IMG/VR virus record: IMGVR_UViG_3300032116_000457
Span: 1-41,907 of that record
Source: a virus
Direction: 5' to 3' (one strand)
Length of the DNA stretch: 41,907 nt
The notes under the pieces are model-generated. The model made no database searches and was not told the DNA's origin. It worked only from the letters and a program-made list of their open reading frames with translations. Position numbers and translations under genes: made by a program. Positions 1 through 41,907 of the stretch are shown here, piece after piece. Each line of letters starts with the position of its first letter. The first letter of the stretch is position 1.

Positions 1-11
1 AACTTCTTAAA

Positions 12-239
12 ATGGCGAAAGACCTTTTATTGGAAGATTATGTTTCCAGTAAAGAACGCCTAATCAATGAATGGCAAGTGAAGGTAGAGTCCGCTAAACT
101 AAACGGACAAGCAATACCAGATCATCCTGCCTTTCCAACTTATCCCTCAGAAAATGAAATCATAGCCAAGGCACAAGCCTTGAACGGGTTCGTTTCTAAT
201 ATCACAGCAGAAAAATCACAGAGCAAAAAATCTGCCTGA
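12..239 (+). CDS. Small conserved-looking phage protein, unknown function
   Basis: A 75-residue soluble protein with no signal peptide, membrane segment or cysteine. The first half is charged and probably helical (LLLEDYVSSKERLINEWQ), the middle is proline-rich (HPAFPTYPSENE), and a second helix and a Lys/Ser-rich tail follow. The ATG at 12 is the first possible start, just after a TAA at 8-10 that may end an upstream gene outside the window. The gene is followed by a UUCG hairpin. I do not recognise a family with confidence. Short proteins of this kind are common beside the replication cluster of marine T4-like phages, but nothing here shows a role. Confidence 0.6.
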   Translation: MAKDLLLEDYVSSKERLINEWQVKVESAKLNGQAIPDHPAFPTYPSENEIIAKAQALNGFVSNITAEKSQSKKSA

Positions 240-246
240 CGGGAAC

Positions 247-266
247 GAGAGTGCTTCGGCACTCTC
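247..266 (+). terminator. UUCG-tetraloop hairpin between two genes
   Basis: Perfect 8-bp inverted repeat GAGAGTGC / GCACTCTC closing a C(TTCG)G tetraloop. No T-run follows (next bases are CTAACTTA), so it is either a weak terminator or an mRNA-stabilising or processing hairpin just 5' of the hydrolase ribosome site (TAGGAG). Confidence 0.55.
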
Positions 267-285
267 CTAACTTATAGGAGAAATA

Positions 286-837
286 ATGCGTTACATCACA
301 CTATTACTTTGTAGTATATTTGCAGCATTTGTTGTTTATATTGGACATGCAGCAGCACAAATAAAAGTGCCGATTGAACCGAGAGTTCAACTACAAGATT
401 TATCACCCGATGCAAGGGCTGAAGTTGAGTGCCTTGCACAAAACATGTATTTTGAAGCAGGATTAGAACCAAGACTTGGCCAAATTGCCGTAGCATTTGT
501 TACACACAATCGAATGCAGTCTGGTGTGTTTCCAAATACCTATTGTGGTGTTGTAAAACAAAAAGTTGGCACTGTTTGCCAATTCTCATGGGTATGTGAG
601 AATCGTCCTAAGGATATGATGAGAAAAGGACTCTTGACACCAGAGAGCAATTCGTTGTATAATAGTGTAACTGAGTTAGCATTGGCGTTTTATCTTTATA
701 CTGAGAAGTTTAAAGACCCAACAAAAGGCGCTTTGTTCTTTCATGCAGACTACGTAAAACCGGGTTGGAATAATATGAGATATACTACACAAATAGGTAG
801 ACATTTATTCTACAATAAGGCAAAGAAAAATTCATGA
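286..837 (+). CDS. Secreted SleB/CwlJ-type cell-wall hydrolase (probable endolysin)
   Basis: A 183-residue protein. Residues 1-24 form a signal peptide or signal anchor (hydrophobic LLLCSIFAAFVVYIG, then HAAAQ), so it should act in the periplasm. The rest matches the SleB/CwlJ (Hydrolase_2) family: AQNMYFEAGLEP, with the presumed catalytic Glu at about residue 57, then AVAFVTHNRM, a fP..YCGVV segment, a CQFSW segment and a late HADYVKPGW/GRHLFY block. The family cleaves the glycan backbone of peptidoglycan. The ATG at 286 has TAGGAG upstream. As the only stand-alone exported wall hydrolase in the window it is the likely lysis enzyme, and the export signal suggests a host-secreted lysin. It ends four bases into an ATGA motif (834). 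A consensus sigma70 promoter lies inside this gene. Confidence 0.85.
   Translation: MRYITLLLCSIFAAFVVYIGHAAAQIKVPIEPRVQLQDLSPDARAEVECLAQNMYFEAGLEPRLGQIAVAFVTHNRMQSGVFPNTYCGVVKQKVGTVCQFSWVCENRPKDMMRKGLLTPESNSLYNSVTELALAFYLYTEKFKDPTKGALFFHADYVKPGWNNMRYTTQIGRHLFYNKAKKNS
634..663 (+). promoter_or_regulatory. Perfect-consensus sigma70 promoter inside the hydrolase gene
   Basis: TTGACA at 634-639 and TATAAT at 658-663, separated by 18 bases. Both hexamers match the bacterial consensus exactly. Transcription would start near 670 and run into the small membrane protein, gp33, gp59, the HAD gene and gp32, ending at the terminator at 3753. Placement inside a gene argues for caution, but no other promoter is evident upstream of this cluster in the window. 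Confidence 0.55.
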
Positions 838-866
838 GTATTTTATCAAGCAAAAAGGAGAAGATG

Positions 867-1085
867 ATGGAAAAAGGATTGAGTAGTATAACCACAGTTT
901 CAGTTACTTTGGTTTTACTTTCAATCGTTGCTGCGGCATGTATCTACGGTTTAAACGACCGTAAACTGATGGCAGCAAATATTGAAAACGCTATTGCAAA
1001 AGGTATTGACCCATTGACTGTACGGTGTTCATATGCCAAGAGTGATGATATTGTTTGTATTGCACACGCTGCTAATCGTAAATAA
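867..1085 (+). CDS. Small single-span membrane protein next to the lysin
   Basis: I chose the ATG at 867 because AAGGAG (855-860) sits six bases upstream. ATG 864 is adjacent, and an in-frame ATG at 834 overlaps the lysin stop but has a poorer ribosome site. The protein is about 72 residues: a short N-terminus, one transmembrane segment (TTVSVTLVLLSIVAAACIYG), then a roughly 45-residue polar tail with two cysteines (RCSYAKSDDIVCIAHA) that could pair. With the N-terminus inside, the tail would be periplasmic. Its position after the lysin makes a lysis accessory (holin or spanin-like) possible, but single-span proteins of this type also occur away from lysins in aquatic phages, so function is unassigned. 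Confidence 0.65.
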   Translation: MEKGLSSITTVSVTLVLLSIVAAACIYGLNDRKLMAANIENAIAKGIDPLTVRCSYAKSDDIVCIAHAANRK

Positions 1086-1099
1086 AGGGAGATTATATT

Positions 1100-1516
1100 A
1101 TGAGTTACAATAGTGATGAACATTCGTTTACATTCCGCTTTCATTCTGCTGAAGGTGAACGAGATTTAGAGATGAACTGTAACGCCTTGTATGTTGGTGA
1201 TATTCTTTCTTTTATGAGAGACTTTTTGCAGGGATGTGGTTATGAAATTGATGGTACGATTGAAGTTGTACCATTTGAAGAAGAAATTTTTGAAGATAAG
1301 TTTTCTATGGATCACTTGCCTAACAATGGATGGCCTTTTGGTTTAGGTCAGCCTGTGCAATCTTTGACTACTGCTGATATCCAACCATTAACAACTGCAC
1401 AGATTCAATCTTTGGTTGGAGAGCAAACTTTGTCTGCATCACCCGCAGGCATGGCAGCATCGTGGTCGGCAGAATTGCCAAGTAGCACAGGCAGCAAAAT
1501 TAGAGTTCAATTCTGA
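1100..1516 (+). CDS. Hypothetical acidic protein, unknown function
   Basis: A 138-residue protein. Residues 1-75 look folded: beta-rich HSFTFRFHSAEGERDLEMNC, then an amphipathic helix, ending in an acidic VVPFEEEIFEDKF segment. Residues 85-138 are low-complexity (repeated T-T-A-x-I-Q motifs, then Ala/Ser-rich). The start has AGGGAG upstream at 1086-1091. The stop overlaps the gp33 ATG (TGATG at 1514-1518), so the two are probably translationally coupled. I do not recognise the family. Confidence 0.65.
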   Translation: MSYNSDEHSFTFRFHSAEGERDLEMNCNALYVGDILSFMRDFLQGCGYEIDGTIEVVPFEEEIFEDKFSMDHLPNNGWPFGLGQPVQSLTTADIQPLTTAQIQSLVGEQTLSASPAGMAASWSAELPSSTGSKIRVQF

Positions 1517-1740
1517 TGCCAACAAAAGATGAAATGCTGAAGTTCTCTTTGCAGATAGAACGGCTGGTGGCCAATACAGATTACACATATCTTGAGGCCA
1601 TCACCGAACACTGTAAAGAAACTGGTTTGGAGTTAGAGGTTGCTGCTTCACTCATTACACCAAATCTTAAAGCAAAAATTCATGAACAAGCAGAACGTTT
1701 GAATATGTTGAAAGTGAAAGGCAATCGTTTACCGATATGA
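1516..1740 (+). CDS. 33: Late-promoter transcription coactivator, T4 gp33-like
   Basis: A 74-residue protein matching the core of T4 gp33: an IERLV...YTYLEAITEHCKETGLELEVAASLI block, then LKAKIHEQAERLNML, corresponds to the YLEATTAFLEENSI...IIEKIQSEAIDENLL core of T4 gp33. In T4, gp33 binds the RNA polymerase beta-flap and links sigma gp55 to the gp45 sliding clamp at late promoters. The order gp33-gp59-gp32 is also that of T4, which supports the call. It is shorter than T4 gp33 (about 112 aa): the N-terminal extension is missing, and the C-terminus (KVKGNRLPI) is basic rather than the acidic-hydrophobic clamp-binding tail of T4. The stop overlaps the gp59 start (ATGA). Confidence 0.8.
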   Translation: MPTKDEMLKFSLQIERLVANTDYTYLEAITEHCKETGLELEVAASLITPNLKAKIHEQAERLNMLKVKGNRLPI

Positions 1741-2348
1741 CAGGATATGAAGCATTCTGTATATACACTTCTCTTAAACTCCACTTTAATTCAGATTCTT
1801 ACGATTACTTTAAGTACAATGGTAAGGTAAGCACAAGCATTGGTGCATTTGAGAATCGTAAAGATAAGTGGCACTTTTATAAACTCAGTCGGAGATTCAC
1901 AAATGTTGACATATGCCGTGATTATATTGTTGCTAATTTGGTGCATAACCATGATGTCTGGATAGGCCATCTTCTGACCAATGATGCAGACATTGAGTAT
2001 CGTAAACGACAGAAGATTGTACAGTCATTGACCTACACATTCACAAACGAAATTGAATCATTAATAAGTCAGGAGAATCCAAATGACTCATTAATGGTAC
2101 AGGATGGTGAGTATCCAGAATTACTACAGAAACTTTTGCATGATGAAATTTCGCTGGAATCAATTTGTATACTGAATAAGATACTTAACTTCTTACCGTT
2201 ATGGGATAAGAAAATCAGTGACACGATTCATTATCCTAATGTCAGTCGAAAAATAAAGAAATACACACCGTTCATACCATTCGAACCAACAAAATACAAA
2301 CTAATACTCAAAAAGGAATACGATGCGAATACAGAAAATATATCTTGA
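1737..2348 (+). CDS. 59: Replicative helicase loader, T4 gp59-like
   Basis: A 203-residue protein, close to T4 gp59 (217 aa). The N-terminal half follows gp59: a hydrophobic first helix (EAFCIYTSLKLHFN), DYFKYNGKVS, then RKDKWHFYKLSRRF, matching KYNWCMRVS...RRDKYFFQKLSEKY in T4, and later IVANLVHNHDVWIG, matching FISNLVANQDAWIG. gp59 binds forked DNA and gp32-coated strands and loads helicase gp41. Its place between gp33 and gp32 is the T4 arrangement. It starts inside the gp33 stop (ATGA) and its end overlaps the HAD gene by 26 bases. Confidence 0.88.
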   Translation: MTGYEAFCIYTSLKLHFNSDSYDYFKYNGKVSTSIGAFENRKDKWHFYKLSRRFTNVDICRDYIVANLVHNHDVWIGHLLTNDADIEYRKRQKIVQSLTYTFTNEIESLISQENPNDSLMVQDGEYPELLQKLLHDEISLESICILNKILNFLPLWDKKISDTIHYPNVSRKIKKYTPFIPFEPTKYKLILKKEYDANTENIS

Positions 2349-2865
2349 TATGGATGGTGTATTGTCTGATTTCAATAAAAGATATAAAGAAGTCTTCAAA
2401 GAAAAAGCGGCAAGCAGCCGTGAACGTGGTGAGAAACATGATGATAAATGGAATCAGTTCGTAGACGGCAAAAACTTTGAAACACTGGATTGGTATCCGG
2501 GTGGTAAAGAACTATTGAAGTACATTATCTCACTTGATATACCTGTAGAGATACTTTCTTCTTCTGGGGGCCGTATGCATCATGAAGAGGTGAAGCGGCA
2601 GAAAAAGGTTTGGTTGAAACGTCATCACATCGACTTTACAGCCAATATCGTACCTGGTCGTCATTTAAAAGCAAACTATGCCAAATCTGATATTATACTT
2701 ATTGATGATACCCAAGATGTCATTGATGACTTTAATATGGCAGGCGGCATAGGCATTCTTCATAAAGAAACGGCTAAAACGATAAAAATTGTGCAATCTG
2801 TTCTTGACGACACATATATACAAGTATATAATGAAACACGTGGACAAGACGCACATACATTTTAA
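2323..2865 (+). CDS. HAD-superfamily phosphatase, 5'(3')-deoxyribonucleotidase-like
   Basis: A 180-residue protein with the HAD signature: motif I YLDMDGVLSDF near the N-terminus (nucleophile and acid-base Asp pair), motif II serine in the EILSSSGG segment, a basic KRQKKVWLKRH stretch in the motif III region, and motif IV ILIDDTQDVIDDF. The size and DMDGV form resemble small phage and bacterial 5'-nucleotidases that dephosphorylate nucleoside monophosphates. Substrate is inferred, not shown. The ATG at 2323 has AAAAAGGAATACG upstream and lies within the end of gp59. It sits between gp59 and gp32, which are adjacent in T4, so it is an insertion into a replication cluster and could serve nucleotide metabolism during replication. 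Confidence 0.78.
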   Translation: MRIQKIYLDMDGVLSDFNKRYKEVFKEKAASSRERGEKHDDKWNQFVDGKNFETLDWYPGGKELLKYIISLDIPVEILSSSGGRMHHEEVKRQKKVWLKRHHIDFTANIVPGRHLKANYAKSDIILIDDTQDVIDDFNMAGGIGILHKETAKTIKIVQSVLDDTYIQVYNETRGQDAHTF

Positions 2866-2889
2866 CAACTAACTTATACGAGGTAAATT

Positions 2890-3747
2890 ATGTCAGACTT
2901 TTCTAGTCTCAAACGCAATCGCAATTCGTTCGATAAACTCACCAAAGCGATTGAATCAATCAATACGCCCGCCGAAGGTTCCAAAGAAGATGATCGCTTC
3001 TGGCAACCCGAAGTAGACAAAGCAGGTAATGGTATGGCAATTATTCGTTTTTTGCCAGCACCAGCAGTAGATGGTGATGATGCACTTCCTTGGGTTCGTG
3101 TCTTCAATCATGGTTTTCAAGGTCCAGGTGGATGGTACATTGAAAATTCTTTGACTACTTTGAATCAGAAAGACCCAGTATCAGAATACAACTCTGTATT
3201 GTGGAACTCTGGTATTGAAGCAAACAAAGAAATCGCACGTAAGCAAAAACGTCGCCTTACATACATTTCAAATGTGCTTATCGTTTCTGATCCCAAGAAT
3301 CCGGAAAACGAAGGTCAAATCAAACTGTACAAGTTTGGTAAGAAAATCTTCGACAAACTGACAGAGGCAATGAATCCTCAGTTTGAAGATGAGAAGGCAA
3401 TTAATCCATTTGACTTCTGGGATGGTGCAAACTTCAAAATCAAGATTCGTCAAGTTGAAGGTTATCGCAACTACGACAAGTCTGAGTTTGAATCTTCTTC
3501 AGCATTGTTTGATGGTGATGATGCAAAACTTGAAGCACTATGGAAAAAAGAATACTCACTCAAAGAGTTTCTTGATCCTAAACACTTCAAGTCATATGAT
3601 GTGTTGAAGGCAAAACTTGATAAAGTTCTTGGTCTTGATGGTGCCGCACCTGTGTCTAAGACAAAGGCTGAAGACTTTACACCACGCTCTTCACCCGACA
3701 TTGAAGATGAAGAACTTGATTACTTCAAGTCTCTAGCAGAAGATTAA
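2890..3747 (+). CDS. 32: Single-stranded DNA-binding protein, T4 gp32-like
   Basis: A 285-residue protein (T4: 301). A basic N-terminal cooperativity segment (LKRNRNSFDKL, cf. the T4 LAST motif) precedes the OB-fold core: AGNGMAIIRFLPAP, VFNHGFQGPGGWYIENSLTT, then DPKNPENEGQIKLYKFGKKIFDKL, matching [23 protein letters not shown] in T4. It ends in an acidic tail (DIEDEELDYFKSLAED) like the part of T4 gp32 that recruits partner proteins. The protein coats ssDNA in replication, recombination and repair. It contains no cysteine, so the T4 zinc site (one His, three Cys) cannot form, although the histidine of NHGF remains. The start has ACGAGG upstream, and a strong terminator follows at once. Confidence 0.95.
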   Translation: MSDFSSLKRNRNSFDKLTKAIESINTPAEGSKEDDRFWQPEVDKAGNGMAIIRFLPAPAVDGDDALPWVRVFNHGFQGPGGWYIENSLTTLNQKDPVSEYNSVLWNSGIEANKEIARKQKRRLTYISNVLIVSDPKNPENEGQIKLYKFGKKIFDKLTEAMNPQFEDEKAINPFDFWDGANFKIKIRQVEGYRNYDKSEFESSSALFDGDDAKLEALWKKEYSLKEFLDPKHFKSYDVLKAKLDKVLGLDGAAPVSKTKAEDFTPRSSPDIEDEELDYFKSLAED

Positions 3748-3752
3748 ACTGC

Positions 3753-3779
3753 AACGCCACCTTCGGGTGGCGTTTTTTT
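3753..3779 (+). terminator. Rho-independent terminator after gp32
   Basis: Perfect 9-bp stem AACGCCACC / GGTGGCGTT with a TTCG loop, followed by a run of T. It ends the gp33-59-32 transcript. The convergent - strand gene stops at 3778-3780, so the hairpin also lies just past that gene's stop on the other strand. Confidence 0.92.
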
Positions 3780-5592
3780 ATGCTGGCACTGCAACGTTTG
3801 TTCGTTTCGTTTCTGCTACAACGTTGTTTGTTGTACGTGCGTTAATGTAAGTTGGATTCTGCGGTTTGGATTGTTCTCTTTGTTCTTTTGATAGTTCAGA
3901 TGAAGATTTTCCTATATCATAATCTGGCGCCTGTTTTCCTGTTGCCAAGTCAACGGGTTTTCCAGATTTGTTTGGAACAATGTCACCATCAGGTGTGGGT
4001 AGACTTTTCAAAGGAGTTACGTGCCAATCTTCTCTCTTAGAAGGATCTTTTCCCTGTTTTATTAGGAAAGAGGATGTGACTGGTCTTGTAAGCCCGAATT
4101 TTTCTAACCAACCTTTAGGGTTGTCAACGTCACCCGCTAACGTTCCAAACATTTGACCTTTTGCTTGAATATCAATAGCAGTACCACCTGTGTGTGGTGA
4201 TCCCGCACCAGATGTACCATCAGCACCTTTTAGTGGTGCAGCAGGTCGAGCAACGACACCTCCTTTTTTACCAGATGCAATCCATTTGTCGTAGAGTTCT
4301 TTTTGTTCTTGATTTGAACGATATGCTGAGTTGATAAGAAGTTTTTGTCCTGTTTCTTTTGTGTATGCTGTTGCCATTTGCACCAAAAGTTTTTCAAATT
4401 CAGGCTTCAATCCAGAATAATCAATAGGAGTAAATTTTGGTGAATTGTCTTTAACAACCGATTGCAAACTGACCGATGAAGATGGTTCTTTTGCTGGCTC
4501 GGGCAAAGGTGCCATTGTTCCATCTGACGGTGGAACTTTATTTACGTCAATTTTAGGTTCTTCTTTTTTCGGTGCAGGAGTTGGTGTTACGGGTCTTTCT
4601 TCAATCGGAGGTAATTTTTTTTCTTCTTTTCTGAATAAACGTTCCAGAAAAGGTTTCTTTTTTTCTTCTTCAAGTCTTCTTTGTGCCTCTTTTTCAGCTT
4701 CTTCTTTTTGTTTTTTCTTCTTCTCTTCTTCTAGTTTTTGTTTTTCTTTTGCTAGGTTATCTTTTTTTTCCGTTAAATCTTTATCTTCCCGATCAAGTTT
4801 TGAATACTCTTCTTCCAACTCTTTCGATTTTTTTACTAGAATTTCTCTTGTTGTTCGTCTTTCTTCCAGTTTGTCAACATCGACACCAAGAACATCTATG
4901 GCAAACACCCTTCCTAATTGTTGAAGTCTTGGAGATAACCATTCTACAGCCATTTCAATATATTTTCCAATACCCTTAATCATTTCTTTATAAAAAGAAC
5001 CTGCTTGCATAATATAATTACCAACTTGTTCTTCACTGATTAAACCGAAACTCAAAAAACTCAAATACTTTTTGAAGGAAGATTCAAATAAATTTAGCCA
5101 ATCAGTGTTTTCGTATAACGATTTTATCCCATCAGATATAAAACCTATTCCTTCTTTTACTTTCGAAATTAAGTCTTCAACATATGGAGTTATGATTTCA
5201 GTTACTTTGTATACGATATATCCAATTGAAAGTAGAGTTCCAATAAACAAGAGTTTAATTAATGTAACTAATTTGTCTAATATTCCGGCCAAAAAAGTTC
5301 TCTTTTTTTCTTTACCGTATTTTTTAACTTTAATATTGGCAACTTTTATTTCTTTTGATTCGGAAAGTGATTTGGTTAAATCAGATATTTGTCCACCAAC
5401 GGCAGGTTGAATGTTATGTAACTTTACAAATCTAGAGAAAGTATTGCTAAGTGATCTTAGTTGTTTTGCCATTGATGGAAACAACAAAGTTTCTTTGGCG
5501 ACAATACGCATCGCTGCTATACCTTTTGGTGTAGCAGTATCTTTTACTACTTTACTTTCTGGATTTGTTTTATTAAAAAGTTTATCAAACAT
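3778..5592 (-). CDS. Tape-measure/hub-like tail protein with C-terminal M15 peptidase domain
   Basis: A 604-residue protein, third of three - strand paralogues. Residues 30-58 carry the shared motif (IVAKETLLFPSMAKQLRSL...FVKL). About 108-133 is strongly hydrophobic (LVTLIKLLFIGTLLSIGYIV), and 175-205 holds the second shared motif (SFGLISEEQV). Residues 240-315 form a highly charged coiled coil, and 320-375 a Pro/Lys linker. Residues 395-530 are an M15 (VanY/DacA-like) zinc peptidase: SPHTGGTAIDI gives S-x-H-x-x-G-x-A-x-D with His467 and Asp474, and EDWH gives Glu521 and His524. M15 enzymes cut the peptide part of peptidoglycan. The C-terminus has a TTNN motif as in its neighbour. I infer a virion protein that opens the wall during DNA entry. 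The start overlaps the previous stop (TAATG). Confidence 0.75.
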   Translation of the reverse strand: MFDKLFNKTNPESKVVKDTATPKGIAAMRIVAKETLLFPSMAKQLRSLSNTFSRFVKLHNIQPAVGGQISDLTKSLSESKEIKVANIKVKKYGKEKKRTFLAGILDKLVTLIKLLFIGTLLSIGYIVYKVTEIITPYVEDLISKVKEGIGFISDGIKSLYENTDWLNLFESSFKKYLSFLSFGLISEEQVGNYIMQAGSFYKEMIKGIGKYIEMAVEWLSPRLQQLGRVFAIDVLGVDVDKLEERRTTREILVKKSKELEEEYSKLDREDKDLTEKKDNLAKEKQKLEEEKKKKQKEEAEKEAQRRLEEEKKKPFLERLFRKEEKKLPPIEERPVTPTPAPKKEEPKIDVNKVPPSDGTMAPLPEPAKEPSSSVSLQSVVKDNSPKFTPIDYSGLKPEFEKLLVQMATAYTKETGQKLLINSAYRSNQEQKELYDKWIASGKKGGVVARPAAPLKGADGTSGAGSPHTGGTAIDIQAKGQMFGTLAGDVDNPKGWLEKFGLTRPVTSSFLIKQGKDPSKREDWHVTPLKSLPTPDGDIVPNKSGKPVDLATGKQAPDYDIGKSSSELSKEQREQSKPQNPTYINARTTNNVVAETKRTNVAVPA

Positions 5593-7694
5593 TAGGTTGT
5601 TCTATTTGCCAATGCTTCTGTTGGGTCTGTTTTTTCTACTGACGCTACGTTTTGATTATTTGTTTTCTTGATGTTATTTGTTTTACTTGCGTCAGCTACA
5701 TTCACATCTTTAGGCTTCATTTGTTCTCTTTGATTTTGAGCTAATTGTTTCGATTCTTCACCAATATATTTTCCAGCAGATGCAACTTTTGTTGATGATA
5801 AAATTGATGCTAATGCTACCGAACCTTGTTTGTCGTTAGCAGCACCAGAACGAATTAAACTTACTGTTGCCGGCGCTCTGTCTCCAACTTGTTTGTACCA
5901 TTTACTTGCTTTAAATTCATCGGCAGCTTCTTTAAATTTACCTTCTTTAAGTAAACCAGCAGCAATTTTAAATTTTTTGTACCAATATCCGCCCATGTTA
6001 TAGGTTAAATCAATCAAACCTGCTTTACCTGCTTCGTTTGCTATATCCCAACCGGGTGCTTTTTTAGCAAGGTCTAAATGTTCTTTAAAATCTTTTTCAA
6101 ATAATTCACGAACTTCTTGATTTGAAAATTCTCTGTCCCATTCTTTAGGTAAAGTTTTTCCGTCACCAATCAAGTGTCCAACACCAACTGTCCACAGCCC
6201 ACGTGAATCTTTGTAGGGCTTATTTTTCCATCCTTCATTTGCGATTACCATTTGTTTAATGGCTTCATATTCGCCGCTTGTTGCTGATGGTTTAGAAGTT
6301 GTTGGTGTTATCGCTGGCGTTGGTTTTGTTGCTGCTTTAATCTCTTCTTTTTTTGTTGCTGGTTTAACTACAGGTTCGGTTTTAACTTTCTTTGAAATTT
6401 TTCTTTCATCATCACCAGCATCACCTATGCCTTCAAATTGTTCTGTTCGTTCTTTTTCCAGTGCAACTAATTTTTGTTCTTCTTTTGCCTTTTCTATTTT
6501 AGCTTCTTGCAAACGAGCCTTTTCTGGACCTTCGGTCATCTCAGTTATACTATATTCCAAAACCGAAATTTCAACTTTTAATTGTGCAATTCTTGTTTTT
6601 TTTCTTTCAATAGATTCACTCATCTGTTCAAAATACTTGCCGTATTTTTCAAACATTTCAGCATCATCTTTCAAACGTTTTTCATTTAACTCTTCAAAAG
6701 AGGATTTGTAATCTTCGGGTCTAGACTGTGTTGTAAATAAAGACTTTGCTTTACTAATGATGAATGTGGCAAAACTAGTAACCTTTTCTTCAACAAATTT
6801 GATGGCACTGTCAATAGTATTAAATACTTTCATTGCCATCGTGTCTATCCATTCGACAAAAGAGTCCTTAAAGTTTTTTATATTGTCTTGACCAAATATA
6901 CCAAACGTAAGAGAATCAATTACACTTACAATAAATTTGTCAATAAAATCTTCACCTTTTACAAATGCTTCCCATGTTTCTTTTATGGGTTCCCATAAAA
7001 TCAAACCAATTAAAACAGCACCGGCGACAATAGGCAAAAATGGACCTGACCAAACTGACGCCAGTATTGAAACAGATGCTCTTTGAATTAACTTAGTTAA
7101 ACCTTTTTGCATAAAACGTTTAATGGCATTTGTAAACATCTCAATTAGAGGTTTCATTATTTTTGATGTGTTCTTTTTAAACCACTCCAGAAACATCTTT
7201 TTAATGTTTAATTTACCTAATAAATTTTTCAAGCCAGACATTACTTTTCGTTTAAAACGAATTAACTTACGAATGGCTGTTAATTTTCTATAACGTTTTA
7301 ATACTGCTGCTGTTAGATTTCGTTCAAACTTTCTTGATACTTTATATCCAATAAACGCTGCAACTAAAGTTTTTGCCCAGCCTTTGTTGCCACTTGTGCC
7401 GTCTTTTGCACCTGGAGATATTTTTGAACCAACATATTTTTCACGTAGAACATTGAATTTTTTTGCACGTTCATCATCTTTGAGAAGATGCATATCAGGT
7501 GTGCCTTTAACCTTCACACCTTCCATTGCTAAGTAGCGTGAGAAATTTAACTTGACTAGTTTCAGCTCTTCTGCCATTTTACCTATGGCAAGATAATTAA
7601 TTGCTGTTTTTTTAAGCGCACCAACTACTGGTGATGGGGATGATTTGTTTAAGTCACCCTTGTCTATTGTAAGACCAAGAAGATCGGATAACAT
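5592..7694 (-). CDS. Tape-measure/hub-like tail protein with C-terminal GH24 (T4-type) lysozyme domain
   Basis: A 700-residue protein, second of the three paralogues. The shared N-terminal motif is at about 28-56 (KKTAINYLAIGKMAEELKLV...YLAM). A basic region spans 120-200, a hydrophobic segment 209-237 (PFLPIVAGAVLIGLILW), the second shared motif about 260-272 (SLTFGIFGQDNI), and a coiled coil 335-420. After a Pro/Thr linker, residues 474-625 are a GH24 lysozyme: NEGW...YKDSRGLWTVGVGH gives Glu487, Asp496 and Thr502 with exactly the 9- and 6-residue spacing of T4 lysozyme Glu11/Asp20/Thr26. The domain cuts the MurNAc-GlcNAc bond. The gp5 spike here has no lysozyme domain, so this is the best candidate for the tail lysozyme. 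Both ends form TAATG overlaps. Confidence 0.78.
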   Translation of the reverse strand: MLSDLLGLTIDKGDLNKSSPSPVVGALKKTAINYLAIGKMAEELKLVKLNFSRYLAMEGVKVKGTPDMHLLKDDERAKKFNVLREKYVGSKISPGAKDGTSGNKGWAKTLVAAFIGYKVSRKFERNLTAAVLKRYRKLTAIRKLIRFKRKVMSGLKNLLGKLNIKKMFLEWFKKNTSKIMKPLIEMFTNAIKRFMQKGLTKLIQRASVSILASVWSGPFLPIVAGAVLIGLILWEPIKETWEAFVKGEDFIDKFIVSVIDSLTFGIFGQDNIKNFKDSFVEWIDTMAMKVFNTIDSAIKFVEEKVTSFATFIISKAKSLFTTQSRPEDYKSSFEELNEKRLKDDAEMFEKYGKYFEQMSESIERKKTRIAQLKVEISVLEYSITEMTEGPEKARLQEAKIEKAKEEQKLVALEKERTEQFEGIGDAGDDERKISKKVKTEPVVKPATKKEEIKAATKPTPAITPTTSKPSATSGEYEAIKQMVIANEGWKNKPYKDSRGLWTVGVGHLIGDGKTLPKEWDREFSNQEVRELFEKDFKEHLDLAKKAPGWDIANEAGKAGLIDLTYNMGGYWYKKFKIAAGLLKEGKFKEAADEFKASKWYKQVGDRAPATVSLIRSGAANDKQGSVALASILSSTKVASAGKYIGEESKQLAQNQREQMKPKDVNVADASKTNNIKKTNNQNVASVEKTDPTEALANRTT

Positions 7695-9415
7695 TATGGC
7701 ACAGCGTAATAAGAGTTAATAAATTCACTGTTATATGCGCCAGCAGTTTCTTTAGGTTTTTTACCTGTGCTTGTTGAACTGTTGTTCACCGTTCCAGCAT
7801 CAACATACACTCCAGCATCAGCAGCCGAATCCATTCTTTGTCCTTCAGCAACTTCAGATGATGTTGATGATAATGCAGCACCCGAAGTCGTTGGGGAAGA
7901 TGCTGCTGGTGAAGGGGATGATTCTGAAGGTGTAACAGAACTTGCTGTACTAGGTGCGCCAGACATTCCTGTTGCACCACTGGCACTTTTTGCCTCAGTA
8001 GAACCAGCATCAGTGGTAGTACCAACTGCACCAGTTGATGTTGCAGCTTTAACTTGTTCTGGAGAAGTTTCTTTACTTCTTATTACTTTTAAAATTTTAT
8101 CAGGATTACCACCTTCGTCAGCAATTGCTTGTCTTACTGCTTGTTCGGATATTTCAAAGTTTGTGCCTACTCTTGAAAATCCAGTTTTAGAATTTGGGTC
8201 TATTTGTACAAAGGCTTTTTTTCTTAGAAACTCTATTGCTGCTTCTTTATTTGTTTCGGCTTTTGTTGCTAAAGATTCTTTAGACGCTGTTCCAGTTTTA
8301 CCTTTTTCTTTTGTGGGTTTACCTGCTGATGCATCTGATGAAACTACGTTGCCCGCAGCATCATAAGTTGTTTCTCCTAGTGCTGTTTTTCCTTTGCCCA
8401 AATCTTCTTTTGGTGGCGGCACCGGTGCAGTTGCACCGGTTGGCTGCACAGTAACACTTTCTTTTTTCTTATCGAATGGTCTGAAACCAGGAACTTGAAT
8501 ATCTGAAAAACCCAATCCAATTTTTTTCAGAAGATCACCAACACCAGGTATATCATTTATTTTTGAAAGTGGTATCGTAAACGGATCCCAACCAACATTA
8601 TCTTTAAGCCAACTAACAATTTTATTAAATGTCTCACCCATAACATCAATCATTGGTGCTAGATATTCCGACAGACTATCTAAAGACTTACGTAACTCTT
8701 TTTCACCAAATAAACCCGCAGTGATAAAATCTAGAAATTTACCAACGCCTTTAATTAGAGTTTCTTTTACTATATCTGTTTCTGTTATTTTTTGCCAACC
8801 TTCTTTAATTGTTTCAAATAATCCTTCAATCAATGGTAATGGATTTAATTTGTCTGCAATGTCAGACATTAACTTGCCAAGATCGAAAACTTTAAGAAAT
8901 GCCATACCCAAACCAATAAACAAACCACCCAAAATACTTTTAATCAGATCCCAAAGAAAACTGAGAATACCTTCTTCTTCACCACCTTTTTCCATTCTTT
9001 CTTTTTTGGCTTTACCTTCTCTTTCTTGAATTGGCGCAGTTTCTTGTTTACGTGCTGCTTCTAATTCTGCCTCACGTTGATCTTCTGACTTAAAGAATTT
9101 GTCTGCTTTTGTAAGAGCTTCTGCATTTTTTAGTTTTACCAACTTGACGATATTTTGACGAAGCACATTCATGTCTCTTGCCATACCAGGCAAAGCAAGA
9201 GAGTTTTTAGCAATGATGTTTAGAAAAGGTATGATATCTTCACTGATTGAACCTTCTGATGGATTGCCCACCTTAGTTGGTGAAGTTGAACTTTTTCTTT
9301 TTTTGGAAAAGATAGACTCAGCTAGGCTTTTACCTCTACCTATCGTTCTTTTCATATCAGCGAAACTTATATAACCAAGTTCTTTCGCTAAGTCTTCAAA
9401 CGTTTTATTTGCCAT
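7694..9415 (-). CDS. Tape-measure/hub-like tail protein, paralogue without enzyme domain
   Basis: A 573-residue protein, first of the three paralogues. The shared N-terminal motif is at about 66-95 (IIAKNSLALPGMARDMNVL...LVKL). A charged helical stretch (100-148) leads into a hydrophobic segment at 149-178 (GILSFLWDLIKSILGGLFIG), followed by the second shared motif at 230-242 (ITAGLFGEKEL). Residues 320-573 are low-complexity, rich in Ala, Ser, Thr and Pro, with a small ordered island near 385-450 (EAAIEFLRKKAF...VIRSKE). No lytic domain is visible. The length is near that of the T4 tape measure gp29 (590 aa). It starts at a TAATG overlap with the frameshift extension of gp26, the place of a tape measure behind its chaperones. 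The tape-measure role is inference. Confidence 0.7.
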   Translation of the reverse strand: MANKTFEDLAKELGYISFADMKRTIGRGKSLAESIFSKKRKSSTSPTKVGNPSEGSISEDIIPFLNIIAKNSLALPGMARDMNVLRQNIVKLVKLKNAEALTKADKFFKSEDQREAELEAARKQETAPIQEREGKAKKERMEKGGEEEGILSFLWDLIKSILGGLFIGLGMAFLKVFDLGKLMSDIADKLNPLPLIEGLFETIKEGWQKITETDIVKETLIKGVGKFLDFITAGLFGEKELRKSLDSLSEYLAPMIDVMGETFNKIVSWLKDNVGWDPFTIPLSKINDIPGVGDLLKKIGLGFSDIQVPGFRPFDKKKESVTVQPTGATAPVPPPKEDLGKGKTALGETTYDAAGNVVSSDASAGKPTKEKGKTGTASKESLATKAETNKEAAIEFLRKKAFVQIDPNSKTGFSRVGTNFEISEQAVRQAIADEGGNPDKILKVIRSKETSPEQVKAATSTGAVGTTTDAGSTEAKSASGATGMSGAPSTASSVTPSESSPSPAASSPTTSGAALSSTSSEVAEGQRMDSAADAGVYVDAGTVNNSSTSTGKKPKETAGAYNSEFINSYYAVP

Positions 9416-9606
9416 TATCGTTTTTGTTTTTGTGCGTTAATACGTTCTTTTTCTTCTTCCAAATAATTAACTAACAGACTAATGTAGATGTTTCTTTCCC
9501 AAGGTAGCATTTCTTCTAGTTCGGTCAAACTATACTTGTGATGCTGCATCATTGCAAAATTTGTCTGATAATAATTAGCTAAAGTGTCATAACGAAATAT
9601 TAGGCG
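9415..9606 (-). CDS. Frame -1 extension of gp26 (tail-assembly-chaperone-like, no start of its own)
   Basis: In the -1 frame, 63 codons run from the gp26 slippery site (9606) to TAA at 9417-9415. The peptide is helical with aromatics: RLIFRYDTLANYYQTNF, then MMQHHKYSLTELEEMLPWE, then YISLLVNYLEEEKERIN. The only in-frame ATGs are the double Met about 19 codons in, without a recognisable ribosome site. A frameshift within gp26 joins it in frame and gives a fusion of about 305 residues. Its small size, position between gp26 and the large tail proteins, and tight TAATG link to the next gene resemble the T part of lambda G-GT tail chaperones. Independent initiation at the internal Met (45 aa) is the alternative. 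Confidence 0.7.
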   Translation of the reverse strand, partial: RLIFRYDTLANYYQTNFAMMQHHKYSLTELEEMLPWERNIYISLLVNYLEEEKERINAQKQKR

Positions 9607-10331
9607 AAAAAATTTTGGAGTCCTTTAACCACCATGTCCTCCTTATACCCACACTTTGGACAATCAAATTCAAAATCTTTTTTAATTTCAGGCATCGTGT
9701 CAAAGAACATACGAATTTTTTCTAAATCTTTTTGTTGCATAGAATCTACAAACTCTTCCAATTCTTTACGAGAAGAGTCTTTGGCATAGTATACTTGATC
9801 ATCGTCGTAGAGATAATCAATACAGTCAACCAAAATATTAACCATAATATCATTCTCTTCCATTTGTTCATATTTTTGAACCATCTCAAAAGTCGGATAC
9901 TTTAAACAGATGCCAATTTTATCATTCAACATAAACTTATTTGAATGTTCATTATGTTTTGTTGGCTGAATTTCTAAGAGATTGACATTAAATTCTACAG
10001 TACCGTTACAAACAGTGTCTTCACCTTTGTCATTTTTTACCGTGTTGTTACATTTGTATTTTAAATTTACAACTTCTTCTACCGATCTTGCACGTAGATT
10101 CATGAACAGATATTCAAGATCAAATGTGGGCAACGAATCAATATCAATATCATCTAGTACACAGTTCTTTAGAACTTGCTTAATTGTATTAATTGTTTCT
10201 TTGGAATCTTCTGATTCTGCTGCCATTAAAAAAAGTTTCTGTTCTTTGACCAAAAATGGTCGAATTCGAACTTCTTTTCCTGTCGAAATCAAATTTACAG
10301 AATAAAGTGGTACATCAAGTTTTGGTAACAT
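9600..10331 (-). CDS. 26: Baseplate hub assembly protein, T4 gp26-like
   Basis: A 243-residue protein of the T4 gp26 family (T4: 208 aa). The N-terminus has the family's KLDVPLYSVNLISTGKEVRIRPFLVKEQKLFLMA pattern (a short domain reading into the tail hub), followed by LEYLFMNLRARSVEEVV. Cys94 and Cys108 plus the C-terminal CPKC (224, 227) could form a zinc ribbon. In T4, gp26 is needed to build the central hub but is scarce or absent in the mature baseplate, which fits a chaperone. The last codons form a slippery sequence leading to a -1 extension. The ribosome site on the - strand is GAGAGGAAATT before ATG. Confidence 0.85.
   Translation of the reverse strand: MLPKLDVPLYSVNLISTGKEVRIRPFLVKEQKLFLMAAESEDSKETINTIKQVLKNCVLDDIDIDSLPTFDLEYLFMNLRARSVEEVVNLKYKCNNTVKNDKGEDTVCNGTVEFNVNLLEIQPTKHNEHSNKFMLNDKIGICLKYPTFEMVQKYEQMEENDIMVNILVDCIDYLYDDDQVYYAKDSSRKELEEFVDSMQQKDLEKIRMFFDTMPEIKKDFEFDCPKCGYKEDMVVKGLQNFFA
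9606..9615 (-). other. Programmed -1 ribosomal frameshift site at the end of gp26
   Basis: On the - strand, the gp26 codons CAA AAT TTT TTC GCC TAA contain two overlapping canonical X-XXY-YYZ heptamers: A-AAT-TTT (9615-9609) and T-TTT-TTC (9612-9606). Slipping one base back reads CGC CTA ATA TTT, which is the frame of the downstream start-less ORF. A Shine-Dalgarno-like AAGGAGGA lies upstream at 9644-9637, about 22 bases before the slip site. I see no clear stimulatory hairpin downstream. Confidence 0.75.
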
Positions 10332-10348
10332 AATTTCCTCTCAAATTA

Positions 10349-11080
10349 TTAAAATAAACTTCTTCCAATTGTCGAAATGGCTCCAGCACCAAGTGTTGTA
10401 AGAGTTTGACCAATATCAAAACTACCTTCATAAATTGGGCGATATTTTTGATACGCAAAACTTATTGACAGTCGATGAAATCCATCATCACCCCAATTCA
10501 ATGCTTGTGGGGCAATACCTACTGGAAATGCATCAATTAGTTCGACGGCAAAAATTTGACGAACTAAATCATCATATTGTATAATTTTTATGTTTGTCAA
10601 ATATCTCGATGCATTACTTTTTGGAAATCTGATATTGTTTGTGTCTGATGGAATAATTGCCTCCATCCAACGATCAAACAATTTGCGTTCATAAAAATCG
10701 TTTGTACAAATAAAGGTAAAATTTGTATCTGAATACTGCATACGATAAGGCACTTTAAATGATGGACCATAGATTCGTACATCAGCAGTTTCTAATGTTC
10801 TGCCTGGCAGTTCTGCTGCTTCGCATTGAAGTGCCAAGTATCTAGACACAGTTGGATTTGCACCATTGCTGCCATTACCAGTGCCTAGAGCCTGATTGAT
10901 TGCGCTTGAAACATCACTAAAAATTGAATTCGGAAAATTGAGAATTTTTTCTAATACAGAGTTTCCAACTGCTTGAGCAATGTATGCCGGCAAAGGTATA
11001 ATAACTTCAAAACGACAAGGGCGTGCGGGACCGCCCTTTGCATTCATATTCGACAAAAATAGATTAGGTGAAAACGACAT
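10349..11080 (-). CDS. 54: Tail-tube-fold protein, probable baseplate tube initiator (gp54-like)
   Basis: A 243-residue protein. Its parts (CRFEVIIPLP near the N-terminus, CEAAELPGRTLETADVRIYGPSF, then YSDTNFTFICTNDFYERKLFDRW, IIQYDD, VELIDAFPVGIAP and a final SISFAYQKYRP) fit the T4 tube fold shared by gp19, gp48 and gp54: beta strands, a DxFP..I segment, then a closing strand of FAYQ type. Because gp48 is encoded nearby and the gene lies with gp26 and gp4, I favour gp54, which starts the tube on the baseplate, over the main tube protein gp19. T4 gp54 is longer (320 aa). It couples to the preceding gene by TAATG at 11080. Confidence 0.68.
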   Translation of the reverse strand: MSFSPNLFLSNMNAKGGPARPCRFEVIIPLPAYIAQAVGNSVLEKILNFPNSIFSDVSSAINQALGTGNGSNGANPTVSRYLALQCEAAELPGRTLETADVRIYGPSFKVPYRMQYSDTNFTFICTNDFYERKLFDRWMEAIIPSDTNNIRFPKSNASRYLTNIKIIQYDDLVRQIFAVELIDAFPVGIAPQALNWGDDGFHRLSISFAYQKYRPIYEGSFDIGQTLTTLGAGAISTIGRSLF

Positions 11081-11661
11081 TAAAATTTATCCTCTGATTC
11101 TGACCAGACTTTGCTGGCAGTTGCTTTTGCAAATGATTCTACTGGTAACATGACGGCAATATCCCACTCATCTGCTGTTATTTCAAGAAAACGAGACTGC
11201 ACATGTCCAGACAAGTATCGTTTGATACACGGCGTGGCTTCATAAATTTTAGATGCTCGTTTTAAAAAATCATAACTAATTCTGAATCTTGTACTCTCAT
11301 CATATCGATGATCCGTTAAGATTGTGCTTAACTTGTCGAGAAGAATGATTCGTCGCTTTGGGTGAATGTAATGTAGATTCAACCCTAGAAAGCCGTCTGA
11401 GTATCGTTCTATTGGAATAACCAATGGGAACCTATCGTAATATGGCAACGAATCTTTCGTCTTTGGATCATAATAATAAAAGTACATACGACCTATGATA
11501 GACTGATTTTTTAATCGTTCACGGTCACTCATCAATTGGCCTTTGGTAGGTCTGAGTGCCGGAACTTTGGATTTTAACCAGGCACGTGCTTCACGTGACC
11601 GTGGTGCATATCCTGATTTTGCAAGGGATTCCTTGATTCTATCAATAAGTCGTTTCGCCAT
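11080..11661 (-). CDS. Conserved T4-like phage protein of unknown function beside gp4
   Basis: A 193-residue soluble protein. The N-terminal 50 residues are basic and helical (RLIDRIKESLAKSGY...RPTKGQLMSDRERLKNQ). The core has a distinctive block: IGRMYFYYYDPKTKD, then LPYYDRFPLVIPI, then GFLGLNLHYI and RRIILLDKL. I recall such a block near gp4 and tube genes in many aquatic T4-like phages, but cannot attach a T4 gene name; T4 gene 2 neighbours gene 4, but the sequence gives no support for that identity. The setting (gp4 upstream, tube initiator downstream, TAATG coupling) suggests head-tail joining or baseplate assembly. This is inference. Confidence 0.7.
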   Translation of the reverse strand: MAKRLIDRIKESLAKSGYAPRSREARAWLKSKVPALRPTKGQLMSDRERLKNQSIIGRMYFYYYDPKTKDSLPYYDRFPLVIPIERYSDGFLGLNLHYIHPKRRIILLDKLSTILTDHRYDESTRFRISYDFLKRASKIYEATPCIKRYLSGHVQSRFLEITADEWDIAVMLPVESFAKATASKVWSESEDKF

Positions 11662-11668
11662 CTTATAT

Positions 11669-12103
11669 TTATCTGATACCTAAGTGTCTTTCAGTCAAAA
11701 TTAGAAATTGCCAGCCATGGTCTTTGCAAAATTCAGTAGCGGCGTACCACTTTGCTTTGTTGACTTCGTAAGTAATCGCTTCTTGTAGAAACGTCTTAGT
11801 CTTGCGCTTCTGTGTGGGTGGTTGAGTTTGTTTTTCAGGCTTGACTTCTATGACATAGGTCATTACGGTACCGTCTGCTTTACGCATCTTGGCGATAAAG
11901 TCTGGAAAGTAACGATGCTTTTTTCTGTCAACCGGACTGAGATAGGGTATAGGAAGTTCTTCCGAACCCCACCAAATGACGTTCGGATTCTCATCTAAAT
12001 AATTCATTACCTTTATTTCCCAAGTAGACCTGTAGATGATGTTGTTTGCATCACCCTTGTACTTTTGTGGGTTTTTCGGTCTAAACTTTCCTTTATTTGA
12101 CAT
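11669..12103 (-). CDS. 4: Head completion protein, T4 gp4-like (nuclease-fold)
   Basis: A 144-residue protein matching T4 gp4 (150 aa): GKFRPKNPQKYKGD, YRSTWEIKVMNYLDENP, WWGSEELPIPYLSPVD, HRYFPDFIAK, YVIEVKPEKQT, a long helix, and CKDHGWQFLILTE. The strand pattern (YFPDF, then VIEVKP) with Glu, Asp and Lys is that of PD-(D/E)xK / TnsA-like endonucleases. In T4, gp4 is needed to make filled heads ready for tails. It is the first gene of the - strand block, and the intergenic region to the divergent gp48 is only 33 bases. Confidence 0.9.
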   Translation of the reverse strand: MSNKGKFRPKNPQKYKGDANNIIYRSTWEIKVMNYLDENPNVIWWGSEELPIPYLSPVDRKKHRYFPDFIAKMRKADGTVMTYVIEVKPEKQTQPPTQKRKTKTFLQEAITYEVNKAKWYAATEFCKDHGWQFLILTERHLGIR

Positions 12104-12108
12104 AAATA
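12101..12108 (+). promoter_or_regulatory. Candidate T4-type late promoter before gp48
   Basis: CATAAATA followed by CT, one base off T4 late consensus TATAAATA. It is about 29 bases before the gp48 ATG, so transcription would start near 12115 and leave a short leader. It overlaps the start of divergent gp4. Confidence 0.55.
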
Positions 12109-12136
12109 CTATCTAGTCAACAAATAGGAATTTCTT

Positions 12137-13366
12137 ATGCCATTTTTCGGTCTGTCAGATATCACGATAAAACAAGAAGGCACACGTGGACCTCTTAGTT
12201 CATTGTTTGAAAATGCTAACAAAAAAAATCTTTTTCGTTATCCAGCCGATGTTGGTAATTATGATAAAGCACACTACATGGTTATTCATGTATTCAAACA
12301 GAAAAGTTCAAAATATAGTGGTGTTCAATCGTCAGGTGATATACCAACTTCTTTTACAAATACTGGTGGAAAAACTATACCGTCTTTACCCAATATTAAA
12401 GAAAAATTTTCGGGTGCAATTAATGGTGGCGTAGACAAGGCTTTCAATTCAATTAATCAAGCATTGGGTGGAAAACTTAGTTTTTTTAAACCAGCAGGTT
12501 CTTCATTTAGTTCTGCAAGAGAAGCACAAAACACAAACAACTCTTCCTACATTCAAAGTGTTGAAAAAATAAAAAGAACAGCACTAATTGACACTACAGT
12601 TCAAACAAGTGACTCAATTGCACTTTACATGCCAGACACGGTGCAATTCACATATTCACAAAACTATGAAAGTTTAGAGTTAGGTAAAGAACTTGCTGGA
12701 CAAGCATTTGCAACAGGTTCTTCTCTTTTTGAAAAAATGAAATCAGGAGAGGATTCTAATCTTGGTGGTACAATTAAAGCAGCACTTGCTGCTACAACAG
12801 CAAAAGGTGCTGGTGCTTTATTTGGAGCTGAACAAACAACAAAAGTAGGTTTGTTTTTAGGTACGGGTGGTGCAGTTGTTAACCCAAGAATGGAAATTTT
12901 ATATACATCACCAAATTTTCGTGAGTTTACTTTTGAATTCATGTTCTATCCACGTGATGAAAGAGAAGCTTTAGAAGTTCAAAACATTATAGAAACTTTA
13001 AGATTTCATCAAGCGCCAGAATTGGATGATTCATCAAACGGCCTATTATTAATTGCACCATCAGAGTTTGAAGTTGAATTTTTTTATGCGGGCAAAATTA
13101 ATCCAAACGTACCCCAAATGACTCGTTGTATTTTACAAAATATATCTGTAAACTATGCGCCCAATGGTTGGTCAACATATGAGATGCCATCGGAGTTAAG
13201 CCCTGCTTTGGGTAGAACAGGTATGCCTTCAGCAATTCAAATGACACTTGATTTTAAAGAGACTCAGTTTCTTACTAAAAGAGACTTCAGATCAAAGACT
13301 GGTGGACAAAGACCAGATGTAGAAGGAATGAAAAAGAATATTTTTGCAAATCCTAAGAGACCCTAA
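12137..13366 (+). CDS. 48: Baseplate tail-tube cap/assembly protein, T4 gp48-like
   Basis: A 409-residue protein (T4 gp48: 364). The N-terminus (GTRGPLSSLFEN, then LFRYPADVGNYDKAHYMVIHVFKQ) is the pattern of gp48 in aquatic T4-like phages. A Gly/Ser/Asn-rich middle (about 60-130) precedes the tube-like second half: PDTVQFTYSQNYES, PRMEILYTSPNFREFTFEFMFYPRDEREALEV, then FEVEFFY and a final MTLDFKET strand. gp48 caps the hub and, with gp54, primes tube polymerisation. It heads the + strand baseplate block and lies 10 bases before gp53. The ribosome site is AGGAA. Confidence 0.78.
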   Translation: MPFFGLSDITIKQEGTRGPLSSLFENANKKNLFRYPADVGNYDKAHYMVIHVFKQKSSKYSGVQSSGDIPTSFTNTGGKTIPSLPNIKEKFSGAINGGVDKAFNSINQALGGKLSFFKPAGSSFSSAREAQNTNNSSYIQSVEKIKRTALIDTTVQTSDSIALYMPDTVQFTYSQNYESLELGKELAGQAFATGSSLFEKMKSGEDSNLGGTIKAALAATTAKGAGALFGAEQTTKVGLFLGTGGAVVNPRMEILYTSPNFREFTFEFMFYPRDEREALEVQNIIETLRFHQAPELDDSSNGLLLIAPSEFEVEFFYAGKINPNVPQMTRCILQNISVNYAPNGWSTYEMPSELSPALGRTGMPSAIQMTLDFKETQFLTKRDFRSKTGGQRPDVEGMKKNIFANPKRP

Positions 13367-13376
13367 GAGATAAAAA

Positions 13377-14057
13377 ATGGCAAAATATTTTAATTATTTC
13401 CCAACGACATTTTATAGTAATTCAAACACATCGATAGAACTCGATACGGTAACAAATATTATTGCTCGTTTTGCTTTTGAAAATTCACTAAAAGAAAACA
13501 GTTCTATTTTTTATCCATATGATATTCAGGATGGTGATACACCAGAAATAATTGCAAATAAGTATTATGGTTCACCAGAAAAGCATTGGATAGTTTTATT
13601 GTTTAACGATATTATTGATCCTCAGTATGATTGGCCACTAGATCAAAGAACATTTGTTAGTTATGTTAATGACAAATATTCAGCAAACGGTGCTGCAAAT
13701 ACTACCGTACAAAGTGGCATAGTTTGGGCGCAAAGTACGAACAATGTAAAAAGTTATTTCAAAACAATTTCAAGAGTAAGTTCTGACCCAACAAAAGATA
13801 CGATTACGGAAAAAATAGAAATAGATGCTAACTCATATGCTAATGTTATAGTATCCTCAACCGAATATACTTTGGCAAATGGCAAAAAAATTACAGAAAC
13901 CATTTCAAAATCAAAACAAACATATTATGAATATGAGTTGGAATTAAATGAATCTAAAAGGGAAATCAAATTACTAAGGTCGGAGTTTGTTACACAATCT
14001 CGTTCTTTCTATCAAACAGGTTTGATGGATGAGTTAATTAGAGTGCTTAATGAATAA
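13377..14057 (+). CDS. 53: Baseplate wedge subunit, T4 gp53-like
   Basis: A 226-residue protein (T4: 196). It begins KYFNYFPTTFYS and carries the LysM-like segment typical of gp53: YDIQDGDTPEIIANKYYGSPEKHWIVLLFNDIIDP, followed by YDWPLDQRTF. The C-terminal half has added beta strands and ends in a charged helix. gp53 stabilises contacts between neighbouring wedges at the baseplate centre. It follows gp48 by 10 bases and couples to the next gene by TAATG (14055-14059). Confidence 0.88.
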   Translation: MAKYFNYFPTTFYSNSNTSIELDTVTNIIARFAFENSLKENSSIFYPYDIQDGDTPEIIANKYYGSPEKHWIVLLFNDIIDPQYDWPLDQRTFVSYVNDKYSANGAANTTVQSGIVWAQSTNNVKSYFKTISRVSSDPTKDTITEKIEIDANSYANVIVSSTEYTLANGKKITETISKSKQTYYEYELELNESKREIKLLRSEFVTQSRSFYQTGLMDELIRVLNE

Positions 14058-15400
14058 TGAGTAAACAAGTTTCTGCATCTTCTAAGTTTGTTGTAAATGA
14101 ACTTGCTATAATTACTAAAGCAGGCAAGTTTGATATATCCAAAATTTATGAAGAAATAAACATCTTTGATGCCCTTCTAGTTCCAATAGTTACCGGTTCA
14201 GTTTTAATAGTTGACTCTGTTGGTCTTTCTTCTGCCCTCTTGTTTGATGGTTCAGAATCTATTTTAATTGATTTAGCAAAATCTTCTGATAATGATAGTT
14301 TAAAGTTTAAAAAGGCCTTTAGAATTTTTAAACAAAGCAACAGAATGAGTGTTAATGAAACTACAGAAACTTATGTTCTTCATTTTGTTTCTGATGAATT
14401 AATGTATTCCGATCAACAGTTGGTAAATCAATCATTTAATTCTTCATATTCAAAAATAGTTGAAGTAATACTTACAAATTATTTAAAGACACCGGCAAAC
14501 AAATTAAAAGGTCTTTTTGAAGAGACTACAGGAATTCGTGACATTGTAATACCAAACTTAAAACCTTTAGATGCAATTGAATGGTGTGCAAAACGAGCAA
14601 TCGATGAAAAAAGATCGCCCAATTATGTGTTTTTTGAAAATAATTTGGGATACAATTTCGCATCATTATCAAGTTTGTTGAGTGCGCCATCTTTGTTTGA
14701 TATTAAGTTTCCACCTAAAAATATACAAGAAACAGGAATTACCGATGATCTTTTGAGCCCCAAAGATTATGAAATAATTTCTCAAGTTGATAAAATTAAA
14801 ACGACACGTTCGGGTGTGAACTCTGGCACTTTTATAGGATTCGATCCTATTACTAGAACGATTGGCGTTAAAAAGATTACCTATGAAGATCACTATTCTC
14901 AAATGAATCATGGTAACAAAAATCCTAATTATTTTGCTTCAGTCAATCGTGGTGGTACAGACGCATCACAAGCATACGACTCTAAAAAAACTGTAAGTCC
15001 TTTTGGTGCATTTAGAAGTGAGAGTAAGTATATAAAAAAATACGACCCCACTTCAATTTCAAAAGTTGAAACACAAGAAGACTTTGTGTTTCAGAGAAAA
15101 GCCATATTTAATAATTTAATGAACAAAAGAATTAAACTGGTTATGGCTGGTAATTTTCAACTTACATCTGGTTTTAATTTGACATTAAATTTCCCTAGTT
15201 TTTCTATTCGTGAAAAGGGTGATGATAACAAAGATCGTTCTTTGAGTGGTAAGTATTTAATTGTTGCCACAAGACACATTATAGGTTATCAAAAACATGA
15301 AACCATTTTAGAATTGGCCACAACATCTAATGACTTACAATTTATTCCATCGGCAACATCAGCAGAGACAAGAGAAATAGAACAATATGGAACAATCTGA
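14057..15400 (+). CDS. 27: Baseplate central hub protein, probable gp27-like
   Basis: A 447-residue protein (T4 gp27: 391). The features fit the hub/gpD fold: N-terminal strands VVNELAIITKAGKFDISKIYEEINIFDALLVPIVTGSVLI, an IFKQSNR...ETYVLHFVSDELMYSD strand pair, then helices with IVEVILTNYL and a PLDAIEWCAKRAID...NYVFFEN block, the place where hub proteins process a local fold by looking up a domain boundary. Such proteins form a trimeric ring joining tube to spike. Sequence resemblance to T4 gp27 is weak. The call rests on this pattern and on the position just before gp5, with a 14-base overlap. Confidence 0.68.
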   Translation: MSKQVSASSKFVVNELAIITKAGKFDISKIYEEINIFDALLVPIVTGSVLIVDSVGLSSALLFDGSESILIDLAKSSDNDSLKFKKAFRIFKQSNRMSVNETTETYVLHFVSDELMYSDQQLVNQSFNSSYSKIVEVILTNYLKTPANKLKGLFEETTGIRDIVIPNLKPLDAIEWCAKRAIDEKRSPNYVFFENNLGYNFASLSSLLSAPSLFDIKFPPKNIQETGITDDLLSPKDYEIISQVDKIKTTRSGVNSGTFIGFDPITRTIGVKKITYEDHYSQMNHGNKNPNYFASVNRGGTDASQAYDSKKTVSPFGAFRSESKYIKKYDPTSISKVETQEDFVFQRKAIFNNLMNKRIKLVMAGNFQLTSGFNLTLNFPSFSIREKGDDNKDRSLSGKYLIVATRHIIGYQKHETILELATTSNDLQFIPSATSAETREIEQYGTI

Positions 15401-16493
15401 AGATAATAAAAATTTTGCTGGTAAAAACGGTTTTACTTGGTGGATTGGTATCGTTGAGAAAATTAACGATCCACTAAAACTGGGGCGATGTAGAGTTCGC
15501 TGTGTTGGTTGGCATACTGATAACAAATCTTTGTTACCTACTGATTCTTTGCCTTGGGCACAATCTGCTTTACCAACAAACAATACAAACACTTATTCAC
15601 CACGTGAAGGTGATATGGTGTTTGGTTTTTTTGCTGATGGGGAAAATGCTCAAGAACCAATAATTTTAGGTGTATTGCCTAGTATACCAATTGTTGCCGC
15701 AAATTATCAACAGGGATTTAGTGACGCAAGAACATCCTCTGAATTGCAAAATTCACCAAGAACACCAGCATCAAAAACATATAGCACTGATGGTTCGGGT
15801 ATCAAGATCACAGAAAAGTCTGCTGCTGAATCTTATCCACGAATATTAGATGAACCAACAACATCACGATTAGCACGTAATGATGAAAACATGAATAAAA
15901 CTTTTATTCAGGAACGTAAAGATAATGTAGTTAAATCTATTCCCGTTGCTGAAACTAGTGCTTGGACAGAACCAACAACGCAATATGCTGCAAAGTATCC
16001 ATACAACAATGTTACTGAAACTGAGTCTGGGCACATTATGGAATTTGATGATACTGTTGGTAAAGAACGTATTCATCTTGCACACCGTAATGGTTCATTT
16101 CAAGAATGGTTTCCGGCTGGTGATAAAGTAGAAAAGATTACTAAAGATAATTATGAAATTGTAATGGGCAATGACCGTGTGTACATTATGGGTAAGTGTT
16201 TTGTTACGGTGCAAGGAGATGCTGAAGTTTATGTAAAAGAAAACGCTTACGTCAAAGTAGACAAAAATGTTAAAATGACTGTTGGTAAAAATGTTGATGC
16301 CACAGTCAAGGGTGATGTTACTGCTACAGTTGATGGTAATCTGAATGGAACAATTAAAAAGAATGCTACACTGGCTGTAACTCAAAGACTGAGAGCTACA
16401 TGTCAAACTTTAGATATTCAAGCAAGTGGTTCTGCAACAATTAAATCTGGCGGCACAATGACTATACAAGGATCAATAATTAGACTGAACTAA
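15387..16493 (+). CDS. 5: Central spike protein, gp5-like, lacking the lysozyme domain
   Basis: A 368-residue protein (T4 gp5: 575). Residues 14-105 are the gp5 OB-fold: WWIGIVEKINDPLKLGRCRVRCVGWHTDNK, LPWAQ, YSPREGDMVFGFFADGENAQEPIILGVLP. A linker of about 115 residues follows. Then comes the spike: GHIMEFDDT...ERIHLAHRNGSFQEW, and from about 255 the repeating V-x-V triple beta-helix (VKVDKNVKMTVGKNVDATV, VKGDVTATVDGNLNG), ending QGSIIRLN. No GH24 domain lies between OB-fold and helix, unlike T4. The spike pierces the outer membrane. The neighbours (hub before, PAAR tip after) fit. The ATG at 15387 lies inside the hub gene's end. Confidence 0.9.
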   Translation: MEQSEDNKNFAGKNGFTWWIGIVEKINDPLKLGRCRVRCVGWHTDNKSLLPTDSLPWAQSALPTNNTNTYSPREGDMVFGFFADGENAQEPIILGVLPSIPIVAANYQQGFSDARTSSELQNSPRTPASKTYSTDGSGIKITEKSAAESYPRILDEPTTSRLARNDENMNKTFIQERKDNVVKSIPVAETSAWTEPTTQYAAKYPYNNVTETESGHIMEFDDTVGKERIHLAHRNGSFQEWFPAGDKVEKITKDNYEIVMGNDRVYIMGKCFVTVQGDAEVYVKENAYVKVDKNVKMTVGKNVDATVKGDVTATVDGNLNGTIKKNATLAVTQRLRATCQTLDIQASGSATIKSGGTMTIQGSIIRLN

Positions 16494-16495
16494 AC

Positions 16496-16693
16496 ATGAA
16501 ACATGAATTTATTATTTTACTGAATGGTGAGTTGAAAACTTACGAACGTTGGGAAGACATACCCAAAAAGTTTGATGCTGTGATTAAATTTAATCCTTAC
16601 ATGCCACCGCCACCACATACAAAAGAAGATCATGAGGAAATAGAATCTTGGATGCCAAGATTTCAAGAGTTAATGAAAAGAGGAACACTGTAA
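16496..16693 (+). CDS. Small conserved protein between spike and PAAR, unknown
   Basis: A 65-residue acidic protein: a beta strand pair (HEFIILLNGELKTYERWEDIP), FDAVIKFNPYMPPPPHT with four prolines in a row, then a helix (EIESWMPRFQELMKRG). It has no membrane segment. It starts two bases after the gp5 stop and ends three bases before the next ATG, so it belongs to the spike operon. Its small size and place suggest a chaperone or assembly helper, but nothing in the sequence proves this. Confidence 0.65.
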   Translation: MKHEFIILLNGELKTYERWEDIPKKFDAVIKFNPYMPPPPHTKEDHEEIESWMPRFQELMKRGTL

Positions 16694-16696
16694 GAG

Positions 16697-17374
16697 ATGG
16701 CTTTATCGATATATGGCACACAGTTTAGAGTGATACCTGATGGTGAAACTGTAGAGTTCTCTCATGCTAAAACTTTGGTTGATATGGGACAACCAGTAAA
16801 TGTTTCGTTTGTTAGTGCTATAGCGGATAAAGGACTATCGACACAAGGTGTAATAACTGGCGTTACGATGACAAATACGAGTTGCATTCTTACTGGCACT
16901 ATATCACAGTTTTACATAACAACTTACACTCTGTCTGGAAAATATGGAGATGATCTAACAACAAGAGATGTCTATCAGGTAATTAATACAAATAATTATG
17001 ATCCAAACGCATCTAGTTTTTATGGTTCGGAAGCAAAACCGACTGGTGACTTTCAAGTGACCACATATAATTCATATTCTGCATTAGTTGCAGCAAGAGC
17101 AACTTCAAGCACATCAACGACTGGCTGGAATAATATTGTGAAGTTTTATCCTGAAGATACGCCAGAAAAACTTGTAACTTATACTTTTACGGCGCAGGGA
17201 GAAATTGTAGAATTTACTCAAATGGTACATTTAATACCTACCAGACATTTCACCAGATTACAGTCACTTGTACAAGGAATAGCACCAGGTAGGGTTATAC
17301 AAGATGCTTCAGGTAACGTTATAACACCAACTTATATTTCAGACCCACCTGGTTGGGTTGAACCAGCAGAATAG
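16697..17374 (+). CDS. Putative virion protein in the spike operon, unknown
   Basis: A 225-residue, mostly beta protein: FRVIPDGETVEFSH, VNVSFVSAIADKG, ITGVTMTNTSCILTGTISQFYITTYTLSGKYGDD, then a Ser/Thr-rich stretch and FTAQGEIVEFTQMVHL...RHFTRLQSLV near the C-terminus, followed by a proline-rich tail. It has one cysteine and no signal peptide. It sits between gp5 and the PAAR protein with a GAG-type ribosome site and gaps under 10 bases. A structural role near the spike is likely from context only. Confidence 0.65.
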   Translation: MALSIYGTQFRVIPDGETVEFSHAKTLVDMGQPVNVSFVSAIADKGLSTQGVITGVTMTNTSCILTGTISQFYITTYTLSGKYGDDLTTRDVYQVINTNNYDPNASSFYGSEAKPTGDFQVTTYNSYSALVAARATSSTSTTGWNNIVKFYPEDTPEKLVTYTFTAQGEIVEFTQMVHLIPTRHFTRLQSLVQGIAPGRVIQDASGNVITPTYISDPPGWVEPAE

Positions 17375-17383
17375 GAGAAAATT

Positions 17384-17674
17384 ATGCCAGCAGCATGTAG
17401 AATTGGAGATATGGACATTACACATTGTTCAACACCATCAAGAGCCCAAGGTTCAACAAATGTTTTGGTAAACGGTATACCTTGGAGTTGTCAAGGGCAT
17501 ATTAACACACCACATCTAATACCAAATGATAATCCATGTTCAGTGCATGTGGCAGCAATTTCGTCTGGTTCCAGCACTGTAAGAGTTAATGGTAGAGGTG
17601 CTGGTCGTGTTGGTGATGGTATTGGGGGATGCACTGCCGTCGCATCTGGTTCACCAAATGTTTTTGCCGGTTGA
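17384..17674 (+). CDS. 5.4: PAAR-repeat spike-tip protein (gp5.4-like)
   Basis: A 96-residue protein with PAAR organisation: PAACRIGDMDITHC at the start, TNVLVNGIPWSCQGH, PCSVHVAAISSGSSTVRVNGRGAGRVGD, then GGCTAVASGSPNVFAG. The repeated VLVNG/VRVNG and GSPNVF strands and several Cys/His residues fit the metal-binding cone that caps T4 gp5 and type VI secretion VgrG spikes. Function: sharpening the spike to pierce the outer membrane. The position after gp5 and before gp25 agrees with T4. The start has TAGGAGAAAATT upstream. Confidence 0.92.
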   Translation: MPAACRIGDMDITHCSTPSRAQGSTNVLVNGIPWSCQGHINTPHLIPNDNPCSVHVAAISSGSSTVRVNGRGAGRVGDGIGGCTAVASGSPNVFAG

Positions 17675-17685
17675 ATAAATAAACG

Positions 17686-18108
17686 ATGTCAACAACAATT
17701 ACATCAAACAACCCTTCAATAGTTTCTGAAAGAAGCTATAAAGATTTGGATTTAAATTTTACCCCACATCCTGTTAAAAAAGATGTGAATAAACACGTAA
17801 ATGAACGTGCAATAATTAATTCAGTAAAAAACTTAGTATCCACTAACTTTTATGAAAGACCCTTTAGACCAGAGATAGGATCGGGCATCAGACAAATTTT
17901 ATTTGAGTTGGTGGATTCAATTTCTGGCGCAGCATTAGAAAGACAAATTGTAGAAGTAATTCAAAATTTTGAGCCTAGAGTTGAAGTTGATAGTATTACA
18001 GCATCTCCTGCTCCAGATGATAATGGTTATTACGTAACAATGCAATTTTTCATTATAAATTTGCCAAATCCAATAACGATTAACTTCTTTTTAGAACGCA
18101 TAAGATAA
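17686..18108 (+). CDS. 25: Baseplate wedge protein, gp25 (GPW/gp25 family)
   Basis: A 140-residue protein (T4: 132). The family core is clear: ERAIINSVKNLVSTNFYERPFRPEIGSGIRQILFEL, with the EIGSGIRxLLFE signature, then VIQNFEPRVEVDSI and a final INLPNPITINFFLERIR strand. gp25 nucleates sheath assembly on the baseplate and links wedges, and it is homologous to type VI TssE. It lies 11 bases after the PAAR gene, and gp6 follows after one base. An AATAAATA at 17674-17681 overlaps the intergenic gap but is too close to the ATG for a normal leader. Confidence 0.93.
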   Translation: MSTTITSNNPSIVSERSYKDLDLNFTPHPVKKDVNKHVNERAIINSVKNLVSTNFYERPFRPEIGSGIRQILFELVDSISGAALERQIVEVIQNFEPRVEVDSITASPAPDDNGYYVTMQFFIINLPNPITINFFLERIR

Positions 18109-18109
18109 A

Positions 18110-20167
18110 ATGACCGAACGTTTAAGAGTAACTGAACTTGATTTTGACCAGATAAAACAAAATCTAAAAACATATTTACAAGCACAATCAGAGTTTACAG
18201 ATTACGACTTTGAGGGTTCGGGTTTGTCAGTTTTGCTTGATATTCTTGCTTATAATACACACTATCAGGCATATTACTTAAACATGATTGCCAATGAGGC
18301 CTTCATGGATACGGCTTTACTTAGAGACTCTGTAATTTCTCATGCTAAGGTTTTGGGTTACGTTCCTTATTCTCGTAAGGCACCCAGTGCAACAATTAAT
18401 TTTACGGTAAATACTACTTCAAATGTTGCATCGACAATCACCATACCAAAAGGATTTAGATTTTTATCTAGTGAAATTGATGGCGTTAGTTATAGTTTTG
18501 TTACTTTAGAAGAAACGATTGTAACAAAGTCAAATACAAATTTTACATTTCCAAATTTAACAATACATGAGGGACAATTAGTAACTTATACTTACACCTA
18601 CACTCAAGCAACTAATCCAAAACAAATCTTCACAATTTTGGATGATGGAGTAGATACTTCTACAATAACGGTGTCTGTTCAGCCATCTTCTACAAATACA
18701 TCTTCTGAGGTTTATACACTAGCATCTGATGCATCAGAAACAACAACAACTTCTCCAGTTTTTTATATTCAAGAGGGAAAAAACAGAAGATACGATATCT
18801 ATTTTGGTGATGATGTAATTGGAAAATCAATATCTGATGGTTCATTAGTTTCAATTTCTTATTTAATTACAAATGGAACTTTGGCTAATAAGGCAAATAA
18901 TTTCGTTGCTACTGCATCTCTCGTTGATTCTTTAGGAAATTCTCAAACTAATTTTGTAATTGATCCAGTAAGTGAAGCTGCCGGCGGTGCCGAAAGAGAA
19001 TCGGTAGACAATATTAAATTTGCCGCACCTCTGCAATTTACAACACAAAATCGTTTAGTAACTTTTTCGGACTACGAATCATATATTCAAAAAAATTATC
19101 CATCAATTGATTCTGTATCTGTATGGGGTGGTGAAGATGAATCGCCGCCAAAATTTGGAATTGCTTATATTTCATTAAAACCTAAAGAAGGTTACTATTT
19201 GTCTGATACAGAAAAACAGCGTATTATCGATGAAATTATTAAACCAAAGGCAATAGTTGCTATTCAAACTGTAATACGTGATCCTGAATTTTTATATTTG
19301 CTTGTTTCACCAACAGTAACTTATGATCCTAAAAAAACTGTTTTGACTCAGCAACAACTTAGAACAGCAATAAGAACATCAATTTTGTCTTACAAAGAAA
19401 CTAACTTAGATAAATTTTCTTCACAGTTTATTTTATCAAAAGTTCAAGATGCGGTTGACTCTGTAGATATAAATTCAATTATAGGATCTAACATATCTGT
19501 TCGATTACAGAAAAGATTTGTGCCAACTTTAAATGCATCGACTCCTTATACGATTAATTTTAATTCACCTTTACGCAGAGGTACAATTGGTAACAAATTA
19601 ACTTCAACAATTTTTACTGTTACAGATTCAAGTGGCATTAATCGTGAAGTGCAATTTGATGAAATACCACAATCGTTTTCAGGAATTTCTTCTATTCAAG
19701 TTACAAATCCTGGTGCAGGATTTACATCTTTACCTGTAGTAACAATTGATGGTGATGGAACTGGCGCAAATGCTTCAGCAACCATAGTAAATGGGCAAAT
19801 ACAAAGTATTGAAATTGTAAATCGTGGTATCGATTATACACGTGCCACTGTAAGCATTAGTGGTGGTGGGGGATATGGTGCAACAGCTTCGGCAGTCATC
19901 GATGGAAGAACTGGTACAATTCGCACGGTTTATTACGACTCATTTTCCCAAAGGCAAGTTGTTGATGAAAATGCTGGTGAAATTGACTATGATACGGGAA
20001 CAATTAAAATTTTTAATATAAACATAAAAGACACTCAATCTGTTGATGGCGATGTTCGAATTTCAATTGAATCGGAAAAAGGCATTATAAGTACACAAAA
20101 AAATACTATTATAACTATAGATGAAGATGATCCAACATCAATTAGTACAACTTTAGAAACTGTATAA
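18110..20167 (+). CDS. 6: Baseplate wedge protein, gp6 (baseplate J-like)
   Basis: A 685-residue protein (T4: 660). The N-terminus is typical of gp6/J (LDFDQIKQNLKTYLQAQSEFTDYDFEGSGLSVLLDILAYNTHYQAYYLNMIANEAFMDTA), followed by VISHAKVLGYVPYSRKAP and later VDNIKFAAPLQFTTQNRLVTFSDYESYI. gp6 dimers form the inner ring that ties wedges together. Residues 525-605 contain two GxGY-type beta units (NPGAGFTSLPVVTIDGDGTGA, then NRGIDYTRATVSISGGGGYGA), also found in the next proteins. It ends in TAATG overlap with the gp7-like gene (20165-20169). Confidence 0.92.
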   Translation: MTERLRVTELDFDQIKQNLKTYLQAQSEFTDYDFEGSGLSVLLDILAYNTHYQAYYLNMIANEAFMDTALLRDSVISHAKVLGYVPYSRKAPSATINFTVNTTSNVASTITIPKGFRFLSSEIDGVSYSFVTLEETIVTKSNTNFTFPNLTIHEGQLVTYTYTYTQATNPKQIFTILDDGVDTSTITVSVQPSSTNTSSEVYTLASDASETTTTSPVFYIQEGKNRRYDIYFGDDVIGKSISDGSLVSISYLITNGTLANKANNFVATASLVDSLGNSQTNFVIDPVSEAAGGAERESVDNIKFAAPLQFTTQNRLVTFSDYESYIQKNYPSIDSVSVWGGEDESPPKFGIAYISLKPKEGYYLSDTEKQRIIDEIIKPKAIVAIQTVIRDPEFLYLLVSPTVTYDPKKTVLTQQQLRTAIRTSILSYKETNLDKFSSQFILSKVQDAVDSVDINSIIGSNISVRLQKRFVPTLNASTPYTINFNSPLRRGTIGNKLTSTIFTVTDSSGINREVQFDEIPQSFSGISSIQVTNPGAGFTSLPVVTIDGDGTGANASATIVNGQIQSIEIVNRGIDYTRATVSISGGGGYGATASAVIDGRTGTIRTVYYDSFSQRQVVDENAGEIDYDTGTIKIFNINIKDTQSVDGDVRISIESEKGIISTQKNTIITIDEDDPTSISTTLETV

Positions 20168-23100
20168 TGTCAGTAGATTTAAAAACATCGATACTTGTTA
20201 GTCGTCAAGTTCCTGAATTTGTACGTGACGAATATCCAAAATTTATTTTATTTTTAGAAGCATATTATGAGTTTCTTGAGGCTCAGGCTAATACTACGCT
20301 CACATCAAACAATCTAGTCACAACGGCAAAAACGTTAAGAAACATTAGAGATGTTGATGATTCTTTAGACAGATTCGAAAAAAGTTTTTATAATACTTAT
20401 GGTGCGCTAGTTCCACTTGAAGTACAGTCAAACAAAGCACTTCTTTTCAAACATCTTCTTCCCCTTTATAGAACAAAGGGTTCTGAAAATTCATTTAAAC
20501 TTTTGTTTCAACTTGTCTTTGGTGAAGACATTGACGTTATTTTACCGAAAAATAATGTTCTTCGTGCATCAGCTAGTAACTGGCAAATAGATAATCGTTT
20601 AAGAATTAATCCTGATATCTCAAGTCGTTATGTTGGAAATGGAACAAACAAGACATTTTACTTGGCACAAAAATCTGGAAAAGATGAGATAAGTGTTTAT
20701 GTAAATGATGTGCTTAAAATTCCAGATGTTGATTATTTTATTAATAAAGAATACCGTCAACTAAATTTTGTTGTTGCTCCCGCTAACGGATCAATAATCA
20801 ATGTAAATTATGACAATTTTGATATAGATTTATTAAACAATCGCAAAGTTACCGGCATTACTTCAAAGGCGTCTGCTATTATCGAAACGGCAAGCCGAAG
20901 AATCATCTCTGATACTCTGAATCTTGGTTTACCTATTGAACTTTTAATTAATGTAAAGTCGCTCAGAGGCAATTTTTTAAATGGTGAAATAGTTACGATA
21001 CCAATCAATGATGAAACAAATAACATTTCGATTGATATTCGTGCTTCAACATTTTCTATTGTTAGACAATTTAATTTAATTAATGCTGGAAATAACTATA
21101 GTGTTGGTGATTCAGTTTTCGTGTTTGGTGGTAATGCATCAGTCAATGCCTTTGGCACAGTCGAAAGAGTCATTACTGGAGAAATTGATACCATAAGTGT
21201 TGTTCACGGTGGTGCTGTATTTTCAAACGCATCACCTATTTCTGTATACGGTAACAGTTCATTCACAACAATGACTGTTGTTGTTGATAACATTGACACA
21301 TCTGGCGCCAATGCAGCCAATTCATTTAAAGTATCTCCAGACGTAATATCAAATTTAAGTTTAAATGTTGGTGGCACCGTTTACGTAAACAGTTCGAATT
21401 TTGGTGCAGTGTTTGCAAAATCAAACATAAGTGCCGCCAATTCGATTGCTAATGCTTTTAACTATGTTACACTCACTGTAGGTCCGATAAGTAACGTTAA
21501 AATTCTTTCTTCTACTGTACCACTTACAGAAAAAAATTCAACATTTTTAGATGCTGCTGGCGCACAGTATGCAGCAAATGCTCCGTTTCGTTATTCAAAA
21601 AGTCTGAAGTCAATTGGTCGTTACAAAATTAACGATGGTGGATTGAATTATCAAATTGGAGATGAAGTTATTTTTAATGCCAATCCACCAGGCACATATG
21701 GTCAAATGGCGGCGGCTGTTGTTGGTAAAATTTCAGTGGGTGGAGCAATTCAGAGAATTGATTCTGCTAATAGTAGAATTCGTGGTGTGGGTGCAGTTAC
21801 GGCAGCATGTAATGAAATTACCGGCACAGGAACTTTCTTTACACAAGATTTAAAAGGTGGCGATCTTGTAGATATTAACAATGAGTCTAGAATTGTTTCT
21901 TCTATCACAAGCGACACTATTGCTACAGTTTCATCAGTATTTACGTACTCAGCATCAAACAAAAAAATTGGTGTGTATGATCGTTGGCCACTTGGTGGTT
22001 ATGGTTACACACAAGGTAAGTTTCCTACGATTTCAGTTAGTTCTAATACAGGTTCGGGTGCGAATATTCAAATTGATTCGCTAATAGGTGATGGTGAAAC
22101 ATTAACACCAACAGGATTTACTGCCAATGGACAAATTATTTCAATTAAAGTTATTAATCCTGGTTCTGGTTATGAATATAACCCGACCGTAAGTATTGTT
22201 GGTGGAGATGGCACAGCAACAGCAACAGCAGAAATTGAACGCTCGTATTCTTCTGCGCCCGGTCGTTGGACAACATCCGATTCTATATTGTCTTCTTTCG
22301 AAAGAAAACTTCAAGGCCAAGATTACTACGTTGATTATTCTTATGTAATTTCTTCAAAAACAGAGTTCAGCAAATACAAAACAATGCTGAAGCAACTGTT
22401 ACATCCTGTTGGCATGGTCAACTATGCTTTATATAATAAAGAAAATCTGGTTGAACTTACTGATGTTGCAATTCAGAGTTTTACGGCAAATACAATTGCT
22501 GGCACAGTCAATGTTGGAAATGGTAGAGTTGTTGTTACTGGAAATAGTACAAAATATAATATCGCTAACACAAAAGGTATTTTGTCATTAGGTTCACTGA
22601 TTGCGGTAAATGGTGAAATTAGAAAAATTAACACGATTGTCAGCAACACATCTTTAATTACGACATCAAACATTTCTAATTTAAGAATTGCAAATGCTGG
22701 TTCCGGATACTCAAATGGTTATCTAGTATTTTCAAATGGTGGCGGCCAAATTACAAGTCTCACAATCACTGCTGGTGGTTCTGGATATGAAAATGGTGTA
22801 ATGACATTCTCTGGTACAGATGAAGCAATACCAGCAATCGCAAACGTAGAAGTATTTAATTCAAATGGTACAATTCGAACATTAACATTTGTATCTGGTG
22901 GTTTGTATGCTAATAAACCAATCGCTATACCAGATAGTAATCCACATCGTGTTGTATATGCAAATGGTATTAGTATACCAATTCGTGGTCAAGGTTATGC
23001 AAATGGTTGGCTGGTATTCTCTGGCGGTTCACCATTGAGAGATGCAAACGTAAGATTAATTGTTCATCCAAACACGGTTGTCAACACAGTTGAAGTGATT

Positions 23101-24480
23101 GATTCTGGACTGTATCAATCTACACCAACTGCCAGACCAAATACAAACGCAAATGCTGTAATTTCTTCGGTTACTGTAAACAGTACAGGTAACGGACATT
23201 CAAATGGCGTTCTTGTAATTTCTGGAGGTGATCCAAGTCGTCAAGCAACAATTCGTGTTGAAACATTCCCACCATTATCTGCACAAGTAAACTCAATTTC
23301 TGTAAACGCCTTTGCATATGGTGTAAATGGATACGTTCAATTTAGTGGAGCAGGAAGTGACAACGTTGGTGCAAATGCTATAATTGTTGTTAATTCCCAA
23401 GGCCTTGTATACAACGTGCATTTGGTAAGTGGTGGTTTATACAAAGGTACACCATTAGCAACAGCAAATGTTGGTAATGCTTCGTTCACATTAGAAATGA
23501 AACCTTTGGATGGACAAATTCGTAAGATTACGATTGTTGATCCTGGTTTGTATGCTAATGGTTCTACACCCACTGCTATTTTAAATACAGCACCAAACTC
23601 TGTAATATCGGTTGTATCAAACACTGCTGGAAATCTTTTCACGGGAAATAGTCTTGCGAATGGGTATCTGGTGTTTAGCGGTGGTCTTCCTGTTAGGGAT
23701 GCGAATGCAACTTATACTGTGCATTCAAACGGTGCAATTAATATAGAATCAATAGTAGTTACCGATGTTGGTTTATACAGAATTCCACCAACAACCGTGA
23801 CACCAAATGTGACAACCGTTTCGGTGACAGAAGTTCGCCCAATTGTTGGTGGTTCGGGATACGTAAATGGTAACGTGGTGTTTTCGACAACACAAGCAAC
23901 TGCAAACATTCGTGCAAACTGTACGGTTGAGGTTAACGGTGCTTTTGGTGCGATTGTAAGAACCACTGTGAATCATGTTGGCTTATATGCAAATGGTGCA
24001 GATATTATTGTTGTGGGAATTCTTGACCCGGCCACTGATACATTGCAGTCACCATCAACTGTAGCATCTTTTATCATAGGATATAGTGCTAATGCAAAAG
24101 CAGCAGCAAACTTAGTAGTTAATACTTCGGCAAACGTTGGTCAGACTGCTTCTGTGACACTTACAGCAAACAGTAACTCATATACAAACGCCGTATTTAC
24201 AATTACGCCTGTTGCGAACGATCAAACAAATGCAGTAATTACCGTTGGATTTACTGGTAGAAATACCGCAGCTAATGCGCTTGTTGAAGTTTATCCTGGT
24301 AATGGTGCAATTCGTAAAGTTACACTAAATAGCAATAGTGTTTTGCAAGGTGCTGGAGAATATTACTATACTCCAGATGTTGCACCTAATAGTGCCGGTT
24401 CTGGTGCTGTCATTACAATTAATCCTGTGTCTTGGTATCAAACATCCAATGCACAAACAGCAATCATATTTAAGCAATAA
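20167..24480 (+). CDS. 7: Giant baseplate wedge protein in the gp7 position, with GxGY repeats
   Basis: A 1437-residue protein (T4 gp7: 1032). The first 150 residues are helical (VPEFVRDEYPKFILFLEAYYEFLE...LFKHLLPLYRTKGSENSFKLLFQLVFGEDI), resembling the P2 gpI/T4 gp7 wedge core, where a helical domain counts ends with a KGTxxx motif. Next come beta domains with GxNY units (res 300-510), a hinge with GSGYEYNPTVSIVGGDG (about 665) and from about 830 a long array of G-x-G-Y-x-N-G-x-[LV]-x-F-S-G repeats. Being between gp6 and gp8, as gene 7 is in T4, it is assigned as the gp7 counterpart. The repeats may be adhesive or spacers. The gp7 identity is inferred mostly from order. Confidence 0.75.
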   Translation: MSVDLKTSILVSRQVPEFVRDEYPKFILFLEAYYEFLEAQANTTLTSNNLVTTAKTLRNIRDVDDSLDRFEKSFYNTYGALVPLEVQSNKALLFKHLLPLYRTKGSENSFKLLFQLVFGEDIDVILPKNNVLRASASNWQIDNRLRINPDISSRYVGNGTNKTFYLAQKSGKDEISVYVNDVLKIPDVDYFINKEYRQLNFVVAPANGSIINVNYDNFDIDLLNNRKVTGITSKASAIIETASRRIISDTLNLGLPIELLINVKSLRGNFLNGEIVTIPINDETNNISIDIRASTFSIVRQFNLINAGNNYSVGDSVFVFGGNASVNAFGTVERVITGEIDTISVVHGGAVFSNASPISVYGNSSFTTMTVVVDNIDTSGANAANSFKVSPDVISNLSLNVGGTVYVNSSNFGAVFAKSNISAANSIANAFNYVTLTVGPISNVKILSSTVPLTEKNSTFLDAAGAQYAANAPFRYSKSLKSIGRYKINDGGLNYQIGDEVIFNANPPGTYGQMAAAVVGKISVGGAIQRIDSANSRIRGVGAVTAACNEITGTGTFFTQDLKGGDLVDINNESRIVSSITSDTIATVSSVFTYSASNKKIGVYDRWPLGGYGYTQGKFPTISVSSNTGSGANIQIDSLIGDGETLTPTGFTANGQIISIKVINPGSGYEYNPTVSIVGGDGTATATAEIERSYSSAPGRWTTSDSILSSFERKLQGQDYYVDYSYVISSKTEFSKYKTMLKQLLHPVGMVNYALYNKENLVELTDVAIQSFTANTIAGTVNVGNGRVVVTGNSTKYNIANTKGILSLGSLIAVNGEIRKINTIVSNTSLITTSNISNLRIANAGSGYSNGYLVFSNGGGQITSLTITAGGSGYENGVMTFSGTDEAIPAIANVEVFNSNGTIRTLTFVSGGLYANKPIAIPDSNPHRVVYANGISIPIRGQGYANGWLVFSGGSPLRDANVRLIVHPNTVVNTVEVIDSGLYQSTPTARPNTNANAVISSVTVNSTGNGHSNGVLVISGGDPSRQATIRVETFPPLSAQVNSISVNAFAYGVNGYVQFSGAGSDNVGANAIIVVNSQGLVYNVHLVSGGLYKGTPLATANVGNASFTLEMKPLDGQIRKITIVDPGLYANGSTPTAILNTAPNSVISVVSNTAGNLFTGNSLANGYLVFSGGLPVRDANATYTVHSNGAINIESIVVTDVGLYRIPPTTVTPNVTTVSVTEVRPIVGGSGYVNGNVVFSTTQATANIRANCTVEVNGAFGAIVRTTVNHVGLYANGADIIVVGILDPATDTLQSPSTVASFIIGYSANAKAAANLVVNTSANVGQTASVTLTANSNSYTNAVFTITPVANDQTNAVITVGFTGRNTAANALVEVYPGNGAIRKVTLNSNSVLQGAGEYYYTPDVAPNSAGSGAVITINPVSWYQTSNAQTAIIFKQ
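22670..24080 (+). repeat. Degenerate GxGYxNGxLxFSGG repeat array in the gp7-like gene
   Basis: Seven or more imperfect units, e.g. GSGYSNGYLVFSNG (about 22703), GSGYENGVMTFSG (22780), GQGYANGWLVFSGG (22987), GNGHSNGVLVISGG (23191), YGVNGYVQFSG (23317), LANGYLVFSGG (23652) and GSGYVNGNVVFS (23852). Most pairs are about 150-300 bases apart, linked by VxxxGLYxxxP units. Confidence 0.75.
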
Positions 24481-24489
24481 ATATAATTT

Positions 24490-26061
24490 ATGACTTCAGT
24501 TACGACTAAAAAAATACCATATATCTCTGCGGTTCAGTTTAAAGAATCTTTTTATGAACCTGCGCCAGAAATTGGTTACGTTTTTATTGGCAATCACTTA
24601 CCTTATTTTGACGAAAATGTTCCCAATTCAATCGTAGATTCCGTGAACGATGAAAAACTTGCATGGGAAAATATGATTGCAGCCAAAAAGATTACTGGTA
24701 ATGATGTTGAACTTGTCATACCTAAAATATCTTGGACGGCAAATACAAAGTATAAACAGTATGATGATTTGATTGACTTGGATGAGTTGCTAACTGGAAA
24801 CAATTCACTAAACGTCAAACCGATGTATGTTTTCACATCTGAGCGAAATGTTTACAAGTGTCTGTCTAACAATGTATCCGCAAATTCAACCGTAGAACCT
24901 ACTGGCGATTATACATCTTCTAATGGTAACATCGCAACCTCTGATGGTTACATTTGGAAGTACATGTTTAATGTTAAGCCATCGAATAAATTTTTGGCAG
25001 ACGATTGGATTCCAGCCCCATCAAGTACAAATCAATTAGACTATAACATAAATCTTATTGGTGTTGTTGATGGCGAACTTACAACAATCGTTGTCGAAAA
25101 TATGGGTTCCGGTTTTTATGAGAATAATGTAGCAGTCATTCCTGTTTTTTCTTCTGGTTGCACAAGACTGAATTTAGCCAACACAACAAACGTTACGGCC
25201 AACATGACAGTTTCGGGTACAGGAATAGCACCTGGCACATTCATTTCCAGAATAGATGTGCCTAATAATAACATATTTTTATCCACTGCGACAACTTCTG
25301 CTGGCGGTGGAAATACAACCGCAAATCAAATCGCACTAACAACACGAATCTTTATCGATGGTGATGGAACTGGTGCCGTGGCTGCCGCATCAATTAATGC
25401 TAATGGATTTTTAACTAAAGTAACTGTAACTACGATTGGAATTAATTATTCAAGAGCAAATGCTTTTGTTTATGGTACAGGTTCAAATGCGTCTATTCGT
25501 GTAATTCGTGATATGAAATATGGTCACGCATACAATCCAGCAAGAGAATTGGGTGCAAATAGTGTTATGGTTGTATCAAGAATTGGTGAAATCGATTCAA
25601 CTGAAAATGGCAAGATACCAGCAAATACAACTTTTAGACAATATGGTATCTTTGTAAACCCTCATAAATATGGTGAATCTACGGTTGTATCACCTGCTAA
25701 TGCTAGTCCGGTTGTCTCTCAAGCAACTGTCTTAACGATAACCGCTGGTTCGAGTTATTCGATTGATGAATTTGCTTATCAAGGTTTACCTAATGATACT
25801 TCGGCAGCCAACACGATTGCTCATGGTTCAGTTTTAGATCAAACATTTGATCAAGTTAGATTGACGAATGTGAGAGGTACATTTAGAACCGGTGTTCTTT
25901 TGAGAGGAGCTAGTTCTGGTGTTTCTGATCGTCTGGTTGTAACTGTACAGAATCCAGAATTTGAACCATATTCAGGTGATATTTTATATACGCAAAATGC
26001 GACTAAGACCACAAGAGCAGAAGGTCAGGCTGAAAATATCAAACTTATTGTTAGATTTTAA
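24490..26061 (+). CDS. 8: Baseplate wedge protein, gp8-like with beta insertion
   Basis: A 523-residue protein (T4 gp8: 334). Family landmarks: the N-terminal FKESFYEPAPEIGYVFIGNHLPY, WTANTKYKQYDD, PMYVFTSERNVYKCLSNN, TSDGYIWKYMFNVKPSNKFLADDWIPAP, and the C-terminal HKYGES. Between them, at about 195-340, lies extra sequence with GSGFYENN, FIDGDGTGAVAAASI, INYSRANAFVYGTGSNASI, the same GxGY-type module seen in gp6. gp8 dimerises within each wedge arm. An AATAAATA at 24476-24483 lies seven bases before the ATG, too close to judge as a promoter. Confidence 0.88.
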   Translation: MTSVTTKKIPYISAVQFKESFYEPAPEIGYVFIGNHLPYFDENVPNSIVDSVNDEKLAWENMIAAKKITGNDVELVIPKISWTANTKYKQYDDLIDLDELLTGNNSLNVKPMYVFTSERNVYKCLSNNVSANSTVEPTGDYTSSNGNIATSDGYIWKYMFNVKPSNKFLADDWIPAPSSTNQLDYNINLIGVVDGELTTIVVENMGSGFYENNVAVIPVFSSGCTRLNLANTTNVTANMTVSGTGIAPGTFISRIDVPNNNIFLSTATTSAGGGNTTANQIALTTRIFIDGDGTGAVAAASINANGFLTKVTVTTIGINYSRANAFVYGTGSNASIRVIRDMKYGHAYNPARELGANSVMVVSRIGEIDSTENGKIPANTTFRQYGIFVNPHKYGESTVVSPANASPVVSQATVLTITAGSSYSIDEFAYQGLPNDTSAANTIAHGSVLDQTFDQVRLTNVRGTFRTGVLLRGASSGVSDRLVVTVQNPEFEPYSGDILYTQNATKTTRAEGQAENIKLIVRF

Positions 26062-26071
26062 AGGTTAATAA

Positions 26072-29000
26072 ATGGCACTTACTACAAATTTTAATCAAGA
26101 TCCTTACTACGACGATTTTGACGACGATAAAAATTATTATAGGGTTTTGTTTAAGCCGGGAAATGCTGTTCAATCCCGTGAATTGACGCAACTTCAAAGT
26201 ACCTTACAAGATCAGATTAAAAAGTTTGGCGACCATGTGTTCAAAACTGGTTCCGTAGTTACAGGTGGGCAAATCACAATTCAAAATGTAGCGTATATTA
26301 ACATTGCTTCAAGTTATTCCGGCCAAGATATTTCATATTTAAATTTTGATAAACAAGTAATTATTAATTCGGCCAATACAAAACGTGCATATGTTTTAAA
26401 ATCGTATGGTGCTGTTAGTGCAAATAATGAGCCAATCACATTTATTGTCAATCAATTATATGGCGATCCATTTACAGTTAATGAAACTATCTACACTTCA
26501 AATACTGACCCACAAGCAATAACTTATTATGCAAATACTGCTTCGGCAAATGCTACTGGAAACTGTCAATCATTTTCTGTAAATGAAGGTGTATTTTATT
26601 ACGATGGAATTTTTGTAAAAGTACAGCCACAAAGTGTGGCGGTTGACAAATACAGTCGTGAGGGTAGTGCAATTGTTGGTTTTTCTGTGAGTGAAGATTT
26701 GGTTGATTATACAGAAGACACTACACTTCTTGATCCAGCACAAGGCTCTTCAAATTTCCAAGCACCAGGTGCAGACCGCTATAAAGTTTTGATGACACTG
26801 GAGACAAGACCGATTGGTAGCACAGATTTGAAACAATTTGTGGAGTTAAGCATCATGGATGGTGGTGTTCCACAAAAAACTGTTAATACTCCAATCTATG
26901 CTTCTTTAGGTGATGAATTTGCCCGCAGAACAGAAGATGAGTCTGGTGATTATGTTATTAAAAATTTCCCATTAGAACTCACCGACAGCGTTTCGAATTC
27001 GGCTTTTGCTAATGTTACTTTAGGTTCAGGTAAAGCATATATTAAAGGTTATGAATTTAGAACTGATGCACCAACAACAATAACTGTACCAAAACCAAGA
27101 ACTACGGAGACTGTAGAAAATCGTAGAGTTGAGGTTGATTACGGTTATTATATTTTTGCCAATGGCATGTATGGTAATTTTGCAACAAACCAATATGCTA
27201 ATGCCGATATTTCATTATTGAATACCGGTCAAATAACTAATTATGTTGGAACAGGAAATGCTGCAATTTACGCAAACACAACAATTGGAAACACAAAAAT
27301 TAAAGTTGTTTCTTTTTATTCCGTTTCGGGCAACACAAGTGAGAGTAATAACTATATTTACAAAGTATATTTAACTGATGTAAATACTCGTCCTATAGCG
27401 GCAAATGGTGGTTATGGTATAAATGCAACAGGTGGCTCCACAAGCACAGTGGTATTTCCTACTGGATTTGCTGCAAATAATGATGTATATAAAGGCTTGT
27501 CATTGAGAATTGTTGGTGGTGCGCCACTAAACTCACCTAGCGATAATTCAACAAGAATCATTACTGATTATGTTGGATCAAGTTTAACTGCTACCGTTTT
27601 CCCACCTTTTAGCACCGCAGTTGGAGCCAATTTTAGATTCATACTTGATCCTAAATTCGCTGATGCTGAATCTCTTGTTAGATTGGGTGCTGGAAATTCT
27701 CGTATTGCATTGGCAAATGTTTCACCTTTATCAAAAGATGAACAAATTGGTGTATCTACAACCACACTTGTTCAATCTAAAGGGCTATTTCAGCCTGCTT
27801 CAATTAGAGATACAATAAGAGAACCTTTGTTAATTAGAGTTGGTGTAGAAAATGTTGCTGATAATACTATACGTGATTTTTCATACTCATATAAGAGATT
27901 ATATCAAACTGTCACATTTACCGGCGGAGTATCGCAAGCATTATCTTTAGGTACTGGTGAAACTCTACAAAGTGCAACTACAACTGATTCAAAACAAAGA
28001 TATTATCAAGTTATCCCAACTAATTCTGGCACAAGTTGGTATCAAGTAGGTAGAACTATTCCGGCTGAAAACTTTACTGTTGATACTTCATCAAGAACAA
28101 TCACGGTAACAGATGGTGCGAATATGACAGCAAACATTTATGCTGTTGTAAATGCTTCTAACCCAACTTCAAAAACAAAAACATTTGTTAAAGCAAACAC
28201 CCAGTTAGTTGACCCAGGATGGGGTATAGGCCTAGGAACTTACGTAAAAGTTTTTGCTGCTAACAATAATGCGAACGTGGCTCCATTTGATGGTCAAACT
28301 ATTATCAATCAATCAATAGTTGAAAGAAGACCAGGGCAACCACAATGGTTATACGTAACGGATGTTCATTCAATTAATGCTATTTTTGATTTAAATGGTG
28401 CTAACGTAACTACATCTGTATACAATGCTCTCACCGAGTCATCAAACGTTACTGCCAGATATATTTTGAATACTGGACAAAAGGATTCTTATTATGATTG
28501 GTCATCGATTACTTTAAGACCCGGACAAAACGCACCAATAGGTCCTTTAGTTATTCGTTATAATAGATTTTCTTCAAACGGTTCTGGATATTTCGATATT
28601 GATTCTTATACAAGACTTGGTACACAAGAAAATGGCGGTAGAGGTGTCAGTTATGATATGATACCCATCTACACGCTGCAAAGTGGTGCAAAAATTTTCT
28701 TGAGGGATTACTTAGATTTTCGTCCGGTTCGAGCATCAGTTAGAAGTAGTGCATCAGCAGACACGATTGCAAGAAACTTTATTTTGGATGTTGATGAAGC
28801 CGTTTTAGGACCAAAAGTTGCCGAACCAGGTTTAGATGTTCTAATGGATTTTGAGTATTATTTACCTAGAATTGACAGAATTGTTTTAACGAAAAATAGA
28901 GAGTTTCTGGTATTACAAGGAGTTCCTGCATTTAATCCTGTTGTTCCAGTTGAACCAGATGATTCAATGACTCTGTATATTTTGACTTATCCTCCATATG

Positions 29001-32000
29001 TAACCATAATTTCTTCTGTAAAAATTCAAGCATTTAATCACAGAAGATATACAATGAAAGATATTGCCAGATTGGATAAGAGAATACAAAATCTGGAGTT
29101 ATATACATCTTTATCAATTGCTGAACTTGCCACAATCAATAAAAACGATAGAACAGTTCGTGATTCATTTGGTATAGCAAGACCAAAAAATGGTGTATTT
29201 GTTGATTCGTTCATCGATAAAAGTGCTGCTGATATAGTAAAACCTGATTTTAATTCAGCAATTGATATTGTTACACGCACTCTACGTGGTTCATTTAATC
29301 TTGCTTCAACAAGAGTATTTTCCAATAATTCAACTTCAAATCAAAATGTTGAGATTAATGGACCATTGATGTTGCTTTCTTCAACAATTACTCCTTTTGT
29401 TGTGCAGAACAGAGCATCAAAAACAATGAATATTAACCCATTTAATATTGTTAATTATATTGGGTCAATTGTTCTTGACCCGCCTTCTGATGTCTGGCGT
29501 TCCGAAACTCGTTTAGAATCACAAAATATTGATTTGTCCGGTGGTGCTGAGGCAGCAGATGCATGGTCAGCAATGAAGTTTACTGATTATGGCAACTGGA
29601 ACACTCAAGTTGTTGGTGTTGAGGCTGTGGAATTTGGTCAGAGAGAACTTCTTGGTATAAATGTTGTAAATAAAGACGGCACCGATCGTAATGATAGTTG
29701 GGCAAAAGGATTCGAAAACAGTGGTGGGAAACCCACTGGCGGTGGCCTCATTGCGGTCACCGCCTCAGTTGATTTTACCGAAAGAAAAAAAGAAGTTGTA
29801 ACTGAAACATTAGACAAAACACGCACCAATATTATTAGCACAATTGTACCTAAACAACTTACCCAATCTTTTGGTGACAGATTGATCGATGTAAGTATTG
29901 TTCAGTTTATGAGAGCAAGAAACATATTGGTTATAGGTAGCAAATTCAAACCGTTTACGACACTTAATGCATTTTTTGATAATGTAAATGTTAATGATAA
30001 AATTGCAAAAGTAAATCGTTTTGAGATGGTTCAAAATAACTTGCAATATCAAACAACAATTTCAAATTCTGAAACTGTAACTTTTTATAGAGCATCTTCA
30101 AACACAGAACTTTTAAGCACAGACACAGTAATTGGAATTGGTGGTGCAGCATTGACCTCAAATAACAATTTGTTCTCTGTAAATATGCAACCATCAGCAT
30201 CGTTTGGTTCTTGGGATCAGTGTGCAACAAATGGTATTTGGGTTAAAGGTGATATTACAGGAAGAACATATAGAGCAGACAAATGGTATCACCAAACAGG
30301 TATTGCTCTTGCTGGTTCGGCTACTACAATCACACTTGCTCTTTCTGCTGGTGGTGCTACTAATGCTGCCGATTATGTGAATAAGAGAATTCTAATTCTT
30401 GCTGGAACAGGTAAGGGACAGTCTGTTACAATAAGTTCATATGATTCTTCTACACGTGTTGCAACAATTAATGGAACTTGGACAACTAATCCAGATTCAA
30501 CTTCTGTTTATACAATAGGAGATTTAGAGACAACAAAAGAAGGCACAACAGCCGCTATTTTCTTTTTACCCGCAGATGTGTTTAGAACGGGTGAAAAAGT
30601 TTTACGCTTAATTGATGATGCGTTTAATAACCTTGAAAACTCCAGAACAAATGGAGATGCGAAGTTTTTGTCACAGGGTCAAGTAGATACTAAACAATCA
30701 ACTTCTGTTACAGTCTTTACTCCTACTGTTTCAAGATCAACCGTAAATGAATCCACAACAGAGACAGTTACTTCAATTAAATCATCGGTCGTTACAACTA
30801 GAAGGAACAACGTTGTTATTGGATACTACGATCCTCTTGCACAAACATTCCTGATTAATCCAAATCAATATCCACAAGGTATCGTGATTGATTCTGTTCG
30901 TGTTTGCTTTAAAACAAAAGACATATCTGCTCCAGTGACTTGTCAAATCCGACCAGTTGATAACGGGTACCCTTCTTCTGCTGTGGTTTATCCATATGCC
31001 GAAAAAACTCTGACTCCAGATCAAGTAACAATAACTGATAATCCTGATGTAACAGATTCAAACAAATACACTGAGTTTAAATTTGATGTTCCAATATTGT
31101 TACTACCAGGAGAACATTCATTTGTACTTGTTTCAAATAGTAATGGATATGAGTGTTATATTGCTCAAATTGGTGCAACCGATATTCGAACTACTGTGAA
31201 GATTTCAGAACAACCTTATACAGGGTCTCTGTTCTTATCACAAAACGGTTCTACTTGGACTGCCGATCAAGAACAAGACATCATGTTTAGTATTCAGAAA
31301 AGAGTGTTTACAAATGGTACTGGACAAGGCTTCTTTGAAGTTGATATGACAGATTATTCGGCAAATACTGTTTTTGATACTTTCCAACTTATGTCTACAG
31401 ATGCAACTCTATCGGGTGCTGATGTTTCTTATGAGTTCATTTCTGAACTTAACACAGGCGGAACTCATGAACTTTTACCTTTAATCAAAAATAGAGACTA
31501 TAGTTGTGATGATGGTTTTGGTAGAAGAATTCTTAATAAAACCACAGGAAATACCACGTTTTTAGTAAGAACTACACTTACAACAAATAATCCAGATGTT
31601 TCTCCAATGATTGATATCACTCGTCTAAACCTTCTGACGATTGAAAATAGAATCAATAATATGGAGTTACAAAATACAGGGTTTATCGTTGTAAATCAAG
31701 GTTCTGGCTACACAACAAATGGAAGCGTAACGTTTACTTACCCAGATGGAACAAACGATGATCGTGGTGCCGCTGCAAGAGCAGTAACCGATGGAGATAA
31801 AATTGTTCGACTTGAATTAACTAATCCAGGTTCAGGTTATTATACTTCACCAATATTGACAATTTCTGGTGGTAGTGGTTCGGGTGCTACCGCAGTGTAT
31901 AATGGTGAAGATAAATCGTCAGGGGGTAATTCAAATATTCGTTATATTACGAAACGTGTGAAACTTGCTCCTGGTTTTGATGCTGGCGATTTACGTGTGT

Positions 32001-32353
32001 ATATGGACATTTATCGCCCACCGGGTTCAGGAATTCTTGTGTATTACAAGTTACTTTCTGAATCAGATTCTTCTGAATTCGATGACAACAATTATCAATT
32101 AATGACAGAAAACTCAACATCACTCAATGCCGTTTCTAATGGCAGAGGTGATTTTTTTGAAGTGATCTTTGCTCCAGGAACTTATGGGTCAGGTATCCCA
32201 AATAATAGAGTAAGATACACTGGTGCTAATGGTGTTGAATATAAAGACTTTATGTCATTTGCAATTAAGATAGTTATGTTTGGTTCAAGCACAGTTAATG
32301 TGCCTTTAGTTTCTCAATTACGTGTTGTTGCTTTGCCAGAGGCTACGGTTTAA
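26072..32353 (+). CDS. DUF4815-type giant virion protein, probable baseplate/fibre attachment
   Basis: A 2093-residue protein, the largest in the window. The N-terminus (FNQDPYYDDFDDDKNYYRVLFKPGNAVQSRELTQLQSTLQDQIKKFGDHVFK) and the LLDPAQGSSNFQAPGADRYKV block near residue 220 are hallmarks of the DUF4815 family of aquatic T4-like phages. Later blocks: VDFTERKKEVV...RARNILVIGSKFKPFT (about 1230-1310), DPLAQTFLINPNQYPQGIVIDSVRVCFKTKDISAPV (about 1585), and two GxGY units near 1875-1920 (GSGYTTNGSVTF, GSGYYTSPILTISGG). It sits directly after gp8 where T4 has gp9-gp12, so a role in outer baseplate and fibre attachment is likely but inferred. Confidence 0.85.
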   Translation: MALTTNFNQDPYYDDFDDDKNYYRVLFKPGNAVQSRELTQLQSTLQDQIKKFGDHVFKTGSVVTGGQITIQNVAYINIASSYSGQDISYLNFDKQVIINSANTKRAYVLKSYGAVSANNEPITFIVNQLYGDPFTVNETIYTSNTDPQAITYYANTASANATGNCQSFSVNEGVFYYDGIFVKVQPQSVAVDKYSREGSAIVGFSVSEDLVDYTEDTTLLDPAQGSSNFQAPGADRYKVLMTLETRPIGSTDLKQFVELSIMDGGVPQKTVNTPIYASLGDEFARRTEDESGDYVIKNFPLELTDSVSNSAFANVTLGSGKAYIKGYEFRTDAPTTITVPKPRTTETVENRRVEVDYGYYIFANGMYGNFATNQYANADISLLNTGQITNYVGTGNAAIYANTTIGNTKIKVVSFYSVSGNTSESNNYIYKVYLTDVNTRPIAANGGYGINATGGSTSTVVFPTGFAANNDVYKGLSLRIVGGAPLNSPSDNSTRIITDYVGSSLTATVFPPFSTAVGANFRFILDPKFADAESLVRLGAGNSRIALANVSPLSKDEQIGVSTTTLVQSKGLFQPASIRDTIREPLLIRVGVENVADNTIRDFSYSYKRLYQTVTFTGGVSQALSLGTGETLQSATTTDSKQRYYQVIPTNSGTSWYQVGRTIPAENFTVDTSSRTITVTDGANMTANIYAVVNASNPTSKTKTFVKANTQLVDPGWGIGLGTYVKVFAANNNANVAPFDGQTIINQSIVERRPGQPQWLYVTDVHSINAIFDLNGANVTTSVYNALTESSNVTARYILNTGQKDSYYDWSSITLRPGQNAPIGPLVIRYNRFSSNGSGYFDIDSYTRLGTQENGGRGVSYDMIPIYTLQSGAKIFLRDYLDFRPVRASVRSSASADTIARNFILDVDEAVLGPKVAEPGLDVLMDFEYYLPRIDRIVLTKNREFLVLQGVPAFNPVVPVEPDDSMTLYILTYPPYVTIISSVKIQAFNHRRYTMKDIARLDKRIQNLELYTSLSIAELATINKNDRTVRDSFGIARPKNGVFVDSFIDKSAADIVKPDFNSAIDIVTRTLRGSFNLASTRVFSNNSTSNQNVEINGPLMLLSSTITPFVVQNRASKTMNINPFNIVNYIGSIVLDPPSDVWRSETRLESQNIDLSGGAEAADAWSAMKFTDYGNWNTQVVGVEAVEFGQRELLGINVVNKDGTDRNDSWAKGFENSGGKPTGGGLIAVTASVDFTERKKEVVTETLDKTRTNIISTIVPKQLTQSFGDRLIDVSIVQFMRARNILVIGSKFKPFTTLNAFFDNVNVNDKIAKVNRFEMVQNNLQYQTTISNSETVTFYRASSNTELLSTDTVIGIGGAALTSNNNLFSVNMQPSASFGSWDQCATNGIWVKGDITGRTYRADKWYHQTGIALAGSATTITLALSAGGATNAADYVNKRILILAGTGKGQSVTISSYDSSTRVATINGTWTTNPDSTSVYTIGDLETTKEGTTAAIFFLPADVFRTGEKVLRLIDDAFNNLENSRTNGDAKFLSQGQVDTKQSTSVTVFTPTVSRSTVNESTTETVTSIKSSVVTTRRNNVVIGYYDPLAQTFLINPNQYPQGIVIDSVRVCFKTKDISAPVTCQIRPVDNGYPSSAVVYPYAEKTLTPDQVTITDNPDVTDSNKYTEFKFDVPILLLPGEHSFVLVSNSNGYECYIAQIGATDIRTTVKISEQPYTGSLFLSQNGSTWTADQEQDIMFSIQKRVFTNGTGQGFFEVDMTDYSANTVFDTFQLMSTDATLSGADVSYEFISELNTGGTHELLPLIKNRDYSCDDGFGRRILNKTTGNTTFLVRTTLTTNNPDVSPMIDITRLNLLTIENRINNMELQNTGFIVVNQGSGYTTNGSVTFTYPDGTNDDRGAAARAVTDGDKIVRLELTNPGSGYYTSPILTISGGSGSGATAVYNGEDKSSGGNSNIRYITKRVKLAPGFDAGDLRVYMDIYRPPGSGILVYYKLLSESDSSEFDDNNYQLMTENSTSLNAVSNGRGDFFEVIFAPGTYGSGIPNNRVRYTGANGVEYKDFMSFAIKIVMFGSSTVNVPLVSQLRVVALPEATV

Positions 32354-32355
32354 AT

Positions 32356-32577
32356 ATGTTTGTTCAAATAAAAGACAATCAAAATTTTTATCGTGACACA
32401 GAAAGTAAAGCACTTCTGAATGTCAACAAGGAAGAATTTGCCCTTTATTATGCAGAAAGAGAACAAAAATTAAAAGAACTACAAGAGAAGCAAACACTGG
32501 AAAATAAAGTAAATAAATTAGAAGATGACATATCAGAAATTAAGAATCTTCTTCAACAACTTGTAACGAGAACATAA
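32356..32577 (+). CDS. Small coiled-coil protein after the giant virion protein
   Basis: A 73-residue protein. Residues 1-30 look like a small beta segment (MFVQIKDNQNFYRDTESKALLNV) and 30-70 are a clear coiled coil (YYAEREQKLKELQEKQTLE, NKVNKLEDDISEIKNLLQQL). The gaps are two bases upstream and one base downstream. Oligomeric clamp or fibre chaperone functions are possible. I do not recognise a named family. Confidence 0.7.
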   Translation: MFVQIKDNQNFYRDTESKALLNVNKEEFALYYAEREQKLKELQEKQTLENKVNKLEDDISEIKNLLQQLVTRT

Positions 32578-32578
32578 G

Positions 32579-33439
32579 ATGGCAATAGATCAACTTTCAA
32601 CAGCCAATACTTTTGAAGAGTGGCTAACCACAACATCTACTCTTGTTGCGGTTGCAAATAATCTGACCGATAATACGGGCGGTGGTTTTGTGATGAACTC
32701 TTCGATTTTTATCGAAGGTTCTGCTGCTTCTCTGAATGTTCGCACATTAGCAAACATTAATACACTAAGAGCAAACACCGCAAATCTTGCTAATGTTCTT
32801 TTCTTAGACAATGATGTTACGGTACCTAGAGATATAACGATTGGTAGAAATGCTAACGTAATCGCAAACATAACTTCGGTTAATGTTACTAATAGATTGT
32901 TTGTTGGTGGTGATACATTCTTACACGGTAATCTGACCATTTCAGGTAATACGACTTTAGATGCCATTGGTTTTAATGATTTGGCTGTGGCAGGTAATGC
33001 AAATATTGCTCAAACTTTAGTTGTTGTTGGAAATACGTTTGCTTCAAATGTAACTATATCTGGTAATATTACAAGGGCAAATGTTACAACGACACTGAAT
33101 GTTGGTAGTAGCATCGTTGCGCCATTGGCGAATATCTCCACACTGAACGTCACAAGTGGATTAATACTCACGGGTAATGCCGCAAGTGTAAATATCACAA
33201 GCAATCTGGCGGTCGGTGGTGATGCATTCATTTATGGTAATCTATCAATATCTGGTAACGTTACTTTAGACTCACTTGGATTTGATGATTTAAGTGTTGC
33301 TGGTTCTGTTAATGCAGCAAACTTAAATACAAGCACAGGTAACATTACACTCTTGGTGGGTCAAGCAAATACTGCAATTTATGGCACAATTTCAGCAGCA
33401 ATTGACTCATCAATTGCATTTGCGATTGCCTTAGGTTAA
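32579..33439 (+). CDS. Putative short fibre / beta-helical virion protein with internal repeat
   Basis: A 286-residue protein. The N-terminus (STANTFEEWLTTTSTLVAVANNLTD) looks like a virion anchoring segment found in T4-like fibres. The rest is rich in Asn, Thr, Val and Ala with strand-turn periodicity. Two copies of a roughly 40-residue unit occur about 100 residues apart: LFVGGDTFLHGNLTISGN...GFNDLAVAG and LAVGGDAFIYGNLSISGN...GFDDLSVAG. It ends hydrophobically (AIDSSIAFAIALG). There are no cysteines. Trimeric fibre folding is inferred from composition. Confidence 0.72.
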   Translation: MAIDQLSTANTFEEWLTTTSTLVAVANNLTDNTGGGFVMNSSIFIEGSAASLNVRTLANINTLRANTANLANVLFLDNDVTVPRDITIGRNANVIANITSVNVTNRLFVGGDTFLHGNLTISGNTTLDAIGFNDLAVAGNANIAQTLVVVGNTFASNVTISGNITRANVTTTLNVGSSIVAPLANISTLNVTSGLILTGNAASVNITSNLAVGGDAFIYGNLSISGNVTLDSLGFDDLSVAGSVNAANLNTSTGNITLLVGQANTAIYGTISAAIDSSIAFAIALG

Positions 33440-33446
33440 ATAAATA
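33439..33446 (+). promoter_or_regulatory. Candidate late promoter before the first adhesin cassette
   Basis: AATAAATA followed by CT, one mismatch to TATAAATA, about 23 bases upstream of the ATG at 33469. It leaves room for a start near 33453 and an AGAGGA ribosome site. Confidence 0.6.
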
Positions 33447-33468
33447 CTGAAGAAAAACAGAGGATTTA

Positions 33469-33804
33469 ATGGCTAACAATTTTAAAAACAGTGTTCTCAA
33501 AGCGGCAGGAACGACTGCTCAGAACGTATATGCGGCTGCTGCTGGTGTGCAAGCCACAGTTATCGGTATGACAATCGCTAACATTACAAGTTCACCAATC
33601 GCTGCAAACGTTATTTTAACCTGCGCTGGTGCTGCCGCACCGAACGTGTATTTGGTTCAGAGTGCTACGATTGCTCCCGGTGGTGCATTAGTACCTATTG
33701 GTGGCGATCAAAAACTTGTGTTGGAAGCAGGAGATTACTTAGCAGTAAATACATCTGTAGCATCTTCCGCTGATGTCATTGCTTCAGTTCTGGAGATTTC
33801 CTAA
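33469..33804 (+). CDS. Small beta-rich virion protein (family B, copy 1)
   Basis: A 111-residue protein: MANNFKNSVLKAAGTTAQNVYAA, then ATVIGMTIANITSSPIAANVILTC and a C-terminal LEAGDYLAVNTSV...SVLEIS. Two other proteins here (34307, 36491) share the central VxxxxIAN strand and the xGDxIxV...EIS end, so I treat them as paralogues. Likely role: trimeric or hexameric adaptor or decoration in the fibre region. It is preceded by a late promoter and AGAGGA, and couples to the next gene by TAATG. Confidence 0.72.
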   Translation: MANNFKNSVLKAAGTTAQNVYAAAAGVQATVIGMTIANITSSPIAANVILTCAGAAAPNVYLVQSATIAPGGALVPIGGDQKLVLEAGDYLAVNTSVASSADVIASVLEIS

Positions 33805-34292
33805 TGTCATACATTGGCAACGAACCTGAAGTAAATGCTTTTACAATAACCGTTGATAGTTTTAACGGTACAGGTGCTTGCACTCAATTTACTTTAACAA
33901 GAGACATTGATAGTGCCAATGATATTGAAGTTGTTGTAAATGGTGTCATTCAAACACCAACAACATCTTACACTGTGACGAATGGTTTAATGACATTTGA
34001 TGAGGCACCATCTCTTGGCACTAACAATATTACTGTCAGATATCTTGCACCAGTAGCAATTACATATAATCAAATTTCAGCATCACAAATTTTACCTGGC
34101 GCTGTAACTGAAACCGCAATTGCTACTAGCGCAGTCACAACAACAAAAATCGCAGATGGTGCTGTTTTAGGTAATAAAATTGGAGTGACTCAAATTACTG
34201 GTAATTTAATAGCAAACAATGCGGTTAGTGGTAACAACATTGTGTCCCCACCAGACATTTTTGATGATGCATTTTTGTTTGGTGGAATGTAA
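33804..34292 (+). CDS. Tail-fibre-like protein of the MSYIGN family (family A, copy 1)
   Basis: A 162-residue protein starting MSYIGNEP. A beta domain (QFTLTRDIDSANDIEVVVNGVIQTPTTSYTV, MTFDEAPSLGTNNITVRYLAP) is followed by A/T/I-rich repeats (ATSAVTTTKIADGAV) and QITGNLIANNAVSGNNI, and it ends FLFGGM. Similar N-terminal domains occur on marine T4-like phage fibres as attachment modules. It is paralogous to the protein at 36035. Confidence 0.75.
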   Translation: MSYIGNEPEVNAFTITVDSFNGTGACTQFTLTRDIDSANDIEVVVNGVIQTPTTSYTVTNGLMTFDEAPSLGTNNITVRYLAPVAITYNQISASQILPGAVTETAIATSAVTTTKIADGAVLGNKIGVTQITGNLIANNAVSGNNIVSPPDIFDDAFLFGGM

Positions 34293-34306
34293 AAGGAAAA
34301 TAACAA

Positions 34307-34645
34307 ATGGCAAGATCATATAGAATTTTAGGGCAGTCAAATCCAACAGCCAATACGTTGACAAATCTTTATCGGGTTCCTGTTGGTAATTCCGCAATTA
34401 TCTCATCAATTACAATTGCTAATTTAAATGAATCCGATGGTGTTGGAAACTCATTTAGCATTGCTGTGAATGTTTCTGGTGTTGCAGTTTCTAACACAAA
34501 CTATATTGCATACCGTGTGAATTGCCCCGCCAGAGATTCAATTACACTAACACTTGGCATTACAATGAATGCTGGTTCAAACATTTCGGTAAATGCAAAT
34601 AGTTCATTAATGAGTTTTTCGGCTTTTGGTACAGAGATTTATTAA
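34307..34645 (+). CDS. Small beta-rich virion protein (family B, copy 2)
   Basis: A 112-residue protein: MARSYRILGQSNP, LTNLYRVPVGNSAIISSITIANLNESDGVGNSF, and the C-terminal NAGSNISVNANSSLMSFSAFGTEIY. The central IIxSITIAN and the end strand match the proteins at 33469 and 36491. A typical phage fold of this kind is a small beta-barrel that binds fibre or neck proteins, but this is not proven. The ribosome site is AAAGGAAAA. Confidence 0.72.
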   Translation: MARSYRILGQSNPTANTLTNLYRVPVGNSAIISSITIANLNESDGVGNSFSIAVNVSGVAVSNTNYIAYRVNCPARDSITLTLGITMNAGSNISVNANSSLMSFSAFGTEIY

Positions 34646-34657
34646 CTGGAGTTTTGA

Positions 34658-35575
34658 ATGGCTTTAAATAGAATCACCGCAAATAGAGTAACACTTAGAA
34701 GAATGACGGGTCCTTCTTTGGGTATTACTCAACCGTCTTTTATTGAATATCTCGTTTTAGCAGGTGGTGGTGGAAGTTATGATGGGTCTGGTCAAAACAT
34801 CTATGCACAAGGTGGCGGTGGTGGCGGTGGTGGTTTAAGAACAGGTTTAGCCTTTCCTGCTGTTGGAGCAGTGCTTCAAGTAACAGTTGGTGGTGGTGGT
34901 TCAGGTTCATCATCCGGTTCAAACTCTTCAATTACATTTAATAATCCGGCTGTTTGGTCAAATGTTGTTTGTGATGGTGGTGGTCGTGGGGCATTTTTTG
35001 GATATCCAGTCCAAATTGGTAACGGATCTTTAAGATCAGCACTGCCTGGTGGTTCGGGTGGCGGTGGTTACGCACAACCACAATGGAATGGTGTTTTTGC
35101 TACGGGTGCAGCAGGCTATCCGCCATTAGGTAATAATGGTGGAGGCGGCTCTGCCAATCCATCTTCTGCTTCTGCTTCTGGTGGTGGAGGTGGTGCGGGT
35201 GGTGCGGGTGGTGCAGGTGGTTTTCCTAGTTATGTTGGTGGTGCTGGTGGAGTGGGAATATCTAGCGCAATTACAGGTTCATCTCTTACATATGGAGCAG
35301 GGGGTGCTGGTATCGGTAGTGGTGGAGCCGGAACTCAAAATGCTCCAGGTGGTGCTGCAAATGCATCAGCACCGTTAGCAAATCGTGGTGGCGGTGCTGG
35401 TGGTTGCGATGGTGGTATTGTGGGTCCTACAGTATTATCTGGAGCAAGTGGAGTTGTTATATTTAAAAGTGTAATTAGGGCATCAAGCACGACAGGTAGC
35501 GCAACCGAAACTAACTTAGGCTCATCTTGGTTATATCAATTTACTGGCTCTGGTACTATAACTTTTTTACAATAA
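34658..35575 (+). CDS. Glycine-rich fibre-tip adhesin-like protein, one domain (family G, copy 1)
   Basis: A 305-residue protein. After a 30-residue basic start (LNRITANRVTLRRMTG), the domain FIEYLVLAGGGGSYDG opens a region dominated by Gly tracts (GGGGGGGG, GGSGGGG, GGGGGAGGAGGAGG), closing with GASGVVIFKSVI. The C-terminus (SSWLYQFTGSGTITFLQ) is an extra beta segment. Gly tracts of this kind form polyglycine-II sandwiches in gp38-type adhesins of T-even-like phages, where loops bind the receptor. It is therefore a candidate receptor-binding protein. Confidence 0.75.
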   Translation: MALNRITANRVTLRRMTGPSLGITQPSFIEYLVLAGGGGSYDGSGQNIYAQGGGGGGGGLRTGLAFPAVGAVLQVTVGGGGSGSSSGSNSSITFNNPAVWSNVVCDGGGRGAFFGYPVQIGNGSLRSALPGGSGGGGYAQPQWNGVFATGAAGYPPLGNNGGGGSANPSSASASGGGGGAGGAGGAGGFPSYVGGAGGVGISSAITGSSLTYGAGGAGIGSGGAGTQNAPGGAANASAPLANRGGGAGGCDGGIVGPTVLSGASGVVIFKSVIRASSTTGSATETNLGSSWLYQFTGSGTITFLQ

Positions 35576-35578
35576 ATA
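35571..35578 (+). promoter_or_regulatory. Candidate late promoter between the two adhesin cassettes
   Basis: AATAAATA followed by CT, one mismatch to TATAAATA. It overlaps the stop of the first adhesin and is 26 bases before the ATG at 35604, which has AGAGGTG as ribosome site. Confidence 0.58.
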
Positions 35579-35603
35579 CTTTTATTTAATTAGAGGTGAT
35601 TGA

Positions 35604-36023
35604 ATGAATAACGAACAAATTTCTTATGCACAATATTTGGTAGGAAACAACAACAAACTTGTATGTGGTATTGACACTGCAATTAAAGCACTCAGACCAA
35701 GTGCAAGATATGATATGTCTGCATCTGGTGGTCATTTTGAGTTTACAAGATGGGAAGACGAGGCGGGAACAAAACCACCAACTAAAGAAGAGATTTTTAA
35801 AGAATTGGAATATCAGAATAAGTTTATTGAATACTGGCAGCACTTTATTGATCGTGCTGCAAACTATCCTGATATTGTAACTATAGTAAACAATTTATGG
35901 GAAGCAATGGATAACAGTGAAATTCCAGGCAAGGGAACAAAGTTCTATGAGTCAATCAAAGAAATCAATGACAAGTTTCCCACACCAGCAGGTGAACCAC
36001 CAGTAAGACCGACATACGAATAA
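35604..36023 (+). CDS. Putative tail-fibre assembly/adaptor protein (XkdW-like features)
   Basis: A 139-residue soluble protein. Residues 1-60 give beta strands and SGGHFEFTRWEDEAG, followed by KPPTKEEIFKELEYQNKFIEYWQH. The W-x-x-x...PPTKEEI-helix pattern resembles XkdW and fibre-assembly chaperones, in which a short beta domain precedes a PTxEEI helix. The C-terminal third is helical with a proline-rich end (PTPAGEPPVRPTYE). It lies between the first adhesin and the second cassette. A fibre-assembly role is inferred. Confidence 0.6.
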   Translation: MNNEQISYAQYLVGNNNKLVCGIDTAIKALRPSARYDMSASGGHFEFTRWEDEAGTKPPTKEEIFKELEYQNKFIEYWQHFIDRAANYPDIVTIVNNLWEAMDNSEIPGKGTKFYESIKEINDKFPTPAGEPPVRPTYE

Positions 36024-36034
36024 TAGGAAATTAA

Positions 36035-36487
36035 ATGTCATATATTGGCAATCAAGTAACTTCAGTACCACATGTAGTTAATATCTACAGTGGTGATGAT
36101 GCAACTACAACTTTTGGACCGTTGATTAGAGCCCCGGCTGGAGTTGCTGCAATTGCAGTTTTCATTGGTGGTTTGTATAAAGTACCCAATGTTGATTATA
36201 TATTAAACGGTGATTTAATTATTTTTACTTCTGCGCCTGCCACGGGAGTAAATAACATTGTTATTCATCATTTAGGTGCTGGCTCATCAACTCAAGTTCC
36301 ATCTGATGGTTCGGTTACTGGCACAAAGATGGCAGTAAATGCTATTCGTGCGAATAATATTGTTGCTGGTCAAATTACTGGAAATTTGATTACAACAAAT
36401 GCAATTTCATCAAATAATTTTTCAGCGGAAGCAAATTTAAAAATTTCAAGTTCGGGCATTGTAAGTTCGATCATATTCGGAGGTTAA
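36035..36487 (+). CDS. Tail-fibre-like protein of the MSYIGN family (family A, copy 2)
   Basis: A 150-residue protein beginning MSYIGNQV. It matches the protein at 33804 through the beta domain (AIAVFIGGLYKVPNVDYILNG, IIFTSAPATGVNNIVIHHLG) and the tail (AGQITGNLITTNAISSNNF, then IIFGG). Its middle is shorter, and the N-terminal strands have diverged. The ribosome site is AATAGGAAATT. It heads a second A-B-G cassette. Confidence 0.75.
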   Translation: MSYIGNQVTSVPHVVNIYSGDDATTTFGPLIRAPAGVAAIAVFIGGLYKVPNVDYILNGDLIIFTSAPATGVNNIVIHHLGAGSSTQVPSDGSVTGTKMAVNAIRANNIVAGQITGNLITTNAISSNNFSAEANLKISSSGIVSSIIFGG

Positions 36488-36490
36488 TAA

Positions 36491-36874
36491 ATGGCAGCGC
36501 CAAACATTGTTAGCGTAACAGATATCAGAGGTAAAAGTAACGTCGCCAACGTTACGACAGTTTCATCGTCAGTGATTGTTAATCCTGTCAACTCAAATAA
36601 AGTGTTTAAGGTTAATACACTGATTGTGTCTAATGTTGACGGATCCAATTCTGGTAACGTATCGGTTGAACTGTTTAAATTTGGCGCACAAAACACAAGC
36701 ACAGGTGTTGGCAACTCAGTTTATGCAATTGCAAATGTAGTTACTGTACCTGCCAAATCATCACTTGATATTCTGTCAAAATCACTTTACTTGGAAGAAG
36801 GTGATAACATCAGAGTCAGGGCTGATGCAAATAATCGTTTACACTTTATCTCATCGTTTGAGGAAATTAGTTAA
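36491..36874 (+). CDS. Small beta-rich virion protein (family B, copy 3)
   Basis: A 127-residue protein: MAAPNIVSVTDIRGKSNVANVT, VFKVNTLIVSNVDGSNSGNVSVELFKFG, VTVPAKSSLDILSKSLYLEEGDNIRVRADA, and FISSFEEIS at the end. It shares the central strand and the EGDxIxV...EIS tail with 33469 and 34307. It lies three bases after the previous stop and couples to the adhesin by TAATG (36872-36876). Confidence 0.75.
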   Translation: MAAPNIVSVTDIRGKSNVANVTTVSSSVIVNPVNSNKVFKVNTLIVSNVDGSNSGNVSVELFKFGAQNTSTGVGNSVYAIANVVTVPAKSSLDILSKSLYLEEGDNIRVRADANNRLHFISSFEEIS

Positions 36875-39519
36875 TGGCTAAGGGATTTAATGGCGGAATT
36901 ATTGGCACACGAAACCTAACCACTGGTGGTGGTATTGGGCAAGGTACCGCCACAGGAATTTGGTCTTTAAGTGAAGCACAAATAGCAAGACTTGCTGGTA
37001 TATGGCCAGAGGAAGTGCCGTCTGGAATTTTTAATGGTGTTCAAATATTCTCAGAAAGTTCAACTTGGACTGTGCCTATAGGTGTAACAAGTGTTGAGTA
37101 TCTTGTTGTCGGTGGTGGTGGCGGTGGTAGTGGGTATCAGCCGGCTGTCGATTGGGGTGGTGGCGGTGGTGCTGGTGGTTATCTTGCAAGTCCAAATATA
37201 TCAGTAACTCCGACTGCACAATATACAGTTGTCGTTGGTGCTGGTGGTGCGGGAGGTGTTGGTGGCACCAGTGGTAGTAATGGTTCGAATTCGGGGATTT
37301 TTAATACTGCTACGGGAAATACAATAGTATCTTGGGCTATTGGCGGTGGTGGTGGGTTTCTTGGGGCCGGCAATCGATCTGGTGGTTCTGGTGGCGGTGC
37401 TGGGTCAAGCCCAGTGGGTGGATTAGGAACGCCTGGACAAGGTAATAATGGTGGAGCCCCTTACGGTGGTGGTGGTGGCGCCGGCGCCGCAGGAGGTGGT
37501 TCGCCTGGCACCATCGGCGGTGGTAGTGGTGGTGGTAGAGGTGGTGTCGGAATATTTTCAACAATCACAGGTGCTAATACAGGATATGCTGGCGGTGGAG
37601 GTGGAAGTAATAGTGGTTCAGGTGCTAACACAACTGGAGGTGGTAATGGTGGGATTCATGCTCTCAGTATAAATCCTGGTGTTTCGGGCAATAATTCTAC
37701 AGGTGGTGGAGGCGGTGGGGGTGGATATGGTGGTTCGCCCGCACCTGCTACCGGTGGTTCCGGTGGTTCAGGTGTTGTTATTCTTAAATGGAGATATGGT
37801 GAAATTTCAAATCAAACATTCGTTTTCGCAAACACAAGTCAATTTATAATACCTAATGGTGTCACCACAATTGATTATTTTTTAGTTGCGGGCGGTGGCG
37901 GCGGTGGCGGTGGTTCCGGTGGTGGCGGTGGTGCTGGTGGTGTTCTACAAGGCACAGGTTATGCAGTAGGACCTAATCAAATCTATACAATTCGAATTGG
38001 TAGTGGTGGAGTTGGTGGTCCTGGGTCGCCAGCTAGTGTTAAAGGTTCTAATGGAACAAGCACTGTTTTATCCGCTGGCAATACGGCAAATGCTGAGATT
38101 TTAATTGCAATAGGTGGAGGTGGTGGCGGTGGTCAATCGCCTGGAGTTGCAACATGGGGAAATTCTGGTGGCTCTGGTGGCGGTGGTCAAGTATCTCCCG
38201 GATCACCGATTGGTCCATCCGGCCGAGGCACACCGGGACAAGGTTTTAACGGTGGTGATAGTTACGCTGGTTTTGGCAATTACGGCACTGGTGGTGGTGG
38301 TGGCGCTGGCGGTGTAGGACAATCTGGTACTGCACCATCTGGTGGTAATGGTGGTATAGGAATATTTTCATCATTATCAGGTTCTAATGTTGCATATGCT
38401 GGCGGCGGTGGTGGTGGTTCTTATGATGGCTTTATGTCTTTTGGTGGTGCAGGCTACGCATTATACTCTTCGGGCGCACCTTGGTTAGGAACACCATATG
38501 GCGCAGGTAATGGACTTGGTGGACCTTCTTCTGGTGCTACTGGTCGAAATGCCAATAATTCAACCGGCGGCGGTGGCGGCGGCGGCGGTGCAGGTCCAAG
38601 TTGGTCTTCTTCTGGAGGATCAGGCGCCTCAGGTTTTGCTGTCATCAAAATCTCAGCAATACAAAACAAAGTTGCAATCTTTTCTAACACCACTACATGG
38701 AGTGTGCCGGATGGTGTAACTAGTATTGATTATCTTGTGGTTGCTGGTGGTGGTGCTGGTGCTGGTGGCTATGCGGCTGGAGGTGGTGGTGCTGGTGGTT
38801 TTAGAACAGGTTCAGGCACTTCTGTAACACCTGGTGCATCTCACGTAATTGTTGTTGGTGCAGGTGGTGCCGGTACCACTTCATATGGTGTTACTGGTGC
38901 AAATGGTTCGAATTCAGGAATTTGGTCATCATCACCATTTCCTGCTATTTGGTCGTCAGGTGGTGGTACGGGTGGAGCAGGAGGACCGGCTGGAGGTAGT
39001 TCTGGACCCACTAACGTTAATGGTAGTTCCGGTGGATCTGGAGGTGGCGGCAGTGGTAATTCAGGTGGTTCTGGTGGTCCAGGAAATGCTGGTGGATATT
39101 CACCTGCCGAAGGTGGTGGTGGCTCCAATGGTTTATTTTCACCGTCTGGTGCGGATAGATTAGGAGGTGGTGGCGGTGGCGCAGGAAGCGTACCCACTTG
39201 GTCTGGCGCCAATGGTGCAGTCGGTCTATTCTCATCAATTTCTGGTGCTAATACTGCATATGCTGGTGGTGGTGGAGGTGCATATCCACAAGGCGTTCAA
39301 GCCGGCGGTGGAGGTTATGCTCCATATGGTGTATTAGTCGGAACTCCTTTTGGTGCTGGTGCTGGTCAAAAACAGGGCGGTTATCCATACAGTCCAACAG
39401 TCATAAATGCTACAAGTGCGAATAATAACACTGGTGGTGGCGGTGGTGGTGGTAATAATCCAACTGGAGAATCGACAGGAAGTGGTGGTTCAGGTGTTGT
39501 CATTATCAAATGGACATAA
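36874..39519 (+). CDS. Large glycine-rich fibre-tip adhesin with three tandem domains (family G, copy 2)
   Basis: An 881-residue protein. A 60-residue head (GFNGGIIGTRNLTTGGGIGQG, AQIARLAGIWPEEVPSG) precedes three repeats beginning TWTVPIGVTSVEYLVVGGGG (about 62), FIIPNGVTTIDYFLVAGGGG (about 322) and TWSVPDGVTSIDYLVVAGGG (about 606), each about 265-285 residues and ending GVVILKW, FAVIKIS and GVVIIKW. Each contains Gly tracts and an NGSNSGI- or NGTSTVL-type turn. The adhesin at 34658 is a one-domain relative. The Gly-rich fold is that of phage receptor-binding tips. Three domains on one chain are unusual. Confidence 0.8.
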   Translation: MAKGFNGGIIGTRNLTTGGGIGQGTATGIWSLSEAQIARLAGIWPEEVPSGIFNGVQIFSESSTWTVPIGVTSVEYLVVGGGGGGSGYQPAVDWGGGGGAGGYLASPNISVTPTAQYTVVVGAGGAGGVGGTSGSNGSNSGIFNTATGNTIVSWAIGGGGGFLGAGNRSGGSGGGAGSSPVGGLGTPGQGNNGGAPYGGGGGAGAAGGGSPGTIGGGSGGGRGGVGIFSTITGANTGYAGGGGGSNSGSGANTTGGGNGGIHALSINPGVSGNNSTGGGGGGGGYGGSPAPATGGSGGSGVVILKWRYGEISNQTFVFANTSQFIIPNGVTTIDYFLVAGGGGGGGGSGGGGGAGGVLQGTGYAVGPNQIYTIRIGSGGVGGPGSPASVKGSNGTSTVLSAGNTANAEILIAIGGGGGGGQSPGVATWGNSGGSGGGGQVSPGSPIGPSGRGTPGQGFNGGDSYAGFGNYGTGGGGGAGGVGQSGTAPSGGNGGIGIFSSLSGSNVAYAGGGGGGSYDGFMSFGGAGYALYSSGAPWLGTPYGAGNGLGGPSSGATGRNANNSTGGGGGGGGAGPSWSSSGGSGASGFAVIKISAIQNKVAIFSNTTTWSVPDGVTSIDYLVVAGGGAGAGGYAAGGGGAGGFRTGSGTSVTPGASHVIVVGAGGAGTTSYGVTGANGSNSGIWSSSPFPAIWSSGGGTGGAGGPAGGSSGPTNVNGSSGGSGGGGSGNSGGSGGPGNAGGYSPAEGGGGSNGLFSPSGADRLGGGGGGAGSVPTWSGANGAVGLFSSISGANTAYAGGGGGAYPQGVQAGGGGYAPYGVLVGTPFGAGAGQKQGGYPYSPTVINATSANNNTGGGGGGGNNPTGESTGSGGSGVVIIKWT
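37060..39516 (+). repeat. Three tandem glycine-rich domains, each about 740-830 bases
   Basis: Units at about 37060-37795, 37840-38655 and 38690-39516. Each opens with a (V/I)Px-GVTS/T-(I/V)(D/E)Y motif and closes with a (G/F)(V/A)VI(L/K/I)K motif. Confidence 0.75.
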
Positions 39520-39526
39520 ATAGATT

Positions 39527-39534
39527 TATAAATA
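39527..39534 (+). promoter_or_regulatory. Perfect T4-type late promoter TATAAATA
   Basis: Exact consensus TATAAATA, followed by CAAAG and an AGAGGGAG ribosome site, 33 bases before the ATG at 39568. A second ATAAATA lies at 39516-39522. Confidence 0.75.
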
Positions 39535-39567
39535 CAAAGTAACTTTTAACAAAGAGGGAGTTTTTAG

Positions 39568-39957
39568 ATGGCACATTTTGCACAACTTGATGAAAACAAT
39601 GTTGTAACTCAAGTCATTGTTGTGTCCAACAATGAATTACTTGACGCTAATGGCGTTGAGCGTGAAGAATTAGGTATTGGTTTCTGTCAAAGATTGTTTG
39701 GTGGCAATTGGAAGCAGACATCATACAATCATAACTTCCGCAAGCGTTATGCAGGTGTCGGTTATACATACAATGCAGAATTGGATGCGTTCGTTCCACC
39801 AAAACCGTATGCTTCATGGGTGTTGAACAATGAAGATGTAAATTGGGAAGCACCTGTAGCTATGCCTTCGGATGCCGGCATGGGTGAGGGTAAGAAGATG
39901 TATACATGGGATGAAGAAACAGTTTCATGGAAAGAAGTTGAACCACAACCTGCGTAA
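39568..39957 (+). CDS. Conserved T4-like virion-associated protein, own transcription unit
   Basis: A 129-residue protein: AHFAQLDENNVVTQVIVVSNNELLD, GIGFCQRLFGGNWKQTSYN, RKRYAGVGYTYNAELDAFVPPKPYASW, then a YTWDEETVSWKEV end. Two copies of the aromatic YxYxxxxDAFxPPKP / YxWDEExxxW strand look like short beta units. This protein type is frequent in aquatic T4-like phages near fibre genes. Its role is unknown to me. It is the only gene between a perfect late promoter (39527) and a terminator (39981), so it is expected to be expressed alone and strongly late in infection. Confidence 0.75.
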   Translation: MAHFAQLDENNVVTQVIVVSNNELLDANGVEREELGIGFCQRLFGGNWKQTSYNHNFRKRYAGVGYTYNAELDAFVPPKPYASWVLNNEDVNWEAPVAMPSDAGMGEGKKMYTWDEETVSWKEVEPQPA

Positions 39958-39980
39958 CATTGTTTTTCAATCATAAAACA

Positions 39981-40005
39981 AAAACCCCGCTAGTCGGGGT
40001 TTTTT
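39981..40005 (+). terminator. Rho-independent terminator, possibly bidirectional
   Basis: Perfect 9-bp stem AAAACCCCG / CGGGGTTTT with loop CTAGT and a T-run to 40005. Flanking A-run and T-run allow use from either strand. Confidence 0.9.
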
Positions 40006-40024
40006 ATTAGCGGTACAAGATTGA

Positions 40025-40032
40025 CTAAATAC
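40025..40032 (+). promoter_or_regulatory. Weak late-promoter candidate before 40053
   Basis: CTAAATAC, matching the extended ATAAATAC form seen at other sites here except for the first base, 21 bases before the TTG start and just after a terminator. Confidence 0.35.
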
Positions 40033-40052
40033 ACGATTAGAAGGAGACAATC

Positions 40053-40388
40053 TTGGCGGCATACGTAGAAATTACCATTGAGCAAGGTGCAAACCTCACA
40101 TCAACTGTCACAGTAAATGATACACAAGGTGACTCCGTAAATCTTACAACATATTCTGCATCGGCTCAATTACGCAAATCATATTATTCTTCATCAGCAA
40201 ATACACTTTCCGCAATCATTACTGGAAATGCGAACGGTCAAATCACGTTATCGATGACCGCTGCAAACACAGCAAATTTAACGCCAGGCCGATATGTGTA
40301 TGACTTGATTATCAGAAACTCTGTTGATAACTCCGTGACACGTGTAGTAGAAGGCACTGCTGTTGTACTTCCATCAGTTACGAGGTAA
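40053..40388 (+). CDS. Beta-rich virion protein with TTG start
   Basis: A 111-residue protein: AAYVEITIEQGANLTSTVTVND, then YSASAQLRKSYYSSSANTLSAII, ITLSMTAANTANLTPGRYVYDLIIRNS and TRVVEGTAVVLPSVTR. The pattern (QG.N...TVTV, AxAQLRKSYYSS, GRYVYDL) is that of a small Ig-like structural protein found near fibres in T4-like aquatic phages. The start is TTG, as AAGGAG lies eight bases upstream (40041-40046) and no in-frame ATG is close. Gene 40392 follows after three bases. Confidence 0.75.
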   Translation: MAAYVEITIEQGANLTSTVTVNDTQGDSVNLTTYSASAQLRKSYYSSSANTLSAIITGNANGQITLSMTAANTANLTPGRYVYDLIIRNSVDNSVTRVVEGTAVVLPSVTR

Positions 40389-40391
40389 GTC

Positions 40392-40613
40392 ATGCCAGAT
40401 TTAGGTAAAGTTACGGTTTTTCAACCAAATAGAACAACACTTGTATCACCGAATTACAAACCAAAACCTAATGTTACACTGGCGGAAATTAATGATGTGT
40501 CAACAGATGGTGTGCAAGATGGATTTTCTTTAGTCTATAGTTCGGCAAACAATCGATATGAAACGAAAATTGCTGTCACTGCGATTGCAGATATTGACGG
40601 TGGACTATTCTAA
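40392..40613 (+). CDS. Small putative structural protein, unknown
   Basis: A 73-residue protein: KVTVFQPNRTTLVSPNYKPKPNVTLAEINDVSTDGVQDGFSLVYSSANNRYETKIA. The LxEINDVxTxGxxDGxxLVYxxxxxxYE motif is that of a fibre-attachment or collar repeat found in many phage fibres. It lies three bases after the previous gene and is followed by a fibre, so it may form the base of that fibre. Confidence 0.68.
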   Translation: MPDLGKVTVFQPNRTTLVSPNYKPKPNVTLAEINDVSTDGVQDGFSLVYSSANNRYETKIAVTAIADIDGGLF

Positions 40614-40622
40614 GAATTACAA

Positions 40623-41907
40623 ATGGCAAATACAACAATACAAATAAAGCGTTCACTTGTCACGAACACACCAGCAACACTTAACATTGGTGAGCCAGCG
40701 TATTCATATAGCAGTAATACATTATTCATTGGTTCACCAGCTGGTGACGGTCCTATCATCATTGGTGGTTTCGATTCTTATATTCGTGGCATTTCTGCAT
40801 ATGATAGATTAAATACTGTATTCAATTCTGTTAATGCGACATCTCTTCGTGCAAATAATACCGTAAATGCAAATACTGGTGGCACGATTACTGGTAATCT
40901 AACTATTGTAGGTAATCTGAATATCATTGGCGGTTCAATTGGCGCCAATGTACCAATCGTATTGATTGGTGATAACATCATCACATTGAATGCTGCTATC
41001 AGTCAGTCGGGTACACCGACTATGAATGCGGGTATTGAAATTGATCGTGGTGTGGAAGCAAACGTTTATTTGTTATGGAATGAAACAGACAATAAATGGC
41101 AGTTCACAAATGATGGTATATCATACGATGACTTGGGTGGTTCGGCACCAGCATCATACGCCAACTCTGCGTTTGTAAAAGCAAATTCCGCATTTTTACA
41201 TGCTAATTATTCGTTTGATCATGCGAATAGTGGTTTCATTCAAGCCAACTCAGCATTCTTTCATGCTAACTATTCGTTTGCAAATGCAAATGCTGGTCTT
41301 GCAATGGCCAATGCGGCATATATTCATGCTAACTCAGGATTCATTCAAGCTAATTCATCATTCTTTCATGTAAATGCCGCATACTTACATGCGAATGCTG
41401 CATACACAAGTCAGAACACAAGTGGTATTCGTGCGAACTCTGCATTTGAACAAGCCAACGCAGCATTTATTCATGCAAACTCTGCGTTTCAGTTTCAGAA
41501 TGCATCAGGTAGTTACGCAAATAGCGGGTTTATTCAAGCAAACTCTGCGTATCATCATGCGAATGCTGCTTTCGCAAATGCTAACGGCGCATTTGCTGCT
41601 GCTAATGCTGCTTATATTCAAGCAAACTCAGCATTCATACAGACAAATGCAGCATTCATCCATGCAAATAGCGGCTTCATAAAAACAAACTCAGCGTTTG
41701 ATCATGCGAATGCTGCTTTTGCAAATGCCAACGGTGCCTTTGCTAGAGCCAATGCCGCATTTGCAAATGCCAATGGTGCTTTTGCTGCTGCTAATGCTGC
41801 ATATATTCAAGCAAACTCAGGATTCATTCAGTCCAACGCCGCATTCAATCATGCAAATGCAGGATTTATTCGTGCAAACAATTCACTCAATGCAAACGTT
41901 GGTGGTC
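40623..41907 (+). CDS. Tail fibre with heptad repeats, partial (runs off the window)
   Basis: At least 428 codons, open to the window edge. The N-terminus (TIQIKRSLVTNTPATLNIGEPAYSYSSNTLFIGSP) is a fibre base domain. Next come GNLTIVGNLNIIGG and a NAGIEIDRGVEANVYLLWNETDNKWQFTNDG block known from cyanophage-type fibres. From about residue 180 a seven-residue repeat A-N-[SAG]-[AG]-[FY]-x-x runs on, about 34 units in the window. The start ATG follows an ACAA stretch without strong ribosome site, nine bases after the previous stop, so translation is probably coupled. A trimeric rod is the likely structure. The C-terminus is not in the window. Confidence 0.85.
   Translation, partial: MANTTIQIKRSLVTNTPATLNIGEPAYSYSSNTLFIGSPAGDGPIIIGGFDSYIRGISAYDRLNTVFNSVNATSLRANNTVNANTGGTITGNLTIVGNLNIIGGSIGANVPIVLIGDNIITLNAAISQSGTPTMNAGIEIDRGVEANVYLLWNETDNKWQFTNDGISYDDLGGSAPASYANSAFVKANSAFLHANYSFDHANSGFIQANSAFFHANYSFANANAGLAMANAAYIHANSGFIQANSSFFHVNAAYLHANAAYTSQNTSGIRANSAFEQANAAFIHANSAFQFQNASGSYANSGFIQANSAYHHANAAFANANGAFAAANAAYIQANSAFIQTNAAFIHANSGFIKTNSAFDHANAAFANANGAFARANAAFANANGAFAAANAAYIQANSGFIQSNAAFNHANAGFIRANNSLNANVGG
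41160..41890 (+). repeat. 21-base tandem repeat coding for ANxAFxx heptads
   Basis: About 34 imperfect units encoding ANSAFIQ, ANSAFFH, ANAAYIH, ANGAFAA and similar. Only a few units are irregular (QNTSGIR, QNASGSY). The period is 21 bases and the array continues to near the window end. Confidence 0.85.

Follow-up and report, generated by a model that had tools for sequence, protein, structure and literature searches.

Organization of the locus

The window analysed here is a stretch of 41,907 nucleotides of viral DNA, and the features at its left end are collected in Table 1. A gene for a SleB-like lysin is followed on the same strand by two small genes and then by the genes of gp33, gp59, a deoxyribonucleotidase and gp32, and a putative sigma70 promoter sits inside the lysin gene itself, in its 3' half. 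The sole terminator-like site on the + strand of positions 1-3900 stands after gp32, with none between the promoter and gp33, gp59 or gp32. Among relatives, gp33 lies downstream on the same strand in nearly every case where the contig reaches that far, usually together with gp59 and gp32. A preliminary description of this DNA had the promoter pointing at gp33-gp59-gp32; direction and target hold in the relatives and agree with the terminator after gp32, whereas gp33 proved to be the third downstream gene and not the first.

Table 1. Coordinates of the lysin gene, the candidate promoters and the downstream genes in the window
Feature	Position	Strand	Details
Covarying RNA hairpin with TTCG loop	247..266	+	just 5' of the lysin ribosome-binding site; 8/8 pairs with double compensatory changes, 24 sequences
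SleB-like cell-wall hydrolase (lysin), carrying the candidate promoter	286..837	+	Pfam Hydrolase_2 PF07486, E 6e-22; phrog_938 endolysin; 183 codons
-35 element TTGACA	634..639	+	exact sequence; lysin codons 117-118 (Leu Thr); TTG in 164/164 relatives, ACA in 153 and CCA in 11
18-nt spacer	640..657	+	codons 119-124; length invariant, sequence free
-10 element TATAAT	658..663	+	codons 125-126 (Tyr Asn); TATAAT in 159/164, TACAAT in 5/164
Predicted transcription start, about A669/A670	667..672	+	position deduced from spacing; codon 129 ACT
First downstream gene, small protein with hydrophobic stretch	834..1085	+	ORF; conserved in relatives
Second downstream gene, fast-evolving	1100..1516	+	ORF; compared in relatives
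gp33 late-transcription coactivator	1516..1740	+	PF16805, E 2e-18
gp59 helicase loader	1737..2348	+	PF08993, E 9e-15 (also PF08994); phrog_269, E 4e-55
NT5C-like 5'(3')-deoxyribonucleotidase	2323..2865	+	PF06941, E 3e-7; phrog_2643
Second embedded near-consensus candidate promoter, TTGACG-N17-TATAAT	2804..2832	+	11/12 matches; 3' end of nucleotidase gene, 57 nt before gp32
gp32 single-strand DNA-binding protein	2890..3747	+	PF08804, E 1e-42
Intrinsic terminator, AACGCCACC-TTCG-GGTGGCGTT then TTTTT	3753..3774	+	strong; after gp32; closes the unit

Close isolates were not found: the best gp59 match among those listed in the phage collection was at 40% (Synechococcus phage DSL-LC02), and in DSL-LC02, Cr30 and HTVC008M the annotation shows no SleB lysin adjacent to gp33. 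Upstream of its lysin, one relative carries a gene like those of tryptophan halogenases (phrog_2928; L097 6036-7205, G002). The hairpin ahead of the lysin has no T run behind it and may therefore affect translation or the stability of the RNA, not termination. Lysin codons 2-14 (window 289-327) are also synonymously constrained, perhaps reflecting translation initiation or RNA structure. The sequence CTAACTTATA, present in the lysin and gp32 leaders (267 and 2869), was rejected as a motif, its occurrence at one mismatch being near chance (8 matches in the window versus 3.5).

The promoter sequence within the lysin gene

The sequence TTGACACCAGAGAGCAATTCGTTGTATAAT at 634-663 on the + strand matches the sigma70 consensus at all 12 hexamer positions with a spacer of 18 nt, within the accepted spacing of 16-19 nt. 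The perfect hexamer pair reported earlier is thus confirmed in the exact sequence, and it is the only TTGACA/TATAAT pair in the 41,907 bases when both strands and spacers of 15-19 are considered. Such a pair had been regarded as rare by chance. The expected numbers are 0.09 in dinucleotide shuffles and 0.13 when synonymous codons are exchanged within the 38 ORFs, and at least one perfect pair was present in 8 of 100 and 130 of 1000 shuffles, respectively. A chance origin is therefore only moderately excluded by this one window, and it is the conservation among relatives described below that rules it out. A scan of positions 1-3900 for sigma70-like scores gave 9 sites as against 11.7 in shuffles and was uninformative because AT-rich DNA often yields weak matches; only exact matches discriminate.

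The GTTTAC type of -35 element known from T4 is absent at 634-663. As the element is TTGACA instead, the site would be a host-consensus promoter working like a T4 early promoter without belonging to the T4 early subtype. The T4-like late-promoter core (TATAAATA or CTAAATA) is likewise absent at 634-663, which contains TATAAT and no TAAATA. Both hexamers are in frame with the lysin (TTG ACA for L117 and T118, TAT AAT for Y125 and N126), so that the promoter and a part of the protein, L-T-x6-Y-N, would evolve as one unit. The 18-nt spacer counts against the site, as 43 of the 47 other perfect promoters found in relatives have 17 nt and only 4 have 18 nt; the reading frame may have locked this length, as the gain or loss of one base would put the lysin out of frame. 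At the predicted start, all 61 relatives with Thr at codon 129 encode it by ACT, and this codon has undergone 3 synonymous changes versus 10.4 expected, which is only suggestive of transcription starting there.

Conservation of the hexamers beyond the needs of the protein

Relatives were collected from IMG/VR in four scans with progressively more distant lysin queries, using peptide patterns that do not overlap the promoter codons, and the 219 usable sequences were reduced to 164 distinct genes. Pairwise amino acid identity among these lysins falls to 35%, with a median of 49%. In spite of this divergence, TTG[AC]CA-N18-TA[TC]AAT is present in all 164, and both hexamers are perfect in 148 (-35: TTGACA 153, TTGCCA 11; -10: TATAAT 159, TACAAT 5). 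Leu117, Tyr125 and Asn126 are invariant, whereas the spacer residues vary widely (Ile, Asn, Leu, Thr, Val or Ser at codon 119; Glu, Arg, Ser, Thr, His or Asp at codon 120).

For the synonymous test, 82 edge-disjoint pairs were drawn from a tree of the 164 genes and the synonymous differences were counted at each codon, the expectation being scaled to the divergence of each pair and to the own rate of each amino acid. The four hexamer codons together show 1 synonymous change versus 47.2 expected, with p about 1e-23, a value derived from a simple model and to be read as an order of magnitude only. They occupy ranks 1-4 for synonymous constraint across the whole lysin gene, while the spacer codons (46 changes versus 42.8 expected) and the flank upstream of the hexamers (49 versus 52.2) are unconstrained. 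An earlier run with 38 pairs gave the same pattern (p 7e-11). Selection among the 164 relatives thus keeps the hexamers and the spacer length, not the spacer sequence. The preliminary description had named conservation of the hexamers no further than the protein needs as the result that would refute it, and the opposite was observed.

It could be argued that the lysin simply needs Leu, Thr, Tyr and Asn at these places and writes them with its preferred codons, the likeness to a promoter being incidental. TTG, ACA, TAT and AAT are indeed common codons in the window, with a joint probability of 0.05 for a single sequence, and part of the constraint on the protein is real: several SleB enzymes of other phages have Trp at the position of Tyr125, which marks an aromatic residue there as a genuine need of the protein. 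Leu117, Thr118 and Asn126 are not common to those enzymes, and neither the hexamers nor the LTx6YN motif were found in the SleB homologues of eight other phages, which comprised T5-like, Vequintavirus, Nankokuvirus, Noahvirus, Roseobacter, Curvibacter and Erwinia phages. Invariant residues elsewhere in the lysin also use mixed codons (Thr73: ACA 92, ACC 35, ACT 32; Asn75: AAT 95, AAC 69), as opposed to the near absence of synonymous change at exactly the four hexamer codons beside freely changing spacer codons. The synonymous test and the homologues lacking these residues rule out a constraint from the protein only, and incidental codon usage is considered extremely improbable as the whole explanation. 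In a structure model of the lysin (pLDDT 91.7), residues 117-118 lie in a loop and residues 125-126 in the first turn of a helix (123-137).

The 11 lysins in which Thr118 is replaced by Pro retain TTGCCA as the -35 element. TTGCCA-N16/17-TATAAT recurs in the related genomes G015 and G018, on one strand, with none in the reversed control. These two genomes are the records of L201 and L210, and in them the TTGCCA class coexists with the TTGACA class.

Companion promoters in the window and in relatives

The contigs of 14 relatives (1.1 Mb) contain 58 perfect pairs as compared with 1 for the reversed pattern; all of them lie on the strand of the embedded promoter, and many occupy the short gap before an ORF. 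Perfect pairs in more distant contigs behave in the same way. Such numerous, strand-consistent pairs indicate wide use of the host consensus by these phages, the promoter in the lysin gene being one member of a set.

The near-consensus sequence TTGACG-N17-TATAAT, which in the window lies in the 3' end of the nucleotidase gene, is present in 41 of 82 distinct regions upstream of gp32, with a perfect pair in 2, and its codons CTT GAC ... TAT AAT are invariant in 41 distinct genes. A third embedded promoter, perfect in sequence, was noticed where a peptidase-like gene (phrog_5304) has its 3' end, in L083 (6770-6798; G001:26770-26798), L286, L283 and G002:92876-92904; its codon phase is different and it is degenerate in one relative, L285.

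Taken together, these observations could mean that the promoter and not the enzyme dictates most of L-T-x6-Y-N. The lysin would then carry a family-specific loop shaped as housing for a polymerase site, so that early replication genes and a late lysin share the same DNA, with the frame locking the 18-nt spacer. The frozen promoters in the lysin gene, in the nucleotidase gene before gp32 and in the peptidase gene would make up a layer of regulation concealed within genes and discarded by annotation rules. We consider the chances of this joint reading to be evenly balanced.

Proposed transcription of the replication genes and the lysin

Judged from sequence comparison, the site at 634-663 very probably (roughly 85%) functions as an embedded sigma70 promoter for the host RNA polymerase. 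Activity early in infection is its natural reading, the label "early" being given on account of its resemblance to host promoters. Host sigma70 polymerase would start a transcript near 670, inside the lysin gene, which would run through the two small genes and those of gp33, gp59, the nucleotidase and gp32 and stop at 3753-3774. By this means gp59 and gp32, both replication proteins, would be switched on together with gp33, which late transcription requires, before any phage-made transcription factor exists, and gp32 would have an additional near-consensus promoter of its own. The lysin, lying upstream of the start point, would be left out of the early transcript and read from a late promoter of the gp55/gp33 type (CTAAATA) further upstream.

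A real promoter could also serve another purpose, its transcript acting mainly as a replication primer or R-loop, or regulating the lysin by interference, and not as the mRNA of gp33, gp59 and gp32. Replication origins of T4 use transcripts from phage promoters, and a site inside the lysin gene could impede late polymerases. The genes downstream, however, are of early type and form an unbroken operon on the same strand with a terminator at its end, and similar perfect promoters precede many other genes of the relatives; such a role is held to be very unlikely.

The late part of the proposal is supported indirectly. CTAAATA, which has been inferred to be the core of late promoters in the T4-like phage Aeh1 (PMC1524935), occurs 355-445 nt before the lysin start, at about -382, in 86 of 141 distinct relatives as compared with 6 of 846 other windows. 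Only 285 nt precede the lysin in the window analysed here, and a copy belonging to it would lie just beyond its left end. This conserved motif backs a division into a late lysin and early replication genes, and agrees with the earlier suggestion that the lysin is left to late promoters, except in the clade of L209 and L210, where an early consensus overlaps the late motif (further upstream in L201) and the lysin may also be read early.

Composite sites, in which CTAAATA lies inside the spacer of TTGACA/TATAAT, were observed before the lysin in L201 (-885), L209 (-373), L210 (-372) and L134 (-2381), and upstream of gp32 in L020 and L037 with TATATT as the -10 element. They are possibly combined early and late promoters.

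The promoter might, alternatively, be real and not early-only, a constitutive booster within a longer early transcript of which the lysin is already part. Consistent with this, 32 of 101 distinct loci have another early-type consensus in the roughly 5 kb that precede the lysin, one clade has an early consensus at about -372 with CTAAATA inside, and host sigma70 may stay active late. The close relatives of the window, on the other hand, have no early consensus between CTAAATA (-382) and the lysin, and most of them have none within the 4-5 kb examined. A booster is accordingly thought unlikely, and an early promoter that leaves the lysin out is preferred.

Significance

One stretch of DNA appears to be held under two codes, as a promoter and as an enzyme, throughout a large group of T4-like phages known from water without cultivation. 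The case is unusually clean, with both codes conserved across very diverged phages. It could serve as a yardstick for the detection of functional promoters of uncultured phages from synonymous constraint alone, and it allows one to test readily by what means gp33, gp59 and gp32 are switched on in phages that have no recognised middle-promoter system.

Comparison with known systems

In T4, the early promoter Pe148.6 and the middle promoter PmdsbA lie upstream of the rnh-dsbA-33-59-32 region (PMC6024815). Similar to Pe148.6, the promoter described here would be a host-polymerase early promoter serving gp33, gp59 and gp32 and would permit an ordered start of replication and late transcription. 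As T4 has an early promoter before the same genes, the regulatory logic as such is already known. The T4 promoters are situated in the rnh/dsbA area, unlike the present one inside the lysin gene, and the T4 early -35 element is GTTTAC-like and not TTGACA (PMC1524935). T4 has in addition a MotA-dependent middle promoter, with a MotA box in place of the -35 element; nothing of this kind was found here, the -35 element being a perfect TTGACA and a profile search of three relatives with PF09114/PF09010 (MotA/AsiA) having given no match, though its positive control gave none either. The host-consensus -35 element, the placement within the lysin gene and the depth of conservation are the differences from T4.

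Early promoters of the sigma70 type have been predicted in other T4-like phages, namely Melnitz (PMC9004378), cyanophages (PMC3037559) and pf16 (PMC5587285). The present phages resemble marine T4-like phages in their predicted host-consensus early promoters, and some of those phages are without recognised middle promoters. In the Melnitz and cyanophage surveys (PMC9004378, PMC3037559), promoters were retained only if they lay in an intergenic gap or close to one, and by that rule a promoter like the one at 634-663 would have been dropped, so that the in-gene layer was missed by design.

Conserved intragenic sigma54 promoters are known in E. coli (PMC4591121). They too lie inside genes, are conserved across species and can drive the synthesis of long-leader mRNAs downstream. 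The E. coli case involves another sigma factor and cellular genes, whereas here both promoter elements are in-frame codons, conserved in genes with identities down to 35%.
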